The translations under genes were made by a program, and so were the position numbers. Below, piece by piece: positions 1 to 64,000 of a stretch of 64,000 nt of DNA (position 1 is the stretch's first letter; each line of letters starts with the position of its first letter). Location: NCBI GenBank assembly GCA_963921195.1, contig OY992541.1, positions 14,922,644-14,986,643 on the forward strand, written 5' to 3'. The notes beneath the pieces are model-generated. The model did no database searches. It had not been told where the DNA came from and worked only from the letters and a program-made list of their open reading frames with translations. The DNA comes from Pegoplata infirma (lineage: Eukaryota > Arthropoda > Insecta > Diptera > Anthomyiidae).

Positions 1-348
1 TTTTGTTTGTTTTATTAGAGGCACAGTCATATAATAGCCTATTCACATCTACCGAAAATATTGTAGATTTTAGCTGAAATCTGACTTAAAAATCTATGCC
101 GTTTACATATACATTTTTTGACGTAAAGCGAGATTTTGTTTTAGCAACCCTGTTTATTTTTGTAAACAAAAAAAAAACTCAATCGGAATTATTCCAAAAC
201 AGCATTTATCTTCGGCCGAAAGATGGAATTTTTTGTTTAACGAGAGTATCCAATGACAAAAACACCAAGAAACCTCTATTTGTCTAGAGATGCTTTGTTG
301 ATATCAAGATTTCTTAACCTTTTGGTCGGTGAAGGGCCGACATCATAG
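1..348. other. AT-rich flank, nothing recognised
   Basis: No coding or repeat structure that I can support. The short open frame at 96-287 has no recognisable motif and I treat it as chance. Confidence 0.4.
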
Positions 349-350
349 TA

Positions 351-3300
351 CACCCAAAAAAATAACTAGTGTTAAACAGTCTAATGTGACTTAGGTAAAT
401 TTTTTTTATATTGAGTTCAAGAAATTGCTCAAGTTTTAACTAAATTGTATATGACATTTATTTTGTAAAATAGCGTTGTTTACAATATTAAATTTAACAT
501 ACACAAACTTGAATCTTTTACCTAAGTTTTTTTTTATAAATATAAATAAATTTAATTCGATAAAGTCGACATATTAATGCCACATTGTAAACAACAAATT
601 GACAACAAATTGTCTTTAATTTTTTATAAAATATATGTATGTATGAGGAACTAATTTATTTAATTAATTAATTAAAAAGGTAAGCAAAATAATGTGTTTA
701 TATATTTGATAAACGTATATTAACCAAAATATTAACTTTCAGTTGCAGATGGTGGTGGTTTATCCGAACATTTGCGGCATCCGCCACGCAACTTGTAAAA
801 ATACATTACTTGGAATCTCCACCCAATGTAGGCTGTTTAAATTTTAAGGAACTCCACAAAAAAACATAAAACAATTGGTCTCCGGTTCGCAGTGTTGGTC
901 AATAGTAGACACAAAAGCAGATCCAGAAAATGACTTGAGGTTTTTGATTGCAGATTCCGGTTAGTGATAATTCAGCATCTACAGAAAAAATTCTTTAGAA
1001 AAATAGTCTCACAATATGGTACTTCTATAGAACAATTGTCTCAGAATCTGAAAATTGTTCTAAAGAAAAATTGTCTTAGAATCTATGATTTTTTCTATTG
1101 AAAAATTGTATCAGAACCTGAGACTTTTTCTGTAGAAAAATTGTCACAGAATCTAAAATTTGTTCTGTAGAAAAATTGTGTCAGAATCTGAGTTTTTTTC
1201 TATAGGAAAATTGTTTAAGAATTTACGACTTTTTTATAGAAAAATTGTCTCAAAATGCAAGACTTTTTCTATAGAAAAAATTTCTCAGAAATAGAGAATT
1301 TTTCTATAGAAAAAAATTCTCAGAATTACAGAATTTTTTCTATAGTAAATTTCTGAAAGACAATTTTTCTTTAGAATATTTTTTGAAAGACAATTTTTTT
1401 ATAAAAAAATTTTCAAGCAATATTTCCATAGAAAATATCTCTAAAAACAATTTTTGTATAAAAATTTCTCAAGGACAATTTTTCTATAGAAAATTTCTGA
1501 AAGACAATTCTTCTATAGAAAATTTCTTAAAGACAAGTTTTCTATAAAAATTTTTTTAAATACAATTTTTTATAAAAAATTTCTCATACAATTTTTCTAT
1601 AGAAAATATGTATTAAGACAATTTTTCTTTAAAAATTTCTCAAAGTCAATTTTTCCATAGAAAATTTCTTAAAGACAATTTTTCTCTAGAAATGTCTGAA
1701 AGACAATTTTTCTACAGAAAATTTCTGAAAGACAATTTTTCTATACATACTTTCTAAAAAAACAAAAAAATATCTAAAGAAAAGTTGTTTTTACGAAATT
1801 TTTTACAGAATAATTTTCTATAGAAAAACTGTCTTTTCTATAGAAAAATTATCTTTAAGAAATTTTCTTTACAAAAATTGTCTTTGAAAAAGTTTCTATT
1901 AAAAATTGTCTTTAAAAAATTTTTATAGAAAAAAATGCCTTTAAGACATTTTCTATAGAAAAATTGTATTTGAAAAATTTTCTATTTAAAAATGCCTTTA
2001 AGACATTTTCTATAGAAAAATTGTATTTGAAAAATTTTCTATTTAAAAATTGTCTTTGACAAAGTTTTTATAGAAAAATTGTCTTTAAGAAATTTTCTAT
2101 AGAAAAATTGTCTTTCAGAAATTTTCTATAGAAAAATTGACTTTCAGAAATGTTCTATAGAAAAATTGTCCTTGAGAAATTTTCTATAAAAATTTTTTAT
2201 TAAAATTTTTTCAAAAATTTTCTACAGAAAAATTTTCTTTAAGAAATTTTCTCTGAAAACCTGTCTTTCAGAAATTTTCTATAGAAAAATTTTCTTTCAG
2301 AAATTTTCTGTAAAAAAATTGTCTCAGAAAAAATTTTTTTTCAGAAATTTTCTATAGAAAACCTGTCTTTTAGAAATTTTATATAGAAAAATTGTTTTTC
2401 AGAAATTTTCTGCAGAAAAATTGTCTCTCAGCATTTTTCTTTAAAAAATTGTCTTTGAGAAAGTTTCTATAGATTTTTTTTTTTTTTTTTTAAATTTCTA
2501 TTAAAAAATTATCTTTGAGAAGTTTTCTATATAAAAATTATGTTTGGAAAATTTTCTATAGAAAAATTATCTTTAAAAAATTTTCTATTTAAGAATTGTC
2601 TTTGAGAAATTTTCTGTAGAAAAATTGTCCTTGGGAATTGTCTTTGAGAATTTTTCTATGGAAAATTATTTTTCAAAAATATTCTCTAGAAAAATTTCTC
2701 TCAGAAATTTTCTATAGAAATATTGTCTAAGAAATTTTCTTTAGAATAATTGTCTTTGAGAATTTTTCTGTGAAAATTGCCTTTCAGAAGTATTCTATGG
2801 AAAAATTGTGTTTGAGAAAGTTTCCATAGAAAGATTGTCTTTCAGAAATTTTCTACAGAAAACCTGTCTTTCAGAAATTTTATATAGAAAAACTGTCTTT
2901 GAAAAAGTTTCTGTAGAAAAATTGTCTTTGAGAAATATTTTATAGAAAAATTGTCTTTGAGAAATATTCTATAAAAAAATTGTCTTTCAGAAAATTTCTA
3001 TAAAAAATTTTCTATAGAAAAATTGTTGTTCAAAAATTTTCTATAGAAAAATTAACTTTCAAAATTTTTTTTAGAAAAATTGTCTTTCAGAAATTTTCTA
3101 TAGAAAAATTGTCTTCCAGAAATTTTCTATCGAAAAATTTTCTATAGAAGAATTGTCTTTCAGAAAATTTCTACAGAAAAATTGCCTTTCAGAAATTTTC
3201 TATGAAAAATTATCTTTGTGAAATTTTCTATAGAAAAATTATATTTTTTAATTGGTTTAAAACCAATTTTCTATAGAAAAATTGGTTTTAAAACATTTTC

Positions 3301-4462
3301 TATTAAAGAATTGTCTTTGAGGAATTTTCTGTAGAATAATTGTCTTTGGGAAATTTTCTATAGAAAAATTATGTTTAAAAAATTTTCTATTAAAGAATTA
3401 TCTTTGAGAAATTTTTTATAGAAAAATTGTCTTTGAGAAATTTTTTATAGAAATTTTTTTTAAAAATTGGCTTGAAAAAGTTTTCTATAGAAAAATTGTC
3501 GTCAAAAACTTTCTATAGAAAAATTATCTTTCAGAAATTTTCTATAGAAAAATTGTCAACCAGAAATTTTCTATCGAAAAATTTTCTTTCGGAAATTTTT
3601 AATAGAAAAATTGGCGTTCAGAAAGTTTCTATAGAAAAACTGTCTTTCAGGAATTTGCTATAGAAGAATTGTTTTTTAGAAAATTTCTATAGAAAATTTT
3701 ACTTTAAGAAATTTTCTATAGGAGTATTTTCTTTCAGAAATTTTCTGTAGAAAAATTATTTCTCAGAAATTTTCTATAAAAAAATTGTCTTTGAAAAATT
3801 TTCTATAGAAAAATTGTCTATTAAAAATTTTCTATAGAAGAATTGTCTTTGAGAAATTTTTTAAAAAAATTGTCTGTTAAAAATTTTCTATAGTAAATCT
3901 GTCTTTTAGAAATTTTTTATAGAAAAATAGTCTTTCAGAAATTTTCTATAGAAGAATTGTCTTTCAGAAAGTTTCTATAGAAAAATTGTCTGTCAGAAAT
4001 TTTCTAAAGAAGAATTGTCTTTTTATTTCTATAGAAAAATTGTCTTTGAGAAAGTTTCTATAGAAAAATTTAATTGTCACTGATCATGCTAAGTATGTAT
4101 TTTAAGCTTGTTAGTATTTATATTTTATTATAAAATTGTCCTTTATATTAAAAAAAATATTAAAAATAAATGAAATTAAAATTTATAATATTGAGCATTT
4201 TGTATGGAAGGGGATATATAAAACTATTAAATCAACCTAAAAAAAATACGTTATTTGACCAGTCAAACTGTACCATTTATTTAAATATATTGGCTAAATA
4301 AACAAAATTAAATTTGAAATAATGCTTAAATGCATTTTGTAAGTTTACCTAAGTTGATTCGGGTAATATGCAAAGAAACTTTTCAAGTTGGATTCCTGCG
4401 AAAAATCTTAGGTAAATTATACGCTAAAATTAAATAATCTCACAATTGTTTTTTTTTGGGTG
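351..4462. mobile_element. TA-flanked TIR element carrying a minisatellite
   Basis: The left end reads CACCCAAAAAAA and the right end TTTTTTTGGGTG. Each is flanked by TA (349-350 and 4463-4464), the duplication expected of Tc1/mariner-type or similar non-autonomous elements. The interior holds AT-rich sequence and the large minisatellite at about 970-4075. There is no transposase frame. That the minisatellite grew inside a transposon is inferred from these ends; the TIR is short, so two independent elements remain possible. Confidence 0.55.
970..4075. repeat. 29-32 bp minisatellite with palindromic core
   Basis: About one hundred degenerate units. The common plus-strand form is GAAATTTTCTATAGAAAAAT followed by TGTCTTTCA. 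Each unit holds the 14-bp palindrome TTTTCTATAGAAAA. Units from about 970-1340 carry a longer CAGAATCTGAGAC spacer. Units from about 1345-1780 read in the opposite orientation (GAAAGACAATTTTTC). From about 1800 onward the first orientation returns. Short ORFs here, for example 3472-3663, are repeat artefacts. Confidence 0.9.
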
Positions 4463-4914
4463 TAAGCGGATAGCACATTTCTTCTATGGCTCTAAATAAA
4501 ATCCAATAATACCCATTATAACTATCAATAAAAACACGTTTGTGTTATATCTGCCATTGTTTCAGTTAAGTTTTTTGATATATTAAAAATATAATTTTTT
4601 ACAAATATTTCTAATATAACATTCCTGCTTTTCATATCCCATAGTTAAATAGACTTGACACAGACATTATTATTTTTTATTATCAAATTGGTGATATTGG
4701 AATGTTTCTAAACTTAAAACGCTGTTTAATATATGTTTGCATATAGATGTTGGCGTTTTTAATTTTTTTTCTTATTGTTAGTTGTCCACAAATTTTTGAA
4801 AAAATAAAACAAAAAACATGGCCGTGCTGCCAATACATCAACACTGTGACGTGTCTGGGTTTTCTGTATGCTATCGAAATGTTATAAAATCTCCTAAAAG
4901 TTATAGAAAATTTA

Positions 4915-5035
4915 TGAGATTTTAGTAAAATCTCATTACGAACGAGATTTTACTTTATATGGGGAATCTCATTAAAATCTCATAAAATAATAGAGATTTT
5001 AATCAAAATCTCGTTTAAACGAGATTTTGCTCAGG
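4915..5035. repeat. Cluster of GAGATTTTA palindromes
   Basis: Several copies of GAGATTTT and its complement alternate. One pair, 4915-4935, forms a near-perfect 21-bp palindrome centred on AGT. It looks like the core of a small non-autonomous transposon, but I could not fix TIR ends or a target duplication. Confidence 0.45.
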
Positions 5036-5256
5036 TGTGAATTGCCTATAATATAAGAATTTAAGAACGCATAATGTGCGGTTCACACTTGCTATTTTTG
5101 AGAGTTTAAGGGCTACGTGTTTAAAAAATTCTTTGTTCTGTATCCATTACGTTTTTATTATGTTACTGGTGTTTTGTTCAACAACTTGTTTAGGTACAAA
5201 CGCTTACTTTCCATATTTGATACCACTTTGGTACCACCGACCCTCTTTGGGTTAAT

Positions 5257-5328
5257 ACTAGTTAGAATCTATTTTGCTCCTCTTTAAATACAACATTGTA
5301 TGGAGTATTTATATAGATTCTAACTAGT
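5257..5328. repeat. Short hairpin with perfect 16-bp stem
   Basis: ACTAGTTAGAATCTAT at 5257-5272 is matched exactly by its complement at 5313-5328, around a 40-bp loop. This is consistent with a tiny MITE or the end of a fold-back element. No target duplication is visible. Confidence 0.6.
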
Positions 5329-6572
5329 AAACCGATAACGGTATTCTAAACATTGTTTGTCGCCCGGTCCTTTTTAGTTTTACAACTAATAAGATTACTC
5401 GTTGATCAACCATCGTTTGCATTACATGCAAAATACATCGTTTTGTAATCCTTTATAAGGTAATATTTTACATAAATAAAAATCTTAGGATTTTTCCTAT
5501 TTTTAATATAAAAACATTCGTGTTTTATTTTCTTTCCATTTCTACGGAAACATTTGGTCCATTCGTCACGGATTACGACGAGACATTGGAAAATTTGGAG
5601 GAAAAAATTAATTAATTTATTTTTTTCCAATACACAGCCATCTTGGTGCAGCTGCAGCAACAACCTTTTTTATTTTTTGAAAATAAATATTTTTTCTCCG
5701 GAAATAAGGTGCGTACATTGTTTTTATTTAAAGTGAAAGTGCATATAAAATTATAAATATAAATTCGCGTTATAATAGAAAAAATAAAAATATTTTATAA
5801 AAAATTATTTGTCGTTTTGCCGACGGCATTTCATTAAAAAATTTAATACTTTTTTTCTATTACAAAAGATCGTTTTACAACCTTGTCGCGATTTTTTATT
5901 CAACCGTGCATTTGTGACGTTTATTTTGTTTTAAAATTCGTTGATACTTTTTGATCCAACGAAGTGTTTGTTTACGTGGACGGACATTATTTTTTTTCTA
6001 TAAAAATTTTATTTAATTTAACTTTAAATTTTAATAAAAAGTAAAAAAAGAATTCCCTTTAAATATTAACAGAAAAATTAAGTGAAGTGATTAACAATTT
6101 ATTTCCCTTATATTTAATACCAAAAGGTCGTCGGTAGTGTTAAAAAAGTTTATTTTTTTATAACATAAATTTTTGTGAAAAAATATTCATACAATCATAC
6201 ATAAATTTTTTTGCATTACAAAATATAATAAATATACAAGACGGGTGTTTTTTCATAAACAAATTTTGTTTATGGCAACCGAAAACTTCGGTTGTTGTTA
6301 TTAAACTATGCAGTTGGCTGTAAATTCGGCTGGCACAACTAAACTGTTCTCTCTGTGTAGGGACGGGGAATTAAGGGAAGAAACGGGCGTGGAAAAATTA
6401 TGTTTTTACATCTTACATAATTTTGAAGACACCATATGACCTTGAAAGATGAAAGTTAGAATACATATGGTACGGACTATGGCAAAGATCAACTCTGACC
6501 TGGATATCCAGTGAAAGGGCGGAAATACAAAAAATTCGTTGTGAATTTTCTTCAGTTTGTATATATAATCTG

Positions 6573-7125
6573 TAGGGATGAGATTTTCATGCACTAAAAA
6601 ATCGAAAATATGCGCTTAAAATATGCACTAAAAAATTCACAATATGCACTAAAAAACCTTAAAATATGCACTAAAAAATAAAAGGTGTACAATAAAAATC
6701 TTATTTTCATTGGAAAAACTTTTTAAAAGGAAAAAAATCAAGGCCGGGTTTAAATAGTAACATTTAAAACTTAAAATAAGCAATTTTTTTTTTTAGAAAT
6801 TAAGAAAATTTATAAAATAAATTAAAAAAAATAATTTTTCTTATTTAAAATTTAAAAAAATGAAAAAATAAATTTCAATTTGCGTATTTGCTTAGTTAAG
6901 CCAAAATATGCAAAAATATGCACTTAAAAACTGGAAATATGCACAAAATATGCATTTAAAATCAAAATATGCAAGAATATGCATTTTCACCAAAATATGC
7001 AAGAATATGCAAAAACAAATCGATGCCATTTTAACGCAAATTTCTTGATTCGGAAAAATAATTGGTCGATATCGTTTTTAGACTATCGACAAAAAACATG
7101 CATTTGCATGGAAATCTCATCCCTA
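6573..7125. mobile_element. hAT-type non-autonomous element, 553 bp
   Basis: TIRs of 21 bp with one mismatch begin TAGGGATGAGATTTTCATG and end CATGGAAATCTCATCCCTA. The 8-bp target duplication ATAATCTG is at 6565-6572 and 7126-7133. The unoccupied site is preserved in the related repeat at 10850-10857, which proves the boundaries. An 8-bp duplication and TAGGGATG ends are typical of the hAT superfamily. Both subterminal zones are packed with ATATGCA words, likely transposase-binding repeats. There is no ORF of note. Confidence 0.9.
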
Positions 7126-7583
7126 ATAATCTGTAACGTTGCCGGATTTTCGGCCTTTAAGTCAGGGGGAGTGGCGGAAGATGGCGAAATTTAGTTTTTA
7201 AATATTTAAACTATTTCTGAAACCCCTAATGACTAAGGAAGCTGAAAATTGTAAAGCATAAAGTCTTGACAATGGACCATATCCTTATGAAGTCAGATTT
7301 AATATTTAAACTGTGTACGGAGAATTATAAGGAAAAATGTTAGTGGAAAAATGTTTGTGTTTTTTAACATTTTAACTAATTTTAAAACCCTTCATGATAA
7401 AAAGAAAGATAAAAATTGCCATGTATATAGGAGTGACCATGGGACAGATCCACACGATGGATTTTTGATATCCGGTTTATGGACGGAGAGACGAAATGGG
7501 CGTGCTAAATTTAGTTCTAAAATGTTATCAATAAAACCTTTTATACTCATTAAATTTTTTTCCAGTTTGGGAAATATATTGAT

Positions 7584-8882
7584 TAGAGCTGAGTGAATTG
7601 TTCGGAGCAAAATTTTTGACAAAATCGTCTAAGATATTTGGATTCTGCATAAAATTCTAAGAAAAAATGCCGAACAAAACATGTCTCAAAAATCAGTTTT
7701 GACCCCCCCAATTTTCAAAAATAGTTTTGTACGATATACGCCTTTCCATTAATCAGCACGAGAAAAAGGGTATTTTTTGACCTGGGATCTTTAGATTGTG
7801 TACATAGATACACTATGGAGCCGTTTAGACATTCCCATTTACAGTTTTAATAAATTCCAAAATCTCGCGATTTTATTCGCGATTTTAATTTTTTAAAAAT
7901 CACAAAATATGAAAAAGTAGTGTAGTTTGATGAGCGATAACTTCTTAAGTAAATATCCGATTTTTAAAATCAAAATTGAAATTAAAAGCTTAAGTCCTCT
8001 ATATTAAACTTGAAAGTTAAAAAAAAAATGTGTTTTAAAAAAAATGCATTTAAAATGCAACTGCATTTTTTTAGTGCATTTTCGTCAACTTTCAATTCTT
8101 TTGACTTTTTTTTAATTAACATATTATGAAAGTATGACATTTTTACAAAAAAATCAGTCATCATTTTAATAGGACTCAATAGTCTTCTATTTTTAATATT
8201 TTTTTTAAATTATGCCCATATAAAAAGAAAAAAAAATGTGTGTTTTTTTTAATTTTGTTAATAAATGATTTTATGATTTCCAAATCGTTTATCGATGTAC
8301 TTTGAAGATCTATAACATCGGATTTTAATAATCAAAATTGAAATTGAAAGCTAAAATCCTCTACTTTAAACGAAAAAGTTTTAAAAAATTGTGGCAATAA
8401 AAGAATGGTGTAGTTTACCACTTTTTAATTTTATATGGATTTTTAAAAAATTAAAATCGCGAATAAAATCGCGAGTTTTTGGAATTTAATTAAACTGTAA
8501 ATGGGAATGTCTAATAGGCTCCTAACAGTATCTGGCTTCATCATAAAAAAAAAAAAATCTGAAGACCCAAGTCTAGATTTTTGCTTTTTAGCGCCCTCTA
8601 GCGGCGGTTTAGAGCAAAATAAATATTAAATATGGATTTCCCGTACCCAAAAATACCAGGTACACCTTTTAATACAAAAAAAAGCGAAATTTATTAGTAA
8701 AACAATATATTCCAAATAATAAGCCCAGCTAGAAATGTCGTATATCGTGCAAAACTATTTTTGAAAATTGGTTGGGTCAAAACTGATTTTTGAGACATGG
8801 TTTGTTCGGCATTTTTCTTAGAATTTTATGCAGAATCCTAATATGCTAGACGATTTTGTCTAAAAAATATTACTCCGCCCTA
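7584..8882. mobile_element. 1.3-kb long-TIR element with 8-bp target duplication
   Basis: The target duplication ATATTGAT is at 7576-7583 and 8883-8890, with the empty site in copy B at 11525-11532. Inverted ends exceed 150 bp (left near GACAAAATCGTCTA at about 7619; complement near 8848). A second inner inverted pair contains AAATCGCGAATAAAATCGCG words (about 7810-7910 and 8435-8525). This is a non-autonomous fold-back of the hAT or P type, judged from duplication length. It has no transposase. Confidence 0.85.
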
Positions 8883-9088
8883 ATATTGATGTAACTCAAT
8901 CTAGCAATATTAAATTTTTGAAGCACAAACATGATTTTTTATAAAGTTTGGTAAAATATTAGAACTATTGAGAAAAGTGATTTGGTGTTCCGCCTGGCAG
9001 GGACAGGCTATTCGACTAGTATAAAAATAATTTTAAATAAATAGAAATTTTTCAAAACATTTTTTTTAATATCCGCTCCTTACGGTGC

Positions 9089-9817
9089 GGGTTATACAGT
9101 CGCAACAAAAATTCGACTTTTGCCAATTTCTAAAAATTCGACTGTCAATTTTCGGAAATTCGACTTTTTTAAAAAGCCGACTTTTTCCAACCTGTAAAAA
9201 GCCGATATTTTTAAAAGTTAAAATTTAAAAATTTTTATCAAGATTGTGTACCGAAAATAAGTAAAAATAAATCGAAAACTTTTGTTTTATAGAACCGAAT
9301 TAACAGTAACAGTATTTTGATAATCGGAAATATTGGTGAAGTCTTTATTGCGATAACGGAAATAAAAAAATCCACTAAACACTTTCTGCTTCACATACCA
9401 AGCTCTGACATAAGTTTTTAAATTTTTTATTTTTGTTAAAAATAATCGATTTTTTCGATTTTTTTTTTGCGTTTTTTGAGTTTTACGTCGTATGTTCAAA
9501 ATTAAAAAATCTGGCTACGTCAGGAACTAGATGTTTTAACATTAACAGAAATAAAAAAGGTCAAAGGTCCACATATATTTTTAATTTTAAATACTACAAT
9601 AATGTATCTTTCTAATACAATAAAGACAATTTCAATCACACTTCTAAGTTGCAATTAAACTCTTTACTCCGCTGTCATTTGAGCGTTTCGGATTTTTTTT
9701 TCTCGAAGATTTTTTTTCATCTGCCACCAAGTGAAAAAACTAAGTCGAAAGTAAAAGTCCATTTCGATTTTTTTTATACAAAAAGTCAATTAATCGACTT
9801 TTCGACTATAGAACCCT
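9089..9817. mobile_element. Probable TIR element rich in TCGACTTTT words
   Basis: The left end GGGTTATACAGTCG pairs imperfectly with the right end CGACTATAGAACCC. Both inner zones carry repeated ATTCGACTTTT/AAAAGTCGA words. The flanks do not show a convincing duplication, so the ends may be off by a few bases. Small ORFs inside (9287-9499 and 9433-9615) overlap on opposite strands and have no motif. Confidence 0.5.
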
Positions 9818-9820
9818 AGG

Positions 9821-10359
9821 CGCCTTGCACATTTCATAATGAAAAAAATGCAGTGACATTTTTACACAAAAAAATATATTTTCTGTTGTTAAAAAAAGGT
9901 ATGAAGAAATAAATAAAATAAAATCAGAAATTTTGTAAAAGTTTACCAAAGTTAACCTTTTCTGATAGTAATTTAAAACGCTTATAAATTGTTGGTTCTT
10001 TAAAAATACAATGTTGTAATGGTACTGATTTTGTTTTTTTATGGTATTGAATCTTTAAAGTCGTATTTTTGTATATCCAATGTAATTGGATGTTGTATTT
10101 TTAGAAGAGTCGTAATTTCTGCCTGGGTCAGATATACTGTTACGATTTTTATTTTTCCTTTAAAAAAATGGGTTGTGGAGTTCTGAAATCAATATCTCAG
10201 AAAGTAATGGTCCGATTCTCATTAAAATTTGATACAATACGAAAATGGATAAGGAGATTCTAAAAATGCAAAAACACGTTTTGGACATAACTCGACTTAT
10301 GTTGTTATGGGGTTTTGCCACAGATGTAGTCCTAACTATTAGCATATTCTAAAGTAGCC
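9821..10359. other. AT-rich interval, nothing recognised
   Basis: No coding, TIR or tandem structure that I can support. The 61-codon open frame at 10160-10345 has no recognisable domain. Confidence 0.35.
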
Positions 10360-10931
10360 CGATTTAATATTTTTGCAATGTAGACAGGTGTTGAGAGGAA
10401 AAAGGGGCAAGGCAATATTTTGTTTTACTTTTTTTAATTTAACTAACTTTAAAGCCCTAATGACCTACGCAGCCGAAAATTGGGCAGCATATTGTCCTGA
10501 CACTGGACCATATCCTAAAGTAGGCAGACTTAAAATTTTTGGACTGTGGACGGAGAATTAAGAGGGAAAAGGGTCGTGGATACGAGTATAGAACTATCGA
10601 TGGAGCTTATCCTAAAGTAGTCAGATTTAAAAAATTTAGAATATGGACGGAGAATTAGGAGAAGAAATGGGCGTGGAAAAATAATGTTTTTACATCTTAC
10701 CTAATTTTGAAGACACCTTATGACCTTGAAAGATGAAAATTGGGATGCATATGGTACGGACTATGGCAAAGATCAACACTGACCTGGATATCCAGTTAAA
10801 GGGCGGAGATACAAAAAAATCCATTGTGAATTTTGTTCAGTTTATATATATAATCTGTAACGTAGCCGGATTTTTGGCCTTCAAGACAGGGCAGTGGCGT
10901 AAGACGGCGAATTTTAGTTTTTAAACATTTA

Positions 10932-11050
10932 GGTGGTTATTCATAAAAACTTAAATATAACTAAAGTAGGTTTATTTGACAGAAATTGCAGGCATATTTG
11001 TCAAAAAAAACCTGCAATAAGTCTACTGTAAGTATTATGAATAACAGCCC
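10932..11050. mobile_element. 119-bp MITE with TA duplication
   Basis: The ends GGTGGTTATTCATAA and TTATGAATAACAGCCC are inverted repeats flanked by TA (10930-10931 and 11051-11052). The corresponding site in copy A near 7205 is empty, which fixes the insertion. This is a Tc1/mariner-like MITE by duplication type. Confidence 0.8.
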
Positions 11051-11241
11051 TAAACTATTTCTGAAACCCCTAATGACTAAGGAAGCTGAAAATTATAAAG
11101 CATAAAGTATTGCCAATGGATCATATCCTTATGAAGTCAGATTTAATATTTAAACTGTGTACGGAGAATTATAAGGAAAAATTTAAGTGAAAAAATTGTG
11201 TTTTTTAACATTTTAGCTAATTTTACAACCCTTCGTGAATA

Positions 11242-11369
11242 AGGCTGGATTACTGAATGCTCCGTTATAAAATCACTCTCCGTTAAATTTAACTTTTCCA
11301 TACAAATTTTGACATAAGGCTCCGTTAAATCGGCAAATAGCAGCTAACTGGACATTGAGTAATCCGCCC
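11242..11369. mobile_element. 128-bp MITE with TA duplication
   Basis: The ends AGGCTGGATTACTGAATG and CATTGAGTAATCCGCCC are inverted repeats flanked by TA (11240-11241 and 11370-11371). Copy A lacks this segment near 7395. Internal CTCCGTTAAAT words occur twice. Confidence 0.75.
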
Positions 11370-11729
11370 TAAGAAAGATAAAAATTTCCATGTATAAAGG
11401 AGTGATCATGGGACAGATCCACACGATGGATTTTTGATATCCGAAGAGACGAAAATGGCGTGCTAAATTTAGTTTTAAAATTTTATCAGTAAAATCTTTT
11501 ATACTCAATAAAAGTTTGGGAAATATATTGATGGAACTCAATCTAGCAATATTAAATATTTTAAGCACAAACATAATTTTTTATAAAGTATGGTAAAAAA
11601 TTAGAATTATTGGTAAAAGTGATTTGGTGTTCCGCCTGGCAGGGACAGGCTATTCGACTAGTTAAATAATATTTTAGTAACAATTTTTTCTTATTTTATA
11701 ATACAATTTATGTTTATTTTAACAAAAAT

Positions 11730-12178
11730 CTAATTAAGAAGCATTTCTAATTTTTGTAAAAGTTGAGTTTTAATTTCATTTTGAAATAAAGATAAACGAT
11801 CGCATTCTTTCAAGTTACTTGGTAGATTGTTGAAGGTTAAACTGCCGACATATTCCAATCTTTGCTTGGTGGTTTCCAATCTGCATCTAGCTAATCTCAG
11901 ATTAGAAGAGTTTCTTGTATTAAATCTATTCTGATTTTGACTAAATTGCACAGTTCTAAATCCAATATTATTAAGCGATTTATATGTGTAAAAAAATAGC
12001 TGCTTTTGATATATTCCGTAAATGGGTAAAATTGTTTTGCAATAATCCTTGAATAATGAAACCGTACTATGCCTGGTATTTAAATTAAATATTCTGCGCT
12101 GATTGTAGAGATTTGAATTCATTAGTATTTTTATATGCGTACACTATAGCAAGGTACTCTAAACGACTATGCATTAAG
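11730..12178 (-). pseudogene. C-terminal fragment of a LINE reverse transcriptase ORF
   Basis: The 130-codon frame (11730-12122, minus) has the C-terminal layout of CR1/Jockey-type LINE ORF2: a run of conserved Leu/Arg residues, then LRLARCRLETTKQRLEYVG and FNNLPSNLK near the end. Upstream on the minus strand a second frame gives HSRLEYLAIVYAYKN, the segment just after the palm in such proteins, so at least one frameshift lies near 12100. The gene is then interrupted by the MITE at 12179-12577; codons on the far side rejoin in the same frame if the MITE is excised. The fragment is severely 5'-truncated. Confidence 0.7.
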
Positions 12179-12577
12179 TAGGGATGTCGCGAATAGTGTA
12201 TTCGGCATTTTACCGAATATTTACTATTCGGTATTCGGCTTGAACCGAATACGAATATTGCCGAATAGTTTGATTATTCATACGCCTGTATTTTATCTAT
12301 GTAAAAAATTGAAAAAAAGTACCAGACTCAAAAATAACAACGCTTTTGTTGACACTATTTTTTCGAATTTGAATCAAGTGCTCAGGTTTTTTTGTACAAA
12401 AAACAAACTAAAATGACTACAAAAAAAGAGTCAAACTTAAATAAAGTGTTTTTTAACAAATTTAAATTTTGCCGAATATTCGGCAAACTGTTACCGAATA
12501 TTTATTTAACCGAATATTCAAAAAACATGCCGAATATGCCGAATACCGAATAGCGACGAATATTCGCGACATCCCTA
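12179..12577. mobile_element. hAT-like MITE, 399 bp
   Basis: Perfect 17-bp TIRs: TAGGGATGTCGCGAATA at 12179-12195 and its complement at 12561-12577. Many CGAATA/TATTCG and GCCGAATA words fill both ends. It sits inside the LINE fragment at 11730-12178. No intact 8-bp duplication is visible (flanks GCATTAAG and GTAAATCA), so assignment to hAT rests on the TAGGGATG end only. Confidence 0.75.
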
Positions 12578-14149
12578 GTAAATCATAAAGATACAATATT
12601 GGTTTTTCAGTTACAACCATAGAAAAAATATAGAAATGAAACAGAGTCGTATTTCGCTTGAATAAGTATTAGTGACAGCACATTATGTAACTTTTGACGT
12701 TTAATAAAAACAATGCAAGATAAAGGAGAACAACAACAAAGCAAACAACAAAAGAGAAAAAAAAAGTTTTTAAACTATCAATAGTGCGTATTATCTTAAA
12801 AAAAACGTTGAATACAGTAAAATAAATAATAAATTTAATTAAATGAAAGACAAATTTCATTTTTTATTAACAAAGAATCTTATTTGATATTAAATACGTG
12901 TGAGATGAGGAAGAACAAGCATTTTGCCACCATATTGGAAAATACATCAAATACAACACTGCGTACCTTCTAATCTTTCCTATGGTTACAACTAAATGCC
13001 GTTCTGTTTGCTGTGGAAAAAAAAGAAGCCGCCTTCGAGTACCTAAAAGATGTTCCAATAATATCAGCAAAGGTTCTTATTATTGAATTTAAACTTTTAT
13101 ATAATTTTTTAATGAATTTATTTTATTTAGTAAGTTTTTATATTGTTTTAAACAAAAATAATTTATTAATAAATTTTATTTTTAATAATTACTAAAATAA
13201 GGTGTTAATTATTTAAAAAAGCATGGGAATATTTATTAATGTGTATTGGGATATCAATGAAAGCTAAATTGGAATATTTTACCAAGTTTTTTTCTAAAAT
13301 GTCGTTACCCGGCTAAAAATAATGTATACAAGCTCATGTACGATCATATATGATAATTTATGTTAAGGATGGGCCAATATATGATCGCATATTATCATAT
13401 GTTTTACCATACATGGTCATATCGTCACCTTATTATTGTTTTGCTCCATATGCCATTTTTGAAAAAAATGAGTTAGGAATTGAATATTTATAATATATAT
13501 ATCCTCTTTCTTATTCCGAAGTCCGTTTTTTAAAACCTCTTTTCAAATTTGAGATATCCAGCATTTTCTAAGAAAAAACACACCATTTTGACGTTTTTTG
13601 AAAATTTGCGTTATAGAAAAGGCTCTAGATTATTTAAAAATGAACGGATCTTGCATACTTTTGGAATGAAGATTAATTATGTTGGTACTATTCTATGTAC
13701 CAAATTTTAATACCGTAACTTCTAAACATTTCAAGTAATGTCATATTTGCCATTTAGGTTGTGTGGGAGGTAGGCGTGTGCATTGACCGATCATCCCCAT
13801 TTTTAATACCATGCAACCTGACTATATGTATAAGTGTTCTAAATACCCAGTTTTATCGATCTAGCTCTTTTTGTTTCATTGTTATTTTGTTTGGTATTGA
13901 GAACTCATTTGCTCCATATCACACAAAAGTCCCAAATGTGTAAGCAAAATTTGATATGGAGCATAATACAATAAAATCTTATTTTCTTAAAAGCTTAAAA
14001 GTGCCAGGAAAAAAAAACAACGCAAAATAAAAGATGAGTCTTGGGCCTTAAGATTTTCTTAAGTTTCAAAATGCAGGTCAATTAATTGATAAATTGCGTC
14101 TTAGAGGTAAGTCTAGGACTAATATTTTGGATAGTTAGAAACATCATTA
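12578..14149. other. AT-rich interval without a recognisable gene
   Basis: The first ~35 bases may continue the LINE fragment. Opposite-strand small ORFs at 12867-13070 and 13013-13195 have no motif. A block of CATATATGATC/GATCATATAT words near 13335-13430 is locally palindromic. I see nothing else that I can name. Confidence 0.35.
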
Positions 14150-14396
14150 CACACAGAAAAATAAATTTCCAATCGAATTTTTCAGTTGTTTCAACTCATA
14201 ATTCGGTTATCGCTACTATTTTTTGGATGTGAAACGGAATTTTGTTGTTGTTTCAATTAAATGTCTGTTGTATCAACCGAATTTTATTCAGACTACCGAT
14301 ATTCAATTGAGACGACCTATATGAAAATGTATCAACCGATTTTTAGTTGTATTAACTGAATTTCAGTTGGAAATTTGCAAATTTGTTTTCTGTGTG
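14150..14396. mobile_element. 247-bp MITE with TA duplication
   Basis: The ends CACACAGAAAAATAAATTT and the near-complement CAAATTTGTTTTCTGTGTG are flanked by TA (14148-14149 and 14397-14398). The interior repeats TCAACCGAATTT-like words in both orientations. It is non-autonomous. Confidence 0.75.
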
Positions 14397-15432
14397 TAGA
14401 TACTCATTTCACCCTGTACCACGGAGTGGTCTAGACTCTAGAGTATTAACATTTTTAGTATTTATTAGCGTATTTTCGTCATCACGATTTGTTGACGACT
14501 ATTTTTTTTTAACTTGACGATTTTGACGATTTTTTTTTTTTTAAATTGACGATTTCTCAAAAAAAAATTTGCAGCACTGCTTTGAACTTCTCCCAGAACA
14601 GTATTCAAACATTAAACCAAAATACAAAAAAAACCTACAAAGAATGGCATTTTTTTAGAAGTTGGTTTAGTTACACCCGGTCTAGATTAGCAACCACTAA
14701 AGCAACCTTAAAGGGTGTTCAGTGTTACAACTGACGTTTACAAACGCCAAACTCGATAGTAAAGCAATGGTTAGCAATTTCATATAGACACTTGATTGCT
14801 AGCAATCTATAGTAGAACAGGCGCTCTACCATCAATTGTATACCATCATTGTATAAACTGTCAAGATTAGCAATGACAGCCATTACAATCAATTGTGACG
14901 TATGATTAGGGTTGCCATTTCCTTTTCGAGGAAAAGAGGACGTCAACCTCAAAAAAGGAGGACATTTGGCCCAAAAAAGAGGACAATTTTTGTTTATTAA
15001 TTAATTTAAAAAAAAATTAACAACGCGATACAAAATACAAATAAAATGTATTTTTAGTATTAGGAAAACAATTTTTATTTCCACTTATTCAAAAATGTTC
15101 CAGTATATTTTGAGAAATATTTTTCTCAATTATTTCCAATTATATTTCAAAAATTTCTCTATATAATTAAAAAATTTTTAATTTTATATCAGAATTTTCT
15201 TTAGTATTTAAAAATATTTCTAAATGCTTATCAGAAAATTCAATTTGTATTTCAAAAATTTCCATTTCAAAATACATATATTTACTATCTTTATTAAAAA
15301 TTTCAATTTGTTTATTAAAGATTTTTGAAAGGCATTTGGAAAACTTTGAAAAAATTTTAAAAATATTAGATAATTTTCCCAAAAATAATTTTTCTCTTTT
15401 CAATTTATTTATGTTGGTCATTTTTGCAGGAC
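14397..15432. other. AT-rich interval with transposon-like scraps
   Basis: TTGACGATTT words repeat at about 14480-14560. TAGGGTTGCCATTTCC at about 14907 followed by GGAGGACATTTGGCC resembles one end of a hAT element, but no partner end was found. The 84-codon frame at 15167-15421 is a low-complexity Lys/Ile/Phe run in AT-rich DNA and is probably chance. Confidence 0.35.
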
Positions 15433-15435
15433 TTA

Positions 15436-16013
15436 CAAGAGTAGTCTCCCTGGTGTCACCCTCCGATCTTCATGAAATTGGGATATGTTGTTAAAAACCA
15501 AAAAAAAATCGACAGGATTTTTTTTTAGCGGCCCAAACTCATTTTTAGGGGGGGTCGATTTGTACGGGGCGAAATGGACCTTTTTCAGTTTTTTACGCTT
15601 TACGCCTATTTAAACAAAATTAATATGGGCATATGTGGTATCAGATTAAATGTATTAAAAATACCTATCTCTTGGTGCTAACAACGGGCCAAAGAAATTA
15701 ATAGTTTTTGACTTTTTAACTAAAATGTCATAAAATTTTGTTATTTTACTCAATATGACAAAAAGTTGTGCATGATTGGACACGTTCTTACCACACGTAG
15801 ATAGGTTTTTCAAAGACCTTTCATTTGGTGTGTATAATATAGGAGATAATCGAAAAAACTGAAAAAAGGCCTTTTTTCCCCCCTCCTTTTCACCCACTAA
15901 ATATGAATTTGGGCCGCTAAAAAAAAAAATACGTGTCCCTTTATTTTTTCTGCTCTACAAAATAAAACCAATTCCATAAAGATCCGCGGGTGACACTAGG
16001 GAGACTTCCCTTG
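15436..16013. mobile_element. PIF/Harbinger-like element, 578 bp
   Basis: Inverted ends CAAGAGTAGTCTCCCTGG and CTAGGGAGACTTCCCTTG are flanked by TTA on both sides (15433-15435 and 16014-16016). The inverted match runs about 45 bp inward (TGTCACCC then GATCTTCATG/CATAAAGATC). A second inverted pair lies inside (AGCGGCCCAAA near 15529; TTTGGGCCGCT near 15910). A 3-bp TWA duplication suggests PIF/Harbinger. It has no transposase. Confidence 0.7.
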
Positions 16014-16655
16014 TTAGTAGAAGTGTTTCGGAATTTGTCAGATTCCATTGTCAAGACCATAGTGACATAGTAATCCATCGACCGTTTTGTAGATCTGGCA
16101 TCACCAAAGATAATTGGAAAATTCGGGCAATGCCAAACTAAAGTTCAAACGCAAAGCAAAGAGAGACAAAAAACAATCTGCATTCTCACTGTAAAGCTGG
16201 TATCTTCCATCTCGCTCACATTTCGATTTGTGATAAAATTTCGTAAACAATACCATATGGTTTTTGTTTACTACTTTTTCAAACGCCATTTGTTGGACTA
16301 ATCTATGACTCTGGTCAAGACTATTAAACAAATAAAAAAACCATATACTACAAGTAGCAAAGGAAATTTAAATGATAAATCGCTAATATTCCAACAAAAA
16401 TATTAATAAATATTTCAACTCTACCAGCTTAATGGTATGGCGGGGCCCTGGGCACACAAGAATTTAGGGCCCCGCTGGAAAGAAAAAGTCGCATGACAAA
16501 AAAACACACATTATTTTGTTACAAATTAAAACTCATGTTAATACCTGTTTTAAGACAAAGAAACTACAAAAAACTATTTTGAGTAGGGCTATTCTAGCTC
16601 GAGGTAACTTTTCTTTACTTATTAAAACCATGATATTTGTGTAGAACAATTTGGT
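16014..16655. other. Unassigned interval with a GC-rich hairpin
   Basis: A 10-bp stem GCGGGGCCCT (16440-16449) / AGGGCCCCGC (16466-16475) stands out in otherwise AT-rich sequence. It may be a transposon terminal hairpin. The 76-codon minus-strand frame at 16101-16331 has no motif that I recognise. Confidence 0.4.
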
Positions 16656-16656
16656 T

Positions 16657-17815
16657 TTAATGAAACCTTTTATATATGAGAATCTGAAACTTTCCCATAC
16701 GAAAAATATCCCAGAATCTAAAGCTTTTTCTATACGAAAAATGTCTCAGAATCTGAAACTTTTTTGATATGAAAAATGTGTCAGAATCTGAAATTTTTCT
16801 ATACGAAAAATGTGCCAGAATCTGTGACAATTTCTTCACGAAAAATGTTTTAGAATCTGAGAATATTTTTGTACCAAAAATGTCTCAGAAAAATGGCTCA
16901 GAATCTCAGACTTTTTCTGTACGAAAAATGCCTTAGAATCTATCCCAGCAAAACTTAGATTACCAAATAAGGTATATAATAAGGTATAGGATCTCTTATT
17001 TTATACATTGCAGCATTGATGATTTTAACAGGCGATGAGACTCAAAGTAATGCATCTACATTATCACAAAGGATACCAGTAAGTAAGGTATAAAATAAGT
17101 CATAACGAAGAATACGAGTAAGGTGTAAAGTATATGATATTTTATAGGTTACGAGAAATGAAATAATATGGCCTACCAGAAGATAAGATATAAGGTGTTA
17201 CGAGTAGTGAAAAAGTAATTTTGTATTAAATTTACTCACGTGATTGTAAGTAAGTGTAAGTAGATAAAATATGCTCGTGAGTGTGTGTCGTTAGAATTTC
17301 CTGTCGTGAGCCCATCTCTAGTTTAAACTTATGCATTTTTTATAAAATAATTATTTTTTATGTTATTGTAATGCATTATGCATCCAATTATAAATAATGC
17401 ATTATTTCAAACTTTGAAATAATACAAAATGAAACCAAATATAAGTCATCCATGATTTAATGTTTAGAAATAATAAATATGAAATAATTTTTTTTCAATA
17501 ATCATGCATTACGTAGCAAATTATTAGTAATGCATTATTTTTCAATTTAAAATAATACGTTGTGGAACAAATGTTTGGTAAGACATCCTAAAATAATGCT
17601 AAAAATAAGGTATATACATTACCTGGTAATGTGTTATATAATCACTACCCATTACCAAAGTTTTGCTGGGATTTTCAATTTGAAAATATGTCTGAGAATC
17701 TGATACTTTTCTATACAAAAAATTTGTATGAATTAGAGATATAGGACAAATTTCTCCTATAGAAAAAATCTCAGATGTACACGAAAAATCTGTTAGATTC
17801 TGAGAAATTTTCTTT
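16657..17815. repeat. Second block of the minisatellite family, split by an insertion
   Basis: Units of about 32 bp read AGAATCTGAAACTTTTTC then TATACGAAAAATGTCTC. They occur at 16657-16943 and resume at 17671-17815 after the CCCAGC element. The same AGAATCTGAGAC spacer marks the left edge of the big array at 970-1250, so the two arrays share an origin. Confidence 0.75.
16944..17670. mobile_element. CCCAGC-ended TIR element 1
   Basis: The ends CCCAGCAAAACTTAGATTACC-like and GGTAATGGG-like pair as inverted repeats (left from 16944, right GTTTTGCTGGG to 17670). Flanks are TAT and ATT, so the duplication is at most AT. It interrupts the minisatellite. The interior holds AATAATGCATTA words and a long AAGGTAT region. 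One of four elements in this window with CCCWGCARAAA ends. Confidence 0.7.
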
Positions 17816-18227
17816 AAAAACAAATTGACAAACTTATCGTATTCATCGCAAGTAGACGTGTTTTTCTGTGTGCTCCCTAATAATCTAAAAAACTCGTGAA
17901 AATAACAATAAAAAAAATTTGAAAACTATCAAAAAAAATCCTTAAAAAAAGTTACACAAATTTGTGCTTAAAAATAAAATAATATACATAATATATTTTG
18001 ATTTCTGTAAAAATAAAAATATTTTCTTTTAAATAAAACAAAATTTAAAAAATACAAAATCAATTGAAACTTTTAAAATGAGTCAAAAAAATTATTTAAC
18101 AGTAGTTGAAACTTACTGCACTCACTGCAAAAAAAAACATTGCCTCTTACCGGGGAGCCTGTTAAATGTTACCAATGTGGTTGTAAATACCACTTCTCCC
18201 CTTGCTCCACTGTATAGGAGTCTACGT

Positions 18228-18864
18228 CAGTGTTGGTATTTGAGAATTTTCAATTAGTGCCAAGTTGAAGGCTAAAAGGGGCCAAAATGGGTTGAAAAGG
18301 GCCTAAAATCAATAATTTTTTATTAAATACCACTCAACTTATTCCTTTTTAATTGCCAGTTTTGACAGTAAAATTATCCCTGCGGGAAAGGTGACCAGTT
18401 TAGGACCGCTGCTAGAATGGTACATTTGTATGAAAGGAACCTTTCACTTTAATATGGCAAGATCTTAGGACATGTTTAATTAACACCTTGTGACATGCCC
18501 CATAACTAGTATCGAACTGGTATTTTAGATTATGGTGTTCTATGACCAGTCCGCTTAGAATAATACATAGGATGGGTTTTTCGGATTAGTTGTTCCAGTA
18601 GGACCAATCCATTTCCCACAAGGATTTTGTTACCATTCACTTTGAAATCATAAATTTAAAGAAAACAAAAACTTATATCGTTGCAATAAATTGTAAAAGG
18701 GGAAAAAGTGATTTTGTAATAATTAAATTTAATTAAAAAATTTTTTGTTTATAACTTTGATAATATTTCCAGAGAATGAAAAAGGGCCAAAACAGTTTTT
18801 TGTGGTGCCACAGACCATTCAATAGTGCCAAAAATGGCACTATTGTGCCACATTTCCCAACCGT
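18228..18864. mobile_element. hAT-like non-autonomous element in LINE A ORF1
   Basis: The 8-bp target duplication GTCTACGT is at 18220-18227 and 18865-18872. The ends CAGTGTTGGTATTT and AAATTTCCCAACCGTG-like (right end ATTTCCCAACCGTG) are imperfect TIRs in hAT style. The right part carries repeated GTGCCA/TGGCAC words. The apparent start codon at 18776 of a 207-codon frame lies in this insertion and is not the LINE start. Confidence 0.85.
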
Positions 18865-19344
18865 GGTCTACGTACTCTTCGATGAACATAGAGAAAAAAA
18901 AACATGGAAATGTCGCAACTGCAGGGAAGGAAGTAAATCACCAAACAACATCAACAGAGAAATGGTAATCGAAGGACAACAACAATTCAGACAGCTGAGA
19001 GATGAGGATGTTGATGATGCTGATGATAGCCTAAATGCAAAAAAAAATAAAAAAGACTTACTATCGTTGAGCTCTGTAAATACAAACGTATGTTTGCTTC
19101 AAAATAATGTGACGGAGATCAAGTCGGATATGAAGGGCATTATAAGAAGTATAGATCAACTAACTTCAACTATTACTACCTCAAATAATTTACTAAGAGA
19201 AGATATGACTAATGCTCTTACAAAACTTACAGAGACTATGGCAAGTTTAGCTACTCAGGTCAGTGAACTGAAAGCAGAAAATATTCAAAAAGATGTTCGT
19301 ATACAAAGTATAGAAAACAAAGTTTTCACATTGGAACAACAACT

Positions 19345-20155
19345 CCCAGCAGAAATTTTGCTGAACGTTCAGCAGCTTTTGGAAGGGGAACTTGAGTAAA
19401 GGAGCGCATCCAATTGCGCTGAATTCATGCATGATTCCCTAAGGCGATGTCCCACTTTAGAGCGCTAGTTGGATACACAGAAACAGCGCTCTTTAGATGC
19501 ACTGAAATCACGTGTCTTTAGAGCGCTGATTTAAGCAGAATAAAGATGCTGTAAATTCATGTATCTTTTTAGCGCTGATTTAAGCAGATTAAAGATGCAG
19601 TGAATTCATGTATCTTTGTAGAGCTGATTTAAGCAGAATAAAGATGCTGTAAATTCAAAGTTGAAATCAAATAACTAAAATTTAAAAAAATATAACAAAA
19701 AAAATTCATTCGTTTTACTTTACAAAACTTTATTTATGTGAAACAAAATGAAAAAAAAAAAAATCGGAAGTGAACATCAAAAAAATATCGGAAATTTTCA
19801 TTTTCACATTTTTTATGGGATTTTTTTTTTGGGAACAGCGGTCAAAGATGCTATGATTGAAGCGCTCTTTGCAGCGCTGATTAATGCGCAATAATGATGC
19901 AGTCAAATCATGTGTCTTTGTCTAAAACTCATGTTTTTTTATTCAAAAAGTGTTAAAAATATTAAAAAGGAAAGCAAGTGTAAAATTTTATCAAAAAATA
20001 ATTACACATTATAAGTTTTATATAAAAAATCTTAAAAAAAAATTAAAAATTTTTCCCCTTCCTTTTACTGCATCCCTAAGAGCGCTCTTTGGATGCGCTA
20101 CGGTATGCTATAAACAGATGCTGTGTCGCCAAAATCTCGATTTATTTCTGCTGGG
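19345..20155. mobile_element. CCCAGC-ended TIR element 2, in LINE A ORF1
   Basis: The left end CCCAGCAGAAATTTTGC and right end ATTTCTGCTGGG are flanked by CT on both sides (19343-19344 and 20156-20157). Removing the insert restores the reading frame LEQQL + LNKN of ORF1. The interior includes a short tandem array (19515-19660) and a right-hand AGCGCTCTTTGGATGCGCT motif that also appears inverted near 19403. Confidence 0.75.
19515..19660 (+). repeat. About 50-bp tandem repeat, three units
   Basis: Units read GCGCTGATTTAAGCAGAATA then AAGATGCTGTAAATTCATGTATCTTT with small changes. A fourth, diverged unit lies at about 19865-19920. It is internal to the CCCAGC element. Confidence 0.7.
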
Positions 20156-20482
20156 CTACTAAACAAAAACATAGAAATAAAAAACGTACAAAATAAAGAA
20201 CTTAGTGCTAATGATGTTATTAAAACAATTGCTGCAACTGCCGATGTTGATGTACAAGAGTCGGACATTAGTAATGCGTATCGTTTAAAGCAGAAAGACG
20301 ATAAAATTATAATTGAGTTTTGTTCCTTACATAAAAAAGGGAAGTAATGAAGAATATTAGAAGAGTCAAAGGAGAGATTTTAAACACAGCCAACCAATCA
20401 AACACAAATATGGAAAATAACCAAAACAGCGAAAATAACACCAATGAAAAAAAAAAACCGATGACTACATACTTATACATTA

Positions 20483-20917
20483 CCCAGCAAAAACTAGGTA
20501 ATGAGTACCCATTCCCAATTGGATTACCTGGTAATGAGTACTAATTACTCGCTGCGTTACATTATACCCCAAAAAAGGCATTACTTTTAACTTACATCGT
20601 AAATGATTTGCAATCTGAATTTTAAAAACAAGTTAAGTTTCATAAAAATATATAAAAAACAATTTTACTCTTAATTTATTTTCTCTCATTTAATAAGAGC
20701 AACTAAACAAACAATGCAGTCAGCTTTTCAACTTTTTGTAAGCGAGCTAGGAATGGGCTATTATTTTTTAGCATTTTCGTAAGCGAACAAAGAAGTCCTT
20801 GCCTCCAATGACATCGTCTTGTTAAAGTAATTAAGAATGAAATTGGGACGTAACTAGTTACTAATTTTCGTTATAAACCCCAAAGTTAATTACTTGGTAA
20901 TGGAAGTTTTTGCTGGG
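20483..20917. mobile_element. CCCAGC-ended TIR element 3, in LINE A ORF1
   Basis: The left end CCCAGCAAAAACTAGGTAAT and right end ATTACTTGG...AGTTTTTGCTGGG are flanked by TTA on both sides (20480-20482 and 20918-20920). Internal GGTAATGAGTAC words recall element 1 (ACCAAATAAGG / TTACCTGGTAATG), supporting one family. It splits the C-terminal domain of ORF1. Confidence 0.8.
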
Positions 20918-22283
20918 TTAATGACCAACTCACGGCACACAATCGACATCTTATGTGGCTAGCTAAAAACAAAGCCAAAGAAACTGGGTGGAAATTCGTA
21001 TGGTATCGTAATGGGCATATTGTCGCCAAAAAAAAATTAAAATTCGTCTACTATTTTGATACATAATGCCAGTGATATTGAGTTAATAGCATAAACGAAA
21101 TAAATTATTTGTACTTTTTATTTTGTAAATTAAAATTTCTTTCGTCAAAATATTTAAAACAAACAAATAAAAAATGAATAATATAATAACCCAAATATTA
21201 GACAATTTTAATGAAATAAATAAAGACTATCTAAGTTATCCCCTTTCACTTATTTACCTAAACATTCGATCACTACGTACAAACTTTACACCTTTTTTAG
21301 CTACTATTCATAATGTATTACAACATATCAAAATAATAATACTTGTTGAGACCAACATTAACGATAATGAGGGAGTATTCTACGGCATTACAGGTTTTAA
21401 TTCGACGTTCATAAATAGGGGGGGGGCAGGGGAGGAGGAATTGCTATATATGTGAGGTAGAATATATTGCACCACAAAATACACTGTGCAACAAGAAATA
21501 TGAGCCTCAATGGCTTCAACGCCATATAAAAGTAGACCATCAAATGGACAAAATCACCAAAGGGTTTTGCAAAGTCAGTTCGGATTTCTTTTTTATAGCC
21601 CACTGAAGTTTTCATTTTTTTAACAAAGCCGTTTGGAAAACGTCAAAAATACTATAATAAGAACACATCTGAGCTTCAAAATATGATTTGATGTCTGCAG
21701 TGAAATTTTATGGCGGTTCTTTTCTTAGAACATTTTAACCTTCTAAATGCCATTTTAAGGGGTCATTTTAGTCCTTTTTCAAAAACTAAACACACAAGTC
21801 TAATAAAACGTCCATGTAGAGGGTTAAAATGTTCTACAAATATTTTCCTCATAAAATTTCACTAGGGGTTGTCAAATGGTCAAAGTTTGTGCGACATGCG
21901 CAAAGTGCTTAAAAAGGGTCAAGTATAATAAATCAATGTTTGTTATTTTTTTTTTTACCAAAGCAGTGTTAAAAAATATCGACAAAAAACAGTGCAAATA
22001 TACTTTTGAGCTAAAAATTATATTCTGATGTGTTTTATACATTTTTATGATGATTCTTTTCTTTGGCCAAATTAACCCGTTTTAAAGGGTCATTTTTGTC
22101 CTTTTTTAAAAGAAATACAAAAATGTCTATAAAAAAGGCAGTTAGAGGGTTAAAATGTTTTACAAATATTTTTTGCATCAAATTTTACTAGGGCACGTCT
22201 AAGAGAGAAAGTTCGCCCAGCATATAGAAAATGCTTAAAAATGTTAAAGTATTAATTTTTTTTTTATATTTTTTTTTGAGCCG

Positions 22284-22416
22284 AAATATAAAAACCAGAG
22301 GCCTTGGTCTGTTTCGCAACAACGAGATAATGGTCATAGTCACCCGTCTCGGTTAGGTTAATTTAGTATATGATTTGTAATTTTATGTTAAAAATTCAAT
22401 AAATAAATAAAAAAAA
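22284..22416 (+). mobile_element. Possible LINE 3' tail fragment
   Basis: About 130 bp ending in AATAAATAAATAAAA, present only in the left arm of the CACTG element and absent from the right arm. The simple A-rich tail suggests a 5'-truncated LINE 3' UTR. There is no coding sequence to confirm the family. Confidence 0.4.
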
Positions 22417-22780
22417 CAAGTAACAAAGTTAAATTCGACTTTGTCGAATGTAAAAAAGTTTATTTGCAAAAAAACAAAAAAAAAAAAAAATTAAAAAAAA
22501 AAAATCCGCGAAAAAAATTTTTTGATAAAAAAAATTCGACGAAAATGTTTTTTTTTTAAATATGTTTGTACTTGTTTAAATACCATTCGGTCGAATTAAA
22601 GCATTTTGTGTTTTTAGGTTATGTTGAATGTACCACAATTTTCGAGGTATTTTTATATTTACGTTCATAACTTTTGAACCGCTGAACCGACTTGCCACCT
22701 TTTGAAATTTCCAAAACGGGACACCACTAAAAAACATAAAAAAATTAAAAAAAAAAGAAATCGACGTCTCAAAAATTCTA
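22417..22780 (+). mobile_element. DINE/SGM-like fragment (inverted copy at 25000-25345)
   Basis: It starts CAAGTAACAAAGTTAAATTC, the same 5' terminus as the elements at 26300, 26833 and 32920, and contains the family phrase ATAACTTTTGAACCGCTGAACCGA. The opposite-strand counterpart at 25000-25345 ends with ACATTGTGGAGGG. Both lie in the inner arms of the CACTG fold-back. Confidence 0.65.
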
Positions 22781-23034
22781 TAACGTCTCAAAAGGACTTA
22801 GATTCAGGACATCAACCTTTATTTATCTTATGTTACACTTTAACACAAGTTGGACCGTTTTTCTGTAGCATCCAATAAGATGAAAATCTTATTATCTCAA
22901 AAACCCCACTAACGATTTTTTTCAAATTGGGTTTAAAATGTTTGTACGGGTGCCAACTAACATAATCTGCAATAAAATTTCATATGCAGCGAACTTTTAA
23001 TTAAACTTGTTCAACCACACCGTGATCTGGTTGA

Positions 23035-23452
23035 AATTTGCAATACCTTTTCGTTCTATTTTCATCCTTTTCCTGTGTTGCTGCCGATTCATTTATATCT
23101 GCAGCTCTTTTTCTGTTCATTTTCCTGTGTAGAAATTAATAGTTTAACATTTGTGCAAATTTATTTACTAAAATAATAAAAAAAATACCTCTACAAAAAA
23201 TCACGCTCTGTTAAAATTTTAATTTATTTGAAAGTTGACAAATGAAATAAAAAATATATTTAAAAAAATGGCAGTGTTGCTAATAAAAATAAGTACTTAG
23301 TTTACGATTTATTTTTTGTGACAATGAAAAAATTAGTTTTTTTTCTCAAAACGGGACAAATGGCGTCCCGTTCAGGGTATCGTCGGGACACGGGACACTC
23401 CACTCTAAAACTGGTCTGTCCCGACGAAAACTGGACGGTTGGCAAGTCTATA
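23035..23452 (-). pseudogene. 5' remnant of a DNA transposon, possibly hAT
   Basis: On the minus strand the right end reads GACTTGCCAACCGTCCAG with GTCCCG repeats, a promoter-like AT stretch, and then an ATG near 23120. That start opens into MNRKRAADINESAATQEK and KFQPDHGVVEQ before a stop. The layout (terminal motif, leader, short basic N-terminus) fits the 5' end of an autonomous hAT-like transposon that has lost its body. Family assignment is inference from the terminal motif only. Confidence 0.4.
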
Positions 23453-23769
23453 CTATGCTAAGTATTAGTTATATCTGTTTAATATTTTGGCCGTGATCAC
23501 CATTTCCACGATCACTGATCAATAATATATATGGGGGTTTTCGTGTCAACTGACACAACTTTTGATCTCGATCTACTATCCTATTGGATAGCAGTGCAGA
23601 CACAATTTTTCAACGAGATCTGTCAAGGACTCTCTGAGTAAGAGGGGGTCGAAATTTGACATTTTGGTCATCCATATAACTTCTTACCAATTGTTTTTAG
23701 CAAAATGTGTCCCAAACAGTTTAGATAGCTATTTCTTCAATCTTGCGAAAAAAAATTATAAAAAAGTTG

Positions 23770-24118
23770 GCTTAACAGCCAACTTAGCGTATCGGTCTAG
23801 AGTGATCGTACCTAAGAGGCAGTTAATAGCAAAAACATTACAGATCAATCCCTGGCGGCTGCATCTGTTAATAATTTTCACATATAGAATAAAATTGACT
23901 ATTAACTGAATAAATTTGACATTAAAAGTTTTTCTGATGATTATAATAACTGGATTATATGAAACTAGTAAAAAACGAACCAGGATGTCTTAAATTTTTA
24001 GAAAAATAAATTTTTCTTTCACACCTTTCTCAATTCAAACCATATATAACATGATTAGAAAATTATAATACATAATTATAATTAGAGACTGAGCTCAACT
24101 GTCTTTACAGAAAAACAC
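23770..24118 (+). mobile_element. tRNA-like SINE, copy 1 (B box deleted)
   Basis: About 350 bp, nearly identical to copy 2 at 24395-24769. It shares GCTTAACAGCCAACTTAGCG at the start and ACTGTCTTTACAGAAAAAC at the end. It lacks eight bases (CATGGGTT) where copy 2 has its B box, so it should not be transcribable by pol III. Confidence 0.6.
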
Positions 24119-24394
24119 AAATTTGAAAATAACGACTTTAAGTCGGCCTAAGTGGCAATATAGTATCTTTGGAAAATGGCAACACCTAACATTTGTGTCT
24201 ACAAAATATAGACCATGTTCTGGCAAGGTTGCAAAATAAGTACTTAGATCAGAGTTGATGAAGGAGAGGAGGACGAGTGATGATTACTAAAAAATTGAAT
24301 TTATTCACCATAATGCAATTTCACCTTCTTCTGTACGAAAAGACAACAGCAACAACCACACATGAATTGAAAAACCATGATTTAGTTGATACTT

Positions 24395-24769
24395 GCTTAA
24401 CAGCCAACTTAGCGTATCGGTCTAGAGTGATCGTACCTAAGAGGCAGTTAATAGCAAAAACATTACAGATCATGGGTTCAATCCCTGGCGGCTGCGATCT
24501 GTTAATAATTTTCACATATCGAATAAAATTGACTATTAACTGAATAAATTTGACATTAAAAGTTTTTCTGATGATTATAATAACTGGATTATATGAAACT
24601 AGTAAAAAACGAACCAGGATGTCTTAAATTTTTAGAAAAATAAATTTTTCTTTCACACCTTTCTCAATTCAAACCATATATAACATGATTAGAAAATTAT
24701 AATAAATAATTATAATTAGAGCCTGAGCTCAACTGTCTTTACAGAAAAACAAAAAAATAAAAAAAAAAT
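24395..24769 (+). mobile_element. tRNA-like SINE, copy 2
   Basis: It starts GCTTAACAGCCAACTTAGCG, carries an A-box-like TAGCGTATCGG and a B-box GTTCAATCCC, then about 250 bp of AT-rich body ending in an A-rich tail (AAAAAAATAAAAAAAAAATA). The CAGCC near the start and GGCGGCTG after the B box could form an acceptor-like stem. The A-to-B spacing (about 65 nt) is longer than in most tRNAs but possible for a Leu/Ser-type origin. No target duplication was fixed. Confidence 0.6.
24410..24485 (+). promoter_or_regulatory. Candidate internal pol III promoter (A and B boxes)
   Basis: The A box TAGCGTATCGG at 24410-24420 fits TRGCNNANYNGG-type consensus loosely. The B box GTTCAATCCC at 24476-24485 matches GWTCRANNCC. 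Only this copy has both. Confidence 0.55.
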
Positions 24770-26832
24770 AGTTTGATTTTTTTAATCCAAAACTTTTTTG
24801 TCAAATCGGGCCATTTTTTTGACTCAAAAGAAAGCTTATATGTTTTTCCCACCTAATTCTTCGTCGCCTCAAATATATTTTTGCTTCACCAACAAATTTC
24901 CGCTAGAACGGCATCACGCGACTTTTCTCAAGATATCTGATATGGTGATCACGGCCAAAGTATACCAATACCAAAACAAACTAAGCAGTTTGGTATTTGA
25001 GCGAAATCGGTTCAGTTGTTCAAAAGTTTTGAGCGAAATCGGTTCAGTTGTTCAAAAGTTATGAACAAAAATGTAAGAACACCTCGAAAATTGTGGTATA
25101 TTCAAAATAACCTAAAAACACAAAATGCTTTCATTCGGCTGCTGGTTGACACATGTGAACAGAATTGATCACCGAATGGTATTTAAACAAGTACAAACAT
25201 ATTTTTTTACAAAAAAAAAATATTTTCGTCGAATTTTTTTTACCAAAATTTTTTTTTTGTCGATTTTTTTTTTTTAATGTTTGTTTTGCTTTTTAGCAAG
25301 TAAACTTTTTTACATTGTGGAGGGAGGGTATTAATACAAAAAAAAAAATAAAAAAAAAATTTGAATACTTTAAAATTTTTAAGCATTTTCTATATGCTGG
25401 ACGAACTTTCTGTCTTTGACGTGCCCTAGTAAAATTTGATGCAGAAAATATTTGTAAAACATTTTAACCCTCTAACTGCCTTTTTTATAGACTTTTTTGT
25501 ATTTCTTTTAAAAAAGGACAAAAATGACCCTTTAAAACGGGAGCTAGAGGGTTAATTTGGCCAAAGAAAAGAATCAGCATAAAATTGTATAAAACACATC
25601 AGAACATCATTTTTAGCTAAAAGTATATTTGCACTGTTTTTTGTCGATATTTTTTAACACTGCTTTGGTAAAAAAAAAATAACAAATATTGATTATTTAT
25701 ACTTGACCCTTTTTAAGCACTTTGCGCATGTCGCACAAACTTTGACCATTTGACAACCCCTAGTGAAATTTTATGAGGAAAATGTGTGTAGAACATTTTA
25801 ACCCTCTAAATGGACGTTTTATTAGACTTCTGTGTTTAGTTTTTGAAAAAGGACTAAAATGACCCCTTAAAATGGCAGTTAGAGGGTTAAAATGTTCTAA
25901 GAAAAGAACCGTCATAAAATTTTACTGAAGACAAACGCCTTTGATAAAAAAATGAAAACTTCAGTGGGCTATAAAAAAGAAATCCGAACTGACTTTGCAA
26001 AGCCCTTTGGTGATTTTGTCCATTTGATGGTCTACTTTTATATGGCGTTGAAGCCATTGAGGCTCAATGCGATGACCCAAAATTTGTTGCACAGTGATAT
26101 CAACCAACTATACGTCATTTGAGTCACTTCAAATGAATATACAAACAACAAGCAGTACTTTTTCTTTATTTGCAATTTACCGACCACCTTCTCTTAATAA
26201 GAACAAATTTATTGAAGAAATAGATGAAATGCTTAACACTGTAAGTAAACAACAAAATATTATATTGGTGGGAGATATGAACATTGATCTCAATAAAAAC
26301 AAGTAGAAAAATTAAGTTCGACTTGGTCGAATCTATGAATACCCTCCACAATGTCATCTGATAGTAATTTTCTAAAAAAATTTAAAAAAATTGCATCACA
26401 AATTTTTTATTAGAAATATACCTATTATTTTGAGTAAAACTTTTTTTTAATCAATCAAATTTTTTTGAGTGTAATTTTTTTTTTGACTGTCAGCATTTTT
26501 TTGAGTGTGACATTTCATTAAAAAAAAATTGTGTATACATTTTTTTTTGAGTGTAACATTTTTTTTAATGTAAATATTTTTTTTAGTGTATAATTTCTTT
26601 GAGTAACAAAATTACTTTGTAAAATATTTTTGTTGTTTTATACCTATATGCAATACATAAAAAAAATAATTCACATATTTCCCACTTTTTATTTTACTTC
26701 ATTTGATTTTTTTTTTCCAAAAATTCTTACTATACACCGTTACATACAGTTACAAAAACAATAACAAATATTTACTTGTCTAACAACTAAACTGCACCCC
26801 ACGACAAGACAACAAACAACAACAAGTTTTAA

Positions 26833-28020
26833 CAAGTAGAAAAGTTAAATTCGACTTGGCCGAATCTATGAATACCCTCCACAATGCCCTTTTTAAGTGA
26901 TAGTAAATTTTCTAACGTGAAAAAAATAAAATTTTTGGTTAGAAATATTTTACTTTCTGTAAAAAATTTTTTTTTTTATTAATTTTTGAAAAAAAAAAAA
27001 AATACTAATTTTTTTTGAGTGTAAAATTTTTTTTGAGTGTATTTTTTTTTTTGTTTTAGTGTAAAAAAACTTTTTTTGTTAATTTTTGAAAAATAAAAAA
27101 AAATAATTTACCAATTTTTTTTTGAGTGTAAAATTTTTTTTTAAGTGTAAACTTTTTTTTGGTTAGAAATATTTTATTTTCTGTAAAAAAACTTTTTTTT
27201 ATTAATTTTTGAAAAAAAAAAAATACTAATTTTTTTTTTTGAGTGTATTTTTTTTTTTTTTTTGTTTTAGTGTAAAAAAACTTTTTTTGTTAATTTTTGA
27301 AAAAAAAAAAAAAAAATTTACCAATTTTTTTTTGAGTGTAAAATTTTTTTTGAGTGTAAACTTTTTTTTTAAGTGTATTTTTTTTTTGGTTTAGTGTAAA
27401 AATATTTTTGTGTGACAAAAATACCTTTTAAAATATTTTTCTGACTTACAAATGTTTTTAAAACATGTTTAACGGGTTTTCAACACGTGAATTTAAGGTG
27501 AACTAATCTGAAATTTACGGTTTTGCTAATAACTTTTGAACCGCCAGACCGATTTGGCTGAAATTTAAAACAAACCGGACCAGAGGAACGGTAAATATAT
27601 ATGCCACACTTCAGCACCCTCAGAATTGCCGTTCGAAAGTTACAGTGTGTTTTATCTCGTAAATTCCAGAAAATCCCTTGCCGAAATTCACTCACTTGCT
27701 TATAACTTTTGAACCACTGGACCGATTTCGCTGGATTGCAATACCAACCTGACCAGGTAAATGTCCAACATATATGCCAAACTTCAGGAGCCTCCGTAAA
27801 GTCTTTCAAAAGTTAGCGTGTTTTCAACAGACAGACAGACAGACAGACGGACAGACGGACGGACGGACGGACGGACGGACGGACATCGCTAGATCGTCTT
27901 AAAATCGATCGAGGATCATGAAAATATATACTTTATGGGGTCCTAGACCAATATTTCGAGGTGTTACAAACGGAATGACAAACTTATATATACCCTCTAT
28001 CACTAGAGTGGAGGGTATAA
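26833..28020 (+). mobile_element. DINE/SGM-like element D3, nested in D2
   Basis: A second complete copy with the same 5' CAAGTAGAAAAGTTAAATTC and 3' AGTGGAGGGTATAA. The unoccupied form of its target is seen in the sister copy at about 50804-50825 (AACAAGTTTTAAAAAAACTG), which proves the nesting. The 109-codon minus-strand frame at 27480-27809 is a by-product of the repeat, not a gene. Confidence 0.8.
27827..27884 (+). repeat. (GACA)n/(GGAC)n microsatellite in D3
   Basis: ACAGACAGACAGAC passes into ACGGACGGACGGAC, a hallmark internal block of this element family. Confidence 0.9.
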
Positions 28021-28408
28021 AAAACTGGTATTTCACCATGCTTTTACAACTTGTTTAACGAGTTTTCAACAGTTAAAGGTGAAACAAATCTGAAATTCAG
28101 TGCTTTGCTTATAACTTTTGAACCACTAAACCGATTTTGCTGAAATTTAAAACCAAACAGCCTTGGGGAACAACAAATATATATGCTAAGCTTCAGCCCC
28201 CTCAGAATTGTCTTTCGAAAGTTATAGTAGTTTTAATCTTGCAAATTCGAAAAATACCCTTGACGAAATTTACTATTTTGCTCATAACTTTTGAACCACT
28301 TGACCGATTTCGCTGGAATGCAATACCAACCTGACCCGGTAAATGGAGAACATATATGTCAAACTTCAGGAGCCTCCGTAAAGTCTTTCAAAAGTTAGCG
28401 TGTTTTCA

Positions 28409-28463
28409 ACGGACAGACAGACAGACAGACAGACGGACGGACGGACGGACGGACGGACGGACA
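28409..28463 (+). repeat. (GACA)n/(GGAC)n microsatellite in D2
   Basis: Same composition and position relative to the 3' hairpin as in D3. Confidence 0.9.
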
Positions 28464-28871
28464 TCGCTAGATCGACTTAAAATCGATCAAGGATCATGAA
28501 TATATATACTTTATGGGGTCCTAGACCAATATTTCGATGTGTTACAAACGGAATGACAAACTTATATATACCCTCTATCACTAGAATGGAGGGTATAAAA
28601 ACTTCATAACAAACCACTACATTGATACGCTATTGGCAAATGGATTGCAACTCTTAATTAATGATACCACAAGAGAGGATCTAAATAGGAACACGTGCAC
28701 TAATATTGATCATCTCTTTTTAAGAAATAGAAACATAAACACAAACGCATATGCAGGAATTATAAAAACAAATATTTCCGATCACTTTACCCTTGTATGT
28801 TGTCTCTTAGAAAACGAAATGCTACCAAATCCTACAGAAAATACACCAAATAAAAGAGTATGCAATAATAA

Positions 28872-29737
28872 CCCTGCAAAAAAAGTCATTACCACTTCTC
28901 AGTGGAGTGCTTTAAAACTATAACAAATGTAATGAAATACAACAAAAATAACAAAAAACACAAGACAAAAACACACAAACAGTTTTTTCTACTCCAGAAT
29001 ATATAGATATTCAGCACTTAACTCATTACCTATCGCGACACCTCCATACAAATGTAAGTAGATATTCAGTAGATAAGAACTGCTCCGTGGAAGTAGTTGG
29101 AAGTTGTTTGAAAGCTCGAAGTACTTCTTATCTACTGAATATCTACTTACTTTTGTATGGGAGTGTCGCGGAAGGTAATGAGTTAAGTGCTGAATAACAA
29201 CTTTTTATGGAGTAGAAAAAACTCTTTGTAAAAAAAAATTTTGTTCTGGCGTTTGTTTGTATACACACACACATAGAATAACAGAAATATAATTATTTGG
29301 TGGAAGAAAAATAAATTTTTCCTGAAATTTATTTTTTTTTCGGTTAAACATAAAACTGCTTTGGTTTTTTCACTGATATTTTTTTGATACTTGTTTTTTT
29401 ATAATAATTGGCGGTAAATTATATTTTCCTTTCTTTTTTTTGTGTACTTTTCTTATAATTTTGCAATACACAGATGTGTTTCATAAACAAAATCAACCCC
29501 TTTTTTTGTAAATGACTGGCAATGCCAAAGCAAAAAAAAAATACTCACGAGAGAGCAAAGCCAAGAAAATAGAATTGATTCTATTCTGGCTTTGAAACGC
29601 TAGCGTTGGCTTTGAATTTTGTTCTACATACAAAATGTATGGGAACAAGCAAAATTCAAGGCCAACGCCAGAATTGTAATTGCACACATAGTTTTAAAGC
29701 ACTCCAAATAGAAGTACTCCGCACTTTTTTTGCTGGG
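28872..29737. mobile_element. CCCAGC-ended TIR element 4, in LINE A ORF2
   Basis: The left CCCTGCAAAAAAAGT and right ACTTTTTTTGCTGGG pair as inverted repeats. Further in, GGAGTGCTTTAAAACTAT (28904-28921) matches its complement at 29688-29705. AA flanks both ends, and removal rejoins LINE codons (RVCNN + KVNNQ). It contains a fold-back MITE (28981-29223) and a second hairpin (about 29597-29675, CGTTGGCTTTGAATTTTG and complement). Confidence 0.75.
28981..29223. mobile_element. 243-bp fold-back MITE
   Basis: The ends AGTTTTTTCTACTCC (28981-28995) and GGAGTAGAAAAAACT (29209-29223) are perfect inverses. Almost the whole element folds back (for example TTCAGCACTTAACTCATTAC and its complement). The central loop is near AAGTAGTTGGAAG. 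No clear target duplication. Confidence 0.85.
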
Positions 29738-29986
29738 AAGGTAAATAACCAGATACGTACAACCCAATGGCACGAATTAAATAATTTAACAGATGCAAAT
29801 GACATGTTTAACTCCATATGCAATAAATTTAAAAACGTCTATAAAAACTCAGAAATAAACAATACACTAAAAAAGAATCGAATCACAAACCCGTGGATGA
29901 GTGAATACTTGATAAAATGTTGTCAAAATAGGGATAAACTTTATAAAAAATGGTATTTATGTAGAAACAATAAAGATTATGAAAAA

Positions 29987-30851
29987 TTTATTTTTATTTT
30001 TTTGCATTAAAAATACAAAAAATGTTTTATTCGGTCTTTATATATTTACATATATATTTAGAGTTTTATTCTAGTTCAAGACCAACAAAAAAAATCTAAT
30101 TATGATATTCTCATAACAGATTATTTATTTATTTATTGCTTTAAAAAAGTTGGTCATCTCATGGTTTATTGTATAGCTATTTCACCCGTACCAAGGGATT
30201 TTCAACAATATTTAGAGAATCATTCCTAATTGACTTGCACAAATATAAACCTTATATGCACCACAGTACCTCATACTTAATGAGAATCACCATGCTGTTG
30301 TATCATACAGGTCTAAATCTTGTCTTGCAATTAGAAAATAACCAACGATTTTAAAGCAATGATTTACATTGAGACACTCTTTGAGTACCATCAATATAGT
30401 TGTTGGTAGTATTTGTATAAATACCAACCAACTGTTTTTTATCCCAGTAAACATTTTAGTTTACATGGAAAAGAGTCGTACTAAACTTTTTGTCAATTTA
30501 TTTTTATTTTTTGCATTAAAAATACAAAAAATGTTTTATTCGGTCTTTATATATTTACATATATATTTAGAGTTTTATTCTAGTTCAAGACCAACAAAAA
30601 AATCTAATTATGATATTCTCATAACAGATTATTTATTTATTTATTGCTTTAAAAAAGTTGGTCATCTCATGGTTTATTGTATAGCTATTTCACCCGTACC
30701 AAGGGATTTTCAACAATATTTAGAGAATCATTCCTAATTGACTTGCACAAATATAAACCTTATATGCACCACAGTACCTCATACTTAATGAGAATCACCA
30801 TGCTGTTGTATCATACAGGTCTAAATCTTGTCTTGCAATTAGAAAATAACC
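29987..30851 (-). mobile_element. Retroposed insert with a tandemly repeated ~355-bp unit
   Basis: The 11-bp target duplication ATTATGAAAAA is at 29976-29986 and 30852-30862, and its removal rejoins LINE A codons (KDYEK + EYKK). The insert begins with TTTATTTTTATTTTTTT, that is, an A-rich tail on the minus strand, which points to target-primed reverse transcription. A unit of about 355 bp occurs at 29987-30344 and again at 30494-30851, separated by about 150 bp. I found no A/B boxes or ORF that identify the parent. The frames at 30169-30354 and 30677-31051 arise from this duplication and are not genes. Confidence 0.65.
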
Positions 30852-32919
30852 ATTATGAAAAAGAATATAAAAAATATAGAAATATAGTGAACAAAAAATT
30901 GAATTACGCAAAAAATAATTATTATAAAAATAAGTTCTTTGAAAATAGAAGTATCATACGATTAACGTGGAAACTTATAAACGAAATTATCGGTAAGAAA
31001 TCAAATAATGTCGATGAAACAATAATTAAAATTTTAAAAACCAAAATCTAACGGACATATGTAACAATTTTGCAATAAATTTCAAAGAAAACGTCAACCA
31101 AATCTTACATAATTGTCAAATCAAAACAATAAACAACATTTCAAATGTTCTCCAAAATTCCATATATTTAACAAATACTAGCGAGGAAGAAATTTTTAAC
31201 ATCCTAAACACACTTAATGTAAATAAAAGCGCCGGATTTGATGAAATAAGAGCAATAGATTTAAAAAACGACGCAATTGAAATGACCCCGATTATAACGA
31301 AACTTATAAACCTTATAATTGATACTGCGACAATCCCAGATATGTTTAAAGTATCAATAATAAGACCAATTTACAAAAGTGGCAAAAGATCTGAAATCAA
31401 CAACTACAGACCAATCGCAATTCTACCAGTCATTGAAAAAATCATGGAAGAAATTGTGTGTAAAAGACTTACAGAATTTATTATCAAAAACAATATTATT
31501 AGCAACAATCAATTTGGTTTCCAAAAGGGAAAAAATATTAATAAACTACTTGGCAATTTTTCAAATTTTATCAATGAACAACTTACAATTAGTAAAAACC
31601 ATCACTGTCTTACGCTATACATAGATTTTAGTAAAGCATTTGACACTCTTTGCCATACTAAACTTTTACAAATGCTCGAAAAAATCGGAATAAGAGGGAA
31701 TCGTTTAGAGTGGTTCAAAAACTATCTAAATCTAAGAAAGTATTATGTAAAAATATCAACAAAATTAAGCAGTGAAACGAATTTTAACTATGGCGTTCCA
31801 CAAGGTTCAAAATTGGGACCAATACTTTACATTATATATGCAAATGATTTAATGAAAATTCTTGATATGAGCAAAACCTTTGCGTATGCAGATGATACTG
31901 CGATTGTTGTAGCTCACAAAAATATTGAAAACGCTAAACAGATAATGCAACACCAACTGAATATAGCAACTAGATGGTGTCATGATCACGGTCTTGTAAT
32001 AAATGCTTCAAAAACTTAAGTCATGCATATTAAACCACCCCATATACTATATACAGACATAGACTTAACATATCATGAAACGAAATGTTTACACAAAAAC
32101 AAATTACACGACCTTGTATGCGACAGTGGTCAATGTTCTACTATAATCGAACTTGTGAATACATACAAATATCTAGGAGTACATGTCGATCACAATTTTA
32201 CTTGGAATGTGCATATAGATGAAGTAAGAAAGAAAATGAGGAAAGCTGCGTATATGCTACACCAACTAAAAAACTGTTCTAGTAATGCTGTGCTACGGCA
32301 AGCTTATTACTCGCTTGTGGAATCATATACATATACGCCATGGAATAACGGCTTGGGGAAACTCAAAACATTGTAGAATCCTACAAGAGACCCAAAACAA
32401 GCTCCTTAAAATACTCAAAAAAAGAAACACAAAAACGATACAAACCAATAATACAACTATACAAACTATTGTAACAAATGTGAACAACATCACAACAAAT
32501 ATCGGAAGCAATACTAACAACAACATACCAGAAAACAACTCAGCCAACAACATTCATCAAACCAATAACATAAACAATGAAAGCACCGATAACAACACCC
32601 ACAACAATTTCAACACCGAAAATGCACTAAATAATAATAACAACATCTCAAGAAACAATCCAACAACAGCAACAACAACAAATGTCAACAACAAAAAAAT
32701 AGCTACTGAAGAACTTATATTGAATGTTAAAAGTATCTTTTATACGACATTAGCCATCGAATTTTACAACGATGCCAGATTTCTACACAAGATAGACCAT
32801 AAATACAACACCAGAAGAAAAGCTGATGGAAGATACAACGTCCAGAAGTTTAAAAACTACTATTTTTAATATGATGCCACCAGACAACATAAATACTACT
32901 AACACAAATAAAATAACAA

Positions 32920-32984
32920 CAAGTAGAAAAGTTAAATTCGACTTGGTCGAATCTATGAATACCCTCCACAATGTTATCTGATAG
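32920..32984 (+). mobile_element. 5' end of DINE/SGM-like element D4, split by LINE C
   Basis: CAAGTAGAAAAGTTAAATTC through CCTCCACAATG and TTATCTGATAG. The element continues at 50297 after LINE C; ATCTGATAG (32976-32984) is the left copy of the LINE C target duplication. Confidence 0.8.
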
Positions 32985-33057
32985 TTGAGTTGAGTTGAGG
33001 GTGGGTTGTACAAGCCTAAAAATAAGTAAATTTTTCTAGGCAAGTCCATGGCGCTCA

Positions 33058-34240
33058 CACTGAGGGAATAAATCGTAGTCAAATCAAAAATTTTCATACT
33101 CATTTTTAAAATCCGCAAATTTTTAAAAAAAATTTTAATAATGAAGTTGAACTTTTTAAAATCTAAAATGTTTCGGCCTCAATTTTAAAATTTTGCTTTT
33201 TTGAATTAAGTATTCAAGAACTCATTTATATTTCATGGTATCGCCATGTTAAAAATCGTCATTTTGATTATAAACATTTTAAATATGAGATTTAAACCAT
33301 TTTTACAATGACGCTTTGAAAATAATTAATTATAATTAAAAATTATCGTGGTGTGCCATTATTAAAAAAAATTTTCCATATAAAAGTTTAAAAAGTTAAT
33401 AAATAAGTAATTAAATTAAAAGAATAAAAAAAAATTGAGTAAAAAGTGAAGTGTCAAAATAAAATTCAAAACAGTGAAAAGAAAAAGATTTTAAAGAAGT
33501 CGAAAGTTATATGGAGTCCAGGAGGGGATCATCAACTTGAAATGACCACCAGGAATATGTTCTTTACATTATTGGGTTTCTTTTTCAATGCCGTCGCTGC
33601 TCTTACGAAAACACCTGTGTGTATTTACAATTTTTTTTAAAGAAACCCAAAGAAAAGCTAAATTGTGAACTTTTGGGATATTTTTGGCCTATTTCCAAGG
33701 GTTATTTTTATAACTTAATGGAGATGGGCTATTGCAATATTATTAAAATATTTGCAAAATTTATATTATATTAAAGCACCACGAAAAGATAAAATTTAGC
33801 AAATTTGTGGGCATCTTGAAAAATGCTTGAAAGGGTGGTGTTTTCTTTAAAGCAGCAACGATATACAAATTATATAACACAAATGTACCTTTTTAATAAA
33901 AAAAATATACATATGTATAAAAAAATTGAGTTGTTTTATTTCAAAAGAAAATTTTAAGAGATAAGTATAAAAAAATTATATATTTATAATGGTCAATTTT
34001 AAATTAAACATGACTATCACTTTAATTTGATTATAAACACCTTTGATTTGAACATGAAACATATTCAAATCACAGTTCTTTCATTTCAGTTTTAAAATGT
34101 TGTTTATTTCTCAAGTCATATTAAAAGTGTCCATGAAGATTTTCAAATTGAGAAAAAACAAAGTTTGTTGACTTTTGTCACTGTTTTATTTTCAATATGA
34201 GGTTGTTTTTGCTTGATTTGAAAATTTTTTTTTCTTAGTG
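33058..34240. mobile_element. Probable TIR insertion in LINE C 3' UTR
   Basis: The left CACTGAGGGAATAAA and right TTTCTTAGTG are imperfect inverses, each bordered by CA (33056-33057 and 34241-34242). Inner TCAAATCAAAAATTTTC and its near-complement near 34215 support pairing. The interior is AT-rich with no convincing ORF; the 64-codon frame at 33446-33640 has no motif. Confidence 0.5.
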
Positions 34241-34334
34241 CAGACTTAAAATAGTCCATTGTACCGTACCCTGAAAAGAAAGATTAAGTAAAGGTGATAA
34301 AAGGTTGAGAAGAAAAAGAAAGAAAAGTGCTTGT

Positions 34335-36071
34335 TCAGAATTTTTCAGTTGCTTTCACAAACTTGAGAAAATCAGACAAGGGAAGTCCATGGACCGTGTC
34401 CATAGACAGAATATCAGAACCCAATATCCGCAGTCTAGCCCTTGAGAACGCTGGACAACAACAGACGTAATGTTCAGTTGTGTCATCATCCTCAAGACAA
34501 GCCACGCATAATGGGTCTGATAAGACACCTAATCTCGTCATATGACGAGCACAGGCATTGTGTCCCGTAATTAAGCCAGTAAGTCTGCGACAGTCTATTC
34601 TACTGAGGCTGAGTAGATAGTTAGCCACTTTCCTGTCTGGCTTAATCACAAAACGTTTGGTATTCTTGCATGCCAACTCATTTGACCATCTTTCCATGAA
34701 AGTTTCTTTCATATGAGAGTTGATCCAACGCATCAGCCATGTCAAGCCAATACCAATTTGAGGTTCCGGATTGTAAGGCATTGTATCAGAGCCAAGATTT
34801 GCCAAAGAGTCGGCAATCTCGTTTCCCCGTATTCCCCTATGACCCGGAACCCACAGAAGACTGACGCTATTCCCACATGAGACCTCATTGAGTCTGCGTC
34901 GACATTCCTGGACAATTTTGGATGAAGTGACTGGAGATTCAAGTGCAATGAGCGCAGCCTGGCTGTCACTGCAAATACTGATTCTCCTATTAATCCATCC
35001 GTTCCCAATTATCCAGGTCGCTACGTCCAAAATAGCAAATATTTCAGTCTGAAATACTGTAGCCATTTTTCCCATAGCAATATAGCATTTGGTCGCATCG
35101 TCCAAATACCAGCCAGACCCAGAGCCATTTAAGTTACTGGATCCATCCGTGTAGAAAGTATCCGTGTAATTTTCCAGTAGGTCTGCTGGGTTTCCCCAGT
35201 CTTCCCTACTCGGAAATATTACAGTAAACTTCCTACCAAACTCGATGCAAGAGGTTGTACTGTCCAAAGGCATAGAAAACATCGGACAAAGTTCCGATAG
35301 CCTATTGAACAGACGACCATGTCCCACATTGTACTCCCCATGCCATGTTCCGCTTTTGCGGAGCCTGCACAAAGATTTCATGGCTTCCCCTTGAATATGT
35401 AAGTCCAAGGGAAGCATATCCAACATAGCGTCCAGAGCTGCGCCTGGGGTGGTGCTCATGACACCAGTAATTCCCAAGGCAGCCGCTCTTTGTAGTCCGT
35501 TTAGCTTGGATCGAATAGTCTTCACCATCGTTCTCGGCCACCAGACTACCGCCGCATACGTCACAATAGGTCTAATTACAGCTATGTACATCCAATGTAC
35601 ATTAGCAGGTCTTAGACCCCATGTCTTTCCAAAAGCTCGCCGACATTGCCAGAAAATCCGAAGTGCCCGTGAAACTTTTTGTTCAACATGTTTTTTCCAC
35701 ATTAGTTTACTATCTAGGGTAACCCCTAAATACTTAACTTCTGTGGACAGTTGAAGAGTTATGCCCTTCAACGTAGGAAGCTGAAGACCCTTATGTTTGG
35801 TTCTTCGCGTGAACAACACGAGTGTTGTCTTATTTGGATTGACAGACAATCCATGTCGATTGCACCAGTTGTCCATCAAGTCAATAACGGTCTGCATTTT
35901 CTTGCATACCAAGTTAAGTGACTTTCCGGATACAAATGCGCACACATCGTCAGCGTATGCCTGTATGTGTACACCTAGAGCTTGTATTTCAACCAAGAGT
36001 GAGTTTACCACAAAACACCACAGCAAAGGAGAGAGAACACCCCCTTGGGGGCAACCTCTACTAAACTCAAC
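34335..36071 (-). pseudogene. LINE C reverse transcriptase C-terminal half plus RNase H
   Basis: The frame is open from the palindrome junction through 34335. It begins with RGCPQGGVLSPLLW (RT domain 5), then AYADDVCAF (catalytic Asp pair) and VNPNKTTLVLF. It goes on to a long connection region with KYLGVTLDSKLMW and ITGVMSTTPGAAL, then an RNase H domain with FYTDGSSNLNGSGSG, TEIFAIL, CSDSQAAL and WVPGHRGIRGNEIADSLA (D-E-D-D set present). Near the C-terminus CVACLEDDDTTEHYVCCC is a Cys-Cys-His-Cys knuckle. The internal ATG at 36026 is not a true start. The ORF itself is undamaged; the gene is dead because the 13.85-kb palindrome splits it and its 5' end is missing. Confidence 0.85.
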
Positions 36072-36106
36072 AGTAGGATGAAAGCGCGGGGTCTAGAAAT
36101 TTATCC

Positions 36107-36640
36107 GAGCATGTATTTCCCCATAAGGATAAATTTTAAATGAGCTAAAAAAGAGCATGTATTTTGTTTTTGTAAAAATATTTTCCCATAGAGATAAAAA
36201 TTTGAAATGAATTAAAAAGAGCATGTATTTTTCCCATAAGGAAAAAAATCATTTTTTTCCCCATTAGGAAAAAAAAAATTAGGAAAAATTTAAATTTTTA
36301 AGAGCAGGTATTTTTCCCATAAGGAAAAATCATGTTTTTTTTTTTATTAGGAAAAATTAGGAAAAATTTTAAATTTAAATTTTTAAGAGCATGTATTTTT
36401 CCCATAAAGAAAAATCATATTTTTTTTATTAGGAAAAATTAGGAAAAATTTTAAATTTAAATTTTTAAGAGCAGGTATTTTTCCCATAAGGAAAAATCAA
36501 ATATTTTTTTTTTAGGAAAAACTAGGAAAAATTTTTAATTTAAATTTTTAAGAGCATGTATTTTTCCCATAAGGAAAAATCACATATTTTTTTTTTTCAT
36601 TAGGAAAAATTTTGGAAAAATTTAGGAAAAATTTTGAAAA
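36107..36640. repeat. Subterminal repeats of the palindromic element, left end
   Basis: Seven copies of GAGCA(T/G)GTATTT start at about 36107, 36153, 36219, 36302, 36387, 36469 and 36552. Most are followed by TTCCCATAAGGAAAAAT. The mirror array is at about 49395-49890. Regular subterminal repeats of this kind often bind a transposase. Confidence 0.8.
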
Positions 36641-39342
36641 TTAAGTTTTAAAATTTAAAAAAGTACTGGGTTATCATAACTAAAAGAATCTATTTAAACC
36701 AATATTTAAACATTTTTTATGAAAAAATGCATTTAAATTTTTTTGTTCTCACAAATTTTTAAACGAGTGCAAAAACAAAATATATTATATTTTTTATTCA
36801 AGAGATTCATATTGCATTCACTTTATTAATAAAGAAAAAAATAAAACATGAAATTTTGTGCTTATTTAAAAAAAACCAAAAACAAGGCACATTATTTTTT
36901 TTCTTTCATAGGTTCATATTACATACATTTACTTTAATAATAAATACTACAAACATACGTCATACTAATAACCAAATCAAATTGCTTGATAATAACTTTT
37001 TGTATTGATGATTTTTTTTTGTTCTTTTGCATTCAAAATAAAAAACAGTTATATTTTTTTTAATTTAAAATTTATTATTTTTCTTAAAAATTGTTTTAAT
37101 CATATTCAATGCTCGTAAATCATTATAATTTAATACTATGGAATATATTTAAAAAAAAAATTTGAATGAAATATTTTTAGTTTTACACTTATTTCTGGAC
37201 TACATGGATTTTCTTTTAATACAAATAATTAAAATTAATGACGTTAATTATCTTCTACGTTAATCAAGAGATGAGTGTACTTCTTCACCATACACGAGTA
37301 ATTTAAATGTTCATATTGCTGTGCATGCAAAATAAATAATGTAACGCGATATTATTTTTATTTTTGTATTTTTTTTTTGTTATATATGGTAGAACATTGA
37401 CTACTACATGTGACTACTTTACATTTCAAGATATTGAGTATGGCCAGTTATTAGAATTGGAAAATAAAATGATTATTATGAATTTTATGTAAGAAATGTA
37501 TTGGTTGTTTTGTTTTAAGTATTTTTTTTTTTATTTTTGATAAAATTTTAAAATAAATTTTTCATCAGTAAATGATTTGAGTGAAATTTGATTTTATTTT
37601 TTTCATGATAAAGATATTTTTTCTATGTTGAACATAATTCTATATGAAATGATGGAAATTTTGTTATTTTCATTGGGTTAGAGAGTAAAATCTTAAAATT
37701 TTTGAAAAATTGAGATTTTTGATTATGAAATTTTTTTTTCTAGAGGGTATTTTATTTTTCATGATATAGGGCATAGATTTTTTTGTTAATAAAACACAAT
37801 GATATTTTTTTCAAAGCACAATGATATTTTTTATTTAAAATTTATGAATTTTATATAAGAAATATATTTTGTTTTTTGAAAAATTATATTTTTTTTATCA
37901 TTGAATGATTTGATTTTTTGTTCAATCGTTGTATACAGTTGTAACGTGATTTACTTATTTTAGTCTCTAACCATCATCATAATCATCGGTTTAAACATCA
38001 TCAGCTAAGAATAAAATTAATTTTTACTAGAAAATCTTAAAGCAAAAAAATTATCATGATTTTATTTTTCATAATATAGAGTCGAGTAATTTAAAAGTTC
38101 ATACTGCTATACATGCAAAATATTTAATGTAATGCGATATTATTTTTATTTTTGTATTTTTTATTTTGTTGACTACTACATATGACTACTTAGCATTTCA
38201 AGATATTGAGTATGGCCAGTTATTAGAATTGTAAAATAAAATGATTATTATGAAGTTTATGTAAGAAATGTATTTTGTTGTTTTGTTTTAAGTATTTTTT
38301 TATTTTTGATGCAATTTTAAAATAAATTTTTCATCAGTAAATGATTTGAGTGATATTTGGTTTTATTTTTTTTTGCATGATAAAGATTTTTTTCTATTTT
38401 GAACAAAATTTTTTATGAAATAACGAACATTTTGTTATTTTCATAAGGTTAGAGAGTAAAATTTTTAAATTTATGAAAAATTTAGATTTTTGATTATGAG
38501 ATTTCATTTATTCTAGAGGGTTTTTTATTTTTCATGATACAGGGTATAGATTCTTTTATGTTAATAAAACATAATGATATTTTTTTTTTTTTTAATACAA
38601 TGATATTTTTTTATTTAAAATTTATGAATTTTATATAAGAAATATATATTGGTGTTTTGAATACAATTTTTTTTTTTTTGAAAAATTATATTTTTTTATC
38701 ATTGTTTATTATTTAGAATTGGAAAATAAAATGATTGTCATGAATTTTATGTAAGAAATGTATTTTGTTATTTTGTTTTAAGTATTTTTTTATTTTTGAT
38801 AAAATTTAAAAATAAATTTTTCATTATTAAATGATTTGAGTGATATTTGATTTTATTTTTTTTTTCATGATAAAGACATTTTAAGGTTAGAGAGTAAAAT
38901 TTTTAAAATTATGAAAAATTTAGATTTTTGATTATGAAATATATTTTTTTCTAGAGGGTTTTTTTATTTTTCATGATGTAGGGTATAGATTTTTTTATGT
39001 TAATAAAACACAATGATATTTTTTTTAACACAATGATATTTTTTTATTTAAAATTTATGAATTTTATATAAGAAATATATTTTGTTGTTTTGAATACATT
39101 TTTTTTTTAAATCTTAAAATAAAAAAAATTATGATGATTTTATTTTTCATAATGTAGAGTAAACAAAGATTTTTTTATGTTGAATATTTTTTTATTTTAT
39201 TATTTTTTACAACTAAAAATTATGATGATTTTATTTTAATAATATAGAGTATACAGAGATGTTTTATGTTGAACATAATTTTACATGATATGCAAAAATT
39301 GTATTATTTTTAACAATTAAAAATTTTATAAAAATACTGTTT

Positions 39343-39684
39343 TTAAAACTTAAAATCTAGTAAATTATCTTCTGAATCAAAAAAATATTCTGCAGGCATT
39401 CCCATCTGGTTGTTAGGGATAAAAAATTCCTGTGATGATTCTGGTGTTTCGGGTATTTCTATATCTTCTGATAATATTTCTTTTTTTCCATAACTTTCTA
39501 GAGTTTCGGGTATATCTTCTGATAATTTCATTTCTTGCCCTCGTTCTATATTATTTTCAGTTTCCTCTTTAGGGAAAAGGTCTCTTTCACAACTGATGTT
39601 GCAAATCATTATATGTTGTTCAAAATTAAAAACACCTTCAAGAATTTTATAACACTCGCTGCACTCGATATTCATTTTCTCCAT
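39343..39684 (-). CDS. 113-aa C2HC zinc-finger protein, left-arm copy
   Basis: I do not recognise this protein. Residues C8, C11, H24 and C28 give the spacing C-x2-C-x12-H-x3-C of a single classical-type zinc finger, with L15 and F21 at core hydrophobic positions and a further Cys at 32. The remaining ~80 residues are rich in Glu, Asp, Ser and Pro and contain two similar blocks, LSEDIPETLES and LSEDIEIPETPES. No signal peptide or membrane segment. The start follows an A-rich leader, in the only long frame of the arm. It reads outward from the palindrome core, in mirror image to 40499-40840, with an identical translation. A DNA-binding or regulatory role in the element is plausible but unproven. 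No catalytic motif is seen. Confidence 0.65.
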   Translation of the reverse strand: MEKMNIECSECYKILEGVFNFEQHIMICNISCERDLFPKEETENNIERGQEMKLSEDIPETLESYGKKEILSEDIEIPETPESSQEFFIPNNQMGMPAEYFFDSEDNLLDFKF

Positions 39685-39977
39685 AACTATACTTTTTGTT
39701 TTTAATTATTTTTTGAAACTTCTTTAATTGCTTGTTAAAGATTGACTAAATTTGGTATATGTTCGTACTTCAAATCAAAATTCCAATTTGTTTTAAATTT
39801 AACTTTTATTGCTTACTCCTCAAAAATACATTTAGTTTTATGTAAATATATGTTGTACCCGAGTAAACAAGTTTTTTTTTATATAATTATATATAATTTA
39901 ATATAATTTTATCAAATTATAAAAAATAAAATATTTTTCAATTAATGAAATGATTTTTCTTAAAATTGATATTATAG

Positions 39978-40207
39978 GACAAATAATTTTTATATTTTAA
40001 GGAAAGAAATATGTTTTTGTTTTTCATAAGGAAAAATTTATTATTTTTTTGTTGGTTGCTTTACATTTCAAGATATTGAGTATGATTATTTATTAGAATA
40101 ATAAAATGGATATTTGATGATACAAAAAAAAATAGTTTTAGTTATATTTTAAATAAAAACTCGAATCATACGGTTTAATTTTTTGTTTGTTTTATTTATA
40201 ATTTTAA
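39978..40207. other. Unique core between the palindrome arms
   Basis: About 230 bp not mirrored across the axis. It includes CATTTCAAGATATTGAGTATG, a variant of the arm repeat, and a stray CATAAGGAAAAAT. It lies about 290 bp upstream of both 113-aa ORFs, so each ORF would be driven by identical arm sequence, or both by the core. Confidence 0.7.
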
Positions 40208-40498
40208 TATAATATTAATTTTAAGAAAAATCATTTCATTAATTGAAAAATATTTTATTTTTTATAATTTGATAAAATTATATTAAATTATATATAATTA
40301 TATAAAAAAAACTTGTTTACTCGGGTACAACATATATTTACATAAAACTAAATGTATTTTTGAGGAGTAAGCAATAAAAGTTAAATTTAAAACAAATTGG
40401 AATTTTAATTTGAAGTACGAACATATACCAAATTTAGTCAATCTTTAACAAGCAATTAAAGAAGTTTCAAAAAATAATTAAAAACAAAAAGTATAGTT

Positions 40499-40840
40499 AT
40501 GGAGAAAATGAATATCGAGTGCAGCGAGTGTTATAAAATTCTTGAAGGTGTTTTTAATTTTGAACAACATATAATGATTTGCAACATCAGTTGTGAAAGA
40601 GACCTTTTCCCTAAAGAGGAAACTGAAAATAATATAGAACGAGGGCAAGAAATGAAATTATCAGAAGATATACCCGAAACTCTAGAAAGTTATGGAAAAA
40701 AAGAAATATTATCAGAAGATATAGAAATACCCGAAACACCAGAATCATCACAGGAATTTTTTATCCCTAACAACCAGATGGGAATGCCTGCAGAATATTT
40801 TTTTGATTCAGAAGATAATTTACTAGATTTTAAGTTTTAA
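40499..40840 (+). CDS. 113-aa C2HC zinc-finger protein, right-arm copy
   Basis: Same protein as 39343-39684, and the nucleotide sequence looks the same in the coding part where I compared it. Finger ligands C8, C11, H24, C28; acidic Ser/Pro-rich tail ending DNLLDFKF. It is transcribed away from the core, so the two copies form a divergent pair with mirror-image upstream DNA. The frame is preserved in both arms although the surrounding arm is AT-rich and non-coding. This suggests either selection on the protein or recent homogenisation of the arms. It could also be a captured host fragment. Confidence 0.65.
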   Translation: MEKMNIECSECYKILEGVFNFEQHIMICNISCERDLFPKEETENNIERGQEMKLSEDIPETLESYGKKEILSEDIEIPETPESSQEFFIPNNQMGMPAEYFFDSEDNLLDFKF

Positions 40841-42098
40841 AAACAGTATTTTTATAAAATTTTTAATTGTTAAAAATAATACAATTTTTGCATATCATGT
40901 AAAATTATGTTCAACATAAAACATCTCTGTATACTCTATATTATTAAAATAAAATCATCATAATTTTTAGTTGTAAAAAATAATAAAATAAAAAAATATT
41001 CAACATAAAAAAATCGTTGTTTACTCTACATTATGAAAAATAAAATCATCATAATTTTTTTTATTTTAAGATTTAAAAAAAAAATGTATTCAAAACAACA
41101 AAATATATTTCTTATATAAAATTCATAAATTTTAAATAAAAAAATATCATTGTGTTAAAAAAAATATCATTGTGTTTTATTAACATAAAAAAATCTATAC
41201 CCTACATCATGAAAAATAAAAAAACCCTCTAGAAAAAAATATATTTCATAATCAAAAATCTAAATTTTTCATAATTTTAAAAATTTTACTCTCTAACCTT
41301 AAAATGTCTTTATCATGAAAAAAAAAAATAAAATCAAATATCACTCAAATCATTTAATAATGAAAAATTTATTTTTAAATTTTATCAAAAATAAAAAAAT
41401 ACTTAAAACAAAATAACAAAATACATTTCTTACATAAAATTCATGACAATCATTTTATTTTCCAATTCTAAATAATAAACAATGATAAAAAAATATAATT
41501 TTTCAAAAAAAAAAAAATTGTATTCAAAACACCAATATATATTTCTTATATAAAATTCATAAATTTTAAATAAAAAAATATCATTGTATTAAAAAAAAAA
41601 AATATCATTATGTTTTATTAACATAAAAGAATCTATACCCTGTATCATGAAAAATAAAAAACCCTCTAGAATAAATGAAATCTCATAATCAAAAATCTCA
41701 ATTTTTCATAAATTTAAAAATTTTACTCTCTAACCTTATGAAAATAACAAAATGTTCGTTATTTCATAAAAAATTTTGTTCAAAATAGAAAAAATATCTT
41801 TATCATGCAAAAAAAAATAAAACCAAATATCACTCAAATCATTTACTGATGAAAAATTTATTTTAAAATTGCATCAAAAATAAAAAAATACTTAAAACAA
41901 AACAACAAAATACATTTCTTACATAAAATTCATAATAATCATTTTATTTTACAATTCTAATAACTGGCCATACTCAATATCTTGAAATGCTAAGTAGTCA
42001 TATGTAGTAGTCAACAAAATAAAAAATACAAAAATAAAAATAATATCGCATTACATTAAATATTTTGCATGTATAGCAGTATGAACTTTTAAATTACT

Positions 42099-43800
42099 CG
42101 ACTCTATATTATGAAAAATAAAATCATGATAATTTTTTTGCTTTAAGATTTTCTAGTAAAAATTAATTTTATTCTTAGCTGATGATGTTTAAACCGATGA
42201 TTATGATGATGGTTAGAGACTAAAATAAGTAAATCACGTTACAACTGTATACAACGATTGAACAAAAAATCAAATCATTCAATGATAAAAAAAATATAAT
42301 TTTTCAAAAAACAAAATATATTTCTTATATAAAATTCATAAATTTTAAATAAAAAATATCATTGTGCTTTGAAAAAAATATCATTGTGTTTTATTAACAA
42401 AAAAATCTATGCCCTATATCATGAAAAATAAAATACCCTCTAGAAAAAAAAATTTCATAATCAAAAATCTCAATTTTTCAAAAATTTTAAGATTTTACTC
42501 TCTAACCCAATGAAAATAACAAAATTTCCATCATTTCATATAGAATTATGTTCAACATAGAAAAAATATCTTTATCATGAAAAAAATAAAATCAAATTTC
42601 ACTCAAATCATTTACTGATGAAAAATTTATTTTAAAATTTTATCAAAAATAAAAAAAAAATACTTAAAACAAAACAACCAATACATTTCTTACATAAAAT
42701 TCATAATAATCATTTTATTTTCCAATTCTAATAACTGGCCATACTCAATATCTTGAAATGTAAAGTAGTCGCATGTAGTAGTCAATGTTCTACCATATAT
42801 AACAAAAAAAAAATACAAAAATAAAAATAATATCGCGTTACATTAATTATTTTGCATGCACAGCAATATGAACATTTAAATTACTCGTGTATGGTGAAGA
42901 AGTACACTCATCTCTTGATTAACGTAGAAGATAATTAACGTCATTAATTCGACTCTATATTATGAAAAATAAAATCATGATAATTTTTTTGCTTTAAGAT
43001 TTTCTAGTAAAAATTAATTTTATTCTTAGCTGATGATGTTTAAACCGATGATTATGATGATGGTTAGAGACTAAAATAAGTAAATCACGTTACAACTGTA
43101 TACAACGATTGAACAAAAAATCAAATCATTCAATGATAAAAAAAATATAATTTTTCAAAAAACAAAATATATTTCTTATATAAAATTCATAAATTTTAAA
43201 TAAAAAATATCATTGTGCTTTGAAAAAAATATCATTGTGTTTTATTAACAAAAAAATCTATACCCTATATCATGAAAAATAAAATACCCTCTAGAAAAAA
43301 AAATTTCATAATCAAAAATCTCAATTTTTCAAAAATTTTAAGATTTTACTCTCTAACCCAATGAAAATAACAAAATTTCCATCATTTCATATAGAATTAT
43401 GTTCAACATAGAAAAAATATCTTTATCATGAAAAAAATAAAATCAAATTTCACTCAAATCATTTACTGATGAAAAATTTATTTTAAAATTTTATCAAAAA
43501 TAAAAAAAAAAAATACTTAAAACAAAACAACCAATACATTTCTTACATAAAATTCATAATAATCATTTTATTTTCCAATTCTAATAACTGGCCATACTCA
43601 ATATCTTGAAATGTAAAGTAGTCACATGTAGTAGTCAATGTTCTACCATATATAACAAAAAAAAAAAAATACAAAAATAAAAATAATATCGCGTTACATT
43701 AATTATTTTGCATGCACAGCAATATGAACATTTAAATTACTCGTGTATGGTGAAGAAGTACACTCATCTCTTGATTAACGTAGAAGATAATTAACGTCAT
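42099..43800. repeat. Tandem duplication of ~850 bp in the right arm
   Basis: The segment beginning CGACTCTATATTATGAAAAA at about 42098 and ending CGTCATTAATT at about 42948 is repeated directly at about 42948-43805, with small differences (for example A-run lengths, GTCGCATG versus GTCACATG). The left arm has a single copy. It arose after arm formation. Confidence 0.8.
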
Positions 43801-44680
43801 TAATTTTAATTATTTGTATTAAAAGAAAATCCATGTAGTCCAGAAATAAGTGTAAAACTAAAAATATTTCATTCAAATTTTTTTTTTAAATATTTTCCAT
43901 AGTATTAAATTAAATTATAATGATTTACGAGCATTGAATATGATTAAAACAATTTTTAAGAAAAATAATAAATTTTAAATTAAAAAAAATATAACTGTTT
44001 TTTATTTTGAATGCAAAAGAACAAAAAAAAAATCATCAATACAAAAAGTTATTATCAAGCAATTTGATTTGGTTATTAGTATGACGTATGTTTGTAGTAT
44101 TTATTATTAAAGTAAATGTATGTAATATGAACCTATGAAAGAAAAAAAATAATGTGCCTTGTTTTTGGTTTTTTTTAAATAAGCACAAAATTTCATGTTT
44201 TATTTTTTCTTTATTAATAAAAAAAAAGTCTGGCAACACCGTCATGAAATAACGCGGAAAATATTGTTGTTAAGAAAGTGAATAGAAAAAATATTAAAAT
44301 TATAAATTAAAGTGGTTTTTATTAACTAAAAATATACAAAAACTTTTTTAAAATAATACTGATTGTTTTTTGTTAATGTTGTCATTAATAATATAAACCA
44401 ATTTGTATAATAAAAACAAACGAAAAAAAAAAAATACAGTACCTTTTGTGTTGTGGCAAACATCAAACACTTTGTAAACATTACTTGCATTACTAGTTAT
44501 AAACAATTTGCAATACACCGGCTTTTCAATAAAAGTATACAGAGGACAAAGCAAAATCTCCAAAAAGATCACTGTTCTTCCAATTGGCAATAAAATAATT
44601 TTTGTACTGAGACTCCACAGTTTTATACTGAATCAGTTGTTTACATCAGAGCTGGGATTACTCAATTCTACAATTTTACT

Positions 44681-45682
44681 ATGGCTCCACATGCTGAAAC
44701 TTACAAATGCCCAAAATGCAGTAAAAATTGTACCAAAACTCAAAAAAGTATTGGCTGCGCTTATTGTGAAGAATATTTTCACTATAATTGTGCAAAATTA
44801 TCTTTGGAGCAGTATGATTTTTTACTCAAGAATAAGATTGTAAAATTTATTTGTGTTACATGTTCACGTATGCCAAAATTTTGCAATGTGCAGGAGGAAC
44901 TGAGAAGTGGATTTGCGACATTGACTGCTTCTTTGGAAAAAGAAATTGAAAGTAAATTTCTTGAAAATAAACGTCTGCTTGAGGAGCAATTAAATACTGG
45001 TTTAAAAGCTATAGAAGCCAAATTTGTAGAGTTTACTAATAATAACTCCGGAGAGACATCAGAAAATGTTGAGAACCTGGAAGCTGATTTAAAACAATGT
45101 TATAACATGATAAAAATTTTTGATGAAGTAGCTACTCAAAAAATTTCTCGTTTGGAAAGCCAAAACACCATTTTTCAAAGACGTTTGAATAGATCAGACA
45201 TCGTTATAAAGGGTTTGCCTAAAAAATTAAAAAATTTAAGAAAACCAATAATAAAAATTGCTTCGTTATGCAATGTTCGGATATATTATTCTGATATCCA
45301 GCATTGTACTTATTTTGAAGGAGCAAAATCGGTGCTTGTTAAATTTAATTCTGTACAAATTCGTGACGCAATAATGATAAACTATCGCAAGGGTTGTAAT
45401 ATTATACAAAAGGATGTTTTAGGCGGTAATTCTACTACAGCCATTTTTTTAAATGATCACCTTACTCCCGCAGCCAAAGAGCTTATTGCCGTTTGTAAAA
45501 AATTAAAAAATAAAAACAAAATAAAAAAATATATCTACAAAAACTACGATATTCCCAAGGCAGAAATTGTATTCCTTAATGGTAATTCTAAGGTGCTTAA
45601 CTTCGATGAGTGTAATAATATCCTTGAGGAGGAAGACGATTTATCTTCAACTTCACTTGAATCAAGTGGTAGCTGGCTTTAG
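44681..45682 (+). CDS. LINE B ORF1 protein, PHD-finger nucleic-acid-binding
   Basis: 333 aa. ORF1 proteins of this kind bind the element RNA and act as chaperones. Residues ~9-60 carry a PHD-like finger: YKCPKCSKNC, GCAYCEEYFHYNC and FICVTC supply the C4HC3 ligands. Residues ~75-175 are a coiled coil (ASLEKEIESKFLENKRLLEE; ADLKQCYNM...). Residues ~175-290 look like the RRM-type domain (SDIVIKGLPKKL; SVLVKFNSVQIRDAI), followed by the C-terminal segment with IFLNDHLTPAAKELI. The stop is followed by 365 bp before ORF2. The start is the first ATG in frame after the 5' UTR. No frameshift or stop. Confidence 0.85.
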   Translation: MAPHAETYKCPKCSKNCTKTQKSIGCAYCEEYFHYNCAKLSLEQYDFLLKNKIVKFICVTCSRMPKFCNVQEELRSGFATLTASLEKEIESKFLENKRLLEEQLNTGLKAIEAKFVEFTNNNSGETSENVENLEADLKQCYNMIKIFDEVATQKISRLESQNTIFQRRLNRSDIVIKGLPKKLKNLRKPIIKIASLCNVRIYYSDIQHCTYFEGAKSVLVKFNSVQIRDAIMINYRKGCNIIQKDVLGGNSTTAIFLNDHLTPAAKELIAVCKKLKNKNKIKKYIYKNYDIPKAEIVFLNGNSKVLNFDECNNILEEEDDLSSTSLESSGSWL

Positions 45683-46047
45683 GCGAAGCGGCTTGTTTTT
45701 TTTTATATACATATTAAATTTTTCTTTTTTTCTCCGTTTGAAACAACTTTTTTTTTTCTTAAGCAGGAATGTTTGGTGCCATAATTTTTGTATATGGTGT
45801 TTTATTTTAATAACTGTCTTTTGATAGTTAAAATCTTTTTTCTACTAGCCCCTGCTTAAAAGAAAAAATTGTAGATTCAATCATAATTGTGATATTTATT
45901 ATAATTTTTATATTTTTTTATAATTTATTTTCATACTTTTTTTATAATACTTGTAACATTTGATTCGTTGCTTTTGCTAAACTTAAAAATTTGAATCAAA
46001 AATCTTATTTTTCTATTTTCTTCTTTTCTTTCTTTTACTTTTAAATC

Positions 46048-48894
46048 ATGAATCTCAATTTAGGCACTGTAACCAGTAATAGTTCCTTCTTTGAGTCACA
46101 ATTACGTAATTGTGGCACTAATTTAAATTTTGGTCACCTTAATCTGCAAAGTTTTGCTATAGGCTCTTCTACCAAACTTGATGAGTTGAGAAATGTTCTT
46201 GGCAAAGGCTTATTTGATATTTTAGGAATATCTGAGACCTGGTTATCCGAGGAAATATCTTCTAATGCCGTATGTATCCCTGGTTATGTACTTTGTCGAA
46301 GTGATCGTCCTAAAACTGTTGGTGGTGGCGTTGCTTTGTATGTAGCTAAGAATATAAAATTTAGGGTTATACTGAGGGATATAAAGTATGGGATAAACAG
46401 AAAAAAGAACAAGACTTATGTTGCTAGTGAGCTGTTGTTTATTGAAATTATAATTTTGGGTCGTAAAATTCTTGTTGGAGTTGTTTATCTTCCTCATGGG
46501 CACTTAGCCCCATTTGAGAAAAGTGCTGTGGATGTGTTAACTAAATACTCTGATATTGTTATATTAGGAGATTTTAATAACAATATGTTTAATGCTACAA
46601 AGGCACATTCTGTAAGGGAAATGTGTAGTAGATTAAATGTAAGATGCCATCATAACTGTTTACCAACTCATATTAGTGTAAGACACGGTTCTACCTCATT
46701 AATTGATTTTTTGCTTTTATCTCCCTCTATGGGTGTTGTTCAGTCCGGTCAGGCACAGATTCCTGGCACTTCTCGTCATTCTTTTATTTTTGCGTCTTTG
46801 AATATCAACTCACCACGTATTGATGAGTTTGTGGAATATTTTGATTATAAAAATATTGATTTTTCGTCTCTTGAGTCAATTGCTGCCTCTTGCGATTTTA
46901 ACAGTATATTTTATACTGCTAATGTTGATGATCAGGCAAATTTATTATATTCTTTTTTATGTAAAATGCATGGTGCTGTACCATTAAAGAGGCGTAAGAT
47001 TTGTAGTTCTTTTGATAACACTTGGTTTAATTCCTTGGAAATCAGGAATAGTTTGTCCGTTCGTGATGCAGCTTATCGTTCTTACTTAAATAATAGGAAT
47101 GAAGCAAACTGGAGGATTTTTTGCCGGTTAAGAAATCGTGCAAAAACTGTAATTCGTAATTGTAAACGAAGGGCGCATGCTCAAATGTTTAGCAACAAAG
47201 ACTCAAAGCAAATATGGAATTTGCTGCGTGAAAATGGTCTTGATGATAATTCATCAACTATTGGTGAAATTGATGTTGATAATTTAAATCGCTACTTTTC
47301 CTCTAATCAGGGCTGTAATTCTGTAGACACTCCACTTTTATCTGATGATTTAGTTAATGGGGGTTTCTCATTCCGTAGTGTTGATATAAATGAGTTATTT
47401 GTTGCACTACAATCAGTTAAGTCTAATGCTGTTGGGTGTGATGGTTTCCCAACTAAATTTTTTAAATTGGTTTTCCCCTACATTGCTAGATATATTTTAC
47501 ATTTTGTTAACAATATTATAACTACAGCGATGTTTCCTTCAGGTTGGAAAATCGGGAGAGTAGTTCCTATAAGGAAAGTTGGCGAGTCTGATGATATGGA
47601 GAATCTACGTCCTATTTCTATTTTTCGAGTACTTTCCAAAGTGGTTGAAATTTTGCTGAGAAACCAGCTTTTAACTCATATTAATGAAATTTCGTTTTTC
47701 AACGATGCCCAATATGGGTTTAGGTGTAAGAGAAATACAACATCTCTTCTTTTGGGTTTGACTGACACTATTAGAAAATCCACAAGTACTGGCAATGTCA
47801 GTGTTCTTTTATCAATTGACCTAACAAAGGCTTTTGATAAAGTTGATTACAACATTTTAATTTCTAAATTGAATCGTGATTTAGGACTTTCTGTAATGTC
47901 ATGTAAACTAATTTTGTCCTATCTAAATGGTAGGTCTCAGTATGTTTCAATTGGCACAAAGTATTCGAAAGTTTTACCAGTAAGAAGTGGAGTACCTCAG
48001 GGTTCGGTATTAGGACCATTGTTATTTGATATATATATTAATGACATTTTCAGTTGTATTCATTTTCCTTCTTGTAATTCGTTTGCTTATGCAGATGACT
48101 TGTTTTTCTTATTTAAAGGGGAAAGGCAGTTCTCTGATGTTCTGCAACGAATGATTAATTATAGTGTTTCCAATATTAATGACTGGATGGAGGATAATAA
48201 ATTATTTATTAATGCCTCTAAGACGAAGGCTATGTGTTTTGGATCCCCTCAACAGGATTTGATAATTAATATTAATGGTAGTAGAATTCCATTTGTAGAT
48301 AAAATGAAGTGTCTTGGTTTGTGGTTGGATTTCAAACTGAATTTTGATAAACACATCAACTCTGTTGTATCCAGGGTAAACTATGCCCTGCGGAGACTTT
48401 ATAACATTAATTTAATCTTACCCTTGAATGTTAAAGCCATGATGGTTCATTCTTTAGTCATGCCAATCTTTTTATATGGTATTGAAGTGTACTCTGGTAC
48501 TCTAGGTTATAATATGAAGAAACTTGAGAAGTTGTTTAATAGAGTTATTCGTTATCTCTACTCATTGAGAAGACGTAGTCATGTATCGGTGTATGTTTCT
48601 AGATTTTTGGGTAGTTCATTTTTGAACTACGTAAAATCTAGGATTTTGATTTGTTTTTATAATGCGTATAAAAATAGAAACATGACCTACTTGATTTCAT
48701 TTTTCACTTTTAACCGTTCTAGACGTAATTGCCAACTTCGGATTCCAAAATTAACCTCAATTTTGGAACGATCATTTCACGTAAGAGTAGCTCGTATTTT
48801 TAATAAATTGCCTACTAAACTCAAGACCTTTAAATTTTCATACTGCACCTTTAAACGCAAAATTTTGATTCATCTTAAAGATAAAAATTTGTAA
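46048..48894 (+). CDS. LINE B ORF2 protein, endonuclease-reverse transcriptase
   Basis: 948 aa, usual length for the group. The N-terminal AP-type endonuclease shows GHLNLQSF, LGISETWLSE, GGGVALYV, VYLPHG, VILGDFNNN and LIDFLLLS. At the usual SDH position it has GTSRHSFIF, so the Asp before the catalytic His is replaced by Arg, an oddity that may impair or alter nicking. The reverse transcriptase has IGRVVPIRKVG, NLRPISIFRVLSKVVE, LLSIDLTKAFDKVDY, SGVPQGSVLGPLLF, SFAYADDLFFLF and INASKTKAMCFG, all expected motifs including the YADD site. The C-terminal thumb/connection ends without RNase H or a clear Cys knuckle. No internal stop; it is inferred to be recently inserted. Confidence 0.9.
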   Translation: MNLNLGTVTSNSSFFESQLRNCGTNLNFGHLNLQSFAIGSSTKLDELRNVLGKGLFDILGISETWLSEEISSNAVCIPGYVLCRSDRPKTVGGGVALYVAKNIKFRVILRDIKYGINRKKNKTYVASELLFIEIIILGRKILVGVVYLPHGHLAPFEKSAVDVLTKYSDIVILGDFNNNMFNATKAHSVREMCSRLNVRCHHNCLPTHISVRHGSTSLIDFLLLSPSMGVVQSGQAQIPGTSRHSFIFASLNINSPRIDEFVEYFDYKNIDFSSLESIAASCDFNSIFYTANVDDQANLLYSFLCKMHGAVPLKRRKICSSFDNTWFNSLEIRNSLSVRDAAYRSYLNNRNEANWRIFCRLRNRAKTVIRNCKRRAHAQMFSNKDSKQIWNLLRENGLDDNSSTIGEIDVDNLNRYFSSNQGCNSVDTPLLSDDLVNGGFSFRSVDINELFVALQSVKSNAVGCDGFPTKFFKLVFPYIARYILHFVNNIITTAMFPSGWKIGRVVPIRKVGESDDMENLRPISIFRVLSKVVEILLRNQLLTHINEISFFNDAQYGFRCKRNTTSLLLGLTDTIRKSTSTGNVSVLLSIDLTKAFDKVDYNILISKLNRDLGLSVMSCKLILSYLNGRSQYVSIGTKYSKVLPVRSGVPQGSVLGPLLFDIYINDIFSCIHFPSCNSFAYADDLFFLFKGERQFSDVLQRMINYSVSNINDWMEDNKLFINASKTKAMCFGSPQQDLIININGSRIPFVDKMKCLGLWLDFKLNFDKHINSVVSRVNYALRRLYNINLILPLNVKAMMVHSLVMPIFLYGIEVYSGTLGYNMKKLEKLFNRVIRYLYSLRRRSHVSVYVSRFLGSSFLNYVKSRILICFYNAYKNRNMTYLISFFTFNRSRRNCQLRIPKLTSILERSFHVRVARIFNKLPTKLKTFKFSYCTFKRKILIHLKDKNL

Positions 48895-49924
48895 AGTTCT
48901 TTTTTGTTTTATAGATTTTTTTTTGTTATGTCATGTTTTTTCTCGTTACTAAACAGTGCTTTTTTTCTTCTCTTTAATTCTTTATTACTATCTCAAATTC
49001 TTTTTCTTCTTTCTATAGGTTAATTTTAAATTTTCTGATCTTGATAATATAAATTTAAGTGTTTTTATTATTACATTTTATTATACCGTTGTAGTATTTA
49101 TTTACATAGAGCAGTATTTTTGTAACTACATATGGCCCTTTGGGCTCAGTTATTTTGAAGAATAATAAATAAATAAATAAAATAAATAAATGCAATATGA
49201 ATCTCTTGAATAAAAAATATAATATATTTTCGTTTAAAAATTTGTGAGAACAAAAAAATTTAAATGCATTTTTTCATAAAAAATGTTTAAATATTGGTTT
49301 AAATAGATTCTTTTAGTTATGATAACCCAGTACTTTTTTAAATTTTAAAACTTAATTTTCAAAATTTTTCCTAAATTTTTCCAAAATTTTTCCTAATGAA
49401 AAAAAAAATATGTGATTTTTCCTTATGGGAAAAATACATGCTCTTAAAAATTTAAATTAAAAATTTTTCCTAGTTTTTCCTAAAAAAAAAATATTTGATT
49501 TTTCCTTATGGGAAAAATACCTGCTCTTAAAAATTTAAATTTAAAATTTTTCCTAATTTTTCCTAATAAAAAAAATATGATTTTTCTTTATGGGAAAAAT
49601 ACATGCTCTTAAAAATTTAAATTTAAAATTTTTCCTAATTTTTCCTAATAAAAAAAAAACATGATTTTTCCTTATGGGAAAAATACCTGCTCTTAAAAAT
49701 TTAAATTTTTCCTAATTTTTTTTTTCCTAATGGGGAAAAAAATGATTTTTTTTTCCTTATGGGAAAAATACATGCTCTTTTTAATTCATTTCAAATTTTT
49801 ATCTCTATGGGAAAATATTTTTACAAAAACAAAATACATGCTCTTTTTTAGCTCATTTAAAATTTATCCTTATGGGGAAATACATGCTCGGATAAATTTC
49901 TAGACCCCGCGCTTTCATCCTACT

Positions 49925-50296
49925 CTCAACCGTTACTTTTGTGCCCCACTCATCCTCAGCCGTCAACAATCTCCGGGAGAGCATAGAATGAATCCACTTG
50001 ACTAGAACTGGATCCACGCCATGCAATTCAGCCGAAGTTTTCATAGAATCGAAAGTAGCATTATCAAAAGCGCCCTCAATATCAACAAAAACACCCAGAG
50101 TATAGTCTTGTTTGTCAATGCCCTTCTTAATATTGACCACAAGATCGTGAAGTGCCGACTCACAAGATCTACCACTCTGATACGCGTGTTGCTGACTATT
50201 TAGGGGGCATTCGATTAATGCTACTGACCTAATGAATTTCTCAACCATTCGCTCAAGACTTTTCAGTAGAAAGGATGATAAACTGATTGGTCTAAT
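49925..50296 (-). pseudogene. LINE C reverse transcriptase N-terminal fragment
   Basis: Upstream half of the split LINE C frame. It reads DIRPISLSSFLLKSLERM (RT domain 2a), then SQQHAYQSGRSCESALHDLV, GVFVDIEGAFDNATFDSM (domain 3/A with catalytic Asp) and EDEWGTKVTVE up to the palindrome. It continues at 36071 with FSRGCPQGG. The sequence before domain 2 is absent because of 5' truncation at the DINE junction. Confidence 0.85.
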
Positions 50297-51094
50297 ATCT
50301 GATAGTAATTTTCTAAAAAAATTGCATTACAAATTTTTTATTAGAAATATAATATTTTGAGTAGAACTTTTTTTTAATCAATCAAATTTTGTTGAGTGTA
50401 AAATTTTTTTGACTGTTAACATTTTTTTGAGTGTGACATTTCATTAAAAAAAATTAAATTAAAAAAAAAACATTTTTTTTTTTGAGTGTAACATTTTTTT
50501 GAGTGTATATATTTTTTAGTGTACAATTTCTTTGAGTAACAAAATTACTTTGTAAAATATTTTTGTTGTTTTATACCTATAGGTAATACAAAAAAAAACT
50601 ATTTCACATATTTCTCCCTTTTTATTTTACCATCATCTTCTTTAAAAACCAAAAACAAACTAACCCATATTATTTATTTGATTTTTTTCCAAAAATACTT
50701 ACTATACACCGTTACATACAGTTACACTAACAATAACAAAACAATAACAAATATTTACTTGTCTAACAACTAAACTGCACCCCACGGCAGGAAAACAAAC
50801 AACAAGTTTTAAAAAAACTGGTATTTCACCATGCTTTTTAAACTTGTTTCACGAGTTTTCAAGAGTTTAAGGTGAAAAGAATCTGAAATTCAGAGCCTTG
50901 CTTATAACTTTTGAACCACTGAACCGATTTTGCTGAAATTCAAAACCAAACAGACTTGGGAAACAACAAAGATATATAACACGTTTCAGCACCCTCAGAA
51001 TTGTCTTTCGAAAGTTAGAGTGGTTTTAATCTCGTAAATTCGCAAAATACCCTTGCCGAAATTTACTCTTTTGCTCATAACTTTTGAACCACTG

Positions 51095-51851
51095 CACTAT
51101 GGTCTCGCAGACCACTTTTCTTGGCCAAAACTCAATTTTCTCAAAATTGCTGTTTTAAAAAATCGCTTTGTGATCTAACAATAAACACTTCAAAGCAACA
51201 GAAAAAATATTTGTCTTTTGTGTATACTCATTTACCGTTATAATACAACAGACTAAAGTTTAAGTTTTACAACAAATCCAGGACAAGAAAAAAAAAACAA
51301 CTTATTTTTTCAATTTTTCAATAATTTTTTTGAGTTTAAATACAAAGAGTTTCTTATAATATTACACATGGAAAACAAAGTTGGAGACTAGTATTAACTT
51401 AATTTTAATTTCAAATAGTGTAACAAAATTGGCATCATTTAAAAAAAAAATATGTGGTTCATGCAAACCAGAAAAACAATTGGTAGTAAATAAAACATAA
51501 CTTTAGATGGGCCTACAACAAGTTTTTAGCAAAATTTAGCTATCGGACCAATTCAGAATCATAGATTGGGATCAGGACTACATTTCCACATTGTCAGATG
51601 ATGCTAGTTTTTGCTAGTAAGTGTACTGGAAGAAAATTTCCAGAAAACTTTTTCCATTAAAATTCAACCCAAAAACGAATTTATGTAACTTAAAAAAACA
51701 AAAATTAGTAAAGTGCCCTTAACTGTTAATATTTAAAAAATAATGATTAAAATGATAATAAATTTCAACACGAATCCTATTTCAAAAATAAAAAAAAAAA
51801 AATTCTTTTTGACAATTTTGGCCAAGAAAAGTGTCCATCGGAACCATAGTG
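51095..51851. mobile_element. Transib-like non-autonomous element, 757 bp
   Basis: The left CACTATGGTCTCGCAGACC and right GATGG-type end ...GAACCATAGTG are inverted. Both continue inward with ACTTTTCTTGGCCAAAA and its complement (51110-51127; about 51820-51836). Flanking CACTG (51090-51094 and 51852-51856) can be read as a 5-bp duplication; a 3-bp reading (ACT) with G/C-extended ends is also possible. CACTATG ends plus 5 bp recall Transib; CACTA ends plus 3 bp would recall EnSpm. No transposase. Confidence 0.7.
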
Positions 51852-51968
51852 CACTGGACCGATTTGGCTGGATTGCAATACCAACCTGACCCGGTAAATG
51901 GTCAACATATATGTATGTCAAACTTCAGGAGCCTCCATAAAGTCTTTCAAAAGTTAGCGTGTTTTCAA

Positions 51969-52010
51969 CGGACAGACAGACAGACAGACAGACGGACGGA
52001 CGGACGGACA
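51969..52010 (+). repeat. (GACA)n/(GGAC)n microsatellite in D4
   Basis: GACAGACAGACAGACAGAC passing to GGACGGACGGAC, the same family mark as in D2 and D3. Confidence 0.9.
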
Positions 52011-52205
52011 ACGCTAGATCGACTTAAAATCGATCAAGGATCAATATACATATATACTTTATATGAATTTGAAATTTAGACCATTATTGAAGAAGTTATG
52101 AGTAAACGAGTTTGAGTAAAGGAACAAACTACCAATTTTTAAAAATTCGATATCTTTTGAACGGGTCATCAAAAAAATCTGAAAATTTACCACGAAGGAG
52201 GGTAC

Positions 52206-53519
52206 TGCAAAATATCACTCTGATTGGAGTTTATCTTCTGTCTCCACTTTGAGCCTCAAAATTAGGGTTTTTGCAAAAAAGGACTTTTTTAAAAAAATAA
52301 AAAAAAAATTTAAGTTTTTTTTTTAAAATAATTAAAAAAAAAAATTTTTGTATAATATTTGATCGTAAATACTTAAATATGAAATTTAAAGATTTTACGG
52401 TATCATTAACCCGTTCAAACTTGATACCAAAAAAATGGCATGATTTTGGGGGCGTTCTCAAAACACCTTTTTCAAAATTTGAAAATTTTATTAAAAAAAA
52501 AAATTTTAAATATACCTTTTTTTCTACCTGAATTCATTAAGAACACCTTGGAGAAGAAATATGTGAAATATGGCGGATAGCCGTTGAGCCACTTTTTGGG
52601 AATCGCGGGGGGAAGTTAGTGGATTTCAAGGAAATGTTGGTTTTATCAATAATTTGGATTAATAAAATCTTATAAATTTCATTTTTGGGCAAATTAACTG
52701 TTTTTTGGTGTCGTGGCATTCTATTAGATAACTTTAAGTCTGTCATGAAATCTTAGCGATCTAGGACGTCTTTAACCCACATTGTCTGGGGGTTAAAAAT
52801 GACCCCCGAAGGAAATTTGAAGTTTAGAGCTTAAATTTTGTGGTATTAACAAGTATAAAACGGCTTTTGTGTTTTTTTATACTTGTTTATAGCACAAAAT
52901 TTAAGCTCTAAACTTCAAATTTCCTGCGGGGGTCATTTTTGACCCCCAGCCAATGTGGGTTAAAGACGTCCCAGATCGGTAAGATTTCATGACAGACTTA
53001 AAGTTATCTAATAGAATGCAACGACACCAAAAAACAGTTAATTTGCCCAAAAATGAAATTTATAAGATTTTATTAATCCAAATTATTGATAAAACCAACA
53101 TTTCCTTGAAATCCGCTAACTTCCCCCAGCGATTCCAAAAAAATGGCTCAACGGATATCCGCCATATTTCACATTTTTCTTCTCCAAGGTGTTCTTAATG
53201 AATTCAGAAAGAAAAAATGGTATATTTAAAATTTGTTTTTAATAAAATTTTCAAATTTTGAAAAAAGGTGTTTTGAGAACGCCCCCAATATCATGCCATT
53301 TTTTTGGTATCAAGTTTGAACGGGTTAATGATAAAGTAAAATCTTTAAATTTCATATTTAAGTATTTACGATCAAATATTATACAAAAAATTTTTTTTCA
53401 TTATTTTAATAAAAAAACGTATTTTTTTTTTTTTTTTAAAGTCCTTTTTTGCAAAAACCCTAATTTTGAGGCTCAAAGTGGAGACAGAAGATAAACTCCT
53501 ATCAGAGTGATATTTTGCA
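52206..53519. mobile_element. 1.3-kb full-length hairpin (fold-back) element
   Basis: TGCAAAATATCACTCTGAT at 52206 is mirrored by ATCAGAGTGATATTTTGCA ending at 53519. The inverted match runs to a loop near 52863, close to TTGTGTTTTTTTATACTTG. The arms differ by scattered substitutions and A/T-run lengths only. Mirror-image open frames (52537-52746 minus and 52989-53198 plus, both starting MTDLKLSNRM) are 69 codons each and look incidental. Just outside, AGGGTA and TACCCT may extend the pairing. No target duplication found. Confidence 0.8.
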
Positions 53520-53663
53520 TGTGAGTTACCCTGTTGACAAGTGTGGACGTGTTTTAATTTAACTCCGTGCTATTAATTGAATTACTGAAATTCTTCGTAA
53601 TAGGTTTGTTCGTAATAGGTATTTTTGTGAAATTTTCATTACCACATCAAGGAAAATGAAAAT

Positions 53664-55061
53664 ATGGACACAAATGATACCGATTTAATTCGAGGCTCTG
53701 CCTCACCGACTGGTGCTGGTCCTAGCACTGGTCTAAGGGCTGCGACCTTGAAGTCCGGCCTTGATTCTGGTAGGGGTGCTCAGCCTAATATTGGTGGTAA
53801 AAAGAAAAAGAAACTAAAGCCATCTCAGGCACAACCAAAGAAGGCTTTGTTTGAAAATAATTAACAGACTAAGCCAACTCGATGGAACGAAGCTCTCCAA
53901 ACGTGAGAGGGCGTCGCTATCATGGGCGAAGGGAGTCATTGAAGAGCAGGACAAACTTTTGGCAATGCGCGCATCTGACAAACAGAGCGCTGTTTCGGCC
54001 TCGTCATCGAAGTCTGGTAAAAGGTTGCGCTCGCCCGACGAGAAACCTTTACCTAAGAGATCTAAGGTGACCGGCAACGTCTGGACTCAGTCTTTTAGTG
54101 AAGTGGTGAAAGGTAACTTCGTTAGGGCTGTGATAAACAGGCAAAATGGGGATTGTAGTATTCCAAGGGACAAGTGGAGTTTAGTTGAAACTAAACTAAA
54201 TGAAATCTACTTTAGGCTCCTTGAGAGTATGCCTGATTTTCTCCCTACTACTGTCAACGCAGGTTGGTATCAGGGGCGAGTAAAACTCGATGCTTTTGGG
54301 AATGAAAGATCTGCAGCCGTGTTTAAGGTTGCCATTAGCCAAGTGGGAGAGTTATGGCCTGGAGCCAGACTGGACGTTGTGAAAAACATGATATCCCCTC
54401 GCAACCCAGAGCTCATGCATGGATTCCAATGGCTACAAGTGACACTGCGGTGATTCCAAAGATGATAAAAGTCTGCAATCCTGACCTTCCAACTCAGAAT
54501 TGGCAAATTGCCAGATTGGGTGAGATGGAGGGCGCTCGTCGTCAAGCAGTGGTCTTGGTTAATGAGGAATCGCTTCCGCTTTTAGCCAGGACTGACGGCA
54601 TTATTAGATTTGGCTTTTTTCATATAAGAGTCAATGTCTACAAGGGCGACCAGAAGCCTATTTTGGACGCAGACAAGCCAGTGGCAGAGTCGGCTGGGGA
54701 GGAGAATCTGGAAAAGGTTGATATTCAGCTGACCGATTCTAGGCTGATGGGAGATGCATCTGGCATTTTCGAAACCGAATCTGTTAACGAATGCGACCTC
54801 TGTGATGGCACGGAGGATAAAGCTGATGCCACGATGGGTGACATTCAGGACGCGGCCCATGCAGTGAGGAATTCGAAGAGTTCTGTTGCCTCCGATTCAG
54901 AACAGATGGGACACACATCTGGCTTATTCGAAACCGAATCTGGAGACGAATGCGACCTCTATGATAACACGGAGGATGAAGCCAATAACACGGTGGTGGA
55001 AAGGATGGTGGAAAAAAAGCAAGATGTTGCGGTTCCTACAAATAAACCTCCATCACTGTAA
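53664..55061 (+). pseudogene. LINE D ORF1, frameshifted
   Basis: Three frames must be combined: 53664-53855, then KIINRLSQLDGTKLSKRER... to about 54420, then NPDLPTQNWQIARLGEMEG... to 55061. The N-terminus is Gly/Ser/Lys-rich with KKKKKLK. The middle resembles the DUF4780-type domain often found in ORF1 of insect LINEs (ARRQAVVLVNEESLPLL, GIIRFGFFHIRVNVY). The acidic C-terminal part holds two copies of a SG(I/L)FETES..ECDL.D.TED block. At least two frameshifts (near 53855 and 54420) make it non-functional. The family match is from memory of motifs, not a search. Confidence 0.65.
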
Positions 55062-57713
55062 GGCAGCCTCAGTTACACTCTTTCTACGCCTGATGACAGG
55101 AGCAGTTGACTTTGTTTTTATCCAAGAGCCCTGGGTGCGGGTTGGCAGGGTTTTCGGATTGAAGACCCCTGGGTTTAAGTTGATGGTTGCCAAAGGTGAG
55201 GGCTCACCAAGAGCCTGCATCTTGGCGAAAAATAGCTTAAATATATTCAATTTATCAACTTTTAGTGATATGGATGTTACAGCGGCTAGCTTACAATTAG
55301 AGCTTCATGGGAAGTCTATTTGGCTCGCCTCTGCGTATTTTCCTAATCCGGGGCCAATACCCCCGGAGAATGTTGGCGGTCTGATTCGGGAGTCTGAATC
55401 TAGGGGACACCAGTTACTAGTGTGCTGTGATGCTAATGCACATCATTCGATATGGGGAAGTACAGACACAAATGATAGAGGCGAATCACTTTTGGAGTTT
55501 TTGTTAAGCACTAACCTGTATATTTGTAACAAGGGTAGTGAACCAACTTTCGTTACAAGTACGCGGCAAGAGGTTTTTGACGTAACACTTGTATCAGATA
55601 CATTGTCTGATAGAATTGATGACTGGAGAGTTTTGGAAGACCATTCTTTCTCAGATCATCGCTACATTGAGTTTTTACTCAGGGAGCGTGCCCCGGTTGA
55701 GACAGTCTCTTGAAATCTGAGGAGAACAAACTGGGTTAAATATAGGGAAATTTTTTCTTTGCCTTTGGGTGAAGTACCCTTATCTGAACCGCATAGTTTG
55801 GCGGAAATTGACTGTCTGGTTGACCATATAACAAATGTTTGTAATAGGTCCCTGGATGCGTCTTGCCCTTCTGCAAAGCCCAGAGGGAAAAAAGCCACCT
55901 TGGTGGTCAAATGAGTTGCAGACGAGCAGAGATTCCTGCAGAAAGCTCTCTAATAAGGCTAAATTTTCAAGAGCGGCCGAGGACTGGTTTGCATACAGGC
56001 TGCAACTTAAGAGTTATAAGAAGATGATCAGAAATGCAAAATGTAATTCTTGGAAAAACTTTTGCGGAAACATAGAAGACGTTTCTAAGGCATCCAGGCT
56101 GCGCAAGGTTCTGGCTTTTTCACCTTGCACTCTGGGATACCTGAAAGATCCTAATGGGATGTGGTCTTCCTCCAGTGGAGAGTCGCTGGATCTCCTTTTA
56201 AACACGCTTTTTCCGGGCAATTCCATGACGCCGTTTCAAGCTTTGGAACGTTCTGACGCCCAAGCATCTGAAATTGCTTCGGAAATAATAAATATGCCAA
56301 CATTAATCTGGGCGATAAAAAGCTTCAGGCCCTATAAATCCCCGGGACCTGATGGTATAATCCCGGCTGAGTTGCAGCAAGTGTCGGACTATATAGCCCC
56401 GTTGCTGTATAATCTATACACAGCATGCATCAACTGGTCGTATATTCCTTTAAAATGGAGGGATACCAGAGTCGTATTTATCCCGAAGGCTGGGAAATGC
56501 TCCGAAGGATTTCAGACCAATTAGTCTGTCTTCTTTTTTGTTAAAGACAATGGAACGAATGATAAACTCATATTTGCGTAGAGTGATTGACCCGAGGTTG
56601 CTTTCGACAAAGCAACATGCATACAGTATGGGTAGATCAACGGAAACAGCTCTGCATGAGCTCGTTGGCACCATCGAGAGATCGCTTTCGGTAAGGGAGT
56701 ACACTATGGTGGCCTTTCTTGATATAGAGGGGGCTTTCAATAATGTCATCCCAGACTCGATAATTTTGGCATTGTCTGGTCTAGGAGTAAAGCGTGGGAT
56801 CGTTTTAATGGTGGAAAACCTACTTGCCAATAGACGTATAACGTCTCAATTGGGAGCGTCCGTCATATCTCGATTTGTTAATAGGGGCACACCACAAGGA
56901 GGTGTTCTTTCGCCGCTTCTTTGGAACCTGGCACTGAATTCAATGCTGCTATCTCTAGAAGCACGTGGTTGTTATGTTGTAGCATATGCCGACGATGCCG
57001 CGATAGCGGTAAAGGGAAAGCATCTGCCAACATTGAGGGACATTCTTCAGGGTTCTCTGAAAGATCTGTCTTAATGGGCAACAGACTGTGGTCTAGGAGT
57101 TAATCCAAGTAAAACTGAGCTTGTTTTGTTTACAAGAAAAATAAGATTCCTGCTTTTGATCCTATTTCTCTGGACGGCACTGAAATCACCTTCTCAGATG
57201 GAGCCAAGTATCTTGGAGTATTTCTAGATAGGAAGTTGAATTTCAGGCGTAACATTGAAGAACGGGTGAGAAAAGCAATGATTGCTTTATATTCCTGTAA
57301 AAGGGCCATTGGAAAACGATGGGGTTTTCGCCCTCAAGTCGTTCATTGGATCTATACAGCAGTGGTGCGTCCAATTTTGCTGTATGGAATCATTGTCTGG
57401 TGGCCTGCTTTAGAAACAAAAGCGAACTGTGTCTTTATCACGAAGGTACAGAGAATGGCGTCGATGTGCATCACTGGTGCTCTTCGTACTACACCTACGG
57501 CTGCATTAGAAATCCTCCTTCACCTGATACCATTGGACATATTGGGTAGGCAGTATGCGGCTACGTCGGCAATTCGACTTAATAGCACGCTGCAATGGAG
57601 GAGCAGCGATTGTGGCCGTATCGCGATCTTGAAAAAGATAACAATACCACAAAATGTGGACTGTGCTCCCTCTTTGAGCCTCTTTGAGCGCCACTTTACC
57701 ACTAATTTTGGGT
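55025..57713 (+). pseudogene. LINE D ORF2 (endonuclease and reverse transcriptase), frameshifted
   Basis: The start is near MLRFLQINLHHCKAAS, overlapping the end of ORF1 in another frame. Endonuclease motifs are intact to 55713: FIQEPWVRVGRV, LVCCDANAHHSIWGSTD and DHSFSDHRYIEF. A stop at 55711-55713 and a shift near 55893 follow. The linker and fingers (KKPPWWSNELQTSRDSCRKL; YKSPGPDGIIPAEL) continue to a shift at about 56505. RT core: QHAYSMGRSTETALHEL, VAFLDIEGAFNNV, RGTPQGGVLSPLLWN, VVAYADDAAIAV. A stop at 57072 and a shift near 57140 precede AKYLGVFLDRKLNFR. The frame ends at 57713 without RNase H. Confidence 0.8.
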
Positions 57714-57785
57714 AATAGGGGTACGCCGATTTCAAATCTGGCTACCGTTTATTTGGGTCAGCTCTAGTTTTCGAGATATAGCCTA

Positions 57786-58230
57786 ATACCATGTTCAGAT
57801 TGGCCTTGAAACCCCGTTGAAAGCTCGTACTTTCAATTTAAAAACTCACCTGTTCACACACAACAATTTTGAGACTTACGGAGGTTTTGGAAACTAACAC
57901 ACAAAATATATTTTTTTAAAACTAATTTATTGTGTGGAAATTATTATTTTACATGTTTCAATTTTATTTTTATTTAAAATAAATAAATATTTTGAGGAAA
58001 TTTTGTAAATAAATTGATTTCTTTATTTTTTTATTTTTGGCATTTTCCCATTTTCTCTTTTTTTCATTGTCGCACAGTGGTAAAAATATGAAATTTATAA
58101 GGTTTCGATCGTACTTTCGTTGAAACCTCACTACAAAAAGGTTTAAATTTGTGAGGAAAAATACGTATTTTCAAATGAGGTTTGGCACGAAACCTCGATA
58201 AACGGGGTTTCAAGGCCAATCTGAACGTAC
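57786..58230. mobile_element. 445-bp MITE with TA duplication
   Basis: The left ATACCATGTTCAGATTGGCC and right GGCCAATCTGAACGTAC are inverted, extending through CTTGAAACCCCGTT and AACGGGGTTTCAAG. TA flanks both ends (57784-57785 and 58231-58232). Non-autonomous. Confidence 0.75.
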
Positions 58231-59019
58231 TATAAAGAAACTTTGAAAATAGGCTATTTTTGACATGTTTGTGAGTCTATATTTACCAACACTAGTCTTA
58301 CATCCAAAAAGTGAATGACGATTTTAGGTATGTTGGATATGCTGATTCCAAAAATGGTCTTACTTTTGTTGAGTCATCTTTAGTTTTTGAGATATCGCTA
58401 AAATAAAATTTTTAAATTTATGCCCTCTTTAATTTTGTCTGAATATTTATGCCATTTTTATTAACTCGAAAACTAAAGCTGTCAGAAAAAAGCTAATACC
58501 AGTTTTGGAATCCTGGCATCCAATATAGTTAAGTTCGTGTTTAAAACTGAAGCTCTAAAATTATTTTTGGAAATTATAGCCAAGCAAAATTGGTAAAAAA
58601 CGCACTTTTTCGACTCTTTAACAGCGATTTGCTCGCGAACGCGAGCTGATGGAAACAATTGGATAACAGATTTGGAATCAGCACACTTCAAATCAGTTGT
58701 CAAAGGTCAGGCAAATTGAAAAAGGTCAAATTTTGTCAACCTGTGTAATAGCGCGTCCCGAATTCGGCCTTTTTTCGAATTTGAAAATGCTTGCCCCCTC
58801 AAAATATGGGGATTTATGACCCTTTTACGGGAAAAATAACAAAAAAAGTTTTGGACAAAAAACCAGTTGGCTACCAGCGGCTAAAGATTGAAATCTTAGT
58901 GCATTTTGAAAAAAAAAATTTTATTTGTTTTTTAAAAAATGTATACCAAAATTTGCACAATATCATGCGCGGGTACAAGGGGGGAAAAAAGGGGAAATTT
59001 CCCCCTCCCCCAGACCAAA

Positions 59020-59100
59020 TTTCTAAAAGAAAAAAAAAGAAAAAAAAAAGAAAAAAAGAAAGAAAAGGAAAGAAAAGAAAAAGAAAAAAAAAGAAAAATG
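59020..59100 (+). repeat. GA-rich low-complexity purine tract
   Basis: AGAAAAAAAAAGAAAAAAAG-type purines without interruption; it could form unusual DNA structure. It creates part of a spurious Lys-rich frame at 58791-59204. Confidence 0.8.
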
Positions 59101-59149
59101 GAAATTTTCTAAAAAAATCTCGAAGTCCAATAATTTTTCATAGAAAAAA

Positions 59150-59510
59150 GTCTGAAATTTTAATGGGGAACATTTTTAAATTTTTTAATGAAAAAGTGAA
59201 TTAATCTGAAAATTTTCTGTGAAAAATATCTGTCAATTTTATTATGAATTTTGGCATAAACAAATAACTTAGAATATGCTTTTTTGTATAGAAAAATTTT
59301 ACAGGATCTTAATTTGGTTTATATAAAAAATGTTTGTCTTCTACATAGCAATAGGAAAAATATCTTAAAATCTTAAAAATGTTGATAGTCGAACTTACAC
59401 ATGCAAAACTATTTTAATTTTTTTTTTTTAAAGAATAAACTTTTTCTAAAGAAAAAATTCTCAGAATCTGAGACTTTTTTATGTGAAAAAGGTCTCAAAA
59501 CTTATTTATA
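59150..59510. repeat. Scattered units of the AGAATCTGAGAC minisatellite family
   Basis: TTCTCAGAATCTGAGAC near 59457 and TCTGAAAATTTTCTGTG near 59215 match the unit spacer of the arrays at 970-1340 and 16657-17815. Few and degenerate. Confidence 0.5.
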
Positions 59511-61668
59511 CACTCAAAATAATTCTACAGTAAAAAAATTAGTAAGTGCGTTGGTAACTCAAATCTACTAATAAGTTACCAATTACCAGTATTACAGTAG
59601 TTTTTTTAGTATCTTCAAAGTGCTAAAATTAGTATTTCTTACTGTTTATGAGTAATTTTTGTTGGTAGTTGGTTTTACTAATTTTTTTACTATTTTTAGT
59701 TCATAAAAGTACTAATATACAGTAATTTATTAGGTTTTTAATTTATTTTTGTTAGTAATAATTCCGTAAGGAGGCGCTTGTTTACAAGCAGAGCTACCAA
59801 CTGTTTTTGCTGCAAAATCGTTAAATTTTAATTAAGTGTTGCCATTATGTTACATTTCGGGTTTTTGCTGGTGCTTTTTTGGTTTTGCCGTTTTTTAAAT
59901 ACGCGTTTTTAAAGATAAGGTATTTACGGTGTTTTTTCCATTTTTTTTTAATTTGTGATTTTTATATTATCAATAGATTTTGCTGAAATTTGAAAGTTAA
60001 GCCCAAGACCTAATGAAATTGGGAAAATTTGATCTATGTTTGGACCTTGGCCTCATACAAACAACCCCTTTAAATTTGAATTAAGTGACTCTAACAATTG
60101 ATTTAAATTGTGCCGACGGGGAACTTTCGGTTGTGGCGACTCGCCCCATTTGCTTGCCGACGGCGGCGTTTGCTCTCAATCGTCGGCTAATTTAAATTTT
60201 TGGTTATGGAGTTGTATTTTTGTAATGACGCAATCAAAATATGTATTTTTGATAGAGTTAAATAAAGAAAATTGGGGTTTATTTTCGTAAAAATTTCAAT
60301 ACAATTTATTGTTTTTACAAAACCAATTTACACAGAATTTTGAACAACGCTATGCGTTGTGATCGAATGTGATTTCATCTTAGGTGTGAATTAGGTATAA
60401 GTTCATGTAGTGTGAACGTGGCCTTACTCTATACAGGATTAATGATTTTTTGGGATAAGACTCAAAATAATGCATGAACCTTCGTAATGCATGAAAAATT
60501 AAAAAAAAAAAAATAAGGCTTATGGTAAGCGGTAGGGAACAACTAGTACATATTTTTCCATTTTTTGTGGCTATGCATTACATTGTAATGCATACCGTTA
60601 CTCCCAGTAGATTTAGTCGCCGATATTCAGTTAAAAGAAGCATATTTCTCTCAAAATTGTTTTATATGTGTTTTTTCCAGTAATTAAAGATCTTAAAAAA
60701 AATATCCAATCGGTCCATGTTTGGACTTTCCTACTTGTATTTGTGTACAAATATTTTTATTTTTTTTTTGCTTTTTATCCTTTTTACCTTAAAAAGCACA
60801 TTTTCCATTTTTTTTTTAATTTTCTCTTTTTTCTTGGCGCTGATTTTTGTTTGGTAAATTTTTACCCTTTTCCTACGATTTTTGCGTTTTTTTCATATTG
60901 ATAATGGCGACACTGTTTTTAATAGCGACCAAATGCTCCTTCACAATTCAGCAGCAAGCAGCAAAAATTAAGAGTACACTATTTAATTATAATTTCACTA
61001 AAATGTCGTATTTTTTATTTCTTAACATTGCAAAATCACACATCAAGTTGCAAATACAATAAGTACAGCTTTTATAAATTTATAATTTATAATTAAACAG
61101 GTACTTTATATTTTTTGCCGTCTGCTGCTTGCTGCTGCAGTGTGTGCGAACACTACGTTTGCTCGCGTTAACTGCAGTGCTACCAACTGTTTTTTCTGTT
61201 TGTTTAGTGCGAAAAAGAATTAGAAAAAGTAATAACGCATACCCAGTCACGGAGTGTTTGTAAAAAAAATATATGTTAAATTTATTTAATTAAATTGTGT
61301 TAAAGTAATTAAATATAAATGTTCTTTATTTAGATATGTTCATTAAATAAAATGGCATTAATACTAAAACTACATCAGTTTTTTTGTTAAATCGTTTTTT
61401 ATTTCAATGATTGTGTAAGAAAAAATTCAAGCTGAAGAAGAATATTATATGGATAATATATGGATACACACACGTATACAAAAAAAATGTATGTATAAAA
61501 AAAGCACCCTCTGTAGTAAAAAATTTGTACATACATTTGAACATGTATTGAGAAAATATTATTTCTTTTTTATATTTTTAGCAATCGTTTACGTGGACAA
61601 TCAACGCTACATTTTTTTAAACAGCTTAAGAAGACAAGTAATTAAGTATAGGTTAGGTTATGAAGGAT

Positions 61669-61690
61669 GACGCTGGCGGAAACCAGCGTC
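61669..61690 (-). other. 3' UTR hairpin of LINE E
   Basis: GACGCTGG (61669-61676) and CCAGCGTC (61683-61690) form a perfect 8-bp stem with a 6-nt loop. Its place near the 3' end suggests a reverse-transcriptase recognition structure. Confidence 0.6.
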
Positions 61691-61768
61691 CATAGAGGCC
61701 ACGTAATGGCCCATTATGATTCCTTTAATTCTTTTCCCTCTTCTCTGTTTAGTCCTAAGTTGTTCGCC

Positions 61769-64000
61769 TTATGCGTCCCATTTTGATGCTTTAATAAACG
61801 CCAGTAGAGTCCAAGGATTTGTGCCCTGAAGTTCTGATAAATTCTGAAAAATATAAGAACCAAAAATTTTAAATCTTCTAAATGATAGTGCAGGGCATTC
61901 GCATAAGAAATGGTAGGTGTCTTCTACGGATTCCCTGCACCATCTGCATGTATCATCATTTCTTATTCTAATTGTTACCATGTGTTTACCCAATGTGTTA
62001 TGACCAGTAATGAGGTTAACTGTAGCTCTAAGTTGCTTCCTGTTCATATCCAAAAGAATTTTGCTGTGTTTTAACAGGCTTTCATCCCATAATAATTTTG
62101 TCTGTACACTTCGATCAGAGCTGGACCATTTATTCAACCAAATCGCCCTTGAGTCCAATCTTATTTTCTGACAGAAAATAGAGAGTGGAGGGAACACCTC
62201 AGATTCTGCTGTTTCCTGTGCGAGTTCCGCTCCCCGTCGTGCAAGCTCATCGGCTCTCTCGTTTCCCAGAATATCTTTGTGTCCAGGTACCCAGCACAGA
62301 GTAATATTATGCTGCTCGCTAAGAACCTTAAGCTCTCTGTGGCAGCGGCTGACTACCTTAGATCTGATATCATCACTTTTCAACGCCATTAAAGCAGCTT
62401 GACTATCAATGAAAAATCCAATATCGCATCTGTATATTGGTAACATTGAAATATGCTCAGCTGCCTTGGCTATCGCATATACTTCGGCTTGAAAGATACT
62501 ACAATCGTTGTCCAGACGGTAGGATTCATTTAGGTTAAGCTCCATGCAGTGAAAGCCACTACCGGTGCCCGTCGACATTTTGGAACCATCAGTAAACACG
62601 TTAATTTGTTGAAGTTTTACTCTACTATTAAGCCAATCATCTAGTGAAGGAATCACAATTTTCAGTCTACCATCAGTAACGTTATGTGGGATATCATAAT
62701 CCGTTCTTGTACTCCGTTCAAAACTACCGATAATCTTCGTGTGTCGAACCTGTCTGTTTTTCATAGATCCCGTTTGAATTAGTCTATTTAGGGTAATTTT
62801 TGCATTTTCCTTAATGAAAAGATCAAGCGGTGTCATATCCAGAAGCACTTCTAAAGCTTCGGTTGATGTTGTCTTCATTGCGCCTGTAATACTTAACAAC
62901 GCAATTCTATTCACTCGTTTGATTGAGTCAGCATGAGTCCTATATTCAATGACCGGCCACCATACATGACCACCATAAGTTAGCACTGGTCGGACGACCG
63001 CAGTAAATAACCAATGGAAGAGCTTAGGTTTCAAACCCCATTTCTTCCCGACTAATCTTTGACAAGAGTATAGCGCAGCGTAAGCCTTCTTAATTCGTTC
63101 CTTTAAATTTAACGTCCAAGTTAGTTTTCTGTCTAGTATTACCCCCAAGAATTTAGCTGAATCCGAGAGCTTCAAGCTTACGCCGTTCAGTTTCGGGAGG
63201 TCAAAACTAGGTATCAATCTTTTCCCTGTAAATAAAACCATTTCTGTCTTAACCGGATTTATCTTCAGACCGCATTCCTCAGCCCATACTGAAAGCATAT
63301 TCAAGGAGCTTTCAATTCTATCTGAGATTGTGCTCAGACATTTTCCTGAAGACATAATTAATAAATCATCCGCGTAAGCCACCACGGTTAAGCCGTTTCT
63401 GTCCAATTTCCGTAGAATTTCATCAACAACAAGAAGCCATAATAAAGGAGATATCACGCCCCCTTGTGGAGTGCCCCTCGTTGCTATGGCATGAGTTACA
63501 GTATTACCCAATTCTGATGTAATTTTTCTATGAGTTAGCATCGTCATTAGCCACTTTACAATTGATGTTTCAATTCCAGTTCTAATCAACGCTGAGAGAA
63601 TAGCATCCGATTTAACATTGTTGAAGGCACCTTCAATGTCTAAGAAAACTCCTAGTGTATAGTCCTTAAAGGAAAGTGACCTCTCAATGTGCTGAACAGC
63701 AACATGAAGTGCAGAATCCACTGATTTACCTTTAATGTACGCATGTTGACTACCAGAAATGCTTAAAGGGCATATATTCCTTCTAATATGTTCATCCAGA
63801 ATTCTCTCCAACGTCTTTAACATGAAAGAAGAAAGACTTATTGGCCTAAAGTCTTTCGCAGTGCAATGCTGAATTTTACCCGCTTTCGGTATGAACGCTA
63901 CCTTAACCTTACGCCAGGAAGTTGGAACGTAGGATTGATTTACACAGAACCTAAAAATGCATAATAGTGTATCGCCTATGATATCAATTCCCTCTTGGAT
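61769..64000 (-). CDS. LINE E ORF2, reverse transcriptase and RNase H (partial)
   Basis: Open frame of about 743 codons from the window edge; the ATG at 63823 is internal, since the frame continues upstream with KVAFIPKAGKIQH and DFRPISLSSF. Reverse transcriptase motifs: QHAYIKGKSVDSALH, GVFLDIEGAFNNV (catalytic Asp), RGTPQGGVISPLLW and VVAYADDLLIM. The connection shows AKFLGVILDRKLTW and ITGAMKTTSTEALE. RNase H: VFTDGSKMSTGTGSG, AEVYAIAKA, FIDSQAALMAL and WVPGHKDILGNERADELA, with all four acidic positions present. A CCHC-type knuckle, CRWCRESVEDTYHFLCEC, lies near the C-terminus. No stop or frameshift in the visible part, so the element may be recent. Endonuclease and ORF1 lie outside the window. 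Confidence 0.9.
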   Translation of the reverse strand: MQEGIDIIGDTLLCIFRFCVNQSYVPTSWRKVKVAFIPKAGKIQHCTAKDFRPISLSSFMLKTLERILDEHIRRNICPLSISGSQHAYIKGKSVDSALHVAVQHIERSLSFKDYTLGVFLDIEGAFNNVKSDAILSALIRTGIETSIVKWLMTMLTHRKITSELGNTVTHAIATRGTPQGGVISPLLWLLVVDEILRKLDRNGLTVVAYADDLLIMSSGKCLSTISDRIESSLNMLSVWAEECGLKINPVKTEMVLFTGKRLIPSFDLPKLNGVSLKLSDSAKFLGVILDRKLTWTLNLKERIKKAYAALYSCQRLVGKKWGLKPKLFHWLFTAVVRPVLTYGGHVWWPVIEYRTHADSIKRVNRIALLSITGAMKTTSTEALEVLLDMTPLDLFIKENAKITLNRLIQTGSMKNRQVRHTKIIGSFERSTRTDYDIPHNVTDGRLKIVIPSLDDWLNSRVKLQQINVFTDGSKMSTGTGSGFHCMELNLNESYRLDNDCSIFQAEVYAIAKAAEHISMLPIYRCDIGFFIDSQAALMALKSDDIRSKVVSRCHRELKVLSEQHNITLCWVPGHKDILGNERADELARRGAELAQETAESEVFPPLSIFCQKIRLDSRAIWLNKWSSSDRSVQTKLLWDESLLKHSKILLDMNRKQLRATVNLITGHNTLGKHMVTIRIRNDDTCRWCRESVEDTYHFLCECPALSFRRFKIFGSYIFQNLSELQGTNPWTLLAFIKASKWDA

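What the first reader, a model, noticed from the sequence alone, without database searches (positions are those of the whole stretch)
36072..49924. 13.85-kb palindromic transposon with a protein-coding gene in each inverted arm
Inverted arms of ~3.9 kb around a ~230-bp core, ends AGTAGG...CCTACT, and 6-bp duplication CTCAAC. The host LINE reading frame closes perfectly when the element and one CTCAAC are removed. Fold-back elements normally lack genes in the arms; here both arms carry the same 113-aa ORF. 6 bp and AG...CT ends are known for Polinton/Maverick elements, but none of their genes is here. It could be a new non-autonomous or self-mobilising palindrome family.
Basis: partly seen in the sequence, partly recalled or inferred. 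Interest (0 to 1): 0.9.

Follow-up and report, generated by a model that had tools for sequence, protein, structure and literature searches.

The report
Palindromic snap-back offspring of Polinton transposons
The mirror-image DNA element is real, and appears to be a crippled copy of a giant virus-like transposon (Polinton) made when a copying strand folded back at a short natural mirror sequence and copied itself, which makes the hidden way these elements replicate open to testing.

Summary
The window carries a palindrome of about 8.0 kb (two 3.9-kb arms, 231-nt core, perfect 6-bp duplication). A ~5-kb LINE and an 0.85-kb tandem duplication in the right arm enlarge it to 13.85 kb.

It is not a new superfamily. 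Its outermost part matches the protease-side end of ~13-kb Polinton/adintovirus-like elements in the same genome, which encode integrase, ATPase, protease and PolB. The 113-aa gene recurs there in 19 outward-pointing inverted pairs. Larger palindromes hold protease and capsid pieces in both arms; palindromes of other Polinton families hold PolB in both. Eight of eight 113-aa pairs read at both edges have perfect 6-bp duplications.

The key finding is where the mirror turns. At each of three turning points with an unfolded relative, it turns at a short inverted repeat already present in relatives (14-15/16, 10 and 9 bp; loops 231, 5 and 947 nt). The sites differ, so palindromes formed repeatedly, before integration. 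One palindrome occupies two loci.

Best reading: one Polinton end copied twice by snap-back during extrachromosomal strand-displacement (probably protein-primed) replication, then integrated in trans. The polymerase step is inferred. My paper searches found no palindromic Polinton.

The parts
36066..36071 (.). left target-site duplication CTCAAC
36072..39976 (+). left arm of the palindrome
36072..37182 (+). part of the arm homologous to the protease-side end of the ~13-kb Polinton family (arm 1-306 with element 1-302 at 90%; arm 285-1111 with element 52-871 at 81%); begins AGTAGGATGAAAGCGCGG
36217..36623 (+). 83-bp-period tandem array inside the end region (mirrored at 49373-49779)
39343..39684 (-). 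113-aa ORF, left copy (C-x2-C-x12-H-x3-C finger, acidic tail)
   Evidence: no Pfam or NCBIfam family; no homologue listed in the protein database
39961..39976 (+). left half of the native inverted repeat at the turning point (TAAAATTGATATTATA; 15 of 16 pairs in the window)
39977..40207 (.). 231-nt core, collinear with the arm interior of related copies, so it is the single-strand loop of the fold
40208..40223 (+). right half of the native inverted repeat (TATAATATTAATTTTA); after it the window departs from its relatives and runs back along its own left arm
40208..44221 (-). right arm, inner part, including the ~0.85-kb tandem duplication 42099-42949 / 42950-43805
40499..40840 (+). 113-aa ORF, right copy
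44222..49180 (+). LINE inserted later into the right arm (frames 44594-45682 and 46045-48894 with endonuclease and RT domains); not part of the native element
49181..49924 (-). right arm, outer part, ending ...CCGCGCTTTCATCCTACT
49925..49930 (.). right target-site duplication CTCAAC

Best explanation
The window element is a non-autonomous palindromic derivative of a Polinton/Maverick (adintovirus-like) element. Shown: it is one end of such an element (terminal repeat plus the next ~3.9 kb with a small terminal gene) present twice in mirror image; the mirror turns at a short inverted repeat that unfolded relatives already carry; the palindrome was complete before it integrated, because a 6-bp target duplication flanks two copies of the same end. 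Inferred: during extrachromosomal strand-displacement replication that starts at the element's end (protein-primed, as the family's PolB implies), a growing or displaced strand came off, snapped back on itself at the short inverted repeat, and was extended back to its own 5' end, giving a hairpin whose loop is the core. Replication through the hairpin gave a linear palindrome with an intact terminus at both ends. An integrase supplied in trans by intact relatives with the same 18-bp ends inserted it with a 6-bp duplication.
For: Ends: the 301-bp left end has 65 matches in the genome, many as inverted pairs. In the four ~13-kb elements read it bounds Polinton-type genes; on one of them (C506) Pfam finds C5 protease, rve integrase with weak chromodomain, and a Pox_A32-type ATPase above or near cut-off. 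The window arm matches the protease-side end beyond the 716-bp terminal repeat (to 871), the other end only to 716, so one particular end is used. PolB: the 153-aa fragment from a palindrome matches those elements at 52% and, at 57%, frames that pass PF03175. Integrase is 62% identical to that of Drosophila-associated adintovirus 2. Duplications: 15 of 17 elements read at both edges have a perfect 6-bp duplication, including 8 of 8 with a 113-aa pair. Turning points: window, 14-15 of 16 pairs native in 3 of 7 relatives, loop 231; C5:196716385, 10 bp exact in 4 of 5 relatives and one mismatch in the fifth, loop 5; C3:145683000 region and C5:192878450, 9 bp native in 4 of 4 relatives, loop 947. 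Random junctions in a relative's arm give a stem of 9 bp or more in 0.028% and 15/16 in 0 of 2,000,000 trials; freedom in placing the junction may raise the former about tenfold. Generality: palindromes of other Polinton families with PolB in both arms: C280 (arms 99.6%) and C1:236375090 (arms 100% over at least 3.7 kb).
Against: No autonomous copy of the exact parent (with the 113-aa gene and a full gene set) was found; the parent is inferred from arms of larger palindromes, and its PolB fragment has no other close copy (next 63%). In 3 of 7 relatives of the window's turning point the left half of the inverted repeat is replaced (9-10 of 16) and in one the right half is absent. Several turning points (C4:111999104, C627-type, C2:186130275, C2:85, C2:108, C280, C1:236) could not be or were not tested for a native repeat. 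C280 shows no matching target duplication and C4:133123800 has a truncated right end. No terminal protein, single-stranded intermediate or replication was observed. DNA breakage near an inverted repeat followed by host fold-back repair of an extrachromosomal element would leave the same scar.
Confidence: 0.72

Rival explanations
1. Same element and same origin from a Polinton end, but the fold was made by host repair: a double-strand break or resection next to a short inverted repeat on the extrachromosomal DNA, intrastrand annealing, and fill-in by host polymerases.
For: Fold-back at short or widely spaced inverted repeats in single-stranded DNA is documented in yeast and human genomes (PMC10164571, abstract; PMC7467729, PMC3907307, PMC6103520, search listing). 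The scar would be identical.
Against: Loops of 231 and 947 nt need long single strands; a strand-displacing, end-initiated polymerase supplies them directly. Nothing here separates the two otherwise.
Confidence: 0.17
2. A fold-back transposon of an established cut-and-paste superfamily (FB/Galileo-like, P superfamily, or Mutator/Foldback) that happens to have long arms.
For: Long, internally repetitive inverted arms are typical of such elements (PMC3573991, PMC3169594, PMC4079207: search listing only).
Against: 6-bp duplication in 15 of 17, end sequence and outer ~0.87 kb shared with elements that encode integrase, C5 protease, packaging ATPase and PolB; capsid and protease pieces in arms of relatives.
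Confidence: 0.03
3. Assembly or library artefact (inverted chimeric reads).
For: Palindromes are prone to it; three short contigs (C46, C629, C431) carry unpaired copies, and C46 ends about 4 kb beyond its copy.
Against: Left and right flanks are different halves of one host site with a 6-bp duplication, not mirror images; the window's arms differ by a LINE and a duplication in one arm only; one palindrome with the same turning point sits at two sites with different duplications.
Confidence: 0.03
4. The palindromes are one ancient long-TIR element that simply spread, not repeated fold-backs.
For: Some palindromes did spread: C3:145663928 and C5:192878450 share turning point (99.4-99.5% over 3.9 kb) and an arm-specific substitution plus 3 gap columns, with 0 columns contradicting; C627, C6:16028781 and C2:145419 align across the same centre at 80-85%.
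Against: At least three turning points lie at different depths from the 113-aa gene and each matches a different native inverted repeat; other Polinton families have their own.
Confidence: 0.05

Closest known systems
Polinton/Maverick elements (self-synthesising, virus-like transposons); adintoviruses
   Same: 6-bp target duplications, AGT... ends, long terminal inverted repeats; homologous outermost end; relatives with integrase, C5 protease, packaging ATPase, PolB and double-jelly-roll capsid fragments. 6-bp duplications and (AG)3 or (AGT)2 end motifs are described for vertebrate Mavericks (PMC8097293, passages and part of the Discussion).
   Different: The window copy has none of the core genes; it holds one end twice, with a small unclassified terminal gene in each arm.
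Adeno-associated virus snap-back genomes
   Same: Self-complementary defective genomes holding one end, symmetric or with an unpaired loop, explained by template switching (PMC8235507, passages).
   Different: AAV uses rolling-hairpin replication without a protein-primed polymerase (partly recalled); snap-back genomes there are packaged, here they are integrated and inherited.
Adenovirus symmetric recombinants (SYREC) and other palindromic defective adenovirus genomes (recalled, not found)
   Same: One viral end duplicated as an inverted repeat in a protein-primed replicon.
   Different: Not seen in any call here; those carry host DNA in the middle as I recall it.
FB/Galileo-type fold-back transposons of flies
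   Same: Long, internally repeated inverted arms with a short unique core.
   Different: Different ends, duplication length and relatives; normally no gene in the arms (recalled).

Membership tests
Polinton/Maverick | 6-bp target-site duplication | tested here: met
   CTCAAC in the window; 15 of 17 elements of this end type or related palindromes
Polinton/Maverick | AG...CT ends within terminal inverted repeats | tested here: met
   AGTAGGATGAAAGCGCGG at both ends, shared with ~13-kb elements
Polinton/Maverick | retrovirus-like integrase in the element | tested here: not met
   absent from the window copy; present in the end-sharing element C506
[quoted passage not shown]
   absent from the window copy; present in relatives
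Polinton/Maverick | C5 protease, packaging ATPase, capsid proteins | tested here: not met
   absent from the window copy; protease and ATPase in C506; protease-like protein in both arms of three larger palindromes, by similarity to frames that pass PF00770 (the protein itself does not reach Pfam); capsid fragment PF21738 in both arms of C2:85
non-autonomous Polinton derivative | shares ends and sub-terminal DNA with an autonomous-looking Polinton of the same genome | tested here: met
   1-306 at 90%, 285-1111 at 81%
non-autonomous Polinton derivative | mobilised in trans by that Polinton's integrase | not testable with these tools
   inferred from identical 18-bp ends and 6-bp duplications only
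FB/Galileo fold-back transposons | P-superfamily ends and duplication length (7-9 bp, recalled) | tested here: not met
   6-bp duplications
snap-back defective genome (as a mechanism) | one replicon end duplicated in mirror image, turning at a native inverted repeat | tested here: met
   three of three turning points that had an unfolded relative; other turning points untested

The most novel reading that the evidence does not exclude
These palindromes are a heritable class of Polinton satellites: snap-back genomes that are born again and again from Polinton ends, integrate, spread as palindromes, and act back on their parents, for example by transcribing self-complementary RNA from the mirrored arms (a ready source of small interfering RNAs against the intact element) or by competing for its polymerase and integrase, as defective interfering particles do. 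They would also be the first genomic footprint of a strand-displacing, end-primed Polinton replication cycle.
Probability: 0.15. Interest if true: 0.9.

Novelty: new variant of a known kind. Interest (0 to 1): 0.72.

Why it matters
Polintons are thought to replicate outside the chromosome by protein-primed synthesis, but as far as I know (recalled) that cycle has not been watched. Palindromes that turn at native inverted repeats and were complete before integration are a written record of long single strands and of a strand switching onto itself in that stage. Each gives a turning point, a loop length and, from the divergence of its arms, a clock. They can be counted in any long-read genome, so the replication model becomes testable by sequence alone. 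They also give a route by which a virus-like element continually makes its own defective, double-stranded-RNA-capable satellites.

Tried and rejected
New superfamily: rejected, because the ends and outer arm belong to Polinton relatives.

Function of the 113-aa protein: no Pfam, NCBIfam or database homologue. Its finger resembles the N-terminal finger of Polinton PolB (21 columns, hhalign probability 14.6%, two-sequence profile); too weak to claim. Selection: pooled dN/dS-type ratio 0.30 over 19 distinct ORFs of 26 read (six further 113-aa loci fetched or available were not used), and 13 synonymous against 6 non-synonymous changes between the window and C2:155947616. Within one palindromic lineage the pattern looks neutral (C627 against C2:145419: 2 synonymous, 11 non-synonymous). 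So constraint is visible between lineages but is not shown for the palindromes themselves.

Mandatory arm homogenisation at each transposition: not supported, since C3:145663928 and C5:192878450 share an arm-specific substitution. But arms within a copy are 99-100% alike while copies with the same centre differ by 15-20%, so some homogenisation, or repeated folding at the same place, is likely. Unresolved.

C46 as an unfolded parent: the contig ends about 4.2 kb beyond the ORF, so it tells nothing. PF03175 gave only 4 hits, none inside the end pairs, because the PolB of the ~13-kb family is too diverged for that model. Rfam found nothing in the window. Papers: searches returned no palindromic Polinton among the titles and abstracts listed; only PMC8235507, PMC8097293, PMC10164571 and PMC8363768 were opened, and only in part.
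Full report
What is there. The window element runs from 36072 to 49924 between two copies of CTCAAC. Its arms are near-perfect inverted copies around a 231-nt core. The right arm was later enlarged by a LINE (44222-49180; endonuclease and RT domains) and an 0.85-kb tandem duplication. Without these the element is about 8.0 kb. The host site is inside the RT/RNase H frame of another LINE, and that frame is open across the joined flanks. Each arm carries the same 113-aa ORF, read outward.

It is a family member with Polinton ends. The first 301 bp match 65 places in the 1.38-Gb genome of the window (only 40 candidates were scored, so this is a lower bound). Many are inverted pairs 2.3 to 33 kb apart. 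I read both edges of 14 such pairs: 13 have a perfect 6-bp duplication, and the fourteenth (C4:133123800) has a truncated right end. With the window and C2:186123603-186136948 (TGCATT; ends AGTAGTAGTAATGTG...) that is 15 of 16; C280 (ends AGTAGTAGTAATTAGC...) shows no matching duplication, so 15 of 17 in all. Four ~13-kb elements with these ends carry a Polinton-like gene set. On the C506 copy Pfam finds Peptidase_C5 (7.9e-6, above cut-off), rve (1.6e-15, above), Pox_A32 (3.1e-5, above), Adeno_IVa2 (5.9e-4, below) and a chromodomain (1e-4, below). Its 429-aa candidate capsid protein reaches no Pfam cut-off, and its PolB does not reach PF03175; PolB identity rests on a 52% match to a fragment that also matches, at 57%, frames that do pass PF03175. 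The best named relative of its integrase is that of Drosophila-associated adintovirus 2, 62% identical (that virus is a 13.3-kb contig placed near Drosophila polintons, PMC8363768, passages).

The window arm is homologous to one particular end. Against the C506 element, arm positions 1-306 match 1-302 (90%) and 285-1111 match 52-871 (81%) at the protease-side end. At the other end the match stops at 716, where that element's terminal repeat stops (its two ends are 99.7% alike over 716 columns).

The 113-aa gene marks a larger set of palindromes. It has 60 matches in the genome. By my count 43 of them fall into 19 inverted pairs, in every pair the left copy on the minus strand and the right on the plus strand, 1.2 to 22.5 kb apart. 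The other 17 are unpaired, fragmentary or diverged, five of them (C5:187840727, C629, C2:155947616, C431, C46) full-length at 90% identity or more. Inward of it, some palindromes carry a second unclassified 112-aa ORF, others a protease-like ORF identical in both arms (three of three checked). The protease-like protein does not itself reach Pfam, but matches, at 32-41%, two frames that pass PF00770. C2:85026700-85043000 also has a double-jelly-roll capsid fragment (PF21738, 7.8e-15) with the same translation in both arms. C2:108100000-108118500 has a PolB fragment in its middle only. Palindromes outside this set carry PolB in both arms: C280:90312-105194 and C1:236374000-236382381 at least, arms 100% over 3.7 kb, with the same stops in both PolB copies. 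One search suggests three more inverted PolB pairs (C138, C3:80489211, C1:200537395), not read.

Where the mirror turns. This is the decisive evidence. The window's core and the last stretch of its left arm align collinearly with the arm interior of relatives. After TATAATATTAATTTTA (40208-40223) the relatives continue into new sequence, while the window runs back along its own left arm. That 16-mer pairs with 39961-39976 at 15 of 16. In the relatives the two halves pair at 15, 14 and 14 of 16 in L037, L034 and L039; in L036, L026 and L033 the left half is replaced (9-10 of 16); in L032 the right half was not found. Second case: C5:196714684-196718087 turns inside the 112-aa ORF at TCTCAAAATG-ATTTC-CATTTTGAGA. 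The same 10-bp stem and 5-nt loop stand in 4 of 5 unfolded relatives and with one mismatch in the fifth. Third case: the palindrome shared by C3:145663928 and C5:192878450 turns at ATATTGAGT...ACTCAATAT, 947-nt loop; both halves are native in 4 of 4 relatives, and C627 is collinear at 98.3% up to that point. Random junctions in a relative's arm give stems of 9 bp or more in 0.028% and 15 of 16 in none of 2,000,000. Freedom in placing the junction could raise the first figure about tenfold; the conclusion stands. Other turning points had no unfolded relative or were not tested.

Order of events. Because the same Polinton end stands on both sides and a 6-bp duplication flanks the whole, the palindrome existed before integration. 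Because turning points differ, palindromes were made more than once. Because one palindrome lies at two sites with different duplications (ATCACT and GAAGAT) and shares an arm-specific substitution and three gap columns with none contradicting, palindromes can also move, or be integrated more than once, as palindromes.

How it most likely works. A strand initiated at the terminus and extended inward, then released and folded back at a short inverted repeat, would be copied back to its own start. The result is a hairpin with the terminus at its open end, and replication through it gives a linear palindrome with a terminus at each end. That explains why the terminus is always included, why the core is collinear with one arm, and why loops can be long: widely spaced inverted repeats fold readily in long single-stranded DNA (PMC10164571, abstract). 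Snap-back genomes of AAV are the nearest described product (PMC8235507, passages). Protein priming for Mavericks is the accepted inference from PolB and end motifs (PMC8097293, passages). The polymerase, the terminal protein and the trans-acting integrase are inferences here; host fold-back repair is the main rival.

The small gene. The 113-aa protein has a C-x2-C-x12-H-x3-C finger and an acidic tail. It has no listed homologue. A 64%-identical relative exists at C1:97976862, with dS 0.41 and dN 0.20 against the window. Constraint shows between lineages, not within the one palindromic lineage examined. I take it for the terminal gene of the parent Polinton, duplicated passively.

Verdict. Real, not an artefact; a palindromic non-autonomous Polinton derivative; new as a variant as far as nine listed paper searches show, and unusually informative about replication.

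Noticed in passing
G000 C3:207519568-207533604 (L051, L052): A Polinton-ended element whose outermost part is matched twice at each end, about 581 bp apart, in mirror fashion: the two ends seem to be copied from each other.
   Followed up: partly
L025 (C1:127960436-127962757): A 2.3-kb element with the same ends and a 6-bp duplication (TGCGAC) that keeps the protease ORF and the end of the capsid-like ORF: a deletion derivative, with no palindrome noticed.
   Followed up: partly
L043/L044/L076/L077 (C280:90312-105194): Palindrome with a long PolB-like frame in both arms and a core made of ~21-bp repeats; no matching target duplication.
   Followed up: partly
L078/L079 (C1:236374000-236382381): Two arms identical over at least 3.7 kb although their PolB copies carry the same stop codons: folded from an already broken template, or homogenised later.
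   Followed up: no
G000 contigs C46, C629, C431: Unpaired 113-aa copies lie on short contigs; C46 ends about 4 kb beyond its copy, perhaps because palindromes break assemblies.
   Followed up: no
window 44222-49180: LINE with two long open frames (362 and 949 aa) inserted in the right arm; the matching left-arm stretch suggests a few target bases were lost rather than duplicated.
   Followed up: partly
window 1335-4070: Long AT-rich minisatellite with a 29-bp period.
   Followed up: no
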